Source: Gemmatimonadota bacterium
GTDB taxonomy: Bacteria; Gemmatimonadota; Gemmatimonadetes; Palauibacterales; Palauibacteraceae
Length of the DNA: 64,000 bases
NCBI GenBank assembly: GCA_023554245.1
Contig: JAMJQL010000107.1
Coordinates: 1 to 64,000 of the forward strand
Reading direction: 5' to 3'
Made by a program: the position numbers and the translations under genes
In this document: positions 1 through 64,000 of the stretch, piece after piece
Layout of the letters: each line of letters starts with the position of its first letter
How positions within the stretch are numbered: the stretch's first letter is position 1
The notes under the pieces: generated by a model
What the model saw: the letters and a program-made list of their open reading frames with translations, nothing else
Told to the model about the DNA's origin: nothing
Databases searched by the model: none

Positions 1-847
1 GATGGTGCTCGAAGTCGCAAAGCTCCTCGCCGACAGGTGGAGCTACGGGACGCGTCCCCGGGTCCATGTCGTCGATTTCGAGCCGGTCGTCGCGGAGCTC
101 AGGCGGGTAGTCCGACCGGCGCTGCTGCAGGTCGCACTGAAGCGACAGATGTACAGGGCCGCCGACCGGCTGGCAGGACTCCGGAAGGCGGACGCGATCG
201 TCACCGGCGAAGCGGTCGGTCAGGTTTCATCCCAGACGCTCGCCAACCTCCGGACGATCGACCAGGTAAGCAGGAGGCCGGTTCTCAGACCTCTGGTCGG
301 CATGGACAAGGAGGAGATCATTGCCATGTCGAGGTCCATCGGCACGTATACACTCTCGGCGAGGGTGCGTGAACACTGCGCGATCACGGAGGAACGGCCC
401 GCTACGGCCACGCGACCCCGAATTCTGGATGCCGCGGAGGTAGGCCTGGATCCGGCCCTGCTGAACCGGCTCGTGGCCGAGGCGGACGTGGTGGATATCG
501 GTGACCTGGATCTCGCCGAGCTTGCCGGCCGCAGCCTGTTCGTGTCCGAGGTGCCCGAGGGTGCCGTGATGATCGACATGCGTCCCGACGATGCTCGGGT
601 CTCCGCACCCTGGCCCGGGTCAGTGGCTCGCTCGTACGAGAATCTCGCGAGGAATTTCCGCGAGTTCTCGCAGGCGGGGACGGTCGTCCTCGTGTGCACG
701 CAGGGTCTTCTGAGTGCGCAGATCGCCGAGCGAATGCAGGAGGCAGGTATCGAGGCCTGCAGTTTCCTCGGAGGCGATCGGGCGCTGCGCCGCTTTCTGT
801 CGACAGATCGTCCGGGAGTGGGTGCCGGAGAAAGGGGTCGGGCGTAA
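1..847 (+). CDS. thiI: tRNA 4-thiouridine synthase ThiI, C-terminal part (truncated by window edge)
   Basis: Adenylates and thiolates uridine 8 of tRNA, and often also supplies sulfur for thiazole synthesis. The visible 281 residues hold the end of the PP-loop domain (IVTGEAVGQVSSQTLANL, then RPLVGMDKEEII) and a C-terminal rhodanese domain. Two cysteines match the pair that forms the catalytic disulfide in the E. coli enzyme: C126 in REHCAITEE and C232 in the rhodanese loop VLVCTQG, numbered from the ATG at position 2. That ATG is internal; the true start, and the expected THUMP and ferredoxin-like domains, lie to the left of the window. The stop codon overlaps the uppS start (TAATG). The family call is firm; which sulfur pathway it feeds cannot be seen here. 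Confidence 0.93.
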   Translation, partial: MVLEVAKLLADRWSYGTRPRVHVVDFEPVVAELRRVVRPALLQVALKRQMYRAADRLAGLRKADAIVTGEAVGQVSSQTLANLRTIDQVSRRPVLRPLVGMDKEEIIAMSRSIGTYTLSARVREHCAITEERPATATRPRILDAAEVGLDPALLNRLVAEADVVDIGDLDLAELAGRSLFVSEVPEGAVMIDMRPDDARVSAPWPGSVARSYENLARNFREFSQAGTVVLVCTQGLLSAQIAERMQEAGIEACSFLGGDRALRRFLSTDRPGVGAGERGRA

Positions 848-1602
848 TGGCAGGGACCCCGGAGCTCTCCCGTCTTCTCGACGAGATCCGGCAGGCGGAC
901 GATGTCCCGCGGCACGTGGCAGTGATCATGGACGGAAATGGCCGCTGGGCCCGCGATCGGGGTCTGCCCCGATGGAAGGGTCACCGGGAGGGGATGAAGG
1001 CGGTGCGTCGCTGCGTGGAAGGCTCCCTGCAGGCCGGGATATCCCACCTCACCCTGTACGCATTCTCGCGCGAGAATTGGGACAGGCCTCCCGCCGAGGT
1101 CCGGGCGCTGATGGCTCTCCTGGTGGAGTACGTTGAGAGAGAAGCCCGGGAGCTGGTGGCAAATGGAGTGCGCGTGACCGTGTTCGGGGATCGCGACCGG
1201 CTTTCAGCCGAGGCTCGAAGCTCCGTCGAGACTCTCGAGCGGACTACGTCGCCCGGTTCCGCTCTGTGTTTGAATCTGGCGATCAGCTACGGGGGGCGAG
1301 ACGAGATCCTCGGAGCGGCTCGCGGTCTCGCGGAGGATGCGGTCAGCGGAAGGATCGACCCGGCGGATATCGACGCGAGCAGCTTCGAGCGCCACCTGCA
1401 GACCGCCGGAATTCCCGATCCGGATCTGCTGATTCGAACCTCCGGCGAGATGCGCATCTCGAATTTTCTTCTCTGGCAGATCGCATATTCCGAACTGTAC
1501 GTGACTCCCGTTCTGTGGCCGGAATTCGGCGAACGGGAGCTGTACGAGGCCATCCTCGAGTACCGGCGCAGAGAACGAAGGTTCGGCCGGGTCGGGGCCT
1601 GA
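847..1602 (+). CDS. uppS: Isoprenyl transferase (undecaprenyl diphosphate synthase)
   Basis: Condenses isopentenyl diphosphate with farnesyl diphosphate to make the C55 lipid carrier for peptidoglycan and other envelope polymers. The 251-residue product is the usual family length. It carries HVAVIMDGNGRWA near residues 23-35, with the catalytic Asp at 29, and the signature LLIRTSGEMRISNFLLWQ near residue 200. I chose the ATG at 847 because it overlaps the thiI stop and places the motif at the normal distance from the N-terminus; the open frame extends further upstream inside thiI. It heads the uppS-cdsA-dxr order found in many bacteria. Chain length (C55 or shorter) is not determined by sequence inspection. 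Confidence 0.97.
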   Translation: MAGTPELSRLLDEIRQADDVPRHVAVIMDGNGRWARDRGLPRWKGHREGMKAVRRCVEGSLQAGISHLTLYAFSRENWDRPPAEVRALMALLVEYVEREARELVANGVRVTVFGDRDRLSAEARSSVETLERTTSPGSALCLNLAISYGGRDEILGAARGLAEDAVSGRIDPADIDASSFERHLQTAGIPDPDLLIRTSGEMRISNFLLWQIAYSELYVTPVLWPEFGERELYEAILEYRRRERRFGRVGA

Positions 1603-1620
1603 GAGCGAGGGTAGATCGCA

Positions 1621-2457
1621 ATGGCATCCGAGCTGACCAAACGCCTGACCGTAGCCGCGATCGGCATCCCGCTGTGTCTCGCCGTGACCTGGGTGGGGGG
1701 CTGGGTGTTCGCCGCCGGGCTCGGAGTCCTCGCCTGGCTCGCCGTGGGCGAGATCGGCACGATGCTCGGCGAGCGATCCGATCCGCTGTTGAACCGGGTT
1801 GCCGCATTCCTGGCCGGCCTGTTTCCGCTGGCCGTGCTGGTTGCCGGGCCGGGTGCAGCGGGTGCCGTCGCGGTCGCGGTCCTGCTTGCGCTTCTCGGAC
1901 TCGCGGCGCTTCGAATTCCTCCTGCCGAGATGCCCTTTCAGACAGCGGCGCTCTGCTTCACCGCGGCCTTCTACGTGGGCGGGTTGCTCTCTTTCGGAAT
2001 CCCGTTGCGTGAGTCGTTGCCCGGGCGTCTCGAAGGGACGCTCCTCTTCTTCCTGCCCGTGGTCGTGACCTGGGCGGTCGACACGGCGGCCTATACGGGT
2101 GGGCGAGCCTTCGGGCGCAGGAAGATGGCTCCCGCCATCAGCCCGAACAAAACGGTCGAAGGAGGAATTTCCGGGCTGCTCGCCGGTCCGTTCGCAGCGC
2201 TGGCGTGGACCCTGATCGCCCTGCCGGACCTCGCGGCTGTCGCCGGAATGGGTCGGATCGCGCTGCTCGGTCTTCTTCTCGCGGCCGCTGCGATCCTGGG
2301 GGATCTGGTCGAATCGTCACTCAAGCGGGAGTGCGGGGTCAAGGACTCCTCGCAGCTGCTGCCGGGACACGGTGGACTGCTCGACCGGATGGACTCGCTG
2401 CTCTGGACGATTCCCGTGGCCTGGTTCTTCCTTCATTTCTTGACTCCGGTCGGATGA
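1621..2457 (+). CDS. cdsA: Phosphatidate cytidylyltransferase
   Basis: Integral membrane enzyme that converts phosphatidic acid and CTP to CDP-diacylglycerol, the branch point of phospholipid synthesis. The protein has 278 residues and about seven or eight hydrophobic segments. The CDP-transferase signature near the C-terminus is clear: SSLKRECGVKD, then LLPGHGGLLDRMDS, containing the conserved Lys and Asp residues. It follows uppS by 18 bases and overlaps dxr by four bases (ATGA at 2454-2457), so the three genes are probably one coupled operon. Confidence 0.95.
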   Translation: MASELTKRLTVAAIGIPLCLAVTWVGGWVFAAGLGVLAWLAVGEIGTMLGERSDPLLNRVAAFLAGLFPLAVLVAGPGAAGAVAVAVLLALLGLAALRIPPAEMPFQTAALCFTAAFYVGGLLSFGIPLRESLPGRLEGTLLFFLPVVVTWAVDTAAYTGGRAFGRRKMAPAISPNKTVEGGISGLLAGPFAALAWTLIALPDLAAVAGMGRIALLGLLLAAAAILGDLVESSLKRECGVKDSSQLLPGHGGLLDRMDSLLWTIPVAWFFLHFLTPVG

Positions 2458-3611
2458 CTTCTAGCCCCAAGGGCGTCGTGCTGCTTGGCGCGACGGGATC
2501 GATCGGTCGCTCGACGCTCAGGGTGATCGATCGTCAAGGGGATCGGTTCCGGCTCGTGGCGATGACGGCCGGGAGCCGGGGCGAGTCTCTCGACGAGCTG
2601 GCCGCTGCGATGAACCCGGACTACGTGGTACTGGCTCGCCGCCCCTCGGAGAGGTTCGAGCCCGGGTGGACCGGTGAATGGCGCTATGGCCGGGAGGCGC
2701 TCGCCGAGGCCGCCGCAGACCCGGCGGCTGATCTCGTCGTCAACGCGCTGGTCGGCTATGCCGGTCTCGAGTCCACTCTCGCCGCCCTGGGCGCAGGACA
2801 CAGGCTCGCGCTCGCGAATAAGGAGTCTCTCGTGGCGGGCGGCGACCTCGTCCTCGATGCCTGGCGTGATGGCCCGGGCGAGCTGATACCGGTGGACAGC
2901 GAGCACAGCGCCATTCACCAGTGCCTCGCGGGTCGGCCGCCCCGGGAGGTGAGCCGGTTGATTCTCACGGCATCGGGCGGCCCGTTTCGTGAGTTGCCGT
3001 CCGACCGGTTCGGAGACATTCAGCCGGAAGACGCCCTGGCGCACCCTACGTGGAGCATGGGTGACAAGATCACGATCGACTCGGCCACCATGGCCAACAA
3101 GGCACTCGAGGTGATCGAGGCGCATCTGCTGTTCGACGTGCCATACGAAAAGATCGAAGTCGTGGTTCACCCGAGCTCCATCGTCCATTCTTTCGTGGAG
3201 TTCCGTGACGGATCGACGATCGCCCAGATGGGCCACCCGTCGATGGAGATCCCGATACTGTATGCCCTTTCGGGACCCGAACGCCTGCCCAACGAGTATC
3301 GCAATTTCGATCCCGTCGCGGACGGCCCGCTGGTGTTCGAATCGCTGCGCTCGGAGCAGTTTCCGATGTTCGAGCTCGGCGTGTCGGCCGGGCGCGCGGG
3401 TGGCACGCAGCCGGCCGCCTACAACGCCGCCAACGAGGTCGCCGTGAGGTCGTTCCTCGACCACCGACTTTCCTTTCCCGGGATCCCCGAGGTGGTGGAA
3501 GACGTTCTGACTCGGATGACACCGCGTCCGGTGACTTCGATCGAGGACGTGGAGGCGGCCGACTTCGAGGCGCGGACGCTGGCCCGCGAATCCGTGATCC
3601 GGCTGAATTAG
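2454..3611 (+). CDS. dxr: 1-deoxy-D-xylulose 5-phosphate reductoisomerase
   Basis: Second step of the MEP isoprenoid pathway: NADPH-dependent rearrangement and reduction of DXP to MEP. The 385-residue product shows the NADPH-binding GATGSIG at residues 12-18, LANKESLVAGG, the metal and substrate segment DSEHSAIHQCL, and the HPTWSMGDKITIDSATMANK block. The start is the ATG overlapping the cdsA stop; the upstream open frame lies inside cdsA. Its position after uppS and cdsA links precursor supply with use of the C55 carrier. The organism therefore makes isoprenoids by the MEP route rather than mevalonate, and the enzyme would be the fosmidomycin target. Confidence 0.97.
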   Translation: MTSSPKGVVLLGATGSIGRSTLRVIDRQGDRFRLVAMTAGSRGESLDELAAAMNPDYVVLARRPSERFEPGWTGEWRYGREALAEAAADPAADLVVNALVGYAGLESTLAALGAGHRLALANKESLVAGGDLVLDAWRDGPGELIPVDSEHSAIHQCLAGRPPREVSRLILTASGGPFRELPSDRFGDIQPEDALAHPTWSMGDKITIDSATMANKALEVIEAHLLFDVPYEKIEVVVHPSSIVHSFVEFRDGSTIAQMGHPSMEIPILYALSGPERLPNEYRNFDPVADGPLVFESLRSEQFPMFELGVSAGRAGGTQPAAYNAANEVAVRSFLDHRLSFPGIPEVVEDVLTRMTPRPVTSIEDVEAADFEARTLARESVIRLN

Positions 3612-3637
3612 GCAGACCGGGGGGCGAGGAGCCGTTA

Positions 3638-3668
3638 CCTGCCGCGCGCCGATCGAACGGCCGGCAGG
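3638..3668 (+). other. Inverted repeat in the dxr-rseP gap
   Basis: The 159-base gap between dxr and rseP holds a 7-bp inverted repeat, CCTGCCG at 3638-3644 and CGGCAGG at 3662-3668, with no T-tract after it. A second short pairing, GGGTCG with CGACCC, lies nearer to rseP. It may be a weak terminator or a structured leader. I see no convincing promoter or riboswitch here. Confidence 0.3.
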
Positions 3669-3770
3669 AACCGGAGAGTATCTGAGGGGTGCTACCTCCG
3701 CTGGGTCGCCGGGTGCCGCCCGACCCTGCAGCCTTGGCGGACCTCGAAACGAATACGACGGAAGAGGCGA

Positions 3771-4871
3771 ATGCTGACGACCATTCTCGCTACCGCCCTC
3801 GTGCTGGGGGTGCTGATCCTCGTGCACGAGCTGGGGCATTTCTGGGCCGCGAAGCTCGTAGACATCGAAGTTTCCCGGTTCTCGATCGGATTCGGGCCGA
3901 AGATCGCGGGATTCACCCGGGGGGAGACCGAGTACGTGCTTTCGGCGTTGCCCCTGGGCGGCTACGTCAAGATGGAGGGGATGGCGGACGAGGAGGTGAC
4001 GTCCGCCCTCGAGGGAGAGTCGCCGCACGAGAAACGCGCTCCGTCGCCGCGTGATTTCGATGCGAAACCTCTCTGGGCCCGATTCTTGGTGATTTCCGCT
4101 GGCGTGCTGATGAACCTCCTGTTCGCCGTGATCGCATTCAGTTTCATCGCGCACGAGCGCGGCGTGTACCTCCCGGTCATTGGAGAAGTGGCGGAAGAAA
4201 CACCGGCATTCGCGGCCGGCCTCCAGCCGGGGGACGAGATCCTGGCGATCGACGGTGATGAAATCGAAGATGCGGGAGAGGTGGGACGAACCGTGTTCCC
4301 ACGCGCGGGTGAGGAACTCACCCTCAGCGTCCGTCGCGGGCAGGAGACCTTCGAGCTTCCGATCGTCCCGAGGACGGTCCGTGAATACGACGAGATCGCG
4401 AGGGACACGGTCGAGTACGGGCAGATCGGAGTGATGTTTTCCACGGGCGAAGATGCATACCGCCCGCTCAGCGCCGGACAGTCGATCGTCGCTGGGTTCG
4501 AGCAGACCGGGGGCTGGATCTCGGAGGTCGCGACATTCTTCGGGCGGCTGGTCACGGGCAGGAGCTCACCAAAGGAACTCGGCGGGCCGATCGTGATCGG
4601 TCAGCTGTCCGGAGAGTTCGCGCGCGCGGGCTTCTGGCCGCTCTTGAACTTCATGGCGATCATCAGCGTGAATCTCGCCGTACTGAACCTGCTTCCGATC
4701 CCCGTGCTCGATGGCGGGCACCTGGTATTCCTGGCGATCGAGGGCTTGCGCGGTGGAAAGCCGGTGAGCGTGGAGCAGCGCCTGAGATTCTCCCAGATCG
4801 GCATGCTGCTGGTGCTCGGACTGATGGTCTGGGCTTTCGCCAACGACATCATGCGGCTGGTCGGCGCATGA
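3771..4871 (+). CDS. rseP: RIP metalloprotease RseP (site-2 protease)
   Basis: Intramembrane zinc protease that cleaves anti-sigma factors or leftover signal peptides within the membrane. The 366-residue protein has the zinc site HELGH at residues 19-23 in the first membrane segment, a PDZ domain around residues 130-210 (QPGDEILAIDGDEI), and a C-terminal membrane region with NLLPIPVLDGGH, whose LDG motif provides the third zinc ligand. The start at 3771 follows a purine-rich GGAAGAGG. Adjacency to dxr, cdsA and uppS is common in bacteria. Only one PDZ domain is evident, whereas E. coli RseP has two. Confidence 0.95.
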   Translation: MLTTILATALVLGVLILVHELGHFWAAKLVDIEVSRFSIGFGPKIAGFTRGETEYVLSALPLGGYVKMEGMADEEVTSALEGESPHEKRAPSPRDFDAKPLWARFLVISAGVLMNLLFAVIAFSFIAHERGVYLPVIGEVAEETPAFAAGLQPGDEILAIDGDEIEDAGEVGRTVFPRAGEELTLSVRRGQETFELPIVPRTVREYDEIARDTVEYGQIGVMFSTGEDAYRPLSAGQSIVAGFEQTGGWISEVATFFGRLVTGRSSPKELGGPIVIGQLSGEFARAGFWPLLNFMAIISVNLAVLNLLPIPVLDGGHLVFLAIEGLRGGKPVSVEQRLRFSQIGMLLVLGLMVWAFANDIMRLVGA

Positions 4872-4934
4872 GATCGTCCTGATCCGGCCTCCCGTACGGG
4901 CAACGCGCGGGTGAGGACTCCGGGCGGGTACCGG

Positions 4935-5771
4935 TCAGCGAGAGCCGAACAGGGAGAGCTGCGCCTCCTTGCCGACAGCGCGCGCGACGAGCTCTGACAC
5001 GTTCGCCGGCGCGGAGGGCCGGGCCTGGCCCGCGACGCCGATTCCGCCACGGAACTCCGTCTTCCGCAGGGCCCCGCCGACGGTCGACTTCGCGAGGCGC
5101 GGATCATTGCATTCCTGGCTCAGGTGCGCGAGCAGGATGCCGCCGAGTTCGGGGTGCATCAGCTCCTGAGCCAGCTCGCCGGCGAGTTGGTTGGAGAGGT
5201 GGCCCCGACTTCCCCCGATCCGCTGCTTGAGGGACCATGGGTACGGAGCTTCCCGAAGACGAATCTCGTCGTGATTCGCTTCGAGGATGAGGAAATGGCA
5301 GCCGGCCAGGGCGGCTTTGACCGGGGCGGTGGCCCTTCCGAGGTCGGTCGCCACTCCGGCCAGCAGCCCGCTTTCCGGCTCTCGAATCGTAACCGCCACC
5401 GGATCCGCGGCGTCATGGCAGGTCGGAACGGCGTGGATCTCCAGGCCGCCGATCCGGAACCGGCACTCGGCTGGAAAGAACTCGATCGACTCCTTCCCGC
5501 GCAGCAGATCGTCGCAAGCCGCTGCCGTGCGCTCGGTCATGTAGAGAGGCCAGCCCCAGCGACGGGCGGCGACGCCGATTCCAGCCGTGTGATCTCGATG
5601 CTCGTGCGTCACGACGACGGCGTCGATCTCCTCGGGTCGGCGACCGAGCTCGGCCAGCCTGCGCGAGAGTTCGGACCCGCTGAAACCCGCATCCACGAGG
5701 ATTCGGGTCGAGCCCGACTCGACCAGAACGGAGTTGCCGCGACTTCCGCTGCCGAGCGTGGCGATCCTCAA
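4935..5771 (-). CDS. MBL-fold metallohydrolase, WalJ/YycJ-like
   Basis: Metallo-beta-lactamase fold hydrolase of the WalJ (YycJ, VicX) group, proposed to be a nuclease or to act in coordinating cell-wall work and replication; the substrate is unproven. It has an N-terminal LGSGSRGNS, the metal motif THEHRDHTAG, then a Cys-His-Asp segment (PTCHDAADPV) and ILEANHDE. I place the start at the TTG at 5771-5769: it overlaps the stop of the upstream gene (TTGA) and gives an N-terminus (MRIATLGSGSRGNS) that fits the family. The longer open frame to 5816 adds about 15 residues unlike family members. No WalK/WalR pair is nearby. Confidence 0.85.
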   Translation of the reverse strand: MRIATLGSGSRGNSVLVESGSTRILVDAGFSGSELSRRLAELGRRPEEIDAVVVTHEHRDHTAGIGVAARRWGWPLYMTERTAAACDDLLRGKESIEFFPAECRFRIGGLEIHAVPTCHDAADPVAVTIREPESGLLAGVATDLGRATAPVKAALAGCHFLILEANHDEIRLREAPYPWSLKQRIGGSRGHLSNQLAGELAQELMHPELGGILLAHLSQECNDPRLAKSTVGGALRKTEFRGGIGVAGQARPSAPANVSELVARAVGKEAQLSLFGSR

Positions 5772-7015
5772 CCGGACTTCTCGCCCCGTGCGTGATCCCA
5801 ACAGGCTCCGAGCCACTCGCGGACCTGCGAATCGGCCTCGAGGCCTCGCCGGCCGAGGACGGTGGCGGCGGTGTCCAGGAAGCGGTCACGGGCGTAAGCC
5901 GGCGCGGCGGGCGCGTGTCCCCAGGCGAAGGGCGGAATCCACTTCGGTGGTTTCTCGTCGCCAAACAGATTCGCGCCGGCGCCCACCACGGTGCCCGTGT
6001 TGATCATGGTCCCGATCGCAGACTTGACGTGGTCACCGATCAGGCACCCCAGCTTCACCAGTCCCGTTTCGACTTCTCCCTCAGGCCCGCCAAGCCTCAC
6101 CGGACCGTAGTTGTTCTTCAGGTCGCTGTTGGTCGTCAGGGCACCCAGATTCACCCACCGTCCGAGCATGGCATGTCCGAGGAAACCGTCATGAGCCTTG
6201 TTGGAATGCCCGATGACGATGCATTCCTCGATCTCTCCCCTCAGATAGGACATGGGTCCCGCAGCCAGACATTCGTAAGCCCCCCCCAGCAACCGCGAGC
6301 CGGGTCCGGCATGCAGCGGTCCGGAGAGTCGGGCACCAGCTCGCACCTCGACGCCGGCCTCGAGCCGGATGCTCCCATGGCGAGTGTCGAAGACGACGCC
6401 GGGCTCGACCGTCACTCCTTCGGCAAGGAAGACTCTCCCTTCGCCGATCTGGTGGGTGCCCGGGGGGAGCGGGCTCGACGGGCCCGAGGCCAGGTCCATC
6501 GCCAGTTGCTCAGGATTCTCGCCGATCAGGTCCCACACGTGCGAGAGCAGGGATCCCTCCAGCTCGAGTTCACCCGAGGTCGGCAACTGGCGGGGACGAT
6601 CGAACCAGGCCGGTTCGGGCGATTCGCCTCCGTCCGGAATCCACGCACCGACCGGTTCACCACCGGAGACCAACAGCTGGCTCCCGCCCGTCGACGGCGT
6701 CGCCCACCGGGCACCCCTGGCCGGCACGAACCGGGAGCTCAGGAACAGCCGGTCCACGGATCCGGGCTGCGATGCGGGCTCCGGGAGCTCGGCGTCGCGG
6801 CTCACAATCGGAGGTGCGCCCGGCTCGCGAAACGCCGTCAGCCAGGATCGGGACAGGCTCGCCGTGACGCTGCGACCGACGAACGTCTCGAGGCGCTCCC
6901 GAAGCAGGCTGTCGCCGAATCGCAGCTCGCCGCAGGGGCGAGTGAGGGCGAACGGGTGCCATGCATCGGTCAGCCCCTCGTCGAACAGATAGAGCTTCAC
7001 CTGGTTGGCCTTCAT
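5768..7015 (-). CDS. GlmU-like putative sugar nucleotidyltransferase / acyltransferase
   Basis: The 415-residue protein matches the alternative GlmU-like family of the Bacteroidota and relatives, annotated as putative UDP-GlcNAc diphosphorylase / GlcN-1-P acetyltransferase. The N-terminal half begins LYLFDEGLTDAWHPFALTRP and lacks the usual GxGxRM pyrophosphorylase loop. The C-terminal half is a left-handed beta-helix of hexapeptide repeats with NNYGPVRLGG, KLGCLIGDHVKSAIGTM and GDEKPPKWIPPFAWG. It sits between a mannose-1-phosphate guanylyltransferase gene and the WalJ-like gene with four-base overlaps on both sides. The nucleotide-sugar role is inferred from family and context; whether it replaces canonical GlmU cannot be judged from this window. 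Confidence 0.8.
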   Translation of the reverse strand: MKANQVKLYLFDEGLTDAWHPFALTRPCGELRFGDSLLRERLETFVGRSVTASLSRSWLTAFREPGAPPIVSRDAELPEPASQPGSVDRLFLSSRFVPARGARWATPSTGGSQLLVSGGEPVGAWIPDGGESPEPAWFDRPRQLPTSGELELEGSLLSHVWDLIGENPEQLAMDLASGPSSPLPPGTHQIGEGRVFLAEGVTVEPGVVFDTRHGSIRLEAGVEVRAGARLSGPLHAGPGSRLLGGAYECLAAGPMSYLRGEIEECIVIGHSNKAHDGFLGHAMLGRWVNLGALTTNSDLKNNYGPVRLGGPEGEVETGLVKLGCLIGDHVKSAIGTMINTGTVVGAGANLFGDEKPPKWIPPFAWGHAPAAPAYARDRFLDTAATVLGRRGLEADSQVREWLGACWDHARGEKSG

Positions 7016-8058
7016 GGTGTTTCGAGATATGTGATAAATCGCTTCAGATCGGCAGCCTTACTTTTCGGCATCACAAGTACTTCGTCGCTCGATCGAACGA
7101 CGACCAGGTCATCCACACCGAACAGGCGCACCGGCCCGTCCTCCGCCCAGACCACGTTTCCGGATCCCTCGAGAATCGACGCGTCACCGACCACGACGTT
7201 GCCGTGCTCGTCAGCCGTCCGAGTGCGATCGAGGGCCGACCAGGTTCCCACGTCGTCCCACGCGAAGCTCGCCCGTGCGACTTCGACCCGATCGGACCTC
7301 TCGAGGACGCCCACGTCGACGCTGACCGGCTCGACGGTGCGGAAGTAGGCCTCCAGATCGCCGAGCTGCAGCTGCGGGAAAGCTGTCTTCATCTCGTGGG
7401 CATGATTGGCGGCCTCCTCGAGCAGATCACGCGCCCGCCAGACGAAGATCCCGGAATTCCACAGAAAGCGACCCGATGATGCGTACTCCGCCGCCGTCGC
7501 CGCGTCCGGCTTCTCGTGAAACCGAAGAACCGAACTCACACCTTCACCGAGATCTTCTCCGGTCTCGATATATCCGTAGCCGGTCTCCGGTCGGGCAGGC
7601 TCGATCCCGAGGCAGACCAGCCCGTGTCTCTCGGTCGCAGCCCGGCAGGCCCGGTCGATCGTGTTCTCGAACTCTTCGAACGGCTGGATGACATGATCGG
7701 AATGCAGCGAGATCATCAACGCGCCCGGTTCCATGCTCTCGATTTCGTGCGCGGCCCACACGAGCGCAGGACCCGTGCTGCGCGCGATCGGTTCGACCAG
7801 GAACTCGTGTTCTTCCAGGTCGGGTACCGCTCTCCGGAAGGGATCCACGAGTCCGTGTCCGGTCAGTATCCGCACCCGATCCTTTCCTACCAGCCGCCGG
7901 GCCCGATCCACGGTCTCGAGGATCAGAGGTCGTTCGCCGCCGAGCGGAAGGAGTTGCTTCGGACGGGTCGGCGTCGAAGCCGGCCAGAAGCGCGATCCGA
8001 TTCCGCCGGCGAGGATCACGGCGTACCGGCCCGGTTGCTGCGATTCAGGATCAGACAT
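7012..8058 (-). CDS. manC: Mannose-1-phosphate guanylyltransferase
   Basis: Makes GDP-mannose from mannose 1-phosphate and GTP, feeding glycan, GDP-fucose or mannosylglycerate-type pathways. The 348-residue protein starts with the nucleotidyltransferase signature ILAGGIGSRFWPAS followed by PKQLLPL, and later has the block GYGYIETG and a C-terminal WDDVGTW. It lacks a phosphomannose isomerase domain, so it is the short, monofunctional type. The start is the ATG at 8058 (MSDPESQ), close behind a candidate promoter; the open frame extends further upstream through the intergenic region without family similarity. Its stop overlaps the next start as ATGA. Confidence 0.9.
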   Translation of the reverse strand: MSDPESQQPGRYAVILAGGIGSRFWPASTPTRPKQLLPLGGERPLILETVDRARRLVGKDRVRILTGHGLVDPFRRAVPDLEEHEFLVEPIARSTGPALVWAAHEIESMEPGALMISLHSDHVIQPFEEFENTIDRACRAATERHGLVCLGIEPARPETGYGYIETGEDLGEGVSSVLRFHEKPDAATAAEYASSGRFLWNSGIFVWRARDLLEEAANHAHEMKTAFPQLQLGDLEAYFRTVEPVSVDVGVLERSDRVEVARASFAWDDVGTWSALDRTRTADEHGNVVVGDASILEGSGNVVWAEDGPVRLFGVDDLVVVRSSDEVLVMPKSKAADLKRFITYLETP

Positions 8059-8140
8059 TCGAATCCGGGGTGAGGGAGGAAGTGTCGCCGGCGCCCTCGC
8101 GGCACCGGTCAACGACCTCGCGTACGCGGCGAAGTCTGCT

Positions 8141-8146
8141 ATTATA
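8141..8146 (-). promoter_or_regulatory. Candidate -10 element for the manC operon
   Basis: On the minus strand this is a perfect TATAAT in an otherwise GC-rich 133-base divergent gap between manC and the lipoprotein gene. No good -35 lies 16-18 bases upstream (GTCCGG at 17). On the plus strand the same AT-rich island reads TATTAT and could also serve the rightward gene. Confidence 0.4.
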
Positions 8147-8191
8147 CCCCGCATTCGGGCAACCCGGACCCACGCGAACGAGGCGGAATCG

Positions 8192-8752
8192 ATGTCATAT
8201 AAGAACTGGAACGCGGCGACCGTGGTGTTCGCCGTCCTCCTCGCGGCCTGCGGCGACTCCACCGAGCCGGTGCAGATCCCGCTCCCCGAGGAGACGACCG
8301 AGGCCACGGTCGCCGATTTCGTCACGGGCGATATCCTCGATCCATCCGGATTCGACGTGATCACCAGAAACGTCGTGCGCACCGACCAGGTGACCGGCTG
8401 GGACTTCGTCTATCTTCTCGATGAACAGCTGGGTCCGGCACTGGTGACCCGCGGATCCTACGTCCTGGACGAGGACGAGCAGTCGGGGGTTCAGGTCGTG
8501 TCGGTCGATTTCGACGATCTGCTCGAGGCACCGGAGTCCGGATACATCACCAGCGAGCCGATCCCGATCACCGAGGGTGGCGTGTTCGTGACTCGAAGTC
8601 GCGATGACCAGGCTTTCGGCAGTCTCCGTTGCCGGTATTTCGGGAAGTTCTCCGTCGACGAGATCGACGAGGAGCTCGGATTCATGACCTTCAGTCATCT
8701 CATCAATCCGAACTGCGAGAGCCGCAATCTCAATCCGGCCACGAATCCGTGA
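8192..8752 (+). CDS. Hypothetical lipoprotein
   Basis: A 186-residue predicted lipoprotein: a short hydrophobic signal ends in the lipobox LLAAC with Cys20, followed by an acidic, Thr/Glu-rich linker. The mature part has no motif I recognise. It contains two Cys residues (SLRCRYFG and NPNCESRN) that could form a disulfide. The start at 8192 is the only one that yields a lipoprotein signal; the open frame continues upstream into the divergent manC gene. Its stop overlaps the serS start as GTGA, so an exported protein of unknown function leads an operon of core cytoplasmic genes. The lipoprotein call is fairly sure; function is unknown. Confidence 0.75.
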   Translation: MSYKNWNAATVVFAVLLAACGDSTEPVQIPLPEETTEATVADFVTGDILDPSGFDVITRNVVRTDQVTGWDFVYLLDEQLGPALVTRGSYVLDEDEQSGVQVVSVDFDDLLEAPESGYITSEPIPITEGGVFVTRSRDDQAFGSLRCRYFGKFSVDEIDEELGFMTFSHLINPNCESRNLNPATNP

Positions 8753-10029
8753 TCGATATCCGGTATCTTCGGACCGATCCGGATGCGGCGCTCGCCGCGC
8801 TGGAGCGACGCGCCGATGCCGAAATCGAATCACTTGTGGACCGCGCTATCGAGGCCGATCGACGACGGCGGGAACTGCTCGGCGAGGTTGAAGCGCTCAA
8901 GCAGCGACGAAACGAGACCTCCCGGGAGATCGGGGAGCGAAAGCAGCGCGGCGAGCCGGCCGACGAGCTGATGACCGCCATGAAGTCGGTCGCGGAGCGA
9001 ATTCGGGGCTTCGACGGCGAGTTGTCGCTGGTTGAAGAGGAACTGCAGGCGACCCTGCTGCAGATTCCGAATTTTCCCGACCCGAGGGTCCCGGCCGGCG
9101 GTGAAGGGGAGTTCGAGATCGTCGCCGAGTGGGGGACTCCCAGGCCGGCCGTCGAGTCGGACGAGCCGCACTGGGAGATCGGCTCGAGCCTCGGCCTGCT
9201 CGACCTGGAGCGGGGTGCCAAGATCGCTGGCTCGGGCTTCCCGGTGCTCACCGGGGCGGGCGCGAGGCTCAACCGCGCCCTGATCCAGTTCATGCTGGAT
9301 CTTCATACCACCGAGTTCGGCTACCTCGAGGTCGCGCCGCCGTTTGTGGTCAACAGGGAGAGCCTTCAGGGCACGGGCCAACTGCCGAAATTCGAGGACG
9401 ATCAGTACCGGACCGTTCCCGACGATCTGTTTCTCGTTCCCACGGCCGAGGTTCCGCTCACCAACCTGCACCGGGACGAGATCCTCGACGGCCTCGATCT
9501 TCCGCTGGCCTACGTCGCCTATACGCCGTGCTTCAGACGCGAGGCGGGCGCGGCGGGGCGCGATACGCGCGGTCTGCTGCGCGTTCACCAGTTCGACAAG
9601 GTGGAGCTCGTTCGATTCACGCACCCCGACGACTCGAGCGACCAACTCGAACTTCTGACCCGGCACGCCGAGACGGTGCTGGAACGCCTCGAGCTGCCGT
9701 ACCGGAGGATTCTCCTGCCAGCCGGGGACCTGGGATTCGCCAACGCGATCACGTACGATCTCGAGGTCTGGTCCCCCGGAGTGGAACGGTGGCTGGAAGT
9801 CTCCAGCTGTTCTTCGTATACGGATTTCCAGGCCCGTCGTGCCGGGATTCGGTTCCGGGATCAGGATTCCGGCAAGCCGCAGTTCGTCCACACGCTTAAC
9901 GGGTCGGGAGTCGCGCTGGCGAGGACCCTGGTCGCCCTGCTCGAGAGTCGCCGTGAAGCCGACGGCTCGGTCTCGATTCCCGATGCGCTCCGACCCTACG
10001 CGGGATTCGATCGGCTCAGCGTGTCGTGA
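8749..10029 (+). CDS. serS: Seryl-tRNA synthetase
   Basis: Class II enzyme that charges tRNA-Ser (and tRNA-Sec where present). The 426-residue protein has the long antiparallel coiled-coil tRNA arm at residues 25-100, motif 2 (PCFRREAGAAGRDTRGLLR) and motif 3 (LNGSGVALARTLVALLE). The GTG start at 8749 overlaps the lipoprotein stop and gives the typical N-terminus (VIDIRYLRTDPD). The gene is coupled at both ends, its own stop overlapping the histidine kinase start as GTGA. This is the only serS in the window. Confidence 0.97.
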   Translation: MIDIRYLRTDPDAALAALERRADAEIESLVDRAIEADRRRRELLGEVEALKQRRNETSREIGERKQRGEPADELMTAMKSVAERIRGFDGELSLVEEELQATLLQIPNFPDPRVPAGGEGEFEIVAEWGTPRPAVESDEPHWEIGSSLGLLDLERGAKIAGSGFPVLTGAGARLNRALIQFMLDLHTTEFGYLEVAPPFVVNRESLQGTGQLPKFEDDQYRTVPDDLFLVPTAEVPLTNLHRDEILDGLDLPLAYVAYTPCFRREAGAAGRDTRGLLRVHQFDKVELVRFTHPDDSSDQLELLTRHAETVLERLELPYRRILLPAGDLGFANAITYDLEVWSPGVERWLEVSSCSSYTDFQARRAGIRFRDQDSGKPQFVHTLNGSGVALARTLVALLESRREADGSVSIPDALRPYAGFDRLSVS

Positions 10030-11240
10030 TCGGAGGCATTCCGTCAGGCCGACGCGCCGTTCCCGTCGCCATCTTTCTGTTGTTCGTGGCTGTGCTCGTC
10101 TCCTACCTCGTATACACATCTCAGATTGCCGAGGAACTCCGGCAGGACGCGGCCGTGTTCAGCCGCATCTATTTCCAGACGGTCCAGGCGGCGGCATCTC
10201 CGGAGGGTTTCACCCCGGAAGGAGAATTCGCCCTCCTGAGGCAGCTTTATGCACTGGGCATTCCAGTGGTCCAGACGGATCTCGAGGGCGAACCGACCCT
10301 GATGGTGAACCTCCCGTTCGAGGCCGACCTCGAGAATCCGGCAGACCGGGCGCGAGTGCGGACGTACGTCGAGCGACTGGACGAGGAGAACCCGCCGCTG
10401 GTCGATGGAGAGGCGGGATTCGTCGTACACTACGGCGAGCCGGCATTCCTTCGCCGACTTCGCTGGATACCCTGGTTGCAGGCCATTCTTCTCCTGGCCG
10501 TGGTTGGTATCGGCGCCTGGATCGTGCGAACGTCCAACCTCGCGGAACGCGAACGGATCTGGTCCGGAATGGCGCGTGAGTCTGCGCACCAGATGGGTAC
10601 GCCGCTCAGCTCCCTCGTAGGCTGGCTCGAGTTGCTGGAAGCGGACGACCTGGGTGCGAGTGGCAGTATCGACGTCGGCGATGCAGCGGTGGACATCCAT
10701 GAAGAGATGCGACACGACCTGCTGCGTCTCGAGAAAGTGTCCCGTCGATTCGAGGCGATCGGGCGCACACCCGAGTTGCGTCCGGTGGACGTGACCGAGC
10801 TCCTGAGGAACCTCTCCCGATACTTCGAGGCCCGGCTTCCCACTCTCGGCGGCCGGATTCGACTCGAGACGGACCTTCCCGAGATGTCGCCGGTCGTTCA
10901 GGGCAATGAAACGCTGCTCGAGTGGGCGTTCGAAAACCTGGTCAAGAATGCGCTCGACTCGCTGGCGGGGCGCGAGGGTACGATCCGGATCTCCCACGGA
11001 GGCGTCCAGAACGGCAGGGCCGTGTACCGGGTCGAGGACGATGGAGAAGGGGTGCCCGAGCACCTGCGAGCCTCGCTCTTCGACGTGGGAGTGACCACGA
11101 AGCAGGGCGGCTGGGGCGTCGGTCTGTCTCTTGCCCGCCGGATCATCGTCGAGGTTCACGGTGGGGCGCTGCGTCTGGAAGAATCCGAGGAGGGCGCCGT
11201 CTTCTCCCTCGAGCTGCCGCTGATCGAGGACTCGCGGTGA
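10026..11240 (+). CDS. Orphan sensor histidine kinase
   Basis: Membrane histidine kinase of 404 residues: a transmembrane segment at about residues 11-31, an extracytoplasmic sensor of roughly 120 residues, a second segment at about 148-168, then a dimerisation and phosphotransfer domain directly, with no evident HAMP domain. The H-box is AHQMGTPLSS with His188. The ATPase domain has an N-box (FENLVKNALDSL) and G-boxes (VEDDGEGVP and GGWGVGLSLARRI). The residue after the phospho-acceptor His is Gln, not the usual Glu or Asp. No response regulator gene is nearby; the neighbours, coupled by GTGA overlaps on both sides, are serS and a UvrD-type helicase. The signal is unknown. Confidence 0.9.
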   Translation: MIGGIPSGRRAVPVAIFLLFVAVLVSYLVYTSQIAEELRQDAAVFSRIYFQTVQAAASPEGFTPEGEFALLRQLYALGIPVVQTDLEGEPTLMVNLPFEADLENPADRARVRTYVERLDEENPPLVDGEAGFVVHYGEPAFLRRLRWIPWLQAILLLAVVGIGAWIVRTSNLAERERIWSGMARESAHQMGTPLSSLVGWLELLEADDLGASGSIDVGDAAVDIHEEMRHDLLRLEKVSRRFEAIGRTPELRPVDVTELLRNLSRYFEARLPTLGGRIRLETDLPEMSPVVQGNETLLEWAFENLVKNALDSLAGREGTIRISHGGVQNGRAVYRVEDDGEGVPEHLRASLFDVGVTTKQGGWGVGLSLARRIIVEVHGGALRLEESEEGAVFSLELPLIEDSR

Positions 11241-13504
11241 CGCTCGCCCTGAATCCCGAGCAGAGGGAAGCGGTCGAGCATGGGGAAGGTCCGCTGCTCG
11301 TTCTCGCCGGAGCAGGCTCGGGAAAGACCCGGGTTCTGACGGCGCGGGTGGCCCGCCTCGTATCGGACCTCGGCATCCCGCCCGGGCGGATTCTCGCCGT
11401 AACCTTCACCAACAAGGCCGCGGGCGTGATGCGGGACCGAATCACGGAGCAGCTCGGGGAAGATCCCCGGGGACTCTGGGTCGGGACCTTTCACTCGATC
11501 TGCGCTCGCATGCTTCGACGCGAGGGAGACCGCCTGCCCCGTGGCTCGCGCTTCACGATCTATGATGAGGACGATTCGCGGCGTGCTCTGAAGCGAGCGA
11601 TGGAAGAGGCGGATCTGGATCCGGCCCGCTGGGCGCCGAACGCGCTGCGTGCGCGAATATCGGATGCCAAGAACGCCCTGGTCGGTCCCGGACAGTATAC
11701 CGAGCAGGCGTTCGACCTGATGTCGCGCGCCGTGGCGAAAGTATACCCGGCGTACGAGAAAATTCTCACGCGCTCCAACGCTTACGACTTCGATGATCTG
11801 CTGGTCCACACGGTACGTCTCCTGGAAGACCATACCGATATCGGCGAGCGTTACGCCGAGAAGTTCGTGCACGTGCTGGTCGACGAGTACCAGGACACGA
11901 ATCATGCCCAATACCGGATCGTGAAGCGCCTGGGGGAGGGACACCGAAACGTCTGCGTGGTCGGAGACGACGATCAGTCGATCTACGGTTGGAGGGGGGC
12001 GGACGTCAGGAACATCCTCGACTTCGAGCGGGACTTCGGCGGAGCCGCCGTCGTCCGTCTGGAGGAGAATTACCGGTCCACGCCCGCGATTCTCGAGGTC
12101 GCCAACGCGGTCATCTCGAACAATCGGTCCCGCAAGGAGAAGCGTCTGCGCACCGCTCGGCCGGCCGGAGAGCCCGTGAGCGTGATGCGGTTCGCCGACG
12201 AGCGCGCGGAAGCTGCGTGGGTCGTGGGCGAGCTGGAGCGGGGCAGCGGCGGATTCCGCCCGGATGAGGCCGCGATCCTGTACCGGACGAACGCGCAGTC
12301 GCGCCCCTTCGAGGACGCACTTCGCCGGGCGCGATTGCCCTACCGCATCGTCGGCGGCGTCCGGTTCTACGAGCGACGCGAGATCAAGGATGTCTTCGCA
12401 TACCTCCAGCTCGTGGTGAATCCGGCGGACGAGGCGGCGTTCGCCAGGGCGGTCTCGTGGCCGCGACGCGGTGTCGGCTCGGTGACACTGGAGAAGCTCC
12501 GGCAAGCGGCGTCGGAAAGAGAGACAGGTCTGCTCGCCGCAGCCGAGGTCGCGACCGAGCTCCCGGGAATGCCCCGCGCAGGAGCAGCCGCACTGCAGGA
12601 CTTCGCTGCGGGGATCTCGGCACTCGGCGAGCTCGCCGCCGAAGCGGACTGCGAAGAGGTGATTCGTGAATGCATCCGCAGTTTCGGGCTGGTACAGGCG
12701 CTCGAACCCGAAGACGATGGAGCCGATCGGATCGCCAACCTCACGGAATTGCTGGCAGCGGCCTCGGCATTCGATCCCGCTGAGGTGCTGGACGGTGCCG
12801 AGGGAGCGACCGATCTCGAGCTCTACCTGCAGGCCGCAGCTCTCAGGGCGGACATCGACGAATACAACGAAACGGCGCCTGGCGTCACTCTGATGACTCT
12901 GCACAATGCCAAGGGTCTCGAGTTTCCCGTCGTGTACCTGGTCGGTCTCGAGGACGGCCTGTTCCCGCTTTCAAGGGCGATGGAGAGCGAGGAAGAGCTG
13001 GAGGAGGAGCGGAGGCTGTTCTACGTCGGAGTCACGCGCGCCGAGGACCGGCTGATGATCACGCACGCACAGAGCCGGTGGCGCTACGGTAACGAACAGA
13101 GGGCTGCGCCTTCGCAATTCCTGTCGGAGCTGCCGGACGGGCCGGTGCAGCGGCACTGGTCCGCGGCGAGCGGCTCCACTGGCCGTCGGTCGAGACGTGC
13201 CCGCAGTTCTCCCGATCGGTTGCCCGCCTTCGATCCCGACCTCTCGACGGGCGAGTGGAGCTGGCGTCGACCTCGGCCCGGCCCGGCGAAGGAGACGGTC
13301 ACCCCGGGGGTGCGTTACGACTACAGCGATTCACAGGTGGAGCTGCGCCTGGAGCCCGGCGTGCAAGTCGTGCACCCAGAGTTCGGCGAAGGGGAGATCG
13401 TCTCGGTGAGCGGTCGGGGAAGCGGCGTGAAGGCCGAGATCGACTTCGGGGATGCAGGCGTCAGAAAGGTCATGGTGGCGCATGCGGGCCTGCGCCCCTC
13501 CTAG
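11237..13504 (+). CDS. pcrA: ATP-dependent DNA helicase, UvrD/PcrA family
   Basis: Superfamily 1A 3'-5' helicase acting in nucleotide excision repair, replication restart and removal of RecA filaments. The 755-residue product has motif I GAGSGKT with Lys30, FTNKAAGVM, the Walker B block VDEYQDTN, GDDDQSIYGWRGA, and the late motifs TLHNAKGLEFPVVYLVG and VGVTRAEDRL. The last 60 residues (VVHPEFGEGEIVSV and following) form the Tudor-like C-terminal domain that binds RNA polymerase in PcrA and UvrD. The GTG start overlaps the kinase stop. The choice of PcrA versus UvrD naming is a convention. Confidence 0.95.
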   Translation: MTLALNPEQREAVEHGEGPLLVLAGAGSGKTRVLTARVARLVSDLGIPPGRILAVTFTNKAAGVMRDRITEQLGEDPRGLWVGTFHSICARMLRREGDRLPRGSRFTIYDEDDSRRALKRAMEEADLDPARWAPNALRARISDAKNALVGPGQYTEQAFDLMSRAVAKVYPAYEKILTRSNAYDFDDLLVHTVRLLEDHTDIGERYAEKFVHVLVDEYQDTNHAQYRIVKRLGEGHRNVCVVGDDDQSIYGWRGADVRNILDFERDFGGAAVVRLEENYRSTPAILEVANAVISNNRSRKEKRLRTARPAGEPVSVMRFADERAEAAWVVGELERGSGGFRPDEAAILYRTNAQSRPFEDALRRARLPYRIVGGVRFYERREIKDVFAYLQLVVNPADEAAFARAVSWPRRGVGSVTLEKLRQAASERETGLLAAAEVATELPGMPRAGAAALQDFAAGISALGELAAEADCEEVIRECIRSFGLVQALEPEDDGADRIANLTELLAAASAFDPAEVLDGAEGATDLELYLQAAALRADIDEYNETAPGVTLMTLHNAKGLEFPVVYLVGLEDGLFPLSRAMESEEELEEERRLFYVGVTRAEDRLMITHAQSRWRYGNEQRAAPSQFLSELPDGPVQRHWSAASGSTGRRSRRARSSPDRLPAFDPDLSTGEWSWRRPRPGPAKETVTPGVRYDYSDSQVELRLEPGVQVVHPEFGEGEIVSVSGRGSGVKAEIDFGDAGVRKVMVAHAGLRPS

Positions 13505-13543
13505 GTCGAACGGGCAGCCCCGGATTCAACAGAGGAGAATCGG

Positions 13544-15211
13544 GTGAATGGGAAGATGGCCGCGGTTTCTCTTGGACTCGTCGTGCTGTTCGGCGCCTGC
13601 GACGTGAGTCGGCCGGTCGAGCCGGATCGGATCTTCGTGGGCGGTACGATCTGGACGGCAGATGACCCGCTGCCGATCGAGGCTGCGGTGGCGGTCCACG
13701 GGGACACGATACTCGCCGTCGGCAGCGAGTCGGAGATCCGTGGACTGGCAGGCACATCCACCGAGGTCGTGGAGCTCGAGGGCCGTTTCCTGATGCCGGG
13801 CTTCATCGATACTCACACCCATTTTCTCGAAGGGGGTTTCCGGCTCGCCTCGGTGAACTTGCGGGAGGCAGGGACTCCCGAGGAGTTCGCCCGCATTCTC
13901 GCGGAGTTCGCACGCACAGTGCCGGCCGGCACCTGGATCCTCGGCGGGGACTGGGACCACGAGTTGTGGGGCGGGTCGCTGCCCGACCGCCGCTGGATCG
14001 ATGAAGCGACTCCGGAGCATCCGGTGTTCGTAACCCGACTCGACTGGCACATGGCACTCGCCAACTCGCTCGCCCTGGACCTGGCGGGAATCGGGCCCGC
14101 GACCCCCGATCCGGCCGGAGGCGAGATCGTCCGGGACGACGACGGCCGGCTCACGGGCGTGCTGAAGGACGAGGCGATGCCACTCGTGTATGCCGTCGTG
14201 CCCGAGCCGTCGGACGTCCGCCGGGATTCCGCTCTGGCGGCGGCGCTGCGACACGCGGCCGCACTGGGCGTCACCGGCGTACACGACATGGGCGGCTGGA
14301 AGGGCCTCGAAACCTACCGGCGCGCCCGGCAGGGAGGCGATCTGACCCTCCGGGTCAGGGCGTTCGTTCCGCTCTCGACGGTCGACCGTCTGGCCGAATT
14401 CGTGGCAGCAGGCGACGGGACCGGCGATGAATGGCTCAGCTGGGGCGGTCTCAAGGGATTCGTGGATGGTTCGCTGGGCTCATCGACCGCCCTCTTCTAC
14501 GAGCCGTATCTCGACACGCCCGAGACCCGGGGGTTGCTGGTCACCCCGCTCGCCGAGCTCGAGGCAGCGGTGCGTCGTGCGGACAGCGCGGGCCTGCAGG
14601 TCGCGATACACGCCATCGGCGACCGGGCGAATTCCGAGCTGCTCGATCTGTACGCCCGGGTATTCGCAGAGGCTCCCGACCGGGACCGGAGGTATCGGAT
14701 AGAGCACGCACAGCATCTCCGGCCTGAGGATTTCGACAGGTTCGCCGAGCTCGGGGTGATTCCCGCCATGCAGCCCTACCACGCGATCGACGACGGCAGA
14801 TGGGCCGAGCGAAAGATCGGTGCGGAACGGTCTGCGTCGACTTATGCGTTCAACTCGCTGGTCGAGGCGGGCGCACGTCCCGCCTTCGGATCGGACTGGA
14901 CAGTCGGGCCCCTGAATCCGTTGCTCGGAGTGTATGCCGCCGTGACGCGAAGCACGCTGGACGGCCAGCACCCGGAAGGCTGGATTCCCGCCCAGAAGTT
15001 GTCGGTGACGGAGGCCCTCACCGCTTACACCCGGGACGCGGCGCGCGCCGGATTCGTCGAGGGGCGCGTCGGGCGGATCGCCGCGGGGATGCTGGCCGAC
15101 CTCGTGATTCTCGACCGCAGCCCGTTCGACGTGGAGCCCTCTGAACTCGAGAACCTGCAAGTGGAGATGACCGTGGTAGGGGGCCGGACGGTATTCGAGC
15201 GGGGGAACTGA
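13544..15211 (+). CDS. Lipoprotein amidohydrolase (amidohydrolase family 3, YtcJ-like)
   Basis: Metal-dependent hydrolase of the amidohydrolase-3 group, with an N-terminal lipobox LFGAC (Cys19) that would place it outside the cytoplasmic membrane. The metal-site elements are visible: PGFIDTHTHFLEGG near residues 84-97, HAIGDRAN, IEHAQHL and FGSDWTVGPLNPL. Length is 555 residues, usual for the family. The GTG start at 13544 follows an AGAGGAG ribosome site; an internal ATG four codons later is possible. The substrate is unknown, since the family includes N-acyl amino acid and cyclic amide hydrolases. It lies 39 bases after pcrA and ends 9 bases before a convergent gene. Confidence 0.85.
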   Translation: MNGKMAAVSLGLVVLFGACDVSRPVEPDRIFVGGTIWTADDPLPIEAAVAVHGDTILAVGSESEIRGLAGTSTEVVELEGRFLMPGFIDTHTHFLEGGFRLASVNLREAGTPEEFARILAEFARTVPAGTWILGGDWDHELWGGSLPDRRWIDEATPEHPVFVTRLDWHMALANSLALDLAGIGPATPDPAGGEIVRDDDGRLTGVLKDEAMPLVYAVVPEPSDVRRDSALAAALRHAAALGVTGVHDMGGWKGLETYRRARQGGDLTLRVRAFVPLSTVDRLAEFVAAGDGTGDEWLSWGGLKGFVDGSLGSSTALFYEPYLDTPETRGLLVTPLAELEAAVRRADSAGLQVAIHAIGDRANSELLDLYARVFAEAPDRDRRYRIEHAQHLRPEDFDRFAELGVIPAMQPYHAIDDGRWAERKIGAERSASTYAFNSLVEAGARPAFGSDWTVGPLNPLLGVYAAVTRSTLDGQHPEGWIPAQKLSVTEALTAYTRDAARAGFVEGRVGRIAAGMLADLVILDRSPFDVEPSELENLQVEMTVVGGRTVFERGN

Positions 15212-15220
15212 GTACCCGGG

Positions 15221-16294
15221 TCAGCCGCCCTCGCTGCCGGCTTCCGCTCTGAGCATCGCCGGATCGAGCACCGCATCGAGGACGGTGCTCGGTGGCGGCT
15301 TGACGGTGGCCGACAGCGCCTTCTCGACCGTGCGTGCGGCTTCGTTCGAGGTATCGCCCCGCAGATCCCAGTAGCGGGTGGCCCCCTGCGGGAGGGGGAA
15401 GTGGTTGTCTGCGGTGTGCTCGATCGCGTCCAGGCTCCTCCAGCCCTCGGCCATCAGCACGCGGCGCCTGATCTTCTTGGCCTCCGTGAGCGCCTGATCT
15501 CCAATCGGGTCGTGCGTCGCGGCACGCGAATCTTCATCGTTCACGAGAAAGTCGGCTACCAGTTCGAAGCTGTGACGCAGGTAACGCGCGACCGTGGTGG
15601 GATCCAGGTCCCAGCGCGAGTTGTCCACCACCGTATCCATGATCGCCTGCCAGCTCTCGTTCCCGTTGATCCGAATCATCCCGTGGAAGATCCTCCGGTT
15701 CGTGCTGAAGCTGAACAGGGTGCTCGACAGCACGCGCCGGAAGAGGGCATCCGTATCCGAGTTGTCGTGCCGTGTGACGATCCAGCGGGCGAGCTGCGAG
15801 TGCTCGATTCCCACGTCGGTGTCCATCCGGTGTTCCCAGTACGAATGGCCGAGCCCGCGAGTGGAGGAGGTCGTCAGCAGCATCCGCGGAACGTAAGAAT
15901 TGTGAGCGAGCACATCGGCAGACAGGTGGCAGAGGTATCCGAGCATCGCCGCCTGCAGTTTCTCGTCATCGCCGGCGGCTCGGTGGATCTCACGCGCCAC
16001 GTCCCAGTTGTGACAGTGTCTGCCGATCTGCGCGTATTTCTTCGCGAGCGAGATGTCGGCCGCCATGTTGCCGTAGAGGAAGTCCAGCGGATACTGAGCG
16101 ATGACGCCGGCAATGTGAGCCGGAAAGAGGTTCAGGGACCGGAGTGCCTCGAGTCCGATCTGGACGTGCGTAGCCGGTCCCCACGCGAAGGCCGCTTCGG
16201 GGAGAAGAAGCAGCAGCGCCGCTGCCACGAGCGGGACCGCCGCAAAGGACGGATGGAGGTCGACGAGCTTCGTCAGCTTCCGCCCAGGAGCCAT
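15221..16294 (-). CDS. Secreted zinc-dependent phospholipase C-like protein
   Basis: A 357-residue protein resembling the zinc-dependent phospholipase C / S1-P1 fold. A signal sequence ends near AFA-WGPATH at residues 36-42, so the mature protein would begin with Trp, the N-terminal zinc ligand typical of this family. Likely metal ligands follow in HCHNWD and LCHLSADVLAHN, then HSYWEH. It is the last gene of a leftward cluster and its start lies 22 bases inside the upstream gene. The predicted location is the periplasm or outside the cell. The fold is fairly clear; lipid versus nucleic-acid substrate is not. The C-terminal 100 residues are not recognisable. Confidence 0.75.
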   Translation of the reverse strand: MAPGRKLTKLVDLHPSFAAVPLVAAALLLLLPEAAFAWGPATHVQIGLEALRSLNLFPAHIAGVIAQYPLDFLYGNMAADISLAKKYAQIGRHCHNWDVAREIHRAAGDDEKLQAAMLGYLCHLSADVLAHNSYVPRMLLTTSSTRGLGHSYWEHRMDTDVGIEHSQLARWIVTRHDNSDTDALFRRVLSSTLFSFSTNRRIFHGMIRINGNESWQAIMDTVVDNSRWDLDPTTVARYLRHSFELVADFLVNDEDSRAATHDPIGDQALTEAKKIRRRVLMAEGWRSLDAIEHTADNHFPLPQGATRYWDLRGDTSNEAARTVEKALSATVKPPPSTVLDAVLDPAMLRAEAGSEGG

Positions 16295-16749
16295 CTGTCC
16301 TTCCTTCGCCGCTTCCGCTTTCGCTTCCTCCTGCGGCGATCACGTCCGCCAAACCCGTCTCGCACGGCGTTCAGGATTCCGGCGGTCGAGACAAAGGTCT
16401 GTTCGGCTTCCTCGAGGGCGACCGTTACGAGGGCGTTGGCTTCCGAAACGCGATCTTCGGCGACCCCGAGCAGGCGATCGACCGAGTCGGTAACGTGATC
16501 CACCGTCTCGTCGAGACGCTCCACCCCCGACATCGCGGCGTTGCTGATCTTGGCGATGTCCTGGGCCGCGACATCCAGATGCTCCATGATCGGGAGCAGG
16601 CGGTTCGTGAACGCGTCGCCGATCCGCTCGAGGCTGGCAAAGGCCTTGAGGACTTTCGGTACGATGAAGATCAACGAGACGATCAGCCCCGCTCCGAACA
16701 GAATCCAGAGGATGAGCGAAGCGTGGACGAGGAAGTCGAAAAAGGACAC
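16273..16749 (-). CDS. Small membrane-anchored coiled-coil protein (DUF948-like)
   Basis: A 158-residue protein with one N-terminal membrane segment (about residues 8-32), a long amphipathic helix rich in Val, Asp and Ala (about 40-125), and a strikingly basic tail, RDRRRRKRKRKRRRKDR. The layout resembles DUF948-type proteins, small membrane proteins with a methyl-accepting-like coiled coil. The basic tail could contact nucleic acid or lipid head groups. It overlaps the phospholipase-like gene by 22 bases and follows the antiporter gene by about 70. Function is unknown. Confidence 0.6.
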   Translation of the reverse strand: MSFFDFLVHASLILWILFGAGLIVSLIFIVPKVLKAFASLERIGDAFTNRLLPIMEHLDVAAQDIAKISNAAMSGVERLDETVDHVTDSVDRLLGVAEDRVSEANALVTVALEEAEQTFVSTAGILNAVRDGFGGRDRRRRKRKRKRRRKDRWLLGGS

Positions 16750-16818
16750 GGGATGGCTCCTGTCGGCGGTGAACCACCGTCTGCTATGGGTGCAAGATAG
16801 AGATCCGTACGACCGGGC

Positions 16819-18084
16819 TCAACCGGACCTGCCTGTCGCCGCAACTCGTCGACCGGAGGAATCCGCCATCGGCTTCGAGATCTCTCCCGCCCGATCCAGA
16901 GTCCGGCGCAGGATCACGGGTCCCGCCACTTCGAAGATGATGATTCCCATGATCACCGCGTCGAAGATCGTCTGGACGGCCGTCGCACCCGGGAATTCCG
17001 ATCCGAGCACGAGCAGGGCCGACATGGCGATGGCGATCGATACGCCTCCCTGCGAGAGCAATGTCGCGCCGAACGGAACATCGGTCGATTCGGATGGGAG
17101 AACCGGACGAGCGAGCTCGCCCCCCAGCAGCTTGCCGAACGCACGAAGCAGGACGTAAGCGAAGACGAGCGGTACCACCTGCCAGGATCGGAAGCTGAGC
17201 AGAGCTCCCGCAACCACGAGGAAAAGCACGTGCACAGGCTTCTCCCAGATCGTGAGCGCGGAATATACGCGCTTGCGAAGGGGCGAGAGGTTCGCGATGA
17301 ACACTCCCGTCAGCCAGGCGGAGAACAGAGCGGACGACGCCAGCGACAGGCTCGTGCCCGCCAGTATGAGGGCGAGAGCCAGCAGGAAGAGCACGAACTC
17401 CTCGGCGGGCGGCTTCTCGCGTGAGAGTGAAAGGAACAGCCAGCCGAACAGGAGCGCCAGGAGCGCCGGTGCCAGAATCCAGCGGAGAGGACCGATGTCC
17501 AGCAGCGGCGCGGCCACGCCGGGGTGGGCGATCGCGTAGACCGCCGCCAGCATTGCGATCCCGACGGAGCCGTCGAGGCTGGTAACCAGGCTTGCGAGGC
17601 GACTGATCGGTCCGCCGACCCGTGCAGATCCGAACACGACGGCCGTACCCGTCGGGCTGGAGACGCAGCCGGCGGCCGCGGCTGCGCAGGCGGCGGCGAG
17701 CGAACCCGTGTCATCGTGGCCGGTCCGGAGCAGGATCGCCACCAGGCCCCCGGCCAACAGCGTCCAGGTCACCAGAGCCTGGCCGAGAACCAGGCCGTGC
17801 TCGCCACGCCTGAAATTCCGCAGGACGGTTCGATCGAATTGGAGTCCGAACAGAAGTCCGATCCAGCCGAGGCCCAGCGCGATGAATGGCGCCAGCGAAT
17901 GCGTAACGCTCTCGGTGATCAGCCCTGCCACGTGCGGACCGAGCAGGAATCCGACCAGCACGAAGTGCGAGCCGGAACTTACGAAGAGCCGGAACCCCAG
18001 AGACGCCCGCCGACTCCGGAATCCGAATCTGGCCCCGAGCAGGCTGACGAGTACGAGTGCGAGAACGGTGAGGAGTAGCCTCAC
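16819..18084 (-). CDS. Cation:proton antiporter, CPA2-like
   Basis: Integral membrane protein of 421 residues with about 11-12 hydrophobic segments, resembling the sodium/hydrogen exchanger (CPA2, KefB/NapA-like) core but with no C-terminal nucleotide-binding (TrkA-N) domain. Recognisable elements are LVGFLLGPHVAGL, FGLQFD and an Asp in the middle of a membrane helix (SLDGSVGIA), where the antiporter core usually has its acidic residues. The GTG start overlaps the PII-like gene stop (GTGA). The two upstream genes encode a PII-like and a PTS-IIA domain protein, both typical regulators, suggesting metabolic control of transport. The ion transported is unknown. Confidence 0.75.
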   Translation of the reverse strand: MRLLLTVLALVLVSLLGARFGFRSRRASLGFRLFVSSGSHFVLVGFLLGPHVAGLITESVTHSLAPFIALGLGWIGLLFGLQFDRTVLRNFRRGEHGLVLGQALVTWTLLAGGLVAILLRTGHDDTGSLAAACAAAAAGCVSSPTGTAVVFGSARVGGPISRLASLVTSLDGSVGIAMLAAVYAIAHPGVAAPLLDIGPLRWILAPALLALLFGWLFLSLSREKPPAEEFVLFLLALALILAGTSLSLASSALFSAWLTGVFIANLSPLRKRVYSALTIWEKPVHVLFLVVAGALLSFRSWQVVPLVFAYVLLRAFGKLLGGELARPVLPSESTDVPFGATLLSQGGVSIAIAMSALLVLGSEFPGATAVQTIFDAVIMGIIIFEVAGPVILRRTLDRAGEISKPMADSSGRRVAATGRSG

Positions 18085-18434
18085 CCTCCGGAGTCACCGA
18101 GTTCTGGCGCGAGCCCGACGACCCGGTTGACCGGGAGCGTGATCGCGATGCCGGTGGCCGGATCCTCGAAACGTCCGCAAACGTCCTGTAGCAGGGCGAT
18201 TGCCTGATCGACCTTCTCGGGCTCGTCTATCACGCTGAACAGGGTCTGATTCTGCGGTCTCGAACGTGAAATGAGCGTCTGCAGCCCGGCGAAGATCGGG
18301 ATGTCGTGACTCAGGACCCGTCCCATTCCCTCGCTGTCGAGGACCGTGGCCCCGGTGATCCCGAGCTCGAGAAAGCCGGCGAGGACCTCGTCCATCAGCT
18401 CCACGTCATTGATGACGGCGATCAGCATCTCCAC
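18081..18434 (-). CDS. PII-like signalling protein
   Basis: A 117-residue protein with the ferredoxin-like layout of nitrogen regulatory PII relatives: MLIAVINDVELMDEVLAGF at the start, ITGATVLDSEGMG as the second strand with a short loop, a later helix VDQAIALLQDVCG and a final strand ITLPVNRVVG. The region equivalent to the PII T-loop (residues 40-55) lacks the Tyr that is uridylylated in GlnB, so it is probably not a classical nitrogen sensor. It is coupled to the antiporter start by a GTGA overlap, which points to regulation of that transporter. Its ligand cannot be read from sequence. Confidence 0.7.
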   Translation of the reverse strand: MEMLIAVINDVELMDEVLAGFLELGITGATVLDSEGMGRVLSHDIPIFAGLQTLISRSRPQNQTLFSVIDEPEKVDQAIALLQDVCGRFEDPATGIAITLPVNRVVGLAPELGDSGG

Positions 18435-18486
18435 GGCTGGCTCCCGGGCGCGCCGGGCGGACCCACTGAGGTCCGCCTCGAACAGT

Positions 18487-18951
18487 TCAGACGTGCTCGC
18501 TCTCGTATGCGTGGATGTGGCTCAGCACCTGGTCCCCGGTCTCGCAGCCGCGAAGGGCGTCGACGAACTCCGGGTGGCGCGCCAGCCGCGCGATTCTCGC
18601 GAGAAGGCGGATGTGATGTCCAGCGCGGTCCGGTGGCGACAGCAGCACGAAGAAAACGTTCACCGGAGCGTCGTCCATGGCATGGAAGTCCACGCCGTCC
18701 GGCGAGAGTCCGATGATCAGCTGCGGCGTGCCGATGGCCTCGCTGATCGCATGGGGGACCGCGATGCCGGATCCGATCCCGGTGCTCAGGACCTTCTCAC
18801 GAGCGAGCAGTGCTTCCAGCACCCTCTCCGATCCGTTGAGCGTCCCATCGACGACCAGCGGTCCGATGAGCTGGGAAAGAATGTCAGAAACGTCGCCCGG
18901 CCGGATGCCGAATACCACCAATCCCGGGTCGAGATACTCGGTGAGCTTCAC
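18487..18951 (-). CDS. PTS EIIA domain protein (fructose/nitrogen type)
   Basis: A 154-residue stand-alone IIA domain. The phospho-acceptor motif GIGSGIAVPHA places the active His at residue 67, and the rest (FFVLLSPPDRAGHHIRLLARIARL) matches the IIA-Ntr/IIA-Fru fold. The GTG start at 18951 follows a strong AGGAGGA at nine bases; the open frame reaches further upstream without similarity. No IIB, IIC, HPr or EI gene lies in the window, so a regulatory role like PtsN is more likely than sugar uptake. It leads the operon with the PII-like and antiporter genes. Confidence 0.85.
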   Translation of the reverse strand: MKLTEYLDPGLVVFGIRPGDVSDILSQLIGPLVVDGTLNGSERVLEALLAREKVLSTGIGSGIAVPHAISEAIGTPQLIIGLSPDGVDFHAMDDAPVNVFFVLLSPPDRAGHHIRLLARIARLARHPEFVDALRGCETGDQVLSHIHAYESEHV

Positions 18952-19012
18952 GATTCCGTTTCCTCCTGACGATGTCGCGCGTGCGGTGGGCTTCGCTATG
19001 CGACCGCCGCTG

Positions 19013-19041
19013 AGCATGGTTCCGCCGACCGGGACTGTCAA
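19013..19041 (-). promoter_or_regulatory. Candidate promoter for the PTS-IIA / PII-like / antiporter operon
   Basis: Minus strand: perfect -35 TTGACA (19041-19036), 17-base spacer, -10 CATGCT (19018-19013). It lies about 60 bases upstream of the GTG start. The -10 is weak, but it is the only TTGACA in the gap. Confidence 0.4.
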
Positions 19042-19083
19042 GCGGAAGTGCGGGCATGGGTGAAGCCCGGCCCCGTGTCCGCA

Positions 19084-19113
19084 TTGCCACGGATTCTCGC
19101 GCGACTCTACCTT
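19084..19113 (+). promoter_or_regulatory. Candidate promoter for murA-pgeF
   Basis: TTGCCA at 19084-19089, an 18-base spacer, then TACCTT at 19108-19113, in the 214-base divergent gap. The start site would fall near 19120, giving a leader of about 45 bases before the GTG of murA. The -10 shares the TAnnTT form seen at other promoters in this window. Confidence 0.4.
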
Positions 19114-19165
19114 CGGTACACGGTCCACGGGCCTGGTCCCCGCAGCCAGTCAAAGGAGCGCCGTC

Positions 19166-20449
19166 GTGCACTATCTCATCACGGGTCCATCACGGCTCGA
19201 AGGTCGGTTTCGTCCCTCCGGAAACAAGAACGGCGCTCTGCCGATTCTCGCGGGTTGTCTGTTGGCCGATGGACCCGTCACGCTGGAGAACGTGCCCGAG
19301 ATCCGCGATGTGCTGACGATGATGGAACTGATGCGGATGCTCGGTGCCGAGGTCGACAGGATCGCTCCCGGGAGCTTCCGTATCGATGCATCCGGACTCG
19401 ACTCGGGGTCGGTGGATCCGGAGCTGTCGAGGCGCATAAGGGCTTCGATTCTGCTGGCGGGACCGCTGCTGGCGCGGCGCGGTGAGGTCGTTCTCCCACC
19501 CCCGGGCGGGGATGTCATCGGGCGCCGAAGGCTGGACACCCATTTTCTCGCGCTCGGGATGCTCGGTGCCGAGGTGGAGGCGGGTGACAGCTACGAGCTC
19601 CGGGCGAAGGAACTGCGCGGCGCCGACATCTTCCTCGATGAACCGTCGGTTACCGGAACCGAGAACGCCGTTCTCGCGGCGGTGCTGGCCGAAGGTACGA
19701 CGATCGTCCGGAACGCTGCCTCGGAGCCTCACGTGCAGGACCTGTGCGGATTCCTCGTGAGCATCGGGGCGCATATCGAAGGGATCGGCACGCAGGTCCT
19801 TCGAATCGAGGGCGTATCCGGTCTATCCGGTGGGAGCTGGCGCATCGGCACTGATCACATCGAAGTGGGCAGCATGATTGGCCTCGCGGCGATCACCGAG
19901 TCCGAGTTGACGATCGAGGGGGTTGAGGCCGAGCACTTCGATCCGCTCCGGGTAGGGTTCGAGAAGCTGGGAGTGCGCGGTCGCCTCAGAGAGGGTGAGT
20001 TGCACCTGTCGGCGGATCAGGAGCTCGAGATTCAGCCGGATCTCGGGGACCAGATTCCCACGCTGGGAGATGGTCCGTGGCCGGCCTTCCCGGCAGACCT
20101 GATCTCGATCGCTCTCGTCGTCGCGACCCGTTGTCGAGGGACGATATTGATTCACGAGAAGATGTTCGAGTCGCGCATGTATTTCGCGGACAAGGTGATC
20201 TCCATGGGCGCCAGGATCGTCCTTTGCGATCCGCACCGGGCCGTGGTCGTCGGACCCTCGCACCTTCGCGGCTCGGTGGTCGAGAGCCCGGACATCCGGG
20301 CTGGCATGGCGCTGCTCATAGCCGCTCTGGCCGCGCACGGAGAGAGCTCGATCCACAACATCGGTCAGATCGAGCGAGGTTACGAGCGGATCGACGAGCG
20401 GCTTCGTGCCCTGGGGGCGCAGATCGAGAGGGTGGAGCCACCGTGCTGA
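19166..20449 (+). CDS. murA: UDP-N-acetylglucosamine 1-carboxyvinyltransferase, Asp-type active site
   Basis: First committed step of peptidoglycan synthesis: transfers enolpyruvate from PEP to UDP-GlcNAc. The 427-residue protein has the substrate motif SGNKNGALP near residue 18, the catalytic Asp in PAFPADL, and the [11 protein letters not shown] segment near the C-terminus. The active-site loop reads [13 protein letters not shown], with Asp116 where most MurA enzymes have the Cys (115 in E. coli) that fosfomycin alkylates. Asp at this site is known in naturally fosfomycin-resistant MurA of mycobacteria and chlamydiae. The GTG start has AAAGGAG seven bases upstream. The gene is coupled to pgeF by TGATG. 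Confidence 0.95.
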
Positions 20450-21240
20450 TGTCCGAATCGACCGACGGCTCGGATTTTGAAGCGCGAGAGGGCGGCGAGC
20501 ACGAGGCATCGGCGGAGGGATTGGGGCTGATCCTTCTGGACGAGTGGATGGCCGCGCACGAAGGTCTCGTGGCAGGAACCACCGTCCGGCCCACCGATTA
20601 TGGTCTGAAGTCGCCCTCTGACACATGGGAGGCCAGCGAGCGGTTCGAGGCACTGGGCCGTGTGCTCGGCTTCCGCACGGTGGCGGTCGCCCGACAGGTC
20701 CATGGCTCGACAGTGCAACTCCTCCGGGGGGCGGGTCAGCAGGGATTTCAGGTCTGCGGCGAGGCCGATGGTCTCGCGAGCGATCGTCACGACCTGCTGA
20801 TGACCGTAACGGTTGCCGACTGCGTGCCGGTATTCATGGTCGATCCGGGCGCGGGAGCCGCGGCCGTGCTGCATGCCGGCTGGCGGGGTGCGGCGGAGGG
20901 AGTCCTGGCGAACGGCCTCGAGTCACTCGCCCGCCTCGCGGGGAGCTCTCCTGCCGATCTTCTGGTTCACCTGGGCCCGGCGATCTGCGGGACGTGCTAC
21001 GAAGTAGGTCCTGAAGTGCTCTCCCGTTTCGGCCTGCCCTCAGATCGGCCTGGCACACTGGATCTCAGAAGCTGGCTGGCACGGGAGGCACGCGGCCTGG
21101 GTGTCCCGCGGTCTGCGATCACCCGGTCACCGAGCTGCACCGCCTGCGATCCCGCTCGTCTGCATTCGCACCGTGGCTCGAACGGGACGGCGGGCCGAAT
21201 GGTCGCCTTCATCGGCCACCTCCGACGGTCAGCCCGATAG
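20449..21240 (+). CDS. pgeF: Peptidoglycan editing factor / polyphenol oxidase family protein
   Basis: Multi-copper-oxidase-like (laccase-domain, YfiH/YlmD) protein, reported in E. coli to remove mis-incorporated L-Ser from muropeptide precursors and elsewhere to act as a purine nucleoside hydrolase/phosphorylase. The 263-residue product has ARQVHGSTV, the metal block VTVADCVPVFMVD, LHAGWRGAAEG and GPAICGTCYEVG, whose His and Cys residues are the zinc ligands. Its ATG overlaps the murA stop; a GTG six bases earlier is an alternative start. An N-terminal extension of about 30 residues is acidic and not conserved. Coupling to murA supports a cell-wall role. Confidence 0.88.
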   Translation: MSESTDGSDFEAREGGEHEASAEGLGLILLDEWMAAHEGLVAGTTVRPTDYGLKSPSDTWEASERFEALGRVLGFRTVAVARQVHGSTVQLLRGAGQQGFQVCGEADGLASDRHDLLMTVTVADCVPVFMVDPGAGAAAVLHAGWRGAAEGVLANGLESLARLAGSSPADLLVHLGPAICGTCYEVGPEVLSRFGLPSDRPGTLDLRSWLAREARGLGVPRSAITRSPSCTACDPARLHSHRGSNGTAGRMVAFIGHLRRSAR

Positions 21241-21242
21241 GT

Positions 21243-21271
21243 TTGCCTTCGGAGGCATCTGCCGCTATCTT
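21243..21271 (+). promoter_or_regulatory. Candidate promoter for the rimP-nusA-infB operon
   Basis: TTGCCT at 21243-21248, an exact 17-base spacer, and TATCTT at 21266-21271. Transcription would begin near 21278, about 140 bases upstream of rimP and 50 bases upstream of a strong terminator hairpin. Confidence 0.5.
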
Positions 21272-21327
21272 TTTCGGCTGAGAAACACGTCCGGGGCCGG
21301 CCGTCCGGGCGTCCACGTCCGGACCTG

Positions 21328-21359
21328 AAGTGGGGAATCGTTCACGGCCCCACTTTTTT
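21328..21359 (+). terminator. Rho-independent terminator / attenuator before rimP
   Basis: A perfect 8-bp stem, AAGTGGGG (21328-21335) with CCCCACTT (21348-21355), a 12-base loop, and a run of six T (21354-21359). It is the clearest intrinsic terminator in the window. It follows pgeF but also lies downstream of the candidate rimP promoter, so it may act as an attenuator. An upstream GGGGCC (21293-21298) can pair with GGCCCC (21346-21351) of the stem and could form a competing structure. Confidence 0.75.
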
Positions 21360-21416
21360 GTTGGGGGTACCCCAAGGTGCCGGTGAAGGCAGAGTTGCAG
21401 TACGGGGTGTGAACTG

Positions 21417-21926
21417 ATGGGTGAAGCGGCGAAGCCGGGAACGCTGGAACGTGCAATCGAGACGGTAATCGAGCCAATGGGCTTCGAGCTGGTCTCGCTG
21501 GAGCGCGGAGGTGGCCGGCGGCGACCGCTCCTGCGGCTGCGGGTCGATCGGCAGGACGGAGTTCCCGGTCGCTCGGGTCTGACGGTGGAAGATTGCGCGT
21601 CCGTGAGCCGGGCGGTCGAAGAACGTCTGGATGAGACGGGCGAGGCGGGCGACAGCTACATACTGGAAGTCTCGTCGCCCGGGGTCGAGAGACCGTTGAC
21701 TCGACACCGCGACTTCGAGCGCTGTATCGGGCTCGATATCCGGCTGCGCGGATTCGCTCCGCTCGACCAGGGCAGGAAGCAACTGGAGGGAAACCTCCTT
21801 CGCATCGAGGGTGATAACGAGAGCGACCGCGTGATCGTGCTCAGAATGGATGAGCGGGAGGTCCGCGTGCCGCTGAAGGATGTGGCGAAGGCCCAGCTGG
21901 TTTATCGACCGGAAGACGACCTTTAG
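21417..21926 (+). CDS. rimP: Ribosome maturation factor RimP
   Basis: Needed for 30S subunit assembly. The 169-residue protein has the two-domain RimP layout: an N-terminal alpha/beta domain containing DCASVSRAVEERLD and YILEVSSPGVERPLTRHRDFER, and a C-terminal Sm-like domain ending VPLKDVAKAQLVY. It opens the rimP-nusA-infB operon, the conserved order in most bacteria. Its start follows the terminator-like leader by 58 bases, and I see no strong ribosome site. The gap to nusA is 68 bases. Confidence 0.93.
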   Translation: MGEAAKPGTLERAIETVIEPMGFELVSLERGGGRRRPLLRLRVDRQDGVPGRSGLTVEDCASVSRAVEERLDETGEAGDSYILEVSSPGVERPLTRHRDFERCIGLDIRLRGFAPLDQGRKQLEGNLLRIEGDNESDRVIVLRMDEREVRVPLKDVAKAQLVYRPEDDL

Positions 21927-21994
21927 AGGGGTTCGAGATCCGGACGCAGGCGGGGGCCGCTCGCCGGGGCAACGAGGGAGATCGGAAGAGGGAG

Positions 21995-23563
21995 ATGAGC
22001 GACCAGATTCCAGTGGTGGAAGCGTTCCGCGTCATGGCGGCGAACAAGTCGCTGTCGGACGAAGACCTGCACGACCTGATCCGGGATGGCATCCATGCAG
22101 CCCTGGCCCGGCATTTCGGCGGTCCGGTGGAGGCGGAGATCGCGATTCAGGAGGACGGCGACATCCGGATCGTCGTGCTCAAGGAGGTCGTGGAGCAGGT
22201 CGAAGATGCCGCCAGGCAGGTGTCGCTGGAGGAGGCGCGCTTCGACGATCCCGACTTCGAGGTCGGCGATCTGATCGAGATTCCCGTCGCGTTCGGCGAT
22301 TTCGGCCGCAACGCCGTCATGGCTGCGAAGCAGCGTATCATCCAGCGGGTGCGGGAAGGCGAGCGCGACAAGATCCGGCAGGAATTCAGCGGCATCGTCG
22401 GCGAGCTGGTGTCCGGAGAGGTACAGCAGATCGAGCGCGGCAAGATCGTCGTCATGCTGAACCGGGCCAGGGAAGCCGAGGCGATCATTCCCTGGCGTGA
22501 GCAGAACCCGAGGGAGCGGTTCCGCCAGGGCGAGGCGATCCGGGCCGTGCTGAAGAAGCTCGAGGAAACGCCTCGCGGACCGAGACTCATCCTGTCGAGG
22601 GCCGATCCGCTGTTCGTGAAGGCCCTGTTCGGTCTGGAAGTGCCCGAGATCTACCAGTCGATCGTCGAGATCAGGGAGATCGTGCGGGAAGCCGGAGGGC
22701 GGACCAAGATCGCGGTTTCTTCGCGCGACGAAACGGTGGATCCGGTGGGGGCCTGCGTCGGTCTGAAAGGGTCGCGCGTTCAGGCGGTCGTCTCCGAGCT
22801 CGGAGGGGAGCGCATCGACATCGTTCCGTGGCATCCCGATCCCGAGATCTTCGCTCGCCGTGCGCTGGCTCCAGCTCGCGTCGCCAAGGTGATCTCCGAT
22901 CCCGAACGGCACGTGATCACGGCGATCGTGGATGAGGACCAGCTGTCCCTGGCGATCGGCCGGAATGGCCAGAACGTTCGGCTCGCATCTCAACTCATCG
23001 GCTGGCAGATCGACCTTTATTCCAGTCGGGACTGGCTCGCCCGGGGCGCCGAATCGGCGTTGTTCGGAGGGGGAGACGAATACGAGATTGCAGACTTCCC
23101 GCTCGCCGAGCTGGAAGGACTTTCGCCGGCTTCGCTCGCCGCCCTTCAGGCAGCCGGAATCGACAGCTTCGCCGCGGTGCTGGACATGGACAAGGACGAT
23201 TTTCTCCAGGTGCCCGGTATCGACGAGTCGGAAGCAGAACGAATCGTGGCACTGATCGACGAGTTGACGGTGGTGGAGGAGCCGGCGACTCCGGCCGCGT
23301 CGCCTTCGATCTTCGACATCGGCAACGACGACGACTCGGCCTCGGAATCGACGGAATCGACGGAATCAACAGAATCGACGGAATCTACGGAATCAACGGA
23401 GTCGACGGAATCGACCGGGTCTGCCGAGGCCGAGGTTTCCGAGGCGGAAAGCGCGGCGGAAACTGTCGAGAAGGTCGATGTGACGGAGGAAGTCGGGACT
23501 GACGAAGACTCGATCGAAGTCGTCGCAGGCGCCGAGGAGAAGGGTGGAGGAGCGACCGGCTGA
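21995..23563 (+). CDS. nusA: Transcription termination/antitermination factor NusA
   Basis: RNA polymerase-binding factor for pausing, termination and antitermination. The 522-residue protein has the N-terminal polymerase-binding domain (about 1-130), an S1 domain (about 135-200), two KH domains (about 205-345; RDETVDPVGACVGLKGSRV and LAIGRNGQNVRLAS), one helix-hairpin-helix repeat (about 375-425, including LDMDKDDFLQVPGIDESEAERI), and a long acidic tail. The tail begins with eight consecutive Glu-Ser-Thr triplets encoded by a 9-base tandem repeat. The ATG at 21995 has GGAAGAGGGAG upstream. The last 20 bases overlap the ylxQ-like gene. Confidence 0.96.
   Translation: MSDQIPVVEAFRVMAANKSLSDEDLHDLIRDGIHAALARHFGGPVEAEIAIQEDGDIRIVVLKEVVEQVEDAARQVSLEEARFDDPDFEVGDLIEIPVAFGDFGRNAVMAAKQRIIQRVREGERDKIRQEFSGIVGELVSGEVQQIERGKIVVMLNRAREAEAIIPWREQNPRERFRQGEAIRAVLKKLEETPRGPRLILSRADPLFVKALFGLEVPEIYQSIVEIREIVREAGGRTKIAVSSRDETVDPVGACVGLKGSRVQAVVSELGGERIDIVPWHPDPEIFARRALAPARVAKVISDPERHVITAIVDEDQLSLAIGRNGQNVRLASQLIGWQIDLYSSRDWLARGAESALFGGGDEYEIADFPLAELEGLSPASLAALQAAGIDSFAAVLDMDKDDFLQVPGIDESEAERIVALIDELTVVEEPATPAASPSIFDIGNDDDSASESTESTESTESTESTESTESTESTGSAEAEVSEAESAAETVEKVDVTEEVGTDEDSIEVVAGAEEKGGGATG
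23345..23416 (+). repeat. 9-base tandem repeat in the nusA tail
   Basis: Eight units of a 9-mer with consensus GAATCGACG, several units differing by one or two bases. It is in frame and encodes (Glu-Ser-Thr)8 between the HhH region and the acidic tail of NusA. Unit-number change would leave the reading frame intact. Confidence 0.9.
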
Positions 23564-23876
23564 CCGGGGCGGGCGGGACGCGGAGGCGTTGAGCCTTCTG
23601 GGTCTGGCCCGCCGGAGCGGGCGCGCGATCGTGGGAACGAAAGCGGTCCGTGAAGCGGCGAAGTCCGGTTCGCTGCACCTGGCTCTCCTCTCGAGGGACG
23701 CCGGAGAGAACGCCCGGAATCGAGTCGTTCCGGTGTTCGAGGCTACGGGCACGGCATGGTCGGAGTGTGGTCGGGGAGATGAGCTGGCGCGCTCCGTCGG
23801 AAGGGACCGGGCAGTCGTCGTCGGGATTTCCGACCGACGGCTCGCCGCGAGGATCGGGGAGATCCTCACGGGCTGA
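23544..23876 (+). CDS. YlxQ-like L7Ae/L30e family RNA-binding protein
   Basis: A 110-residue protein of the L7Ae/L30e/Gadd45 fold, commonly found between nusA and infB. Recognisable elements are LSLLGLARRSGRAIVGTKAVREA near the N-terminus (residues 17-39) and LALLSRDAGENARNRV, typical of RNA kink-turn binders. The GTG start at 23544 lies 20 bases inside nusA. The YlxR gene that usually sits between nusA and ylxQ is absent. Function in ribosome or RNA metabolism is inferred from the fold and context. Confidence 0.8.
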   Translation: MEERPADRGGRDAEALSLLGLARRSGRAIVGTKAVREAAKSGSLHLALLSRDAGENARNRVVPVFEATGTAWSECGRGDELARSVGRDRAVVVGISDRRLAARIGEILTG

Positions 23877-23938
23877 AGGGACTGGCAGAATGTGGCAGGC
23901 ACGGCCCGCGCTAATGGGGCGCGCGCCGCGGAATACTC

Positions 23939-23954
23939 AGGAGGACGGGCGTTG
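23939..23954 (+). promoter_or_regulatory. Ribosome site that sets the infB TTG start
   Basis: AGGAGG at 23939-23944, seven bases before a TTG codon at 23952-23954. This perfect ribosome site decides the infB start against the GTG at 23892, which has no such sequence and would add 20 unconserved residues. Confidence 0.8.
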
Positions 23955-26654
23955 GGGAACTACCGCGTATACGAAGTAGCTGAAGAGCTGGGCGTCGACT
24001 CGAAGCAGTTGATCCAGATGCTCCACCAGATGGACGTGCGGGTGCGAAGCCACATGTCCTCGGTCACCGAGGTCCAGATCGCGCGTCTCCGCGCGCGTCT
24101 CGAGCGGGACCGTCGAGGCGCGGCCGAGGAAGCCGATGGCGCCCAGACGACCACTCGCCGCCGCCGCCGTCGTCGCGCGGCTCCCGAGCCGGTGGAAGCG
24201 GAAGCCGTCGAGGCCGAGGACGACGTGGGCCCGGAGGAGTCTGCCGTGGAGGAGGAGGCCGACTCCGGCGAGGAAGTGACCGTGGCGCCCGCGGCCCATG
24301 CCGAAGAAGCCGAGGAGGCAGAAGAACTGGCGGCCGAGGCGGATGTGGAGGTAGAGGCGCAGGAGGTGGCTCCTGTCGAGGACCGATCCGACGAGGTCGA
24401 GAAGGAGCCGGCTCCCGAGGTCGACGAGAGCCTGACGGAGCTCGCCGCCGAAGTCGATTCCGACACCGGCGCTGAGGGTGAGGAAGAAGTCGCGGCACCT
24501 GAGGTCGAAGAGGTCGTCGAGGACGTCACTCCGATTGTCGAGATCGAGGAATCGAAGCCGACGAAGCGCACGGTGAAGCCGAAGCCGGTGCGGCGAGGGA
24601 TGCCGAAAGCGGCTCCGAAGGCGCCGGCTGCCTCAGCCGCTCCGGGCGGGACGGTCAGGATTCAGGCCGAGGGCTATACGACCGATGGACGCAGGAAGAG
24701 CAAGCGCGATCGCAAGCGAAGCCGCCGCGTGGATCGCGACGCGGTCCAGGAGAACGTGAAGAAGACGCTCGCCACGATGGAGGGTGGCACCTCGCGGCGT
24801 CGACGCCGCGAATCGGGCCCGTCGCAGCAGGAAGTCGAGCGGGAGCAGCGGGAACAGGAGATCGAGCGGGAGAAGACGACCGTCAGGGTGAATGAATTCC
24901 TCACGGTCGCGGAACTCGCGGACCTGATCGATGTCACGGCCCAGGCGATCATCACCTCTGCGTTCAAGAATCTCGGGCTGATGGTGACGATCAATCAGCG
25001 GCTGGACTTCGACCAGATCGAGTTGATCTGCGACGAATTCGGCTTCTCCGCCGCCCGCGAAGAGGCGTACGAAGCGGACCTGCCGGAGCTTCAGGAGGAG
25101 TCGGAGGATATTAGCGAGCAGGTCGAACGGGCCCCCGTCGTCACCGTGATGGGACACGTCGACCATGGAAAGACCTCGCTTCTCGATCTCATCCGGCGAA
25201 CCAACGTCATCGCCGGTGAGTCCGGCGGCATCACGCAGCACATTGGTGCCTACCACGTGGTGCTCGATGACGGCCGCGCGATCAGCTTCCTCGATACTCC
25301 GGGTCACGAGGCATTCACCGCCATGCGGGCGAGAGGTGCAGAGATCACCGACCTCGTGGTCCTGGTGGTGGCGGCCGACGACGCCGTCATGCCGCAGACG
25401 ATCGAGGCGATCAGCCACGCGCGAAATGCGGGTGTGCCGCTGATCGTGGCGATCAACAAGGTCGACCTGCCGGCTGCGAACGTTCAGAAGGTGAAGCAGG
25501 ATCTGCTGGGTCAGAATGTCGTCCTCGAGGAATTCGGCGGCGATGTGCTCGCGTCGGAAGTCTCGGCGAAAACGGGACAGGGTGTAGACGACCTTCTGGA
25601 CAAGGTCCTCCTGCAGTCGGAGCTTCTCGATCTCAAGGCCAAGCCGACCGGGGATGCCCGGGGTACGGTGGTCGAGGCGGAGCTGGACAAGGGTATGGGC
25701 CCGGTGGCCACGGTGCTGGTAGAGAGCGGAGAGCTCAACGTCGGCGACGACTTCATCTGCGGGATGTTCGGCGGACGCGTTCGTGCGCTGCTCGACGAAC
25801 GGGGCAATCCCGTGGAGCAGGCCGGTCCGTCCATTCCGGTCAGGGTCCTCGGGATCGAGGGTGTCCCCCAGGCCGGTGACAAGCTCGTCGAGATGGACGC
25901 CGCGCGGGTTCGCGAGGTTGTTCAGCGGCGTCAGCAGCTGGAACGGGAAAAGGACATCCGCCGTCGGCAGCGGGGCACGAAGCTGGAGGACATCTTCGAG
26001 GCCGTCCGCGAGGGAGGGCAGGCCACGCTCAATCTGATCATCAAGGGCGACACGGATGGATCGGTGCAGGCTCTGGCCGATTCGCTCGAGAGGCTCGGGA
26101 CGTCGGAGGTGGCCGTCGAGGTGATTCACCGCGGGGTCGGAGCGATCAATGAATCCGACGTACTGCTCGCGACGACCACCGCGGCGCTGATCATCGGCTT
26201 CCACGTCCGGCCCGACGTGAAGGCCCGGTTGACGGCTGAGCGCGACGACGTCGAGATCCGGCTGTACAGCGTGATTTACGAGGCCGTCGAGGAAGTGAAG
26301 CTGGCCCTCGAAGGTCTGCTCGCTCCTGAGCAGAAGGAGGTCATCGTCGGCACCGCCGAAGTCCGGGAGACATTCCGGGTACCGAAGGTCGGAACGGTGG
26401 CGGGCTGCTTCGTTTCGGATGGCGAGATTCACAGGAATCTGCCGGTCCGCCTGCTACGCGACTACGTCCAGATCTACAGCGGGAAGATCGGGAGCCTGAA
26501 GCGATTCAAGGACGACGTGCGCGAGGTTCGTGAAGGCTACGAGTGTGGTATCGGAATCGAGGGCTTCAACGACGTGAAGGTCGGCGACGTAATCGAGTGC
26601 TATCGGGTAGAGGAAGTCGCGCGCTCGCTGGCACAGAGCGCGGCGGGCAACTGA
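23952..26654 (+). CDS. infB: Translation initiation factor IF-2
   Basis: GTPase that brings fMet-tRNA to the 30S subunit and promotes subunit joining. The 900-residue product starts at TTG, giving the family N-terminus ([14 protein letters not shown]). Residues about 60-230 are a Glu/Ala/Val-rich acidic linker, followed by a basic stretch (about 235-300). A second conserved N-terminal domain ([23 protein letters not shown]) precedes the G domain: GHVDHGKT with Lys407, [13 protein letters not shown] and SAKTGQG, then domains II, III and C2. The N-terminal part is among the longer acidic versions of the protein. It sits in the standard rimP-nusA-ylxQ-infB-rbfA-truB order. Confidence 0.97.
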
Positions 26655-26661
26655 TCTCGTC

Positions 26662-26952
26662 GTGCCCGCCGTCTATGCGCACGCCCGCTGGGTCATTCGA
26701 ATTCCCGAGTGCCGGTCGTTGAAGACCAAGCGATCGATCGTGCGCGGGCTCCGGGATCGAATCCGCGCGAGGTATCCGGTGTCCGCAGCCGAGACGGATT
26801 TCGCGGATGAGCATGGCCGGGCCGAGCTGAGCGTAGCGCTGGTTACCTCCGATGCGACTGTCGCGGAATCGATCCTGGAGCGTCTCGACACACTCGTTTC
26901 CTCGGACCCGAGGATCTTCGTCGTCGAGCGCGAGAGGCGATATGTCGCATAG
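26662..26952 (+). CDS. DUF503 family protein (YlxP-like)
   Basis: A 96-residue protein of the DUF503/YlxP family, often located between infB and rbfA and thought to accompany ribosome maturation. The family core is visible: IPECRSLKTKRSIVRGLRDRI (as three short segments from residue 14) followed by VSAAETDFADEHGRAELSVAL. The GTG start lies seven bases after the infB stop, and its stop lies 11 bases inside rbfA. No biochemical role is established. Confidence 0.85.
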   Translation: MPAVYAHARWVIRIPECRSLKTKRSIVRGLRDRIRARYPVSAAETDFADEHGRAELSVALVTSDATVAESILERLDTLVSSDPRIFVVERERRYVA

Positions 26953-27316
26953 GCGCGTCCAGCGACTCAACCAGCTGCTTCGAGAGGAACTGGCGACCCT
27001 TCTTCGCACCGAGAGCAAGGATCCCCGCGTCCGAACGGTGACGATCACCGACGTGGAGACTACCTCCGATCTCGCGCTGGCGGAGGTGTTCATCCGGACG
27101 CTCGGTGGGGAGATGCCGGTCGAGAAGGCCATCGAGGGCCTGGAGAGTGCAGAGGGATTCCTTCGCCGCGAGCTGGGACGCCGTCTGCACCTGAGACGAA
27201 TTCCGGAATTGATCTTTACGCCGGATACGACGCTGGAGCACGCGACTCGCATCGAGAGCCTGCTCGAAGAGGCGCTCGGTCAGGAGCGCGACGACGGCGC
27301 GAATGAAGGCGACTGA
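26942..27316 (+). CDS. rbfA: Ribosome-binding factor A
   Basis: Cold-shock and maturation factor that binds the 30S subunit near the 5' end of 16S rRNA. The 124-residue protein has the single KH-like domain: RRVQRLNQLLREELATLL, DPRVRTVTITDVETTSDL, AEVFIRTLGG and a C-terminal RRIPELIFTPDTTLEHATRI. The ATG at 26942 overlaps the DUF503 gene by 11 bases; the longer open frame starting at 26852 is inside that gene. It overlaps truB by 14 bases. Length and order are typical. Confidence 0.95.
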   Translation: MSHRRVQRLNQLLREELATLLRTESKDPRVRTVTITDVETTSDLALAEVFIRTLGGEMPVEKAIEGLESAEGFLRRELGRRLHLRRIPELIFTPDTTLEHATRIESLLEEALGQERDDGANEGD

Positions 27317-28238
27317 CGAAGCAGGGCCCGGCGTCCTCCTCGTCGACAAGCCGGACGGACCGACGTCGCATGACATCGTCGCCCGGACGCGTCGAGCTCT
27401 GGCGATCCGCCGGGTAGGGCACACCGGCACCCTCGATCCGTTCGCTTCAGGTCTGCTGCTGCTTTGCATCGGGCGAGCGACGAGACTCGTCGAGTATTTC
27501 CACGTGCTCCCGAAGTGCTACGAGGCCTCTCTCGTCCTCGGGAGGGAGACGGTGACCGACGATCTCACCGGAGAAGAGACGATGAGCTCCGATGCATGGA
27601 GGGAGCTCGACCTCACAGCGATCGCCGAGGCCGCTGCCGCGAGGGTGGGGAACCAGTCACAGGTTCCGCCCCTGTACTCTGCGCGCAAGGTGAATGGCCG
27701 CCGGGCGCACCGCCTGGCTCGTGCGGGAGAGGAATTCGAGCTCGAACCGAGCCTGATCACCGTGCATTCGATCGAGATTACCGCCTGGCAGCCTCCCGTC
27801 GTGTCGCTCGCCACACGGGTGTCCACCGGAACCTACGTGCGTGCACTCGCCCGCGACCTCGGACGAGATCTGGGCTGCGGAGCACACCTTTCGGCCCTGC
27901 GGAGGACCGCGATCGGTCCCTTCGAGGTGGATGGCGCGGTTCGCGCCGATGAGCTCGACCGGGCAGCCCGGAGTTCCGGTGACGGTCTGCCGCTGCTCAC
28001 TCCCCTGGAGGCGCTCGACTGGCTGCCGCGGCGTTTGCTCTCCGACAGTGAAGCCCGGGAGATATCCCACGGCCGACCGGTGGTCGCAGAGGGGATCGCC
28101 GAGCCCCGCATAGCCGGGTTCTGCGCGACTCCCTGTGACGATGGGCCGGTCTCGCTGGTGAGCGGCGGAGACCTGGTCGCCGTGGCAACGCGCGATGGGC
28201 CGCTGCTTCGACCGGTCAAGGTGCTCCGTGCGGCCTGA
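27303..28238 (+). CDS. truB: tRNA pseudouridine(55) synthase
   Basis: Makes pseudouridine 55 in the T-arm of tRNAs. The 311-residue protein has VLLVDKPDGPTSHDIV, the catalytic block GHTGTLDPFASGLL with Asp45, PPLYSARKVNGRRAHRLAR and GTYVRALARDLG. A short C-terminal extension (about 60 residues) resembles the PUA-like end of longer TruB proteins. It overlaps rbfA by 14 bases and ribF by 11, so the block rbfA-truB-ribF looks co-translated. Confidence 0.95.
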   Translation: MKATDEAGPGVLLVDKPDGPTSHDIVARTRRALAIRRVGHTGTLDPFASGLLLLCIGRATRLVEYFHVLPKCYEASLVLGRETVTDDLTGEETMSSDAWRELDLTAIAEAAAARVGNQSQVPPLYSARKVNGRRAHRLARAGEEFELEPSLITVHSIEITAWQPPVVSLATRVSTGTYVRALARDLGRDLGCGAHLSALRRTAIGPFEVDGAVRADELDRAARSSGDGLPLLTPLEALDWLPRRLLSDSEAREISHGRPVVAEGIAEPRIAGFCATPCDDGPVSLVSGGDLVAVATRDGPLLRPVKVLRAA

Positions 28239-29178
28239 CTCGGCCGTCAGCACCGGCCTGCCGCCGGATGTCGAGGGAACGGTGGTCACCGTGGGGACGT
28301 TCGATGGCGTCCATCTGGGTCACGCTGCGGTCCTCGACGAGATCGGCGAGCGTGCGCGAAGAAGAGGACTGCACAGCGTTCTCGTCACTTTCGACCGGCA
28401 TCCGCTGACGGTCGTCAGGCCCGGTCTGGCGCCCGCCCTGCTGACCACACCCGACGAGAAAAAGGAGATCCTGGCCCAGAGAGGCCCGGATTACGTGGCC
28501 TTCCTGCCGTTCACGCGGCGTCTTTCACGTCTCTCTCCCGAGGCGTTCGTACGCCGAATTCTGGTCGACCGATTCCGGGTGCGGGAACTGGTGATCGGCT
28601 ACGATCACGGCTTCGGTCGTTCGAGATCGGGTGACATCGGACTTCTTTCCCGGCTGGGCCGGGAGCTCGATTTCGAGGTGGATGTGGTGAACGCCGTGGA
28701 GGCGGAGGGGCGCCCCGTTTCCTCGACGGCTATTCGCGACCTGGTCGGCGAGGGGAAGGTGGAAGCCGCCTCGCGCATGCTGGGACGGCCGTATTCCTTC
28801 CGGGGCCCTGTAATTCATGGCCTGGGTCGGGGGCATGACCTGGGATTCCCGACTGCCAACATCCCGGCCCCGGCTGGGAACAAACTGCTGCCATGTCAGG
28901 GGATCTATGCCGTCCGGGCGTCGCTCCGCACGGAGATTCGGGATGGACTCCTGCACCTCGGTCCACGACCGACGTTCGCGGGTTCACCGCCGTCCATCGA
29001 GCTGTACATCCTCGATTTCGACCGATTGATATACGGAGAGACCGTCAGAGTGGAGTTCCTGAAACGCCTCCGCGACGTGCGTCCGTTCGACTCCGCCGAG
29101 GCCCTGATCGAACAGATGCGACTGGATGAACGGAGCGCCCGCGACTGGTTCGAGTCGCATAGGACGCCCGCGGACTGA
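28228..29178 (+). CDS. ribF: Bifunctional riboflavin kinase / FMN adenylyltransferase
   Basis: Makes FMN and FAD from riboflavin. The N-terminal FAD synthetase domain carries [15 protein letters not shown] (about residues 20-34) and [13 protein letters not shown], and [11 protein letters not shown]. The C-terminal riboflavin kinase domain has [15 protein letters not shown] and GIYAVRA. Length, 316 residues, is standard. The GTG at 28228 is the start in best agreement with the family; upstream codons lie within truB. The gene closes the rimP to ribF operon, before the rpsO promoter. Confidence 0.95.
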
Positions 29179-29190
29179 GGGGCAAACGGC

Positions 29191-29219
29191 TTTACTTCGG
29201 GCAGATGCGACCATAAGTT
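29191..29219 (+). promoter_or_regulatory. Candidate promoter for rpsO-pnp
   Basis: TTTACT at 29191-29196, a 17-base spacer, TAAGTT at 29214-29219. The leader to the rpsO ATG would be about 80 bases, long enough for the S15 autoregulatory structures known in other bacteria, though I could not fold a convincing one. Confidence 0.4.
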
Positions 29220-29305
29220 TACAGGCTTGTACGGAGTGCGAAAATCAAGGACGCGAGCCGGGGCCGAGCAGGTCGTCCGGCATGTCAGGTAAGGACGGAG
29301 CACCG

Positions 29306-29575
29306 ATGACGCTGGGTACGGAAGAGAAGCAGCAGATCGTCACGAAATTCGGCGGTCACGAGAACGACTGCGGGTCCGCAGCCGTGCAGGTAGCACAGTT
29401 GACCAGGCGGATCGAACACCTCACCGAACATTTCCGCACGCACCCGAAGGACCACCACGGTCGCCGCGGCTTGTTGAAGATGGTCGGTCGCAGGCGTCGT
29501 CTGCTGGAGTACCTGAAGCGGACGGACTTCGAGCAGTACCGGACGGTCATTCGCGAGCTGGGCCTGCGCCGCTAG
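29306..29575 (+). CDS. rpsO: 30S ribosomal protein S15
   Basis: Primary binding protein of the 16S rRNA central domain and part of a bridge to the 50S subunit. The 89-residue product matches the standard size. Visible family parts are [23 protein letters not shown] and [18 protein letters not shown]. The ATG at 29306 has GGAG five bases upstream; the open frame goes further back without similarity. It precedes pnp, the order found across bacteria. Confidence 0.97.
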
Positions 29576-29598
29576 TCGGCGTGCGGCATCCCGGGACG

Positions 29599-29639
29599 CG
29601 GCGGACGGCGGGGCGCGATGGCGTCTCCGCCGACCGCCG
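29599..29639 (+). other. Long GC hairpin between rpsO and pnp
   Basis: CGGCGG-A-CGGCGG (29599-29611) pairs with CCGCCG-A-CCGCCG (29627-29639): 6 bp, an A-A mismatch, 6 bp. A CTCTCTATTT stretch follows, so it may be a weak terminator or a processing hairpin. In E. coli the rpsO-pnp gap holds both a terminator and an RNase III hairpin that controls pnp; the position here is equivalent, the function is inferred. Confidence 0.55.
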
Positions 29640-29752
29640 CCTCTCTATTTCAAGACGCCGGGGTCCTGACTCGCGTGCAATCCTGCCGTGCCGGACAATC
29701 GAACGGGCGCGGCGCACACGACGGAAAGAAGATAAGCGAGGCAAGCAGTAAG

Positions 29753-31849
29753 ATGGCACATCGAATCGAAAAAGACTTTCACGGACGCCGACTGGTACTC
29801 GAGACAGGTCGCATGGCGCGACAGGCCGACGGCGCAGTGTTCGTCCAGTATGGAGAGACGGCGGTGCTCGTCACGGCGGTCGCCGAGCGCAAGCGCACCC
29901 ACCTCCCGTTTTTCCCCCTGACGGTCGAGTATCGACCGAAGAGTTATGCCGCGGGCAAGTTCCCCGGTGGTTTCATCAAGCGAGAAGGCCGGCCGGCCGA
30001 CAAGGACATCATTTCGGCGCGCCAGATCGATCGGCCGCTCCGGCCGCTCTTCCCGGACGGTTACCAGAACGAAACGCAGGTCGCCTGTTTCGTCGTTTCC
30101 GCTGACCAGGAAAACGATGCTGATGTGCTGGGCATGCTCGGAGCTTCGGCGGCCCTCAGCATCTCCCCGATTCCGTGGAACGGCCCGATCGCAGGCGTCC
30201 GGGTCGGTCGCGTGGAAGGCGACTGGGTCATCAACCCGACCTTCGAGCAGCTCGACTTCTCCGACATCGACCTGGTCGTCGCGGGCACCCGGCATTCGAT
30301 CGTGATGGTGGAGGGCGCCTCTGTCGAGGTGTCCGAGGCTGACATGCTGGAGGCCCTCGAGGTCGGACAGGCGGCCGTCAGGGAGCTGATCGACATTCAG
30401 GACGAACTGATCGAGCTCTGCGGCGGTCCGCCGCCGAAGTTCGAATACGACACGCCGGAGGTTCCAGCGGGGTTGCTGGAAGAGGTGAAGTCACGGGCGG
30501 ACACCCGGATTCAGGAAGCGCTGGCCCTGCCGGTCAAAGACGAACGGAATCAGGCTCTGTCTGCGCTTCGGGAGTCGGTGATCGCCGATCTCAAGGAGCA
30601 TCCCGAGCACGCCGAGCACATCGACTTCGCGATCGACATCCTGCGTAAGCTCGAGAAGCAGACGATGCGCAACCAGATCCTCGATCGTGGCGAGCGAGTT
30701 GACGGTCGCGGTCTGGACGAGATCAGGCCGATTTCCTGTGACGTGGGAATCCTGCCGCGTACGCACGGTTCGGCCCTGTTCACCCGCGGACAGACCCAGG
30801 CCCTCTGCGTCACGACCCTGGGCACGGTCCAGGACGAACAGCGGATCGATTCGATCGACGTGCGCGAGGAAACTTCGAAGTCGTTCATGCTCCATTACAA
30901 CTTCCCGGCGTTTTCCGTCGGCGAGGTTCGGCCATTCCGCGGACCGGGCCGACGAGAAATCGGGCACGGCATGCTGGCCGAGCGGGCTCTGCAGTCGCTC
31001 TTGCCGGCCTACGAGGACTTCCCCTACACGATTCGGATCGTGTCGGACATCCTCGAGTCCAATGGGTCCAGTTCGATGGCGACCGTCTGCGGCGGATCGC
31101 TCGCGATGATGGACTCGGGTGTGCCGTTGAGGGCACCCTGCGCGGGGGTCGCGATGGGTCTGATCATGGAGGGCGACCGGGTGGCCGTCCTCACCGACAT
31201 TCTGGGGATCGAGGACGCCCTCGGAGACATGGACTTCAAGATCGCGGGTACGCGACAGGGAATCACTGCGATCCAGATGGACATCAAGGTCGAGGGCCTG
31301 TCGATCTCGACCATGCGCGAGGCGCTCGAGAAGGCTCTGACCGGTCGACTCCACATCCTCGATGTGATGGGACAGACTCTCGAGACTCCGCGCACCGAAA
31401 TGTCACCGTACGCGCCACGCATCATGACGATCCAGATCAACTCCGAGAAGATCGGCGAGGTGATCGGACCGAAGGGCAAGACGATTCGCATGATTCAGGA
31501 CGAGACGGGCGCGCAGGTGAATATCGAGGACAGCGGTGTCGTCACGATTTCGTCCGTTTCGGGCGAAGGCGGCGAACGAGCCCGCGAGATGATCGAGGGA
31601 ATCGCGGCTGACCCCGAGATCGGTCGGATCTATGAAGGGGTCGTGAAGAACACGACTACATTCGGGGCTTTCGTCGAGATCCTCCCGGGCGTGGAGGGGC
31701 TTTGCCACATCTCCGAGCTCGAGGAGGGGCGCACGGAGAACACGGAAGACGTGGTCAACCCGGGCGACGTGGTCAGAGTCAAGCTTCTCGCCGTCGATGA
31801 GCGGGGTCGCTTGAAGCTCTCCCGTCGGGCGGCAATGGCTCAGCCGTGA
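29753..31849 (+). CDS. pnp: Polyribonucleotide nucleotidyltransferase (PNPase)
   Basis: Phosphorolytic 3'-5' exoribonuclease in mRNA decay. The 698-residue product has two RNase PH domains (the second with RGQTQALCVTTLG and GRREIGHGMLAERAL), the connecting helical domain, a KH domain (IGPKGKTIRMIQDETGAQVNIED in parts, about residues 565-610) and an S1 domain (GRIYEGVVKNTTTFGAFVEI and following, to the end). The ATG at 29753 (MAHRIEKDF) fits the family start. It follows rpsO by 177 bases with a large hairpin between. Confidence 0.97.
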   Translation: MAHRIEKDFHGRRLVLETGRMARQADGAVFVQYGETAVLVTAVAERKRTHLPFFPLTVEYRPKSYAAGKFPGGFIKREGRPADKDIISARQIDRPLRPLFPDGYQNETQVACFVVSADQENDADVLGMLGASAALSISPIPWNGPIAGVRVGRVEGDWVINPTFEQLDFSDIDLVVAGTRHSIVMVEGASVEVSEADMLEALEVGQAAVRELIDIQDELIELCGGPPPKFEYDTPEVPAGLLEEVKSRADTRIQEALALPVKDERNQALSALRESVIADLKEHPEHAEHIDFAIDILRKLEKQTMRNQILDRGERVDGRGLDEIRPISCDVGILPRTHGSALFTRGQTQALCVTTLGTVQDEQRIDSIDVREETSKSFMLHYNFPAFSVGEVRPFRGPGRREIGHGMLAERALQSLLPAYEDFPYTIRIVSDILESNGSSSMATVCGGSLAMMDSGVPLRAPCAGVAMGLIMEGDRVAVLTDILGIEDALGDMDFKIAGTRQGITAIQMDIKVEGLSISTMREALEKALTGRLHILDVMGQTLETPRTEMSPYAPRIMTIQINSEKIGEVIGPKGKTIRMIQDETGAQVNIEDSGVVTISSVSGEGGERAREMIEGIAADPEIGRIYEGVVKNTTTFGAFVEILPGVEGLCHISELEEGRTENTEDVVNPGDVVRVKLLAVDERGRLKLSRRAAMAQP

Positions 31850-31870
31850 CCATGACGGACCCGTCGGACG

Positions 31871-31896
31871 GCCGGAGGGTCTCGGAACCCTCCGGC
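31871..31896 (+). other. Perfect 10-bp hairpin between pnp and the M16 gene
   Basis: GCCGGAGGGT (31871-31880), loop CTCGGA, ACCCTCCGGC (31887-31896). It lies 22 bases after the pnp stop and only 8 bases before the next ATG, and has no T-tract. It could end transcription weakly, protect the pnp mRNA 3' end, or limit ribosome access to the M16 start. Confidence 0.5.
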
Positions 31897-31904
31897 GCGA
31901 CGCG

Positions 31905-33245
31905 ATGAATGGACGGCCGGTGCAGGGTGGAGGTGACTCCGTCTGCCCGGCCGTTGTCATTTCCGGCTCTCCCGACGCTCCTGCGTCGGATTCCGTTTCG
32001 ATCGGTACCCGACAGCTGGCCAGCGAGGTGTACGAGACGACGCTGCCTTCGGGAACGCGCATTCTCTCCGAGCGCATGGATTCGGTGCGCTCGGCCGCCG
32101 TCGGATTCTGGTTTCGCAGCGGGTCGGCTCACGAGCCGGAAGCGCAGGCGGGAATCACCCATCTTCTCGAGCACATGGTGTTCAAGGGCACGGATCGGAG
32201 ATCGGCCCGGCAACTCGCCCTGGCAATCGAGGGACTGGGTGGATCGCTCGACGCCTACACCTCGCACGAGCACACTTCGTTTCTGGTCCGGGTGCCGGAA
32301 GGCGGACTCGAAACGGCCGTAGACGTGCTGTCCGACCTCTGCTTCCACCCGAGACTCGATGAGGCGGACCTCGAGCTGGAGCGCGAGGTCGTGCTCGAGG
32401 AGGTGGCGCGGGTAGAGGACACGCCCGATGACCTGGTGTTCGAGCTCCATGGAGCCTTCCTGTTCGACGGTCACCCGTACGGGGCACCGATACTCGGAAA
32501 GCCCGCCACCGTGTCGAGCATCCGCAGGGAGGACCTGGTTAGGCAGCACCAGGTCGGATTCCAGCCATCCCGGCTCGTGGTGGCTGGCGCCGGTCTGTTG
32601 GAACACGACCGGCTCGTCGAGCTGGTGGCAGCTCGTCTGCCCGACGTCGCGGGGTCGGCGCCACCGGACCTCGCGCCACCAGATTCCTGGGGAACGGGGC
32701 ACCGGACCGAGAAGCGACCCGGAGGCAGCCAGGCACACCTCGTCGCGGGGGCTCCCGGGGTTCCGTGGGGTGATCCGCTGCGCGACGCGACCATCGTCGT
32801 GGGCACCGCGCTCGGGGGTGGAATGACGTCCAGGCTGTTCCAGCGCATCCGTGAGGAGCTCGGGCTGGCGTATTCGGTGTTTTCCTGGCAGAGCTTCTAT
32901 CGCAGAGGGGGCGCACTCGGGGCTTACGTCGGCACCCGGCCCGAGACCCTCGACAGGGCGCGCGAGGTCCTGTTCGCCGAGCTGGCTCTGCTGGCGGAGC
33001 GGGGGCTGGCTGCCGATGAAGACGCCGAGACTCGAACACAGCTTCGTGGGCAGCTCCTGCTGGCGCTCGAATCCCCGGCGTCACGCATGCACCGCCTCGC
33101 CTCGACGGCCTTGAGCGACGAGCCGTATCGGCCGTTGGACGAGATCTCCCGGCGCATCGAGGCACTCACGACGGAGCAGATCGCAGAGGCCTGTCGACTC
33201 CTGCGACCCGAGGCTCTGGCGGTGCTGGAACTCGTACCTGCATAA
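31905..33245 (+). CDS. M16 family zinc protease
   Basis: Insulinase-fold metallopeptidase of the processing-protease-like type. The 446-residue product has the inverted zinc motif HLLEHMVFKGT with His86, Glu89 and His90, the downstream ligand region LELEREVVLEEVAR, and the C-terminal RLFQRIREELGLAYSVFSW. The first 40 residues are unconserved and the likely domain starts near TRQLASEVYETTLPSG; a start at this ATG is uncertain. No signal peptide is seen, so it is probably cytoplasmic. A pnp-M16 pairing is common in bacteria (ymxG in Bacillus). The substrate is unknown. Confidence 0.88.
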   Translation: MNGRPVQGGGDSVCPAVVISGSPDAPASDSVSIGTRQLASEVYETTLPSGTRILSERMDSVRSAAVGFWFRSGSAHEPEAQAGITHLLEHMVFKGTDRRSARQLALAIEGLGGSLDAYTSHEHTSFLVRVPEGGLETAVDVLSDLCFHPRLDEADLELEREVVLEEVARVEDTPDDLVFELHGAFLFDGHPYGAPILGKPATVSSIRREDLVRQHQVGFQPSRLVVAGAGLLEHDRLVELVAARLPDVAGSAPPDLAPPDSWGTGHRTEKRPGGSQAHLVAGAPGVPWGDPLRDATIVVGTALGGGMTSRLFQRIREELGLAYSVFSWQSFYRRGGALGAYVGTRPETLDRAREVLFAELALLAERGLAADEDAETRTQLRGQLLLALESPASRMHRLASTALSDEPYRPLDEISRRIEALTTEQIAEACRLLRPEALAVLELVPA

Positions 33246-33314
33246 TGCCGGGCGACCGGTCCGGATTCGACCGATCGGCACGCTGAAAACGTGGATTTCA
33301 AAGGAGTCAATCCC

Positions 33315-34427
33315 ATGATCGTCGGGGTCCCAAAAGAGATTAAGGCGAACGAGAATCGGATCGCGCTCGTCCCCGCCGGAGCGGAGGCGCTGGTCAGCGC
33401 TGGACATGAAGTCGTCGTCGAGCAGGGCGGTGGCGAGGGGAGCGGGTTTCCCGACTCTGCTTACGAACAGGTCGGGGCACGGATCGAGCCGGATGTGGAT
33501 GCCCTGTGGAAGGCCTCCGAGATGATCATGAAGGTCAAGGAGCCGATCGCGGTCGAGTATCCACGCATGCGCCGTGACCAGGTGATGTTCACGTACTTCC
33601 ATTTCGCCGCCGATCAGACCCTCACGCAGGCGACGCTCGACAGCGGAGTGGTCGCGATTGCGTACGAGACCGTTCAGTTGCCGAATGGGGAGTTGCCCCT
33701 CCTCACGCCGATGTCGGAAGTGGCGGGTCGGATGGCGGTTCAGGAGGGTGCGAAGTACCTGGAGAAGACCCATGGAGGACTCGGGCTACTTCTCGGTGGG
33801 GTGCCGGGTGTGCTCCCGGCCGAGGTGGTGATTCTCGGCGGCGGCGTCGTGGGCACGAATGCCGCCAAGATCGCGGCCGGCTTCGGGGCGCACGTGACGA
33901 TTCTGGACGTCGACCTCAATCGTCTCCGCTATTTGTCGGACGTGATGCCGGCCAACGTGGACACCTACTTCTCGAATCGACACAATATCATCGAACAGAT
34001 CGCCAGGGCCGACATCCTGGTAGGCGCGGTTCTGCTTCCGGGCGCCAAGGCGCCGAGCCTGGTAAAGCGGGAGGATCTGGCCCTGATGAAGGACGGGTCG
34101 GTGATCGTCGACGTCGCCGTCGACCAGGGCGGCTGTATCGAGACCGTCAAGCCAACCACTCACGAAGACCCGATCTACGTCGTGGACGGAGTCATTCACT
34201 ACTGCGTAGCCAACATGCCGGGGGCAGTCCCCCGCACCTCGACGCTGGCGCTGACGAACGCGACCTTCCCATACGCGATGGATCTCGCCAACAAGGGCTG
34301 GAAGCGGGCCTGCGACGAGGATCCCACGCTGGCCCTCGGCGTCAACGCGGTTGGCGGCAAGCTCACGTATGCCGCGGTGGCCGAGGCATTCGGATTCGAC
34401 AGCGTCCCACTCGCCGAGATGATGTGA
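33315..34427 (+). CDS. ald: Alanine dehydrogenase
   Basis: NAD-dependent interconversion of L-alanine with pyruvate and ammonia. The 370-residue protein begins MIVGVPKEIKANENRIAL and has EPIAVEYPRMR, LTPMSEVAGRMA and the nucleotide-binding VVILGGGVVGTNAAKIA. NMPGAVPRTSTLALTNATFPY near the C-terminus (two overlapping segments) is diagnostic. AAGGAG lies eight bases before the ATG at 33315; an ATG-less extension upstream is open but unneeded. The gene supplies pyruvate from alanine or D-Ala precursor and is followed by a terminator-like hairpin. Confidence 0.95.
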   Translation: MIVGVPKEIKANENRIALVPAGAEALVSAGHEVVVEQGGGEGSGFPDSAYEQVGARIEPDVDALWKASEMIMKVKEPIAVEYPRMRRDQVMFTYFHFAADQTLTQATLDSGVVAIAYETVQLPNGELPLLTPMSEVAGRMAVQEGAKYLEKTHGGLGLLLGGVPGVLPAEVVILGGGVVGTNAAKIAAGFGAHVTILDVDLNRLRYLSDVMPANVDTYFSNRHNIIEQIARADILVGAVLLPGAKAPSLVKREDLALMKDGSVIVDVAVDQGGCIETVKPTTHEDPIYVVDGVIHYCVANMPGAVPRTSTLALTNATFPYAMDLANKGWKRACDEDPTLALGVNAVGGKLTYAAVAEAFGFDSVPLAEMM

Positions 34428-34434
34428 GGCAGCG

Positions 34435-34466
34435 AAGGGTGGGGTCGTGAGGCCCCGCCTTTCCCA
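34435..34466 (+). terminator. Terminator-like hairpin after ald
   Basis: A 12-bp stem with three G-U pairs (34435-34446 with 34451-34462), GTGA loop, and a short TTT at its 3' side. It separates ald from the mre cluster. Confidence 0.55.
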
Positions 34467-34488
34467 GGTTTTCGACGGACTCTAGATT
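34460..34488 (+). promoter_or_regulatory. Weak promoter candidate for the mre cluster
   Basis: TTTCCC at 34460-34465, 17 bases, TAGATT at 34483-34488, just after the ald terminator. The -35 is poor; it is listed because it has the TAnnTT -10 seen elsewhere and because a promoter is expected here. Confidence 0.25.
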
Positions 34489-34533
34489 CCCGGTTCTTCT
34501 GGCGCGGAGTTTGCCCGGTCCGGAAGTAGATCG

Positions 34534-34563
34534 GCGTCGCGATGTGCGGGGGCATCGCGACGC
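34534..34563 (+). other. 11-bp inverted repeat in the mreB leader
   Basis: GCGTCGCGATG (34534-34544) and CATCGCGACGC (34553-34563) around an 8-base G-rich loop, 49 bases before the mreB ATG. It has no T-tract. It may be an operator or an mRNA leader structure. Confidence 0.5.
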
Positions 34564-34611
34564 GCATTCCCGTCGCGTTCGCCTCCCCGGCACCAGAACA
34601 CGGACCACCGC

Positions 34612-35646
34612 ATGTGGAAACGGTTTCTATCCGGCAACATCCTGCCCCTCAACGACGTCGGGGTGGACCTGGGCACGGCCAACACCCTCGTCTACGTCCA
34701 GGGTGAGGGAATCGTCCTGAACGAGCCCTCGGTCGTCGCAGTCAACAAGGGATCCGGGCAGATCGAAGGAATCGGGCTCGAAGCGAAGCGCATGCTCGGT
34801 CGCACACCGCATGGCGTGGAAGCGGTGCGTCCGCTCAAGGATGGGGTCATTGCCGACGTCGACGTGACCGAAATCATGCTGCGCTACTTCCTCAAATCGG
34901 TGACTGCGAATCGCTTCTTCAAGGTTCGCCCGCGCGTCGTCGTGGGCGTCCCCTCCGGGATCACAGAGCTCGAACGACGGGCCGTGCGCTCCAGCGCGCA
35001 CGCGGCGGGTGCCAAGGAAGTGTACATGGTCTCGGAGCCGATGGCGGCCGCGATCGGCGTCGGTCTGCCGGTCGAGACACCGACCGGGAACATGGTCATC
35101 GATGTCGGTGGTGGCACGACCGAGATCGCGGTGATCGCGCTGTCCGGACTGGTGGCCGAAACCTCGATCCGGGTTGGTGGCGACGAGCTCGACGAGGCGA
35201 TCGTGTCCTTCTTGCGGAAGAACTACAACCTGCTGATCGGTGAGCCGACCGCGGAGGCGATCAAGATCCAGATCGGCTCTGCGTACCCGACCGACGAAGA
35301 GCGGGAAATGAGCGTCAAGGGAAGAGACCTGGTGTCGGGCATCCCGAAGACCGTCCGCGTGAATTCGGCCGAGATCCGTGAATGCATGCTGGAGCCGATC
35401 CAGCAGATCGTCGGAGCCGTCCGAAGGGCGCTCGAGATCACGCCGCCGGAGCTCGCAGCCGACATCGTCGACCGCGGGATCGTGATGACGGGTGGAGGGT
35501 CGCTGATTCGAGGATTGGATCTGCTTCTCCAGGAAGAGACCGGACTGCCGATCCACGTGGACGAGGAGCCGTTGACCTGCGTGGTTCGCGGTTGTGGTAG
35601 GATCCTCGACGACCTGGGACGCTTCCGGAACGTGCTCGCGACCTGA
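34612..35646 (+). CDS. mreB: Rod shape-determining protein MreB
   Basis: Actin-like filament protein that orients side-wall peptidoglycan synthesis. The 344-residue protein starts with an amphipathic membrane-binding segment (MWKRFLSGN) and has the phosphate-1 loop VGVDLGTANTLVY, IGVGLPVETPTGNMVIDVGGGTTEIA (two adjoining segments) and GIVMTGGGSLIRGLD. It heads mreB-mreC-mreD-mrdA-rodA. The leader contains an inverted repeat. Confidence 0.97.
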   Translation: MWKRFLSGNILPLNDVGVDLGTANTLVYVQGEGIVLNEPSVVAVNKGSGQIEGIGLEAKRMLGRTPHGVEAVRPLKDGVIADVDVTEIMLRYFLKSVTANRFFKVRPRVVVGVPSGITELERRAVRSSAHAAGAKEVYMVSEPMAAAIGVGLPVETPTGNMVIDVGGGTTEIAVIALSGLVAETSIRVGGDELDEAIVSFLRKNYNLLIGEPTAEAIKIQIGSAYPTDEEREMSVKGRDLVSGIPKTVRVNSAEIRECMLEPIQQIVGAVRRALEITPPELAADIVDRGIVMTGGGSLIRGLDLLLQEETGLPIHVDEEPLTCVVRGCGRILDDLGRFRNVLAT

Positions 35647-35656
35647 CGGCCGGGCA

Positions 35657-36562
35657 TTGCGCTATCTCACCGTCGGCCGCCCGGAGAGCCAGCGCCGCGA
35701 CCTGCTGATCGCAGTCGGCCTCGCCTTCCTCTCGCTGTTCATCGCCGGAATGAGTCCGGATTCCCGGCTCGCGATTACTCGTGTCGTTCGCTCCACCGTT
35801 CTCGCTCCATTCCTCGGAGCACACCGGGTATTCGCGCGGAGCGCGGAGCTCTCGGATCTCGTGGCGCAGCTGGAGATGGAGCGGGAACGTCTGGCGGTCG
35901 AAGTTCTGCAGTCCGCGAACCTCGAGCTGGAGAATCGCCAGTTGCGCATCATCGCCGGGCTGCCGGACCGTCGAGCCGCCGACTTCGCCGTGGGTGAGAT
36001 TACGGCTGGAGCTCCAGAGACCGGCGTCTCCCATACGTTCCTGTTCCGCACCCGGTCCGGTATCGAACCTCTGACGCCGGCGGGCATCTCGACGCCACAG
36101 GGGCTGCTGGGCGTGCTGCGAACCACCGACGGCGGCAGCGGACTCGGGGAATTCTGGACCCATCCCGATTTCAGGGTCGGGGTGCGGACTCCGGACGGTT
36201 CGACGACGGGAATCCTTCGTGCATATTCCCCGGAAGCTGGTGAGACCCTGATGCTCCTGGATGGGATTCCCTTCCAGACGAATCTGGCAGCGGGGACCTT
36301 GCTCGAGACGTCCGGCGAGGGAGGTGTACATCCGCCTGGAGTGCCGGTCGGTCACGTGGTCCGCGAAGAAGATTCCCGGTCCGGCTGGTCACATTCGTAT
36401 CTCGTAGCGCCCGTGGTCAGGCCGGGACAGGCTCGCATCGGGCTGGTATGGCTGGTGCGGTCCCTGTTGGAATCGGATCCCGGCGAGGGGACTGTCGACC
36501 GGGACGACCCCGCTCGGGACGACAGCCCGACGGGCACTGCTCCCGCCGGTCCGGGCGACTGA
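35657..36562 (+). CDS. mreC: Rod shape-determining protein MreC
   Basis: Bitopic membrane protein of the elongasome that activates PBP2. The likely start is the TTG at 35657, ten bases after the mreB stop (LRYLTVGRPESQRRD); no ATG or GTG gives a full-length protein. The 301 residues comprise a membrane segment (about 17-33), a coiled coil (about 60-100, ELSDLVAQLEMERERLAVEV) and beta-barrel domains. The last 30 residues are disordered and acidic. It is divergent in sequence, so the call rests partly on position between mreB and mreD. Confidence 0.88.
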   Translation: MRYLTVGRPESQRRDLLIAVGLAFLSLFIAGMSPDSRLAITRVVRSTVLAPFLGAHRVFARSAELSDLVAQLEMERERLAVEVLQSANLELENRQLRIIAGLPDRRAADFAVGEITAGAPETGVSHTFLFRTRSGIEPLTPAGISTPQGLLGVLRTTDGGSGLGEFWTHPDFRVGVRTPDGSTTGILRAYSPEAGETLMLLDGIPFQTNLAAGTLLETSGEGGVHPPGVPVGHVVREEDSRSGWSHSYLVAPVVRPGQARIGLVWLVRSLLESDPGEGTVDRDDPARDDSPTGTAPAGPGD

Positions 36563-36570
36563 GCGCGGAG

Positions 36571-37056
36571 ATGGACGTCGAACGATCGGCCTGGGCATGG
36601 AGCCTCGCGGGCATCGTCGCACTCCTCGTGATGCACTTCCTGCTCCGTCCTCTACTGGTCCAGCTTCCCGTAGCTCCGAACCTGCTCATCGGTGCCCTCC
36701 TGCTCGCCACCCTGCGCCTGCGCTCGGGACACGCAGCCGCCCTCGGATTCGGCCTCGGTATCCTCGAGGCCTCGATGGCGCTCGAGGGAATGGGCAGCTA
36801 CGCGCTGGCTCTCACCGCGGTCGGCTACCTTGGAGCCCGGTCACGGGATCTCCTCTTTGCCGACGCACGTTTCTACGTGGTCGCCTACTTGTTCGTGGGC
36901 ACGTGGCTGGCCGAGATCGTCCTGCTGCTCCTCGGCACCACATCGCCGGGGCCGGTGCGTCTGGTTGCAGGTAGCGGCCTCGATGCTCTCCTCACGGCGG
37001 CCTTGTGCGGTGGCCTGGAAGCCCTCACGGCCTCCCTCGCGGCGAGGCAGGTGTGA
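36571..37056 (+). CDS. mreD: Rod shape-determining protein MreD
   Basis: A 161-residue polytopic membrane protein with about five hydrophobic segments, in the normal mreD position and size. Motif content is low, as is usual for MreD; PNLLIGALLLATLRLRSGHAAA near residue 35 (in two segments) fits the family. The ATG follows mreC by eight bases and precedes the PBP2 gene by seven. Confidence 0.82.
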   Translation: MDVERSAWAWSLAGIVALLVMHFLLRPLLVQLPVAPNLLIGALLLATLRLRSGHAAALGFGLGILEASMALEGMGSYALALTAVGYLGARSRDLLFADARFYVVAYLFVGTWLAEIVLLLLGTTSPGPVRLVAGSGLDALLTAALCGGLEALTASLAARQV

Positions 37057-37063
37057 GCGGCGC

Positions 37064-38920
37064 ATGACTGGTTCGAAGGGGAACGGAGAGGCACGCCCCG
37101 GTGGGGTCAGGAGCCAGTCCGATGTCGATCGCATGCGGTCGCGCCGGGCCCGGCTGGCGCTGGGCGCGCTCTATGCTTCCATCGGTCTGCTGGCGATTGC
37201 CTTCTTCCGCCTCCAGGTGGTCGGGCAGGAGGAGTATACCCTGCAATCGACGCAGAATCGGCTACGGGCGATCTCCGTTCCGCCTCCTCGCGGCTCGATC
37301 TACGATCGACGCGGTCGTCTGCTCGCGGAGAACGTACCCGGGTACTCTCTTGCCCTGTTGCCCGGTTCTCCGGACTCGGCCCGAGCGACCCTCGAGCGGC
37401 TCGCGCCGTGGCTGGAATTGAACTCCGAGAGAATCGACGAATTGCACGAACGATTCCGGCAGAGGCCTGGAACGGCTCTTCTCGTCGACGACGACCTGGA
37501 GCCCGCCGTGGTGGCCGCGATCGAAGAGCGACGCCCGCAATTCCGCATGGTCCTGATCGACACCCATCCGAGCCGTCGGTACCCGCCCGGATCGTCAATC
37601 GGGCACGTGATCGGATATGTCAGCGAGATCAGCGAATCGGAGCTGGAGATTCCGGACTTCGAGACCTACGAGGCGGGTCGGATCATCGGGAAGAAGGGAA
37701 TCGAGAGACAGTACGAGCTGGAACTGGGCGGGGAGCCCGGCGTCCGATTCGTCGAGGTGGACGCCCGGGGTTCGATCGTCGGTGAATTCGGTCCCCGGCC
37801 GTCCATTCCCGCGACCCCCGGCGCCGACCTGACGCTGGGCCTCGATCTGGAGCTGCACGAACTTGCCGATTCGATCTTCCCGGACACGATGAAGGGTGGC
37901 ATCGTGGCTCTTGATCCGCGGTCGGGGGAAGTTCTCCTTCTCTACAGCTTTCCGACCTTCGATCCAAACCGGTTCGTAGGCGGTATCTCGTCGGAAAACT
38001 GGTCGGCACTTCGCGATGATCCGGCCGAGCCGCTGCTCAATCGCGCACTCAGCGCCCTGTATCCCCCGGGCTCGACCTGGAAGCCCGTCGTCTCGAGCGT
38101 GGCGATGCGAGAGGGCGTCGCAGGCATCGAGGACTTCATGCCGAACGGCTGCAACGGCGCTCTTCAGTACGGCAATCGGCCGTTCCGCTGCTGGAAACGT
38201 TCGGGGCATGGTGCGCTGGACATGTCCGGAGCGATCAAGGAAAGCTGCAACGTGTACTTCTACCAGCTCGGCCAGCGGATCGGCCTGGACCGGCTGCTTT
38301 CCGGAGTGAACAGCCTGGGGTTCAACGGCAGGACGGGAATCGACCTGCCCGGTGAAGTCGGCGGCAGGTTTCCTCCCTCGCGTGATTGGTATGACGAGAG
38401 GTTCGGTCCCCGCGGCTGGACCGAGTCGGTGACCCTGAATCTGTCGATCGGTCAGGGAGAGACCGAACAGTCGTTGTTGCGCATGGCTCAGTTTTACGCC
38501 GCGCTCGCCACGGGCCTGCCGCCCGTGATTCCGCACCTGCGGCGCTCGGAGGTGCTGGAGAATCGCCGGGTCGACTGGCGAGTCGATCTTTCGGATCCAC
38601 AGCGCGGGCAGATCGTGCAGGCCATGTCTCGGGTCGTGAACGAACCGGGTGGCACGGCCTATCGCTTCCGGCTCGCCGAATGGGAGATGGTTGGAAAGAC
38701 CGGGACGGCACAGAATCCGCATGGAGAGCCTCACTCCTGGTTCGTCGGATTCGCTCCTGCGAACGATCCCCGCATCGTGGTAGCCGCGATCGTGGAGAAC
38801 GGGCACCCGGACAACACGACGTCCCTGGCCGTTCCGCTCGCATCCCGCGTGGTTCAGCGTTTTCTGACCGACGAAGAGGTTCCGACCTCCTCGCCGGCAG
38901 TGACTGCGAGCACCCCGTGA
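37064..38920 (+). CDS. mrdA: Penicillin-binding protein 2 (elongation transpeptidase)
   Basis: Class B monofunctional transpeptidase that cross-links side-wall peptidoglycan. The 618-residue protein has one membrane segment (about 30-48), the dimerisation domain (PRGSIYDRRGRLLAEN), and a transpeptidase domain with the three active-site motifs: STWK at Ser337, SCN at Ser394, and KTG at Lys545. A later in-frame ATG (37133, MRSRRARL) is another possible start. It is the predicted target of amdinocillin-type beta-lactams. Coupled to rodA by a GTGA overlap. Confidence 0.96.
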   Translation: MTGSKGNGEARPGGVRSQSDVDRMRSRRARLALGALYASIGLLAIAFFRLQVVGQEEYTLQSTQNRLRAISVPPPRGSIYDRRGRLLAENVPGYSLALLPGSPDSARATLERLAPWLELNSERIDELHERFRQRPGTALLVDDDLEPAVVAAIEERRPQFRMVLIDTHPSRRYPPGSSIGHVIGYVSEISESELEIPDFETYEAGRIIGKKGIERQYELELGGEPGVRFVEVDARGSIVGEFGPRPSIPATPGADLTLGLDLELHELADSIFPDTMKGGIVALDPRSGEVLLLYSFPTFDPNRFVGGISSENWSALRDDPAEPLLNRALSALYPPGSTWKPVVSSVAMREGVAGIEDFMPNGCNGALQYGNRPFRCWKRSGHGALDMSGAIKESCNVYFYQLGQRIGLDRLLSGVNSLGFNGRTGIDLPGEVGGRFPPSRDWYDERFGPRGWTESVTLNLSIGQGETEQSLLRMAQFYAALATGLPPVIPHLRRSEVLENRRVDWRVDLSDPQRGQIVQAMSRVVNEPGGTAYRFRLAEWEMVGKTGTAQNPHGEPHSWFVGFAPANDPRIVVAAIVENGHPDNTTSLAVPLASRVVQRFLTDEEVPTSSPAVTASTP

Positions 38921-40140
38921 ACGTGCGCAAGGAGGGAATCGCCGTCCGGCTCGGCGATCCGCTGTTCGTGGCCGCGGCGCTGACGCTTGCGCTGTTCGGA
39001 ATCGCGATGATCTACTCGGCCGGTCTCACCGAGATCCGGACCCCCGTGGCCAATGCCTGGAAACGGCAGGCCGTCTGGCTGGCTCTCTCGGTGATCGCAT
39101 TTGCGTTCGCATCGCGCGTGCCGCTTCGCTGGCTGGAATGGGCGACGCCGTGGATTTACGGGCTGTCGATCCTGTTGCTCATCGCCGTGCTCGTGGTTGG
39201 CTCCGGACCGGGTACCCGGAGCTGGTTGAAATTCGCTGGATTCTCTTTCCAGCCGGCCGAGCTGGCTAAGCTGGCGACCATCCTGATGCTGGCGCGGTCC
39301 CTCGGAGGCCGAGAAGAACCGGAGGTACGGCTCCTGCGGCTCTGGCGACCCATGGTCATCGCCTTCGCTCCATTTCTCCTGGTACTCGCCCAGCCTGATC
39401 TGGGCAGTGCAGTCACCTTCGGCGTCATCCTGATCTGTGCGCTGTTCTGGGCCGGCGTGCCGCTGTTCACGATCTTCATGCTGGTCAGCCCTGGCGTGAG
39501 TCTCCTGCTGGGGTGGTCGGCCACGATCTGGGGGGTGTGGTTCGTCTTCGTGATCATCCTGCTCTACCTTCGACGTCCCTGGATGCTCGAGGCCGTCGCA
39601 GTGGGGGTAGGCAATCTGGCAGCCGGCGCGCTGGCCGCTCCTCTGTGGAACAGTCTCGCGCCCTACCAGCAGAATCGCCTCCTGGTATTTCTGAACCCCG
39701 GAATCGACCCGCGCGGCGCGGGCTGGCACCTGATTCAATCACAGGTCGCGATCGGTTCGGGCGGCTGGCTGGGTCGAGGATTCGGTGAAGGGCCGCAGAA
39801 GCGACTCTCGTTCCTGCCCGAGCAACACAACGATTTCATCTTCTCCGTGGTCGGCGAAGAGCTGGGATTCGTTGGAGTCCTGGTGGTCCTGCTGGGATTC
39901 GGCTGGCTTCTCCAGCGTACGGTGAAGATCGCGGCCGGCTCGAGCCAGAATTTCGGCAGCATTCTGACCTTCGCGCTGTTCGGCGCCTGGTTCACTCACC
40001 TGGTCATCAACGTCGGAATGACTGTTGGACTCATGCCCGTGACCGGCCTTCCTCTCCCGTTCATCAGCTACGGCGGGACCTTTCTGCTGATGACCTTCAT
40101 CGGCGTTGCCCTGATTTCGCGTACCGCGCAGGAGCACTGA
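38917..40140 (+). CDS. rodA: Peptidoglycan glycosyltransferase RodA
   Basis: SEDS-family membrane glycosyltransferase that polymerises lipid II together with PBP2. The 407-residue protein has about ten membrane segments and the family blocks GTRSWLKFAGFSFQPAELAK, LAQPDLGSAV, FLPEQHNDFIFSVVGEELGF and LPLPFISYGG. The GTG start overlaps the mrdA stop as GTGA. It closes the rod cluster, with accD starting 99 bases later behind an AT-rich stretch. Confidence 0.96.
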   Translation: MNVRKEGIAVRLGDPLFVAAALTLALFGIAMIYSAGLTEIRTPVANAWKRQAVWLALSVIAFAFASRVPLRWLEWATPWIYGLSILLLIAVLVVGSGPGTRSWLKFAGFSFQPAELAKLATILMLARSLGGREEPEVRLLRLWRPMVIAFAPFLLVLAQPDLGSAVTFGVILICALFWAGVPLFTIFMLVSPGVSLLLGWSATIWGVWFVFVIILLYLRRPWMLEAVAVGVGNLAAGALAAPLWNSLAPYQQNRLLVFLNPGIDPRGAGWHLIQSQVAIGSGGWLGRGFGEGPQKRLSFLPEQHNDFIFSVVGEELGFVGVLVVLLGFGWLLQRTVKIAAGSSQNFGSILTFALFGAWFTHLVINVGMTVGLMPVTGLPLPFISYGGTFLLMTFIGVALISRTAQEH

Positions 40141-40203
40141 GCCAGCGATAAGTGCGCAGGCACAGCAGATTCGCACGGGATCGCTGACACGGGGCGTCTT
40201 GCC

Positions 40204-40209
40204 TATATT
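40204..40209 (+). promoter_or_regulatory. Candidate -10 for accD-folC
   Basis: TATATT stands out in the GC-rich rodA-accD gap, 30 bases before the accD ATG. The nearest -35-like sequence (CTGACA at 40184-40189) is only 14 bases upstream, so the assignment is weak. Confidence 0.3.
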
Positions 40210-40239
40210 CCGAGATCGATCCCGAATCCCGGAGAATGC

Positions 40240-41073
40240 ATGGCCTGGTTCCGTAAGGAAAAGCAGAAGCTCGTTTCCCAGAAGCGTGAGATCGCAGCCG
40301 ATGTCTGGGAGAAGTGTGACGGCTGCGGCGAGATCCTCTTCGTCCGGCGGCTGGCCGAGAATCTTCGCGTCTGTCCTGAGTGCGGGCACCATTTCCGTAT
40401 GCCGGCCGACGACTATGTCTCGTTGCTCCTGGATGACGGTTTCGAGGAGGAGTTCGACGCAGGACTGCGGTCGGCAGACCCCCTGGGATTCGTCGATTCG
40501 AAGCCGTACGTGCGGCGAGTCGAGCAGGCGGAATCGAAGGTCGGCACGCGCGACGCGGTGCTCACCGGCGCCGGAAGCATCGAAGGACGCCCGGTGTGCC
40601 TTGCCGTGATGGACTTCAAGTTCATCGGTGGAAGCATGGGCTCGGTGGTCGGAGAGAAGATCACGCGGATGATCGAGCGGTCGGTGGACCGGCAGGCGCC
40701 TGCCCTGATCCTGTCGGCTTCGGGCGGTGCGCGCATGCAGGAGGGGATCTTCTCGCTCATGCAGCTGGCCAAGACGTCGGCCGCCTTGCAGCGCCTGTCC
40801 GAGGCGGGACTCCCGTTCTTGAGCATTCTCACCCACCCCACGACCGGTGGCGTCACGGCGAGTTATGCGATGCTCGGAGATGTGAACCTCGCCGAACCGG
40901 GTGCGTTGATCGGGTTCGCCGGACCGCGTGTGATCAAGGAGACGATCCGTCAGGATCTTCCCGACGGCTTTCAGACTTCGGAGTTTCTCCTCGAGCACGG
41001 GATGCTCGACACCATCGTGCCCCGTTCAGAACTGAAAGGAACGATCGCGACGCTGCTTGGGCACATGTGCTGA
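40240..41073 (+). CDS. accD: Acetyl-CoA carboxylase carboxyltransferase subunit beta
   Basis: Beta subunit of the carboxyltransferase that makes malonyl-CoA for fatty acid synthesis. The 277-residue product has the N-terminal zinc ribbon, Cys26/Cys29 in CDGC and Cys45/Cys48 in CPEC, and the crotonase-fold domain with SASGGARMQEGIFSLMQLAK and THPTTGGVTASYAMLGD. The alpha subunit is not in the window. It precedes folC by five bases, the accD-folC order found in many bacteria. Confidence 0.97.
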   Translation: MAWFRKEKQKLVSQKREIAADVWEKCDGCGEILFVRRLAENLRVCPECGHHFRMPADDYVSLLLDDGFEEEFDAGLRSADPLGFVDSKPYVRRVEQAESKVGTRDAVLTGAGSIEGRPVCLAVMDFKFIGGSMGSVVGEKITRMIERSVDRQAPALILSASGGARMQEGIFSLMQLAKTSAALQRLSEAGLPFLSILTHPTTGGVTASYAMLGDVNLAEPGALIGFAGPRVIKETIRQDLPDGFQTSEFLLEHGMLDTIVPRSELKGTIATLLGHMC

Positions 41074-41078
41074 CTCTC

Positions 41079-42383
41079 ATGCGGGACGAGCGGAGGACGT
41101 TCGATTCGCTTCTGCAACGCAGTCCTTCCACACGCATCGTGTGGGGCCTGGATCGGATCAGGTTCCTGCTCGAATCGGTCGGGTCTCCCCAGAGCGAGTT
41201 TCGCTCGATTCTGATCGGCGGAACCAACGGAAAAGGGTCGGTCGCCGCGATCTGCGAAGCCGTGCTGCGTGAGCACGGGTCGCGTACCGGTTTGTATACC
41301 TCCCCGCACCTCGTCGATGCTTCCGAACGGATCCGCGTGGACGGAGAAGCCATCGGAATTCGCTTCCTGGAAGACTGCGCCCGGAAAGTGCTTCCGGCAG
41401 CCGATCAATCTGATGCCACATTCTTCGAATCTCTCACCGCCGTCGCGTTCCTCGCGTTCGCCAGGGCGGGCGTCGAGGTCGCGGTGGTCGAGGTGGGACT
41501 CGGCGGGAGACTCGATGCGACCAACCTGCTTGACCCCGATGCCTGCGTGATCACCGGGGTCGCCATGGACCACGCCGACTGGCTTGGCGACACGCTGGGG
41601 CAGATCGCGACCGAAAAGGCAGGGATCATCAAGACGGAGACACCTCTGATCACCGGCGATCTGGAGCCGGAAGTCGAGCTCGTCGTCGGGTCCCGAGCTC
41701 GCGATCTCGACGCTCCTCGATTCCGCATTCGGCGGGACTTCGATGCAACGGACATCGTCATACGGCGGGACGGGACCCGATTCATCTACCGCGTTCTCGA
41801 CCGGAGCCCCCGTTGGGGCCGCTGTCCCGGAGAGCTGGATGGCGAACGATTCGCCATTCCGCTGCCCGGCGAACACCAGGCGTGCAACGTTGCGCTCGCG
41901 CTGTCCGCGGTCGCGGCGGCCGGACATGCGCTGCAGATCGAGCCGACGCGGATCGCGCTTCAGGGGCTTTCCTGGCCCGGCCGCTTCCAGGTCATCGAGC
42001 GCGGGGACACCACTCTGGTGCTGGACGTGGCGCACAACCCTGCGGGAGTGGAGAGCCTGGTACGTACTCTCGAACAGGTCTCGCTGCCGCGCCCCCTGGT
42101 CGGCCTGATAGGAGTCCTGGGAGACAAACCGTGGCGAGAGATGCTGGGACCCCTGATGGAAAGAGTCGACTCGGCAGTGCTGACTGTGCCGCCGTCTGCC
42201 CCGGCGAACCGGTCGTGGGACCCCGGGGAAGCGGGCGAAGCACTGAAGGGAAGGGCGGCTGCAATCGTACCGGAGTTTTCGGAGGCTTTAGCCCGCGCAC
42301 TGGAACTCGCCGGCTCGGGCACGGTACTCGTGACCGGATCCAATCACACCGTAGGAGACGCCCTGCGGTGCCTTCAGATGTGA
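41079..42383 (+). CDS. folC: Folylpolyglutamate synthase / dihydrofolate synthase
   Basis: Adds glutamate to dihydropteroate and folates. The 434-residue protein has the P-loop GGTNGKGSVAAI (about residues 47-58), YTSPHLVDASERIR, VGLGGRLDATN and the Mur-ligase type C-terminal domain (DVAHNPAGVESL). The ATG at 41079 is preferred; a GTG at 41067 would add four residues and overlap accD. Whether it has both activities or one is not visible. Confidence 0.94.
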   Translation: MRDERRTFDSLLQRSPSTRIVWGLDRIRFLLESVGSPQSEFRSILIGGTNGKGSVAAICEAVLREHGSRTGLYTSPHLVDASERIRVDGEAIGIRFLEDCARKVLPAADQSDATFFESLTAVAFLAFARAGVEVAVVEVGLGGRLDATNLLDPDACVITGVAMDHADWLGDTLGQIATEKAGIIKTETPLITGDLEPEVELVVGSRARDLDAPRFRIRRDFDATDIVIRRDGTRFIYRVLDRSPRWGRCPGELDGERFAIPLPGEHQACNVALALSAVAAAGHALQIEPTRIALQGLSWPGRFQVIERGDTTLVLDVAHNPAGVESLVRTLEQVSLPRPLVGLIGVLGDKPWREMLGPLMERVDSAVLTVPPSAPANRSWDPGEAGEALKGRAAAIVPEFSEALARALELAGSGTVLVTGSNHTVGDALRCLQM

Positions 42384-42402
42384 ACCTGATCGGGACGAGT
42401 CG

Positions 42403-42828
42403 ATGCCATACAATCCGGAAGTAGTGAAGCCAATGCGGGAAGAGCTCGTGCGTATCGGAGCACGGGAGCTGCTCTCGGCGGCCGAAGTGGACTCCGCCAT
42501 GCACGAGGGGGGCACCGCGCTTCTCGTTGTGAATTCCGTCTGTGGCTGTGCGGCTGGAAATGCTCGGCCGGCCGTCGCCATGGCACTCGGGAACGAGAAC
42601 GTGCCCGATCGGATTCTGACCGTGTTCGCGGGCCAGGATCTCGAAGCCACGGAGCGGGCCCGCGAGCACATGACGGGCTACCGTCCCTCGAGCCCGTCCA
42701 TTGCGCTGTTTCGGGATGGCGAGCACGTGTTCATGCTCGAGCGGCATCAGATCGAGGGGCGTGATGCGACGGAGATCGCCGTGGACCTGAAGAAGGCCTA
42801 CGACGAGTACTGTCCTCGAGGAGACTGA
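42403..42828 (+). CDS. Bacilliredoxin-like protein (BrxA/BrxB family)
   Basis: A 141-residue thioredoxin-fold protein of the YphP/YqiW (BrxA/BrxB) family. The active site is VNSVCGCAAGNARPA with Cys47, Gly48 and Cys49, the CGC motif that distinguishes bacilliredoxins from thioredoxins (CGPC). The family removes bacillithiol from oxidised proteins. The downstream IEGRDATEIAVDLKKAYDEYC, in parts, matches the C-terminus. It follows folC by 19 bases. The presence of bacillithiol in this organism is implied but not shown; no bshA, bshB or bshC is in the window. Confidence 0.88.
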   Translation: MPYNPEVVKPMREELVRIGARELLSAAEVDSAMHEGGTALLVVNSVCGCAAGNARPAVAMALGNENVPDRILTVFAGQDLEATERAREHMTGYRPSSPSIALFRDGEHVFMLERHQIEGRDATEIAVDLKKAYDEYCPRGD

Positions 42829-42846
42829 ACCAGCCTCTGCGGCGGG

Positions 42847-42867
42847 GCGGCGCCGAGCGGGCGCCGC
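42847..42867 (+). other. 8-bp GC hairpin after the bacilliredoxin gene
   Basis: GCGGCGCC (42847-42854), loop GAGCG, GGCGCCGC (42860-42867). No T-tract follows directly. It is likely a terminator or mRNA-end structure between the bacilliredoxin gene and the hisS promoter. Confidence 0.45.
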
Positions 42868-42890
42868 ACCCGGGCCGCTTCGACTTTCTA

Positions 42891-42920
42891 TTGCCCCTCG
42901 GCGAAGGCCTCCCGTAGCTT
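42891..42920 (+). promoter_or_regulatory. Candidate promoter for hisS, giving an almost leaderless mRNA
   Basis: TTGCCC at 42891-42896, 18-base spacer, TAGCTT at 42915-42920. The hisS ATG is at 42930, nine bases after the -10, so the transcript would begin at or just before the start codon. No ribosome site is present, which fits. Confidence 0.5.
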
Positions 42921-42929
42921 TCGCCGCCT

Positions 42930-44204
42930 ATGGATCTAACCAGCCTGCCCGGATTTCGCGATTTCTACCCTGAGCAGATGGCGCTCAGGGACCACGTGTT
43001 CACCGTCTGGCGTGAGGTCGCCGGACGGTACGGATTCGTCGAGTACGACGGCCCGCCGCTCGAACCCCTCGATCTCTACGTCAGGAAGTCGGGCGAGGAG
43101 ATCGTGGGACAGCTGTATCGATTCACCGATCAAGGCGGACGCGAGGTCGCGCTCCGACCTGAGATGACGCCGTCTTTCGCCCGCATGGTCGGCGCGAGGG
43201 CCGGCGGGATGCCGAAGCCGATTCGCTGGTACTCGATACCGCAGTTGTTCCGGTACGAGCGTCCGCAGAAGGGCCGGCTGCGCGAACACTTTCAGCTCAA
43301 TCTCGACATCGTCGGCGAGGCCGGCGAGCTGTCCGACGCGGAGATCATCGCAGCGGCCATCGACATGCTCCGCGCATTCGGTCTTTCGAGCGAGGAGTTC
43401 GTGGCCCGGATCTCCGATCGAGAGTTGATCGGGGGGCTGCTCGCGGCACATGGCGTGGCGCCGGAGGCGATGGGAGCAGCGTTCGCGGCTCTGGACAAGC
43501 TGGACAGGGAGAGTCCGGAGTGGGTATGCGGGCGCCTCGAGGAAGCCGGCGTCTCCGAGCGAAGTGCCCGGGAGCTGCTGGGCATTCCTGAGCTCGACCT
43601 TCCGGCGCTCCTCGGACGTGTGGGCGATGATCCCGCCACTCTCGAAGCGGGGGAGCGATTGCGCCGGGTGTTCGATCACCTGGAGTCTTTCGGACTGGGA
43701 GCATTCGTACGCTTCGACCCGAGCCTGGTTCGGGGCCTGGCCTACTATACGGGCACCGTCTTCGAGCTGTGGGACCGGCGGGGAGAGTTCCGGGCCATCT
43801 GTGGCGGCGGACGGTACGATCGACTGCTGGCGGCGGTTGGAGGACCGGACTTGCCCGCACTGGGATTCGGAATGGGCGACGTGGTGCTCTCGGAGCTCCT
43901 GAAGGCTCGGGGACTCGTTCCGGAGCAGCCGGCGGCGATTCAGGACTTCGTGATCTGCGTTACCGACGAGCAGCGTCCCGCGGCCCTGGGCGTTGTCCAC
44001 GCTCTGCGTGATCGTGGCCGCCGCGTCGCCTACGATTTCGCCGGACGCAGCGTCGGTCGCCAGTTCAAGGCCGCCAACCAGGTCGGAGCGGAACGAACGA
44101 TCGTGCTCGGTCCCGACGAGCTGTCGAGGGGCGAGGCAGTGGTTCGCGAAATGAGCACCGGAGAAGAGAAGAGTGTTCCGCTCGGCTCGATTTTGAGCGA
44201 CTGA
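42930..44204 (+). CDS. hisS: Histidyl-tRNA synthetase
   Basis: Class II enzyme charging tRNA-His. The 424-residue protein has motif 2 (FRYERPQKGRLREHFQLNLD), the histidine A box (LVRGLAYYTGTVFE) and histidine B motif (AICGGGRYDRLL), plus a C-terminal anticodon-binding domain (DFVICVTDEQ). The N-terminus (MDLTSLPGFRDFYPEQM) shows the usual GxRDxxP variant, so the ATG at 42930 is right. It leads hisS-proS-nif3-kinase. Confidence 0.95.
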   Translation: MDLTSLPGFRDFYPEQMALRDHVFTVWREVAGRYGFVEYDGPPLEPLDLYVRKSGEEIVGQLYRFTDQGGREVALRPEMTPSFARMVGARAGGMPKPIRWYSIPQLFRYERPQKGRLREHFQLNLDIVGEAGELSDAEIIAAAIDMLRAFGLSSEEFVARISDRELIGGLLAAHGVAPEAMGAAFAALDKLDRESPEWVCGRLEEAGVSERSARELLGIPELDLPALLGRVGDDPATLEAGERLRRVFDHLESFGLGAFVRFDPSLVRGLAYYTGTVFELWDRRGEFRAICGGGRYDRLLAAVGGPDLPALGFGMGDVVLSELLKARGLVPEQPAAIQDFVICVTDEQRPAALGVVHALRDRGRRVAYDFAGRSVGRQFKAANQVGAERTIVLGPDELSRGEAVVREMSTGEEKSVPLGSILSD

Positions 44205-44222
44205 AGGAATCCGACACCCCCG

Positions 44223-44236
44223 GGCCGGTACCGGCC
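44223..44236. repeat. 14-bp perfect palindrome before proS
   Basis: GGCCGGTACCGGCC, 18 bases upstream of the proS ATG in the hisS-proS gap. It may be an operator or simply GC-rich chance. Confidence 0.35.
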
Positions 44237-44254
44237 TTCCACAACCGGGAGATC

Positions 44255-45715
44255 ATGGGTAACGAAAAGGGACTGACCCCGCAGGCGGAGGACTTCTCGG
44301 CCTGGTACAACGAGATCGTGCAGCAGGCGGAGCTGGCGAGTCATTCGGCCGTGCGCGGCTGCATGGTGATCCGGCCGTACGGTTATCGAATCTGGGAGCT
44401 GATCCAGGCAGGCCTGGATGGGATGTTCAAGGCGACCGGGCATCAGAATGCCTACTTCCCGCTCTTCCTGCCCAAGTCGGCGCTCGACCGAGAAGCGGAG
44501 CACGTAGAAGGATTCGCGCCCGAGACCGCGATCGTCACGCACGCCGGAAACTCGGAGCTGGAAGAGCCGCTGGTCGTGCGCCCCACTTCCGAGGCGATCA
44601 TCTGGCCGATCGTGCGGGATTGGATCGATTCGTATCGCGATCTTCCGCTTCTGCTCAACCAGTGGGCCAACGTGGTACGCTGGGAGCTTCGGACCCGGCC
44701 CTTTCTCCGGACCACCGAGTTTCTCTGGCAGGAGGGACACACGGCCCACGCGACGGAATCGGAGGCGGAGGAAGAGACGCGCCGCATGCTGGGCGTGTAT
44801 CGGACCTTCATGGAGGACTGGATGGCCCTTCCGGTGATCACCGGGCTGAAGACCGAGTCCGAGAAATTCGCCGGTGCGGTCCGAACCTACGCGACCGAGG
44901 GCCTGATGCGGGACAACAGGGCTCTGCAGGCCGGAACGAGTCACAATCTGGGGCAGAATTTCGCCCGGGCGTTCGACGTCAGGTTTCAGACCGAGGAGGG
45001 GGAGCACGACTTCGTCTGGAGCACGTCGTGGGGCGTGTCCACGAGGCTGATCGGGGGCCTGATCATGGCTCACGGCGATGATACGGGCCTCGTCCTTCCA
45101 CCTAGATTGGCGCCGTACCAGGCGGTGATCGTCCCGATCTGGCGAAACGAGGATCAGAAAGGGCAGGTGCTCGAATCGGCTGCCCGTCTCGCCGAGGCGC
45201 TGGTCGGGGGAGGGATACGGACCCACCTCGACGGTCGAGAAGGAATGAACCCGGGCGCCAAGTACTACGACTGGGAGCGCAGGGGCGTGCCCGTCCGGCT
45301 CGAGATCGGGCCACGGGACCTGGAAGCCGGTCAGGCGATGGTCGTCCGACGCTTCACCCCCGACGGCGAGGATCGAAAGCGACCCTTGAGTCTCGGTGGC
45401 ATCACCGAGGAGCTGGAGACACTGCTCGTCCGCATGCAGGGTGAACTGCTCGCCGAAGCCACCGAACGTCGCGGCGCCAACACGACGAGGAACGTGGAGT
45501 CGATGGACACGTTCCGCGACGTCGTCGAGAGCGTCGGCGGCTTCGTGTTCACCGGCTGGTGTGGGGATGAAGGGTGCGAGGCCCGGGTCAAGGAGGAGAC
45601 GAAAGCCACGATCCGGGTGATTCCCGACGAGGAGTTTCGATCGAGCGATCCACCGACACGCTGTCTGTGCGGGGAGGCTTCGGTGGCCGAGGTCGTGAGA
45701 GCGAAGGCGTACTGA
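44255..45715 (+). CDS. proS: Prolyl-tRNA synthetase, archaeal/eukaryotic type
   Basis: Charges tRNA-Pro. The 486-residue enzyme lacks the INS editing domain of the standard bacterial form and has the archaeal/eukaryotic layout: EDFSAWYNEIVQQAEL at the start, RPTSEAIIWP, motif 2 FLRTTEFLWQEGHTAH, then the anticodon domain and a C-terminal zinc-binding-like domain with paired cysteines (GWCGDEGCEA, TRCLCGE), ending in Tyr. This type occurs in scattered bacteria, probably by old transfer. It follows hisS by 50 bases. Confidence 0.95.
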   Translation: MGNEKGLTPQAEDFSAWYNEIVQQAELASHSAVRGCMVIRPYGYRIWELIQAGLDGMFKATGHQNAYFPLFLPKSALDREAEHVEGFAPETAIVTHAGNSELEEPLVVRPTSEAIIWPIVRDWIDSYRDLPLLLNQWANVVRWELRTRPFLRTTEFLWQEGHTAHATESEAEEETRRMLGVYRTFMEDWMALPVITGLKTESEKFAGAVRTYATEGLMRDNRALQAGTSHNLGQNFARAFDVRFQTEEGEHDFVWSTSWGVSTRLIGGLIMAHGDDTGLVLPPRLAPYQAVIVPIWRNEDQKGQVLESAARLAEALVGGGIRTHLDGREGMNPGAKYYDWERRGVPVRLEIGPRDLEAGQAMVVRRFTPDGEDRKRPLSLGGITEELETLLVRMQGELLAEATERRGANTTRNVESMDTFRDVVESVGGFVFTGWCGDEGCEARVKEETKATIRVIPDEEFRSSDPPTRCLCGEASVAEVVRAKAY

Positions 45716-45723
45716 GACAGACG

Positions 45724-45740
45724 CCGGCCCGTGGGGCCGG
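45724..45740 (+). other. 7-bp hairpin between proS and the Nif3-family gene
   Basis: CCGGCCC (45724-45730), GTG loop, GGGCCGG (45734-45740). It lies 14 bases before the GTG start of the next gene and has no T-tract. Confidence 0.35.
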
Positions 45741-45753
45741 GGAGGGAGGGAGC

Positions 45754-46512
45754 GTGGCGGACCTGCACGAGATCGTCGAGTTCCTCGACGAATACCTCGG
45801 GACGGCGAGCGTCCCTGACGCTCCCGGGGCGCGCAACGGCCTCCAGGTGGATGCGCGCTCACCCGTCGAGCACGTATGTGCGGCGGTGGATGCCTGCCAG
45901 GCGACCATCGAGGGCGCCGCGCGCGAGGGGGCCCAGTTGTTGCTCGTCCACCACGGGCTCTTCTGGGGCGATCCGCTGCCGGTCACCGGCCGGACCTACC
46001 GCCGGTTGAAGGGATTGTTCGACGCCGACGTGGCCCTGTACTCGGCACACGCACCCCTGGACGTGCACCCTGAGATCGGAAACAACGCTCTCCTGGCCGA
46101 GGAGCTCGGTCTCGAGATCGAAGGTCGGTTCGGTTCGTGGCGCGACCTGGACGATATCGGAGTCTGGTCCACGGCCGACCTGCCGCTGGATGAACTGGTG
46201 GCCCGCATCGCGGATACTTGCGGTGACGAACCCTTCGTGATCCCGGGCGGTCCTGCCCACGTGCGCCGGGTCGGGATCATCACCGGGGGCGCCGAATCCG
46301 CCATCGTCGATGCTCACGAGGCCGGTCTGGACACGTTCATCACCGGCGAGGGATCGCACCACAGCTTTCACGACGCGACGGAGCTCGGACTGAACGTGGT
46401 GTACGCCGGGCACTACCTGACGGAGGTGCTCGGGGTCAAGGCTCTCGCCGCCCTGGTGGCCGAGCGTTTCGGAACGGGCTGGTCGTTCGTGGATCACCCG
46501 ACCGGACTCTGA
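45754..46512 (+). CDS. Nif3-like dinuclear metal centre protein
   Basis: A 252-residue protein of the Nif3/YbgI family (also annotated GTP cyclohydrolase I type 2), which forms hexamers with two metal ions per subunit. The metal-binding segments are present: LLVHHGLFWG near residue 70, SAHAPLDVHPEIGNN, and GEGSHHSFHDATELG with YAGHYLTEVLG near the end. The GTG start at 45754 follows GGGAGGGAGGG. Function of the family is unsettled. It sits 14 bases before the kinase gene. Confidence 0.9.
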   Translation: MADLHEIVEFLDEYLGTASVPDAPGARNGLQVDARSPVEHVCAAVDACQATIEGAAREGAQLLLVHHGLFWGDPLPVTGRTYRRLKGLFDADVALYSAHAPLDVHPEIGNNALLAEELGLEIEGRFGSWRDLDDIGVWSTADLPLDELVARIADTCGDEPFVIPGGPAHVRRVGIITGGAESAIVDAHEAGLDTFITGEGSHHSFHDATELGLNVVYAGHYLTEVLGVKALAALVAERFGTGWSFVDHPTGL

Positions 46513-46525
46513 AGGGAGACCGACC

Positions 46526-47785
46526 GTGACCTCCAGAAAGCTCCAGGAGCGTGCGAGCGAGGTGCTGCGCGAGCGCTACCGGATTACGGAGGAAATCGGT
46601 CGGGGAGGGACCGCCGTCGTGTTCGGGGGCGAAGACCTGCGACACGGGCGCGAGGTGGCGATCAAGGTCCTCCATCCAGAGGTGAGCGCGGTGCTCGGCC
46701 GAGAGCGCTTCCTGCAGGAAATTCAGATCGCCGCGCAGCTGGCCCACCCCCACATCCTGCCCCTGTACGATTCCGGCGAGTCGGACGGTCTCCTCTACCA
46801 CGTGTCGCCGCTGCTCGAGGGCGAGACTCTTCGTGAGCGGCTCGACCGGGAGCGAATGTTGCCGGTGGAGGAAGCGTTGCGGATCGGAGGGGAGATCCTG
46901 GACGGTCTCGGTTGCGCCCATCGGAGCGGCATCGTGCATCGCGACATCAAGCCGGCGAACATCCTGCTTTCCGGAAATCACGCTCTAGTCTCCGACTTCG
47001 GCGTCGCCCGCGCACTGGAGCGGGGCGGTGGCGCCCGACTGACGGCGACGGGCGTGGTGGTGGGAACGCCCGCTTACATGAGTCCCGAGCAGGCCGGGGG
47101 CGAACCCCTGGATGCCCGCAGCGATCTCTACGCTGCGGCGTGTGTCATCTGGGAGATGCTCTGCGGTGAGACACCCATGGCAAGTCGCTCGGTACATGCG
47201 ACGATGGCACGCCGTCTCACGGAGGAGCCGGGGTCGATCCGTACCATCCGGTCCTCGGTACCGGAAGCGGTGGACGCAGCCCTTCGGAAGGCGCTCTCCC
47301 GGCTGCCCGCCGATCGTTTTACCTCCGCCGCCGAATTTTCGGCTGCCCTGTCGTCCGCCGGGACTGCTCGTGTCCAGGACTCTCAGGACACGCCGATACC
47401 TGAGCCCGCGCCCGCCCGGAAGCTCACCTTCTGGGAAGAGATGCGACGCCGGAAGGTCTGGAGCGCGGGCGTCGTCTACGGAAGCATCGCCTCCGGCGTG
47501 GTGGGTGCGGCGGATGTGCTCCTGCCGCTGGCCGGTCTGGAGGTGGCGCTCGGCCCGCTCGTGGGTCTCGCCGCTGCCGGTCTGCCGGTCGTTCTTCTGC
47601 TCGCCTGGGCCTTCGACGTCACTCCCGATGCGGGCGTTCGAAAGACCGGAGAATGGAAGGTCACGACCGCGGACCCGGGTCGGAACTGGCCACTGCTGTC
47701 GACAGCCGCCAAGATCCTGCTGGCCCTCCTGCTTGCCGGCCTGTCGATCTGGCTTCTGGTGCTGCGACCGCTGCTGACGGGCTGA
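46526..47785 (+). CDS. Membrane Ser/Thr protein kinase with C-terminal membrane domain
   Basis: Hanks-type kinase of 419 residues. The kinase domain (about 16-275) is complete: glycine loop GRGGTAVVF, Lys47 in VAIKVL, HRDIKPANIL with catalytic Asp140, DFGVA with Asp157 and GTPAYMSPEQ. After a short linker, residues about 298-419 contain FWEEMRRRKVWSAGVVYG followed by three hydrophobic segments, and LLLAWAFDVTP between them. That block resembles the membrane-proximal domain placed N-terminal in many TPR and adenylate-cyclase-like proteins; here it is C-terminal. Extracytoplasmic sensor domains such as PASTA are absent. Targets are unknown. Confidence 0.9.
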   Translation: MTSRKLQERASEVLRERYRITEEIGRGGTAVVFGGEDLRHGREVAIKVLHPEVSAVLGRERFLQEIQIAAQLAHPHILPLYDSGESDGLLYHVSPLLEGETLRERLDRERMLPVEEALRIGGEILDGLGCAHRSGIVHRDIKPANILLSGNHALVSDFGVARALERGGGARLTATGVVVGTPAYMSPEQAGGEPLDARSDLYAAACVIWEMLCGETPMASRSVHATMARRLTEEPGSIRTIRSSVPEAVDAALRKALSRLPADRFTSAAEFSAALSSAGTARVQDSQDTPIPEPAPARKLTFWEEMRRRKVWSAGVVYGSIASGVVGAADVLLPLAGLEVALGPLVGLAAAGLPVVLLLAWAFDVTPDAGVRKTGEWKVTTADPGRNWPLLSTAAKILLALLLAGLSIWLLVLRPLLTG

Positions 47786-47793
47786 ACTGACTC

Positions 47794-48723
47794 CTAGAAC
47801 ACCGAGAACTTCAGTCCCTTCGTGTAGTGTTCCGGTCGCTCGCGGATGTCGCGGGTGAGAAGCGCGATCTCCTCGGAAGCGGCCTCGAGGTTCGACAGGG
47901 TCGCCGTGAGGTTCACGTAGAGGGTCGTGTCGTTGACCATCAGGCCGAGGCTCCCCTCGCCGCGGTCTATCTTCCCCAGCACGGAGGCGAGCGCTTCCGA
48001 TGTGAGGTCCAGGTCTTCGCTGGCCGCTGCCAGGCGCTCCGTGAGGGAGTCCATGTGGGCGAGCGTGCGCTCGAGTTCCGGCCCCGAAGTGAGTCTCGCG
48101 AGGCGGGCGGAGGTGGCCGAGAGACCCTGGATCAGTTGTTCGAGCGATTCCGATTCGGCCTCGAGGAGCGCTTCCAGCTCCTCCATTCCCCCCGAGAAGG
48201 ATCCGATCCCGGCCTGTGCTGCCGCCACGGTCGAATCGTCCAGCAGCGTATTGATGCGAGTGAGAACCGCCGACACCTGGTCGCCCAGGTCGCCTGCCAG
48301 GTCCTGCAATCCGGGCCCGCCGCCCGCAGCGTAGATGGTGTCACCTTCTGCGAGGGGGGTCTGCGACTCGCCCGGGATCAGCGCCAGCGCCGCCATGCCC
48401 AGGAAGCCAGCGGTCTGCTCCTCGGCCCTGGTGTCCGCCGGCAGGGTTCCCCGGTGGGTCAGTTCCAGTTCGAAAACCACGCCATCCGGCCGCAACGTAA
48501 CCTGGTTCACACGTCCGACGTCCACGCCGAGCAGGGTCAGGCGCGTGCCCTCTCCGATCGCCCCGGCCTGGGGCGCCTTCGCGTACAGCGTCGTCTTCGG
48601 GGTGCCCGGCTTCGCGCCGCTGATCCAGAAAATGCCCATGATCAGGGCGATGAAGGCCACGACCAGCAGCCCTCCGACCAGGACTTCCGTACGTCTCTGT
48701 TCCCGCAGTCCGGGATCTCTCAT
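47794..48723 (-). CDS. mlaD: MlaD family (MCE domain) lipid transport protein
   Basis: Membrane-anchored MCE-domain subunit of an ABC lipid transporter that moves phospholipids between the inner and outer membranes. The 309-residue protein has one N-terminal membrane segment (about 13-34), an MCE domain (about 40-118; AGAIGEGTRLTLLGVDVGRV) and a long helical region (about 130-300) with a coiled coil, typical of periplasmic tunnel proteins. Start overlaps the mlaF stop (ATGA). It converges with the kinase gene eight bases away. Confidence 0.9.
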   Translation of the reverse strand: MRDPGLREQRRTEVLVGGLLVVAFIALIMGIFWISGAKPGTPKTTLYAKAPQAGAIGEGTRLTLLGVDVGRVNQVTLRPDGVVFELELTHRGTLPADTRAEEQTAGFLGMAALALIPGESQTPLAEGDTIYAAGGGPGLQDLAGDLGDQVSAVLTRINTLLDDSTVAAAQAGIGSFSGGMEELEALLEAESESLEQLIQGLSATSARLARLTSGPELERTLAHMDSLTERLAAASEDLDLTSEALASVLGKIDRGEGSLGLMVNDTTLYVNLTATLSNLEAASEEIALLTRDIRERPEHYTKGLKFSVF

Positions 48724-49472
48724 CCGTCGAATTCCTCGGTTTCTAGCTTCGGGTGCAGGAAGTCCTGCACGATCGGATCGCGCGACTCCCGCAGTTCGTC
48801 CGGGCTGCCGGACGCCTGGACCCTCCCATTGGCGAGCAGCACGATCCTGTCACCCAGGTAGAAAGCGCTCTCGACATCGTGCGTCACGATGATACTCGTA
48901 GCACCGATCTCGCCCTGCAGGCGAGCGATCAGTCGATTGATCACATTCGCGTTTACCGGGTCGAGTCCCGTAGTCGGTTCGTCGTAGAGGATGTACTTCT
49001 GCTTGCCCACGATTGCCCGCGCGATCGCGACCCGTTTCTGCATCCCTCCGGAGAGCTCGGCAGGCATCAGGCGCAGCACCTCGTGCCCCAGATTCACGTG
49101 CTCGATCGCTTCCCGCACGAGCGGATCGTCGAGGGCGGGAACCCGGCGGCAATGCTCTTCGGGCAGCCCCAACTGGATGTTCTGCCCCGCCGTCAGGGAA
49201 TCGAACAACGCCGCGTTCTGGAACACGTAGCTGATCTTCGAGCGGATCTCCTTGATCTCCTTGCCGCCGGCGCGGGGTACCGACATGCCTTCGACCAGAA
49301 TCTCCCCTCGATCGGGATCGAACAGACCGACGATGTGCTTCAGCAACACGCTCTTGCCGGTTCCCGATGGACCCATGATCACGAGGCTCATTCCCTCGTG
49401 GATGTCCAGGTCGACGCCGTCCAGGACCGCCTTGCCGTTCAGGACCTTCCGCAGGTCACGGATCTCGATCAT
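48720..49472 (-). CDS. mlaF: MlaF-like ABC transporter ATP-binding protein
   Basis: ATPase of the lipid transporter. The 250-residue protein has Walker A GPSGTGKS, Q-loop SYVFQNAALFDSLT, signature ELSGGMQKRVAIARAI, Walker B YILYDEPTTGLDP and the switch His in VTHDVESAF. The order mlaE-mlaF-mlaD matches the Mla cluster; no MlaB or MlaC gene is present nearby. Confidence 0.93.
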   Translation of the reverse strand: MIEIRDLRKVLNGKAVLDGVDLDIHEGMSLVIMGPSGTGKSVLLKHIVGLFDPDRGEILVEGMSVPRAGGKEIKEIRSKISYVFQNAALFDSLTAGQNIQLGLPEEHCRRVPALDDPLVREAIEHVNLGHEVLRLMPAELSGGMQKRVAIARAIVGKQKYILYDEPTTGLDPVNANVINRLIARLQGEIGATSIIVTHDVESAFYLGDRIVLLANGRVQASGSPDELRESRDPIVQDFLHPKLETEEFDG

Positions 49473-49491
49473 TGAAGCCCGGCGGCGCGAC

Positions 49492-50268
49492 TCACTGGAA
49501 CGCCTTGTAGAGGGGAGCCAGGAACACGTCGAGCATCATGATCAATACTATGATCGATACGACCGCGTTCGTGGCCGTTCTTCCCACGCCGGCCGCTCCG
49601 CCTTCCGCCTGCAATCCCACGTAGCAGGCGGTGAAGGTGATGGTGATGCCGAAGAAGAACCCCTTCACCAGCGAGAAGATGAGCGAGGCGGCGTGGTAGT
49701 AATTCTGGACTCCGTAGACATACTCGTGGGTCGTCATCGGCAGCAGGGCGATGGCCGAGAGCCAGCCGCTCCAGATGCCGACGATGTTCGCGAAGATGAC
49801 GATCGGGAGCATCATCACGGCACCGGCCACGACTCTCGGGGCCACCAGCTCGGTGACAGGGTCCCGTCCGAGGGTGCGGAGTGCGTCGATCTGGTTGGTC
49901 ACCTTCATGGTGCCCAGCTCCGCCCCGATTCCCGATCCTACCCGTCCGGCCATGATGATGGCGGACAGCAAGGGCGCCAGCTCGGTGAGCATGCCTGCCG
50001 CCACGGTGTTGCCCACGACCCAGAGCGGGATCTCCGTGAACTGGTATCCGCTCTGCTGTGCGAGAATCGATCCACTCAGGGCGGCCACGAGGAGCACGAG
50101 CGGCAAACTGTCTATGCCGATCTTCTTCGCCTGTACGAACGCCTCTCGGCGGTACTCCCTCGGACGGAGGACCGCGCCGAAGGTGGCCGCGGCCAGGATT
50201 CCCGCGCGCCCCACGTGACGAGCACCCGTCATCACGGCACCTCCGATGCCGGCGAGCCAGCCGGACAT
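49492..50268 (-). CDS. mlaE: MlaE family permease
   Basis: Membrane permease of the lipid transporter, 258 residues with about five or six hydrophobic segments. Family signatures are ILAQQSGYQF, GMLTELAPLLSAIIMAGRVGSGIGAELGTMK (in parts) and EIDALRTLG-like QIDALRTLGRDPV. The start is the ATG at 50268, five bases after GGAGG; an open frame to 50421 would add about 50 disordered residues. Nineteen bases separate it from mlaF. Confidence 0.92.
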   Translation of the reverse strand: MSGWLAGIGGAVMTGARHVGRAGILAAATFGAVLRPREYRREAFVQAKKIGIDSLPLVLLVAALSGSILAQQSGYQFTEIPLWVVGNTVAAGMLTELAPLLSAIIMAGRVGSGIGAELGTMKVTNQIDALRTLGRDPVTELVAPRVVAGAVMMLPIVIFANIVGIWSGWLSAIALLPMTTHEYVYGVQNYYHAASLIFSLVKGFFFGITITFTACYVGLQAEGGAAGVGRTATNAVVSIIVLIMMLDVFLAPLYKAFQ

Positions 50269-50424
50269 CACGCCCTCCAGCTTCGGGGGCGTCTCAATCG
50301 GGGGGTTCGATGGGTCCCGGGAGTTCACGGATCGTCTTTGAGGAGGTGACTCCAGGAGGCGACCGGGGCCGTCGTGCGTCAGTTCGCGGCGTACCGTTCG
50401 CTCCAGGATCGAACGCGACACAGG

Positions 50425-50452
50425 AAGCTACCACGTTCGACAGCCTGTGCAA
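50425..50452 (-). promoter_or_regulatory. Candidate promoter for mlaEFD
   Basis: Minus strand: TTGCAC (50452-50447), 16-base spacer, TAGCTT (50430-50425). The leader would be about 150 bases. It lies in the 217-base gap between mlaE and the lipoprotein gene, which otherwise holds nothing I recognise. Confidence 0.4.
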
Positions 50453-50485
50453 CTGCAGATGAACTCAGGTTCGACGACCCGTTGC

Positions 50486-51112
50486 TCACCTCTCAGGGCG
50501 GGATCTGGCCGGACGTCGGATCGGTCTTCGCTCGGGACGCTCCGGCGTCCGATCGGTCGAGGTCACCGAATCGGCGTTCTCTTGGGGCTGCTCCGATTCG
50601 AGGGCGCCGTCCGTTGCGGGGTCGGCGAACCTCGGCGACGGGACCGGGTCGGTCGTGGGCGGCCCCGTGGCCGAAGTGTCCTGGCGCGAAGAAGAGGCAC
50701 CGGTCGACTCGCTGGGTGCAGAGTCCTGGTCGAGCGTCTGCGTCGTTTCACTCGGATTTCCGGGTGCAAGCTCGGCATCCATCGAGTCGCCGAGCTCGGC
50801 GATCGCCTGCGAGATCTCCATCATCAACGTGGGATCGCGACCGGCGACGTCGGCGAAAGCGACCAGGTCCTCGGCGGAGACTCCGTGCCGCGTCAGGATT
50901 TCCGTCCGGGCAGAGTCGGCAAGACGTTCCCGCTCCGGCGCTCCTCGAGCGGGGGGAGGGCGCCTGCGCAAACGAGCCAGTTCAGCCATGGATCTGACGT
51001 ACGTGTCGCGGGGAACGGGTAGAGTGGCCCGATCGCCGGTGCCCGTCTCGCCGCATGACGTCAGCAGCAGGAGGAGCAACAGGCCGTGCCGGCGCGGTCG
51101 GAGTCTGATCAT
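50486..51112 (-). CDS. Hypothetical lipoprotein (DUF4296-like N-terminal part)
   Basis: A 208-residue predicted lipoprotein: a strong Leu-rich signal and lipobox LLTSC with Cys20. Residues about 33-105 form a small helical region (TYVRSMAELARLR, RTEILTRHGVSAEDLVAFAD, DPTLMMEISQAI) that resembles DUF4296-type lipoproteins of the FCB group. The remaining 100 residues are Ser/Thr/Asp/Pro-rich and look disordered, ending in an Arg-rich tail. A divergent promoter appears to start the mRNA at the ATG. Function unknown. Confidence 0.65.
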   Translation of the reverse strand: MIRLRPRRHGLLLLLLLTSCGETGTGDRATLPVPRDTYVRSMAELARLRRRPPPARGAPERERLADSARTEILTRHGVSAEDLVAFADVAGRDPTLMMEISQAIAELGDSMDAELAPGNPSETTQTLDQDSAPSESTGASSSRQDTSATGPPTTDPVPSPRFADPATDGALESEQPQENADSVTSTDRTPERPERRPIRRPARSRPER

Positions 51113-51118
51113 GCCCGG

Positions 51119-51147
51119 AGGCTAGATGGCGAGTCGGGACGTGTCAA
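51119..51147 (-). promoter_or_regulatory. Promoter for the lipoprotein gene, apparently leaderless
   Basis: Minus strand: perfect TTGACA (51147-51142), 17-base spacer, TAGCCT (51124-51119). Only six bases separate the -10 from the ATG at 51112, so transcription would begin at the start codon itself. Confidence 0.55.
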
Positions 51148-51164
51148 CGAAGCCGCGGACCTCG

Positions 51165-51193
51165 TTGTACCCGTGGATCGCTCGGGCTAGGTT
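51165..51193 (+). promoter_or_regulatory. Promoter for the M14 peptidase gene
   Basis: TTGTAC at 51165-51170, 17-base spacer, TAGGTT at 51188-51193. It is divergent from the lipoprotein promoter, the two -35 elements being 17 bases apart. The leader would be about 55 bases. Confidence 0.5.
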
Positions 51194-51255
51194 CGAGCGA
51201 CGTCCGTGGCCAAGGCCGCTGGTTCCGCTTCTCCCGTGAAATCGACCACGTCCGA

Positions 51256-53859
51256 ATGTCCAGCCGAAAGATGATCAGACAGCCCCTGAAGCTTTCGCTT
51301 CGGGCGCGTATTCCGGCACTTCTCGCCCTCTGCACCGCAGCGGTGGCAGCACTCTCGCCATCTGCTGCTCTGGCGCAGACTGGACCGCCTTCGCCCGCAG
51401 AGCACCTGGGGTACGAGCTCGGTCAGAGATTCGCGAGCACGAACGCCATCGAGTCCTACGGCCATGCGCTAGCCGCCGGTTCACCTGTGGTGCACCTGGA
51501 ACAGTACGGCGTCACGCCGGAGGGTCGGTCGCTGTTCGTGCTGGTCATCGGGCATGGCCTTGATGCGGGGGACTTCGAGTCGGATCTCGCCCGGCTCCAG
51601 CTGCTCACGGATCCGAAGCTGAGCCCGAATCGGGCGAGGGAAATCGCCCGTGAAACGCGGGCCGTAGTGTGGCTCACCTACGGGATCCACGGAGACGAGA
51701 GTTCCTCCTCTCAGGCCGCCCTGTGGACGGCCTGGGATCTCGCCACGGGCCGGGCGGGCCTGGATGGCGTGCTCGACTCCCTGATCGTCGTCATCGATCC
51801 GGTCGCGAATCCGGACGGCCGTGATCGATACGTGAACTGGTACCGATCTGTCAGGGGCGAAGTGCCGAATCCCGAAGTCTCCTCGGCGGAGCACCGGCAG
51901 CCGTGGCCCGGTGGACGCTACAACCACTACCTGTTCGACCTGAACAGGGACTGGACATGGGCTTCCCAGCCCGAGACGCAGGCCAGGCTCGCCGAGTTCG
52001 ACAGGTGGCACCCGGCCGTCCACGTAGACTTCCACGAGATGGGACACGAGAGCAGCTACTTCTTCTTTCCAGCCGCCGCTCCGATCAGCCCCCTGTATCC
52101 CGAATCGACGGCCCGGTGGGCCGAGCGATTCGGCCGGGCCAACGCTGCGGAGTTCGACCGGCGCCGCTGGCTCTACTTCACCGCCGAGCAATTCGATCTC
52201 TTCTACCCGGGATATGGGGACAGCTGGCCCAGCCTGGTCGGCGCGATCGGGATGACGTACGAGCAGGCGGGTGGTGGACGAGCGGGGCTCGTGGTTCGGC
52301 GACACGATGGTGAGCTGCTGAAGCTCGCCGATCGGATTGAGAGACACCGGGTCGCAGGAATCAGCACGCTGCGCACGGCGGCTGCGGGCAAGACCGACCT
52401 TCTGCACGACTTCGCGCGATTCCACTCGGCCCGGGATGAGGCTGCGCCGGACTTCATCGTTGTTCCCGATCAGGGCGGAGTCGTCGCATCCCAATTCTCA
52501 CGGTCCCTGGTCCGACAGGGAATCGAGGTCGAGCGCGCCACCGGTTCCTTCGAGGCGAGCGCAGAGCCCCACCGCGGCTTCGTCGGGCGATCAGATTTCC
52601 CGGAAGGTACCCTCCTGGTCAGGGCCGACCAGAGGCGCGGACGCCTCGCTCGAACTCTGCTGCAGGCCGATGTGCCGCACCCGACGGATGGACCCGGTCG
52701 CACCTACGATATCACCGCCTGGTCGCTGCCCTACGCTTTCGGACTCGAGACGCACTCCGCATCCCGTGGAGTCGACGGCACCGAGATGGCGCCGGTCGAT
52801 ACGCTGGCATTCGATCGGGCTCCGAACGCGTCAGGAGCAGCGCTTCCTCTCGGCTGGCTCGTCGCTCCGAGCTGGCAGAGCTCCGGCCCCCTCGTGGCCT
52901 GGCTGCGCGCTGGCGGCCGGGCACGGGCACTCGAGGGAGAATTCGAGCTCGGTGGTCGAAAGTGGCCCGCTGGAACTCGCCTGCTTCAGGCCGACGCGGA
53001 GGCGGCGGAACGGCTGTCCAGCGCGGGTCTGGCGCCGTTCGCCGTTCCGGTGACGACAGGCTGGGCCGAGGAAGGACGCGACCTCGGGACATCCCGGTCG
53101 CTTGGTCTGCGGGCGCCCCGAATCGGCGTGTTCCGCGGCTCGGGGACCTGGGCGACCAGCTTCGGCTCCGCCTGGTACTTTCTCGAGCGAATGGCGGGCG
53201 TACCCTTCGATGCGCTGGAGCTTGAAGAGATCTCGGGTCTCCGACTCTCGGAGTGGGACGTGCTCGTCCTTCCCGACGGGCGGCCCGGTCGATTTCTGGA
53301 CGAGCAGGCCACGGGCGCGTTGCGGTCCTGGCTGGAGAGTGGTGGAACTCTGGTGACCTTTGCCGGTGCGGCGCATTGGGCGAGCCGATCGCTCGCCGAA
53401 ATCGAGCTGCGCGAGGCCGAAGCTGACTCGCTGAGCGAGGAGGACCGCCGTGCCGCCGCGCTTCGCACGAGAGAAGAACGACGCGAGGACCGCTGGGATC
53501 GATCCGTGAATGGAGTGATCCTCCCGGTGCGGATGGACTCCGCGCATCCCCTGGCGTGGGGGGCGGGCCTCGGGAATTCCGATCGCCGCATGTTCGTCCT
53601 GCACCTGTCCGACATCCTGTTCGAGCCCTCCGGATCGTTCGAGACGGTGGTGGCGCTCGAGTCCGGGGTAAGAAACGTGTCGGGCGTGGTCAGCGAGTCC
53701 AAGCTGGAAGAGCTGGGCGGTACGGCCTGGCTCGCTTCGGTCCGCGTGGGACGCGGGCAGATCGTGCTGTTCGCAGACGATCCGCTCTTCCGCCTGATGT
53801 GGCCGTCGCAATTCGTTCTGTTCATGAACGCACTGCTGCTGGGTCCGAACATGGGCTGA
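51256..53859 (+). CDS. Secreted M14 family zinc carboxypeptidase-like protein
   Basis: An 867-residue exported protein. A signal peptide (about residues 1-41) ends at ALAQ. The M14 domain (about 45-370) shows the zinc pair in GIHGDESSSS, the substrate region DPVANPDGRDRYVNWYR and FDLNRDWTWASQPE, the third ligand in HVDFHEMGHES, and the likely catalytic Glu in MTYEQAGGG. Residues about 620-860 look like a glutamine-amidotransferase-like domain (VLVLPDGRPGRFLDEQ, SWLESGGTLVTFAG), an architecture known in large M14 peptidases of the FCB group. The true substrate is unknown. Confidence 0.85.
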   Translation: MSSRKMIRQPLKLSLRARIPALLALCTAAVAALSPSAALAQTGPPSPAEHLGYELGQRFASTNAIESYGHALAAGSPVVHLEQYGVTPEGRSLFVLVIGHGLDAGDFESDLARLQLLTDPKLSPNRAREIARETRAVVWLTYGIHGDESSSSQAALWTAWDLATGRAGLDGVLDSLIVVIDPVANPDGRDRYVNWYRSVRGEVPNPEVSSAEHRQPWPGGRYNHYLFDLNRDWTWASQPETQARLAEFDRWHPAVHVDFHEMGHESSYFFFPAAAPISPLYPESTARWAERFGRANAAEFDRRRWLYFTAEQFDLFYPGYGDSWPSLVGAIGMTYEQAGGGRAGLVVRRHDGELLKLADRIERHRVAGISTLRTAAAGKTDLLHDFARFHSARDEAAPDFIVVPDQGGVVASQFSRSLVRQGIEVERATGSFEASAEPHRGFVGRSDFPEGTLLVRADQRRGRLARTLLQADVPHPTDGPGRTYDITAWSLPYAFGLETHSASRGVDGTEMAPVDTLAFDRAPNASGAALPLGWLVAPSWQSSGPLVAWLRAGGRARALEGEFELGGRKWPAGTRLLQADAEAAERLSSAGLAPFAVPVTTGWAEEGRDLGTSRSLGLRAPRIGVFRGSGTWATSFGSAWYFLERMAGVPFDALELEEISGLRLSEWDVLVLPDGRPGRFLDEQATGALRSWLESGGTLVTFAGAAHWASRSLAEIELREAEADSLSEEDRRAAALRTREERREDRWDRSVNGVILPVRMDSAHPLAWGAGLGNSDRRMFVLHLSDILFEPSGSFETVVALESGVRNVSGVVSESKLEELGGTAWLASVRVGRGQIVLFADDPLFRLMWPSQFVLFMNALLLGPNMG

Positions 53860-53894
53860 GAGGCAGGCCTGGATGAACCCCCACGGCGGGAATC

Positions 53895-53909
53895 CTGCCG
53901 AAACGGCAG
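53895..53909. other. 6-bp inverted repeat upstream of the hsp20 promoter
   Basis: CTGCCG-AAA-CGGCAG, starting 35 bases after the M14 gene stop and ending nine bases before the -24 element. It may be the end of the M14 transcript or a protein-binding site. Confidence 0.35.
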
Positions 53910-53917
53910 ATGTCGGA

Positions 53918-53932
53918 GGGCACGTGTCTTGC
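53918..53932 (+). promoter_or_regulatory. Sigma-54-type (-24/-12) promoter for hsp20-clpB
   Basis: GGGCACG (53918-53924) and TTGC (53929-53932) fit the sigma-54 consensus TGGCACG-N4-TTGC with one mismatch (G for the first T). The GG and GC doublets are exactly 10 bases apart. Transcription would start near 53944, about 28 bases before the hsp20 ATG. Confidence 0.6.
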
Positions 53933-53971
53933 CCCTCTGAGAAGCTCACCCCGAACCGGAGATGACAGAGA

Positions 53972-54415
53972 ATGAACGACGAGAAAACTGCCGAGACAGG
54001 AACCCCGGACGCCCGGGGTCCACTTGGCGAGATACAGGGGTTCGTCGAGGAGATGTTCGAGAACATCCGCACCTTCGGACCCAACGTTCCAGGGCGACAC
54101 CCGAAGATGGAAATGGCCGAATCCTCCGACGCCTACTACATCCAGCTCGACCTCCCCGGAGTCACGAAAGAGGCACTGGATGTGAATACGGTCGGAGATG
54201 AGCTCCGGCTCAGCGGACGTCGGTCGCGACCCGGGTATCCGGACGGAGCCGTAGTCCAGCGGACAGAGCGAACGTACGGCCGATTCCAGCGCACGTTCAG
54301 GATCCCTGGCGATGCGGACCCCGAGGGGATCCGTGCAAAGCTCGAAGACGGGATTCTGGAGATCCGTCTTCCCCGGCGGGGCGACGGCGAAGGTCGCAAG
54401 GTATCGATCGATTGA
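53972..54415 (+). CDS. hsp20: Small heat-shock protein, Hsp20/alpha-crystallin family
   Basis: ATP-independent chaperone that holds unfolding proteins. The 147-residue protein has an alpha-crystallin domain (about residues 43-145): MAESSDAYYIQLDLPGVTKE, the beta core with SGRR, ERTYGRFQRTFRIP and a C-terminal EDGILEIRLPRR. The IxI-type C-terminal motif is weak. The first 40 residues are acidic. It is 26 bases upstream of clpB, so disaggregation and holding are produced together. A -24/-12 promoter candidate is 40 bases upstream. Confidence 0.95.
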   Translation: MNDEKTAETGTPDARGPLGEIQGFVEEMFENIRTFGPNVPGRHPKMEMAESSDAYYIQLDLPGVTKEALDVNTVGDELRLSGRRSRPGYPDGAVVQRTERTYGRFQRTFRIPGDADPEGIRAKLEDGILEIRLPRRGDGEGRKVSID

Positions 54416-54441
54416 CGGCATACGAGGAGAAGTGAGAGCAC

Positions 54442-57036
54442 ATGCTACCAGCTGACAGATTGACGGTACGCGCGGCTGAATCGCTGCAGGCTGCAGCCGA
54501 GCTCGCGCGGCGACAGGGGAATCCGGCGGTTGAAGATCTCCATTTGCTGGCTGCTCTGCTCGACCAGGAAGAGGGAATCATCGATCCCATTCTTCGCAAG
54601 GCGGGTGCTGACCCGGCGGTCGTCGCCGGTGGCGTCCGGTCGGGACTGGATCGGCTGCCCACTCAGTCGGGAGCGGCGCCTGCCGCCAGTCGGGAGCTCG
54701 TGCGGGTACTCGACGAGGCGGACGAGGAGGCGCGTTCGCTCGGTGACCAGTACGTGTCCACCGAGCACCTGCTCGTAGCCCTGGCCGGCAAGGCTGCGAG
54801 CAGCACTCGGGAGGTTCTGGCCTCAGCCGGCGCGGATCAGGCGGCGCTGCGAGAGGCACTGGCGGCCGTGCGCGGGCCGCATCAGGTGACCGATCCCGAG
54901 GCCGAAGGGAAATACCGGGCCCTGGAGCGATTCGGAGTCGACCTGACGGAGAGGGCCCGCGACGGAGAACTGGACCCGGTGATCGGGCGCGACCCGGAGA
55001 TTCGTCGGGTGATGCAGGTCCTGTCGCGGCGGACGAAGAACAACCCGGTTCTGATCGGGGAGCCCGGAGTCGGCAAGACGGCGATCGTCGAGGGGCTCGC
55101 CCAGCGCATCGTGGAAGGCGACGTTCCCGAAAGTCTCAAGGACAAGAAGCTCATCCAGCTGGACATCGCTGCCATGCTGGCGGGAGCCAAGTTCAGGGGC
55201 GAGTTCGAGGAGCGGCTGAAGGCGGCACTCAAGGAGATTACGGAGGCGAAGGGCAAGTACATCGTATTCCTGGACGAGCTTCACACGATCGTCGGCGCGG
55301 GTGCGGCGGAGGGGGCCGTGGATGCGGGCAACATGCTCAAGCCTCCGCTGGCACGCGGTGAGCTTCGAATGGTCGGCGCGACGACGCTGGACGAGTACCG
55401 AAAGCACATCGAGAAGGACCCGGCGCTGGAACGGAGATTCCAGCCGGTCTTCGTGGGTGAGCCTGCCGTCGACGAGACGATCGCCATCCTCAGAGGTCTC
55501 AAGCAGAAGTACGAGGTACACCACGGAGTCCGCATCACGGATCCCGCCATCGTTGCGGCGGCGAGGCTTTCCGATCGCTACATCGGTGACCGGTTCCTGC
55601 CCGACAAGGCGATCGACCTCGTGGATGAAGCCGCATCGCGGCTCCGCATCGAGATCGATTCGATGCCCGAGGAAATCGACCTGCTCGAACGGCGGCAGAC
55701 GCAGCTCGAGGTCGAACGCGAGGCACTCAGGGAGGAAAGCGATCCCAAGAGCGCCGAGAGGCTCGAGGTTCTCGAGGCCGAACTCGCGGGGATCCGTGAG
55801 CAACTCGCCGGTATGAAGGCCCGCTGGACGTTGGAGAAGGAATCGATCGAGCGGGTGAGAGAACAGAAGCGGAGGATCGAAGAGCTCGGAACTCAGGCCG
55901 AACAGGCGACCCGTAGCGGCGACCTTCAGCGTGCGGCCGAAATCTCCTACGGGGAGATTCCGCGGGCCCAGGCGGAGCTGGAGGCGGCCGAGGCCGAGCT
56001 CACCAGGATGCAGGCGGAGGGCGGCAGCTTTCTCACCGAGGAGGTCGGGCCGGAGGACATAGCCGAAGTCGTGGCGAATTGGACGGGTATCCCGGTGTCC
56101 CGGATGCTGGATGATGAGAGAGAGCGCCTGACCCGACTGGAGGAGCACCTTCACGAACGGGTCGTCAGCCAGGATGAGGCAGTCGAGGCCGTCTCGAACG
56201 CGGTTCGGCGGAGTAGAGCGGGGCTCCAGGACCCGAACCGGCCGGTCGGGAGCTTCATCTTCCTGGGGCCGACGGGCGTCGGCAAGACCGAGACGGCGCG
56301 GGCACTCGCGGAATTCCTCTTCGATGACGAGGATGCCCTCGTCCGACTGGACATGTCCGAGTACGGCGAGCGCCATGCGGTGGCCCGGCTCATCGGGGCG
56401 CCACCGGGCTACGTGGGATACGAGGAGGGCGGACAGCTAACAGAGGCCGTGCGCAGACGTCCGTACAGCGTCGTGCTGTTCGACGAGATCGAGAAAGCGC
56501 ACCCGGATGTGTTCAACGTGCTTCTTCAGATCCTGGACGACGGGCGCCTGACGGACGGGCAGGGTCGGACCGTCGATTTTCGAAATACCGTCATCATCCT
56601 GACGAGCAATATCGGCAGTTCCTACATCCTCGAACACAGTGGAGATGACTGGGAACTGGTGGAGGTCAAGGTTCGCGAGGCCCTGCAGCAGGGCTTCAAG
56701 CCTGAATTCCTCAATCGGATCGATGAAATCGTTGTATTTAAGCCGCTTGAGCGTGATCACCTCGAGCAGATCGTAAAGCTACAACTCGACCGGCTGGCTG
56801 GATACCTCTCCGAACGGGAGATCAGTCTGGAGGTGACACCCGAAGCACGCGCCCGGATCGCGGAGGTGGGGTACGATCCCGCATTCGGTGCGCGACCGAT
56901 GAAACGGGCGATTCAACACCTGGTGTCCGATCCGCTCGCCATGGCCTTTCTGGATGGCAGGTACTCGGACGGAGACACGATTCGAGTGGACGTCGGAGCC
57001 GATGGCGAACTGTCGTTCGAGCGGGTCGAGGCTTGA
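54442..57036 (+). CDS. clpB: ATP-dependent chaperone ClpB
   Basis: Hexameric AAA+ disaggregase that works with DnaK. The 864-residue product has the Clp N domain (about 1-150), AAA-1 with Walker A GEPGVGKT (Lys212), a coiled-coil middle domain (about 400-530), and AAA-2 with Walker A GPTGVGKT (Lys615), plus [20 protein letters not shown] in two segments. The middle domain distinguishes it from ClpC. Spacing to hsp20 is 26 bases, so they are likely one operon. A GC-rich hairpin lies downstream. Confidence 0.97.
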
Positions 57037-57078
57037 CCCCCGGCGCGGCGATGACAGATTACCCGATCGGCAGCATGG

Positions 57079-57102
57079 GCCGGATCCCCGCTGGGGTCCG
57101 GC
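57079..57102 (+). other. Hairpin after clpB
   Basis: GCCGGA-T-CCCC, GCT loop, GGGG-TCCGGC: a 10-bp stem with one bulged T (57079-57102), no T-tract. Probably the end of the hsp20-clpB transcript or a leader structure for the next gene. Confidence 0.45.
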
Positions 57103-57148
57103 TCACGCCCATCGAAGGCGCAGGCCCTTCACCTGGAGGCCACCCCTA

Positions 57149-57619
57149 ATGCAGATCCGGCGACCCCCGGTCCGTATCCTTGGCTTGTTGTCGGCGACTC
57201 TGCTCGGGATCGCGGGCTGTGCCTCCGGAGGCAGCGAAGTCAACTCGACGACCGGCTCCGCCTGGGGAGCGGCAACGTCTGAAATGGCGGTGCGGACGTT
57301 CATGGATGCGGCGAATGTCGAGGACTTCGCGACCATGTCGAACCTGTTCGGTACGTCGGATGGACCAGCGGTGGAGGAGTTCGGGGTGGCCGACGTCGAA
57401 GCGCGGATGATCTTCCTGTCCCGGTTGCTGAAGCACCAGGGGTACACCCTGAATCAGGTGAACCTGGCGATGCTCGGTCCGGACCGGATTCGTTACGAGG
57501 TCCGGATGACCGGGACCCGGAAGGGCGACGTCACCGTGCCGACCATTGTCGTCCCGGACGGATCGGGTCGGTGGTTCGTCGAACGGCTCAACGTGGACGC
57601 TCTCGCGGCCGGGCTCTGA
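57149..57619 (+). CDS. Hypothetical lipoprotein
   Basis: A 156-residue predicted lipoprotein with lipobox GIAGC (Cys24). The mature part reads as one small alpha/beta domain (TFMDAANVEDFATMSNLFG, then strands VRMTGTRKGDVTVPTIVV and a final WFVERLNVDAL), suggestive of an NTF2-like fold. I cannot assign a function. GGAGG lies nine bases before the ATG; the open frame upstream is inside clpB. Confidence 0.7.
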   Translation: MQIRRPPVRILGLLSATLLGIAGCASGGSEVNSTTGSAWGAATSEMAVRTFMDAANVEDFATMSNLFGTSDGPAVEEFGVADVEARMIFLSRLLKHQGYTLNQVNLAMLGPDRIRYEVRMTGTRKGDVTVPTIVVPDGSGRWFVERLNVDALAAGL

Positions 57620-57629
57620 TCCGGCAGCC

Positions 57630-57661
57630 GGAGCCGACGGGTCATTTATCCGTCGGGCTCC
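57630..57661. terminator. Bidirectional terminator-like hairpin between convergent genes
   Basis: GGAGCC-GACGG (57630-57640) pairs with CCGTC-g-GGCTCC (57650-57661), 11 bp with one bulged G and a 9-base AT-rich loop. It spans the last codons and stop of the epimerase gene and ends just after the lipoprotein gene, so it may stop transcription both ways. Confidence 0.5.
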
Positions 57662-58050
57662 TGGGTGAGTTCGAGAAGCACGCCGCCCGTCTCCCGCGGG
57701 TGGAGGAACGCGACCCGGTGGCCGCCGGAACCGTCACGAATTCCCGGGGGAATGGGAGTCAATCCGGCCTTTGCGGCCCGGTCCAGGGCGGCTTCGAGAT
57801 TCGCGACGCGAAGGCAGACGTGATGTATGCCCGGCCCGCGTTTCTCGATGTGACGGGCGATGGGAGAGTCGGGTTCCGTGGCTTCGAGCAATTCGACCCT
57901 GCCGGGCCCATCGCCGAAGAAAGCCACGCGGACTCGCTCGGAGGGAACTTCTTCCGTGCCTGAAGCGTTTATTCCAAGCAGGGACTCCCAGGCCGGGACA
58001 GCCTCGACCAGGGATTTGACCGCGATTCCAATGTGATCGATCTTGTGCAA
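57646..58050 (-). CDS. mce: Methylmalonyl-CoA epimerase
   Basis: Converts (S)- to (R)-methylmalonyl-CoA, part of propionyl-CoA assimilation. The 134-residue glyoxalase-fold protein has the metal His in KIDHIGIAVKSL (His7), HHVCLRVANLEAALD, and the final Glu in GGVLLELTQ. Length is typical. Methylmalonyl-CoA mutase and propionyl-CoA carboxylase genes are not in the window. It is a single gene transcribed leftward between rightward neighbours. Confidence 0.9.
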   Translation of the reverse strand: MHKIDHIGIAVKSLVEAVPAWESLLGINASGTEEVPSERVRVAFFGDGPGRVELLEATEPDSPIARHIEKRGPGIHHVCLRVANLEAALDRAAKAGLTPIPPGIRDGSGGHRVAFLHPRETGGVLLELTQEPDG

Positions 58051-58115
58051 GTCGGTTCGCTCCGGTAGTGGATCGGTCGGAATTCAGCCGCCTCTCGCGG
58101 CGAGCGGGCAGGAGC

Positions 58116-58145
58116 AATCTAGGCGATCGTGAGTCGGTCGCTCAA
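58116..58145 (-). promoter_or_regulatory. Candidate promoter for mce
   Basis: Minus strand: TTGAGC (58145-58140), 18-base spacer, TAGATT (58121-58116). The leader would be about 60 bases. It overlaps the region just upstream of the divergent thioredoxin gene. Confidence 0.4.
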
Positions 58146-58166
58146 CACGAAATCGGAGAGTGAAAA

Positions 58167-58496
58167 GTGGCGGGAAGAGATATCCGGGAAATCACCGACG
58201 AGAACTTCGCGGACGAGATCGAGGCGAGTGAGGGGCTGGCGATCGTGGACTTCTGGGCCGAGTGGTGCGGGCCGTGCCGCATGGTGGGTCCGATCGTCGA
58301 AGAGCTCGCCCAGGAGTACGAAGGCAAGATCAAGGTGGGCAAGCTGGACGTGGACTCGAACCGGGTCACGGCGGGCCGTTTCAACATCCGCTCCATTCCG
58401 AGCATCCTGTACTTCAAGGACGGTGAGGTGGTGGACCAGGTGGTGGGAGCCTTCCCGAAGAAGTATCTGGAAGAGAAGATCCTGGAGCACGTCTGA
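58167..58496 (+). CDS. trxA: Thioredoxin
   Basis: General protein disulfide reductase in the cytoplasm. The 109-residue product has the active site WAEWCGPC with Cys34 and Cys37, FKDGEVVDQVVGA near the C-terminus and the cis-Pro region RSIPSI. The GTG start has GGAG eight bases upstream. It is followed by a 13-bp perfect hairpin and then rsmI. Confidence 0.95.
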   Translation: MAGRDIREITDENFADEIEASEGLAIVDFWAEWCGPCRMVGPIVEELAQEYEGKIKVGKLDVDSNRVTAGRFNIRSIPSILYFKDGEVVDQVVGAFPKKYLEEKILEHV

Positions 58497-58536
58497 GGAT
58501 CTCCCTTCGAACCCGGGGTTGGAGCGCTGCCCCGAA

Positions 58537-58571
58537 CGCGCCCTCCGCGTCTACGAGTCGCGGAGGGCGCG
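58537..58571 (+). other. Perfect 13-bp hairpin between trxA and rsmI
   Basis: CGCGCCCTCCGCG (58537-58549), 9-base loop, CGCGGAGGGCGCG (58559-58571). It ends 9 bases before the rsmI ATG and has no T-tract. As the longest perfect stem in the window it probably ends or protects the trxA mRNA, or covers the rsmI ribosome site. Confidence 0.6.
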
Positions 58572-58580
58572 CTCACTCGC

Positions 58581-59444
58581 ATGACTGAGTCCGCCCTTTA
58601 CCTCGTCGGAACGCCGATCGGGAATCTCGACGACCTGTCGCCTCGGGGTGCGGCTACGCTCGCCGGTGTCGACAGGGTCTATGCCGAGGACACGCGCCGT
58701 ACTTCGCGCCTGTTCCAACAGTTCGGAATCCAGACGCCCCTGAGATCGCTGCATCAGCACAACGAAGCATCGCGCTCGGTCGAGGTGATCGAGTTGCTGT
58801 CGCGTGGCGGATCATGTGCGCTCGTGACGGACGCAGGCGCGCCGGGCGTGTCAGATCCCGGCGCACGGCTGGTGCACCTGGTGGGCGAAGCGGGCCACCG
58901 CGTGCTCACGGTTCCCGGACCGTCGGCGGTCACGGCCGCTGCAGGCCTCTCCGGTTTCCCGGCCGATGCGTTCCTGTTTCTCGGATTCGCACCCAGAAAA
59001 GGGAAGGACCGATCCGAGTGGCTCCGGCTCTGTGCGACTTCCTCCGTCGCGGTCGTCGCCTTCGAGGCGCCGGGCCGAGTAGCGAGGCTGCTGCACGACT
59101 GGGCGGCCGCCGATCTGGGCGACCGCGAGTGCTGCGTGTGCCGCGAGCTCACCAAACTGCATGAAGAGGTACGACGGGGAACGGTCCGATCCCTTGCGGA
59201 CTATTACGAATCGCGTGAAGTCCGCGGGGAGGTGACCCTGGTGCTCGCTCCGCCTGCGGATGACGGCGATCTCGAGCGAGGGCCGGAACCCGAAGCGATC
59301 GCGGAGCAGGCCCGGAGCATGTGCCGCGAAGGAATGGGTGCGAGGGAGATCTCGGAGGCGCTCCAGCACCGGTTCGGACTTCGCCGTAACGAAGCGTATT
59401 CGGCCGCACTGGCCGCCCGGGAGGAGGAGGGGAGAGGCAGGTGA
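58581..59444 (+). CDS. rsmI: 16S rRNA (cytidine(1402)-2'-O)-methyltransferase
   Basis: Methylates the ribose of C1402 in the decoding centre. The 287-residue tetrapyrrole-methylase-fold protein has LYLVGTPIGNLDDLSPRG, AEDTRRTSRLFQQFGI, VTDAGAPGVSDPGARLV and VPGPSAVTAAAGLSGFPAD. The C-terminal helical region follows. The ATG at 58581 fits the family. Its stop overlaps the next start as GTGA. Confidence 0.95.
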   Translation: MTESALYLVGTPIGNLDDLSPRGAATLAGVDRVYAEDTRRTSRLFQQFGIQTPLRSLHQHNEASRSVEVIELLSRGGSCALVTDAGAPGVSDPGARLVHLVGEAGHRVLTVPGPSAVTAAAGLSGFPADAFLFLGFAPRKGKDRSEWLRLCATSSVAVVAFEAPGRVARLLHDWAAADLGDRECCVCRELTKLHEEVRRGTVRSLADYYESREVRGEVTLVLAPPADDGDLERGPEPEAIAEQARSMCREGMGAREISEALQHRFGLRRNEAYSAALAAREEEGRGR

Positions 59445-62400
59445 CGCGGGTGGATGCCGAGCGACAGCTCGGTCGGGTGGACGGGCTGGCGAAGCGGTTA
59501 CGAGGCCGGACGATTCTGGCAGGCGTCGCCGTCGGGTCGGCGCTGGTCATGATCGCGCCTGTGGTGCTGGCCTGGCTTCCCGAGGTCTGGTGGGACCGAC
59601 CCGGCTCGCTGGTGCCTCTCACTCTTGTCGTGAGCCTGATCCTCGCTCAATCGGTTCTGGTCGTCAGGGCTCGAAGGGCGACCTGTGCACTGCGCGTGAC
59701 CGACCTCGCCGAGGAGACCGGTCGGGCGATCGGGCTTCGTGACGGCCAGCTGTCCGGGGCTCTCGAGCTCGCAGGTTCGACCGGGACCGGATCGATGGAA
59801 CTGGCGGAACTGCAGCGGGCGCGGGTGGCGGCCGCGCTGGAACGCGTGTCCGATGCGCAGTTGCTCCCGGCGCGGACAGCACAGGCCCGCCGTCGCATCA
59901 CGTTGTCGCTGGGATCTGCTGCGACGGCGCTGCTCGCCCTCTGGCTCACCGCGGGGCTTCGTCCCGCCGAATCACGTGCAGCTGCCGGAGCGATAGCCCG
60001 GCCGTGGATCTACGCGTTTCCGCCGCCTCCACCGCCGATGCGGATCGATGTTCTCGACGAACCCGTCCTGCGCGGTGATCCGGCACGTCTTCGAATACGG
60101 GCCACGGGCCGGGCTGTCGTATCTCTGCATTGGCAGCCGGAGGGCGAGGCGGACAGGAGTGCCGGCATTCCGGTAGGGGAAGATGGCACAGCCGAGGGTC
60201 GGACTGGACCGGTGCGGGTGAATACGCTCGCATGGGTGGAAGATGAGAGTGGACGCAGGTCAGACACCGTGCGGGTGAATCCGGCGGATCCGCTCCTGGC
60301 AAAGGAGTTGATCGTCATTTCACGGTTGCCCCGGTGGCGAGGAGGTGCAGAGGACACGGTCCAGACTCCGATCCCGCCGTTGACGATCGAATCCGGTACC
60401 GTGATCCGGGTCGAAGGGCGCGCCAATCACCCTCTTTCGGTCGCGGAGCTGGTCTCGGAAACCGCCGATACGGCGGTAGACCTGTCGGTGTCCGGGGCTC
60501 GATTCGGTGGAGAGTTCACGCCCGAGTCGGACGGAGTCTGGCGATTCGACTTGCGCCCGCGCGGTCAGGTGCCGGGGCTTCGCCTACCGGCACCTCTCGA
60601 GCTCACCATACTGCATGACAGCCCTCCCCGGGTCAGGGTCGTGCGCCCCGGCCGGGATGTAGAGATTGCGGCAGATCCGGCCCTGCAGCTCGTCATAGAC
60701 GCTTCGGACGATGTGGGGCTCGAGTCCTTGCATCTCGTCACCTGGAAGGCGTCGGCCTCCGGGATCCGCTCGGATCCCCGGTCGGAACGACTTGCCGAGA
60801 GCGACGGGGAGCTACGCCGCGTGGTCCGGGCGGACCTTCCGCTGGCACCCTTCGCACTGGCGCCGGGTGACACGCTTCTCTATCGCGTCGTCGCCAGAGA
60901 CGGTAATCCCGCCACCGGGGCATCGACGTCCCGTACCTGGCGCGTCACAGTGCCCTCGATCGCCGAGCTTCGGCGAACCGCCACCGAGAGAACGGGAGAA
61001 CTGGCGGCCGACGCACAGGTGCTCGCGGACCAGGTATCCGAGCTGCGGCGTGACGCGGCCGAAGCCGCTGCCGGCTCTTCTCGGGCGGGGGCCGGCGAAT
61101 CCGGTCGATTCGAGGGTACGGAAGCGGCTCGTGCGGTCGAACAGCAGAGCCGCGATGTAGAGCAACGGATGGAAGAGCTGGAACGGGATCTCGCCGAGCT
61201 TCAGGCAGGCCTGGATACTTCTCCTGCTGCCGAACCCGCGCTTCGGCGGCGTCTCGAGGAACTCGGAGATTTGATGCGTGAGCTGAGGGAATCGGGTCTT
61301 GCCGAGAGGCTGCGAGCTCTAGAGGAGGCGCTGCGGCAGATCGATCCTGCAGCGACCCGCGACGCGCTCGAGCAGCTGTCCCGGAGCGCGGCCGACCTCG
61401 AGCGACAGGTGGACGAAGCGGCCGACCTGATGGAGCGCGTGGCCACCGAACAGGCCCTGCGGGATGCTGCGACGCAAGTTTCGGATCTCGCAGAGCGGCA
61501 GGCGAGGGCCGCCGCGAGTCCGGAGCAGGAGGATGCGTGGGCGGCTGAGGAGCTGGAACTCGCCGAAGCCGCCGACGAGCTTTCCCGGCGTCTGGCCGAG
61601 GTAGAGGAGCGCCTGGAGATGCAGGGAGCCGACGCGGCTTCCGATTCGGTCTCCGGGGCCGATGCGGCGATCAGGCAAGCCTCCGACCGAATGCGCGAGG
61701 CGGCGGACGCGGCCCGCTCCCAGCCCGGTGGACCGTCGGCCGCACGAGGTGGCGGCGATCGGAATGCGCAGCGCGCGGCCGAGCAGGCGGCTGCTTCTCT
61801 CGAGGAGGCCGCTCGAAGCATGGAGGATGCGTCCGAGTCACTCGGCGCCGACTGGCGAGGGGAAGCGGTGGAAGCGCTCGATCGGGCAGGACGACAGTCT
61901 CTGGATCTGGCCCGCGAACAAGCAGCGCTGAGCGAGCAGATGCAGGCCGCGACCGGCAGGCGCGAGCTGGCAGCCCGGCAGGATGCGATCGCCAGGGGTC
62001 TCGATGAGGTGCTCGAGAGATTGTCGGAAGCGTCCAGGAAGACGGCGCTGGTCGATCGTCGCGTCGGGCCGACGGCGTCTCGCGCCCGCACCCGAATGGA
62101 GGAGTTGAGCCGCGCGCTGTCTGAATCGACGGGCACTCCTGCCGCGGCTTCCGCCGCTGGGAAGGAGCTCGCCGAAGAGCTGAACGAGCTTGCCGGACGG
62201 CTGCATGCGAGTCGAAGGGCAATGGAGGCTGCCGAATCGGGAACAGGCATGGACGAGGCGCTCGAGCAACTGGCCAGTATGAGCGAGGCCCAGGCGGGGT
62301 TGAATCGGGATGCCGGCGGCCTGATGATGCTGGCCGGGTCAGGGTCACCGTTGCCGGCCGGCGTCGAGGATATCGCGGCTCGGCAGCAACGCATAGCCGA

Positions 62401-62788
62401 TCAACTGGAAGCGCTGTCGAAAGAGCCGGGCGCGAGTGAATTGCCCGGACGTCCCGGGCTGCTGGCGGAGGAGGCTGACGAGATCGCCGCGTCTCTCCGC
62501 GACAACGGGATCGATCGGCGTACGATCGAGCGGCAGGAGCGCCTGTTTCGACAGTTGCTGGATGCGGGCCGGACGCTGGAGCGGGAGCCGGACCCGGAGC
62601 GACGCGAGTCGACGACCGCGATCGCGCGTCCCGTGGCGGGTCCGGGCGAGCTCCCGGAAGGGGTGCTGGACGGGCCCAGGTTCCCCTATCCGGACGAACG
62701 GTCGCTGGGGGAGCTGTCGCCCACGGAGCGGAGGCTGATTCTCGACTACTTCGACCGGCTGAACCGCGTCGTGAGCCCCCGACCGTGA
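59441..62788 (+). CDS. DUF4175-like large membrane-anchored coiled-coil protein
   Basis: A 1115-residue protein. Two N-terminal membrane segments (about residues 25-45 and 50-68) and a third (about 150-168) precede an extracytoplasmic region: beta-rich segments (about 190-510, with a proline run YAFPPPPPPM and IDASDDVGLESLHLV) and a very long Ala/Glu/Arg-rich helical region (about 515-1080) rich in heptads and Gln. The layout matches DUF4175-type proteins, which occur with MoxR ATPase, DUF58 and VWA-domain (Bat) genes. The GTG start overlaps the rsmI stop; its stop overlaps the next start. Function unknown. Confidence 0.7.
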   Translation: MTRVDAERQLGRVDGLAKRLRGRTILAGVAVGSALVMIAPVVLAWLPEVWWDRPGSLVPLTLVVSLILAQSVLVVRARRATCALRVTDLAEETGRAIGLRDGQLSGALELAGSTGTGSMELAELQRARVAAALERVSDAQLLPARTAQARRRITLSLGSAATALLALWLTAGLRPAESRAAAGAIARPWIYAFPPPPPPMRIDVLDEPVLRGDPARLRIRATGRAVVSLHWQPEGEADRSAGIPVGEDGTAEGRTGPVRVNTLAWVEDESGRRSDTVRVNPADPLLAKELIVISRLPRWRGGAEDTVQTPIPPLTIESGTVIRVEGRANHPLSVAELVSETADTAVDLSVSGARFGGEFTPESDGVWRFDLRPRGQVPGLRLPAPLELTILHDSPPRVRVVRPGRDVEIAADPALQLVIDASDDVGLESLHLVTWKASASGIRSDPRSERLAESDGELRRVVRADLPLAPFALAPGDTLLYRVVARDGNPATGASTSRTWRVTVPSIAELRRTATERTGELAADAQVLADQVSELRRDAAEAAAGSSRAGAGESGRFEGTEAARAVEQQSRDVEQRMEELERDLAELQAGLDTSPAAEPALRRRLEELGDLMRELRESGLAERLRALEEALRQIDPAATRDALEQLSRSAADLERQVDEAADLMERVATEQALRDAATQVSDLAERQARAAASPEQEDAWAAEELELAEAADELSRRLAEVEERLEMQGADAASDSVSGADAAIRQASDRMREAADAARSQPGGPSAARGGGDRNAQRAAEQAAASLEEAARSMEDASESLGADWRGEAVEALDRAGRQSLDLAREQAALSEQMQAATGRRELAARQDAIARGLDEVLERLSEASRKTALVDRRVGPTASRARTRMEELSRALSESTGTPAAASAAGKELAEELNELAGRLHASRRAMEAAESGTGMDEALEQLASMSEAQAGLNRDAGGLMMLAGSGSPLPAGVEDIAARQQRIADQLEALSKEPGASELPGRPGLLAEEADEIAASLRDNGIDRRTIERQERLFRQLLDAGRTLEREPDPERRESTTAIARPVAGPGELPEGVLDGPRFPYPDERSLGELSPTERRLILDYFDRLNRVVSPRP

Positions 62789-64000
62789 GGGGCCGACCGC
62801 TGGCGCGGACCCTCTGGACTCGAGCGGCGAGAGCTTGCGTTCCCGTTTTCGGTCTATTCGTCCTGTCGGGCCCGGTGCAGGCACAGGAGGTCGGCTCGGG
62901 ATCGAGCGAAAGCCGCTCGCTTGCTCGAGCCGCGACTGCCGAACGGGCGGGCCGTGTCGAGGAAGCCAGGCGAGAGCTGGAGGCCGTGCTGGATGTGAAT
63001 CCGACCTCGTCGGCAGCCCTGGCCATGCTCTCGCAGTTGCTCACGACGCGCGGTCGCTCGTCGGAGGTTCTCCAGAGGGCCGAGAGTGCCGCCGCTGCGG
63101 GTGGTCTGGGCGACCCCGTGGTGATGCAGGTGTGGATCCGGGCGCTGGATTCAGCCGGCCAGCGCGATAGCGCGCTCTCGCTGGCCACCGACTGGATACG
63201 ACGGAAGCCGACGGATGTAGCGGCGTATGCCGAGCGGGCCCGCCTGCTGGCGGCCGCGGGTCGGATCGATGAGGCGAAGGCGACCCTGGTCGATGGGAGG
63301 ACCGCGAAGCAGGACTCGACGCTCCTGTCGCAGGAGCTCGCCGAACTGATGGTCTCCACGGGCGATTTTCAGGGTGCGGCGAGGGAGTGGATCAAGATTC
63401 TCGGCTGGGGCGAGATCGGAGTGGCCGCCGTCGCTGAGCGAATATCGGCTGCAGGGTTCGACTCCGGCGAGGCGACGAGTGCACTGGCGCAGGCCGTGTC
63501 CGACCCGAGTCTGCCGGTCCACGTGCGGAGGGGCGGCCTTGGACTGGCGCTGGCCCTGGATGACAGGGATTGGGCGCGTCAGATCGCCAGGGATCTTGCG
63601 GCTAGCGTTCCGGCAGAGACACGTCGCTTGCTGCTTCGCGATTACTACGTCGAGTGCAGAAACAGGGAGTGGTCCGACGAGGCTTCGTGGGCTGCCGCGC
63701 GGCTCGAAGAGGAATCACTGGACGAGGCCGAACGAAGGCACTGGCGCGCGATGCGGGCCGACGTCGCTTTCCGGGCGGGAGACCAGGAGGCGGCCGAGCG
63801 GACCTTCGCGGAGCTGTCGCGGACCGCCTCTCCCGGGACCGAGACACATCGGCGCTCGCTGCGCCGCCTGTTCTCGTTGCGGGTGGCCGGTCGGTCGGAC
63901 GAAGCCGTCGGTCTCTTGTCCGAGTACGCGGCCGCCTATCCCGAGGATACGGATGAGGTCGTGGATATGGCGGTTGAACTGTCGAATTCTCGGGTCGCGA
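62785..64000 (+). CDS. Exported TPR-repeat protein, N-terminal part (truncated by window edge)
   Basis: Open through the right edge for 405 codons. A signal peptide with a hydrophobic stretch (about residues 16-30, ending PVQAQ) precedes Ala-rich helical repeats of about 34 residues typical of TPRs: ATAERAGRVEEARRELEAVL, AERARLLAAAGRIDEAKATL, AAREWIKILG, DQEAAERTFAELS. The GTG start overlaps the DUF4175-like gene stop as GTGA, so both are probably made together. TPR proteins commonly accompany the MoxR/Bat gene groups. Function and C-terminus cannot be seen. Confidence 0.7.
   Translation, partial: MRGRPLARTLWTRAARACVPVFGLFVLSGPVQAQEVGSGSSESRSLARAATAERAGRVEEARRELEAVLDVNPTSSAALAMLSQLLTTRGRSSEVLQRAESAAAAGGLGDPVVMQVWIRALDSAGQRDSALSLATDWIRRKPTDVAAYAERARLLAAAGRIDEAKATLVDGRTAKQDSTLLSQELAELMVSTGDFQGAAREWIKILGWGEIGVAAVAERISAAGFDSGEATSALAQAVSDPSLPVHVRRGGLGLALALDDRDWARQIARDLAASVPAETRRLLLRDYYVECRNREWSDEASWAAARLEEESLDEAERRHWRAMRADVAFRAGDQEAAERTFAELSRTASPGTETHRRSLRRLFSLRVAGRSDEAVGLLSEYAAAYPEDTDEVVDMAVELSNSRVA

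Follow-up and report, generated by a model that had tools for sequence, protein, structure and literature searches.

A predicted sigma-54 promoter with a putative activator dyad upstream of hsp20-clpB in a Gemmatimonadota bacterium and its recurrence at chaperone genes across the class

In the window, the 64-kb stretch of Gemmatimonadota DNA that was analysed, a gene for a small heat-shock protein, hsp20, is followed after only 26 bases by clpB, and the two genes probably form one operon (Table 1). The upstream neighbour, an M14 zinc carboxypeptidase-like gene whose product shows a weak DUF4350-like match towards the C-terminus, is not regarded as belonging to the system described below; to judge from a similar end sequence, it also precedes hsp20 in two other genomes (G001 and G012). 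A search of the genome contigs for Hsp20-related loci returned only four distant loci.

Table 1. Genes and predicted regulatory elements at the hsp20-clpB locus (positions in the window)
Feature	Position	Strand	Basis or remark
M14 zinc carboxypeptidase-like gene, upstream neighbour	51256..53859	+	ends 35 bases before the dyad
Dyad CTGCCGAAACGGCAG, putative upstream activating site (UAS) of a sigma-54 activator	53895..53909	.	rarity, conservation, class-wide recurrence in helical register
Sigma-54 -24/-12 element GGGCACG-N4-TTGC (N4 = TGTC)	53918..53932	+	sequence, counts, conservation
Predicted transcription start	53943..53945	+	about 11-13 bases past the -12 GC; from known sigma-54 promoter geometry
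Likely Shine-Dalgarno sequence GGAG	53958..53961	+	10 bases before the ATG, within the predicted transcript; sequence
hsp20, small heat-shock protein, 147 aa	53972..54415	+	PF00011, E 5.7e-18
clpB, 864 aa	54442..57036	+	Clp_N, AAA_2, ClpB_D2-small

A sigma-54-type element, GGGCACG-N4-TTGC with GG and GC 10 bases apart, had been proposed in front of hsp20 by a first-pass annotation, and direct reading of 53918-53932 confirmed it: the GG lies at 53919-53920 and the GC at 53931-53932, 10 of the 11 specified bases of TGGCACG-N4-TTGC are present and the sole departure is a G for T at the first position. The distance to the hsp20 ATG, estimated at about 40 bases, measures 39 from the end of the box. 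Exact GGCACG-N4-TTGC occurs once in the window, while the motif with up to one mismatch is seen five times against 5.4 expected from shuffles and, over the whole genome, a reversed control pattern is commoner than the sigma-54 motif. As the motif shows no excess over shuffles and is outnumbered genome-wide by its reversed control, it says little by itself; what lifts the box beyond chance is the position of the exact copies, the conservation and a dyad in fixed helical register. The exact core motif has 11 copies in the genome, most of which, by inspection, lie closely upstream of a plausible start, with a few of uncertain target, and those near starts look like real sigma-54 promoters. These copies include one before a second hsp20 and one before pilA (L096:3918-4024, G000:C104), directly after a pilR-like gene for an enhancer-binding protein (EBP); the pilA promoter, which is without the dyad found at chaperone genes, can be a useful positive control. 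Comparison of the -24/-12 region in relatives, as the first-pass annotation had suggested, finds it conserved, since a box of at least 9/11 (9-10/11) is present in 12 of 12 scorable hsp20-clpB promoters of family f1, the own genome (G000) included; resampled sequence reaches a 9/11 box in 2.5% of trials per promoter, a figure not to be multiplied across relatives because orthologues are non-independent trials. An inverted repeat, GGGCA-N7-TGCCC at 53918-53936, in and just past the box, is common to most f1-family hsp20 boxes and was considered as an operator; as the dnaK and clpB boxes elsewhere do not carry it, it is not the general feature.

The dyad CTGCCGAAACGGCAG, which had gone unnoticed in the first-pass annotation, is separated from the -24 GG by 9 bases. 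Its pattern, CTGCC-N5-GGCAG, has six exact copies in the 2.93 Mb genome against 23 for a reversed control. In G001 and G008 the dyad is kept at the same place as in the own genome, and the other f1-family hsp20-clpB promoters carry an 8-10/10 dyad further upstream; over the 12 f1 promoters, dyads of at least 9/10 sit 8-9, 69, 80-81 or 92 bases from the -24 GG, with 80-81 bases found at the hsp20 promoters of genus g5. The textbook position of EBP sites is 80-150 bp upstream, a typical feature and not a strict requirement; the dyad of this locus lies closer, about 40 bp upstream of the predicted start, as do the dyads of about half of the composite sites in the class (see below) relative to their expected start. 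The reading of the dyad as a terminator hairpin was rejected as the main one, because there is no T run and because helical phase is kept in many contexts. Upstream of hsp20 in family f4 (L064, L065), a clear sigma-54 box of TGGTAYG/TGGTACA type is present and the arms CTGCCGTT and AACGGCAG lie about 30-40 bases apart, not 5.

The combination of dyad and box, searched as CTGCC-N5-GGCAG, 3-63 bases and GGYAYG-N4-TTGC in 394 genomes of the class, was matched in 57 genomes, while the reversed control gave only four matches. Among the 66 distinct site pairs, 64 precede chaperone genes (dnaK 41, clpB 9, grpE 8, hsp20 6), with the genes identified by short protein motifs in the reading frames that follow; as the search pattern holds nothing about coding sequence, this chaperone content is unbiased. 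The other two composites (L145, G240:C108; L156, G306:C41) lie upstream of genes for a 991-aa and a 172-aa protein and are either chance matches or extra regulon members. Genomes without the exact composite have weaker dyads, and no dyad of 8/10 or better is found at dnaK in G107 and G052. Other exact sigma-54 boxes of the own genome have a dyad of at least 9/10 within 110 bp in one case only, before a GGDEF gene, with a background for such a dyad of 1.4% per 110 bp.

Spacing in steps of the DNA helix, 10.5 bp, is a signature of an activator site. Across the class the gaps between dyad and box fall at 8-10, 18-19, 29-33, 39-41, 48-53 and 59-63 bases; of the periods tested, 10.5 bp fits best (R 0.81), and 83% of the sites are in phase against 30% under uniform spacing, with the in-phase offset taken from the data and the spacings non-independent because orthologues share gaps. 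Equally in phase are promoters that were not used for the pattern, namely the second hsp20 of the own genome (dyads at 19, 51 and 70), its dnaK, with a weaker layout (8/10 dyad at 60), and G024 dnaK (70), G089 (50), G077 (60) and G120 (60 and 30).

The regulators on which a sigma-54 assignment depends, as the first-pass annotation had pointed out, are both encoded in the genome: rpoN is present (PF04552, E 1.8e-65, contig C179), together with 10 full EBPs, while three further weak matches of the EBP search are other AAA+ proteins, one being ClpB. With the NCBI RpoH model, no RpoH-type sigma factor reached the curated cut-off in the own genome (best score 159.5 bits versus 323.1; sub-threshold matches at about 155-160 bits), and no sigma-70-type promoter was found within 53700-54500. 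Together with rpoN, the EBPs and the conserved -24/-12 region, these results support the earlier suggestion that hsp20-clpB may answer to an EBP signal rather than to a heat-shock sigma factor or to HrcA/CIRCE. The accompanying statement that no CIRCE is seen holds for the 64-kb window; as HrcA is present in the genome and groES carries the CIRCE TTAGCACTC-N9-GAGTGCCAA (L103:8585-8640, G000:C63), CIRCE control exists, but at groESL, where the scan showed no sigma-54 box. Control of the chaperones thus seems to be split between HrcA, with its CIRCE at groES, and sigma-54, with boxes at dnaK and hsp20. A kinase/EBP pair is located about 1.3 kb beyond groEL on C63.

A candidate for the activator is an EBP encoded between hslUV and a tig-htrA-dnaK group (G000:C104:27561-29183), with an AAA+ sigma-54 interaction domain, a GAFTGA loop and a Fis-type HTH. 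Orthologues were detected in 115 of the 123 genomes examined, nearly always as a single copy, and in about 20 genomes the gene lies 8-15 kb from dnaK. Of 60 genomes picked largely because they carry the exact composite, 55 have the orthologue, and so do 60 of 63 genomes that lack this composite. As the EBP is nearly universal, its presence does not tell the two groups apart; correlating presence and absence with the composite being uninformative, the analysis turned to genomes that have a single EBP. No EBP other than the candidate orthologue was found in G024 and G052, and dnaK still has a sigma-54 box, CGGCATGCGGATTGC in G024, with the 9/10 dyad CTGCCGATCTGGCAC at gap 70, and TGGCATGGACATTGC in G052; as these drafts are 93% and 95% complete, respectively, a further EBP could be absent from the assemblies. 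In a profile comparison the N-terminal domain of the candidate resembles the receiver domains of other EBPs (E 1e-13), and a Pfam search found no receiver domain in it at E 0.1. At the position of the phosphorylated Asp, all 52 aligned orthologues have Thr (49) or Ser (3), within a conserved LTG motif. Phosphorylation at the usual site is excluded by this replacement, and the receiver with a phosphorylatable Asp that marks the NtrC type is absent. No kinase gene was seen beside the candidate gene. Its product (L105:5562-7187, G000:C104) also has a long variable linker between AAA+ and HTH, with one conserved stretch (consensus p.lEF.fRtLv.lk.d..dLRr.fe) as a possible binding site for a partner.

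Based on these features, 53918-53932 is probably a working sigma-54 promoter, with the dyad as the site of a dedicated EBP that also activates other chaperone genes. The suggestion of an EBP signal at hsp20-clpB was right but too narrow: judged from the sequence comparisons, the operon is one member of a predicted chaperone regulon, together with dnaK, grpE and the second hsp20. The best reading appears to be a heat-shock regulon of the whole class that depends on sigma-54 and an EBP and is activated independently of phosphorylation. In such a regulon, sigma-54 RNA polymerase would wait at the hsp20-clpB promoter, the candidate EBP would bind CTGCC-N5-GGCAG on the appropriate helical face and form its ATPase ring, and the promoter would open; the same EBP might activate dnaK and the second hsp20, as well as grpE or clpB in relatives. 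Because the receiver-like domain is without the phosphorylated Asp, the EBP most likely needs no histidine kinase to become active and could, for example, be set free by a chaperone as unfolded protein accumulates. Heat or unfolded protein would then be the signal, and control would operate by protein contact, with chaperones holding the EBP back. In its full extent, with the DnaK/GrpE/ClpB/Hsp20 branch governed by sigma-54 together with a pseudo-receiver EBP that needs no phosphorylation, senses misfolding and is probably restrained by the chaperones it induces, the scheme can be considered evenly balanced between right and wrong.

Different assignments of the same elements can be weighed against this reading. 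The dyad might be the site of a different EBP, for example of the two-component EBP on C63, which is attractive by its location near groESL, and the genome indeed offers 10 possible EBPs. On the other hand, groESL itself has CIRCE, the candidate pseudo-receiver EBP recurs near dnaK, and the two genomes in which it is the only EBP found have retained the dnaK box, in G024 together with the dyad, so that another EBP as the driver of hsp20-clpB is unlikely. Alternatively, the dyad might be the operator of a separate repressor, with heat lifting the repression of a sigma-54 promoter. A repressor bound there could block the sigma-54 holoenzyme where the dyad lies directly beside the -24 element, which is the case for about half of the composites; at the remaining sites, however, it lies 18-92 bp upstream with helical phase kept, which blocking would not need, and an EBP is required at sigma-54 promoters regardless. 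An operator function is thus considered quite improbable.

Finally, transcription of hsp20-clpB might start at a promoter of the sigma-70 family or continue into the operon from the peptidase gene upstream, with the sigma-54 match as an accident. The lack of enrichment of the motif as such in the genome would be compatible with an accidental match, and read-through would be compatible with a same-strand peptidase gene that ends 35 bases before the dyad and with the result that no terminator was found between this gene and hsp20. Set against this are the failure to find a sigma-70-type promoter in the region scanned and the preservation of box and dyad across the family despite differing surroundings, as well as at other chaperone genes elsewhere, which leave an accident a very slim chance.

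Known bacterial heat-shock regulators are mainly sigma-70-family factors such as RpoH and repressors such as HrcA, CtsR and HspR. The ibpB gene of Escherichia coli, equally coding for a small heat-shock protein, has a sigma-54 promoter, but in addition to sigma-32, whereas no RpoH-type factor reaches the cut-off here. PspF of the Psp response is an EBP without a phosphorylation switch that is controlled by protein contact and serves a stress response; it has no receiver-like domain, answers membrane stress and has other targets, whereas the candidate described here has a receiver-like domain and predicted chaperone targets. HrcA/CIRCE control is believed to use chaperone feedback, but works by a repressor with another site, which is found here at groESL and not in the window.

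An NtrC-like protein that activates a heat-shock gene is HsfA of Myxococcus xanthus, which is phosphorylated by the kinase HsfB and activates lonD (Ueki and Inouye 2002, cited in PMC9109919). The targets of HsfA are lonD and secondary-metabolite genes, in contrast to dnaK, grpE, clpB and hsp20 here, and HsfA depends on a kinase for its phosphorylation, whereas the present candidate has a receiver-like domain without Asp and no kinase was seen beside its gene. Closest in content is the prediction in 2025 of sigma-54 promoters for groEL, ibpA, groES, grpE, dnaJ and dnaK in Planctomycetota and Bacteroidota (PMC12316311), by which dnaK, dnaJ, grpE, groESL and ibpA-type genes are likewise placed under sigma-54 across whole phyla. 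That work is a promoter prediction with neither a binding site nor an EBP, and its text does not contain 'Gemmatimonad-'; in the present genome groESL is under CIRCE, and a site, its phasing and a candidate activator can be given. No relevant paper on sigma-54 heat-shock control in Gemmatimonas or Gemmatimonadetes was found among the open-licence literature. Relative to the 2025 prediction, the site, the EBP and the lineage appear to be new.

Now that a site and one candidate activator can be named, the predicted link between sigma-54 and chaperones becomes testable gene by gene. If true, an ATP-driven, enhancer-type heat-shock switch would replace a heat-shock sigma factor or repressor in these bacteria, and the mechanistic question would arise of how an EBP can act when its dimer site lies directly against the -24 element. 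In genomes with one EBP, sigma-54 may be left with heat shock as a main function.
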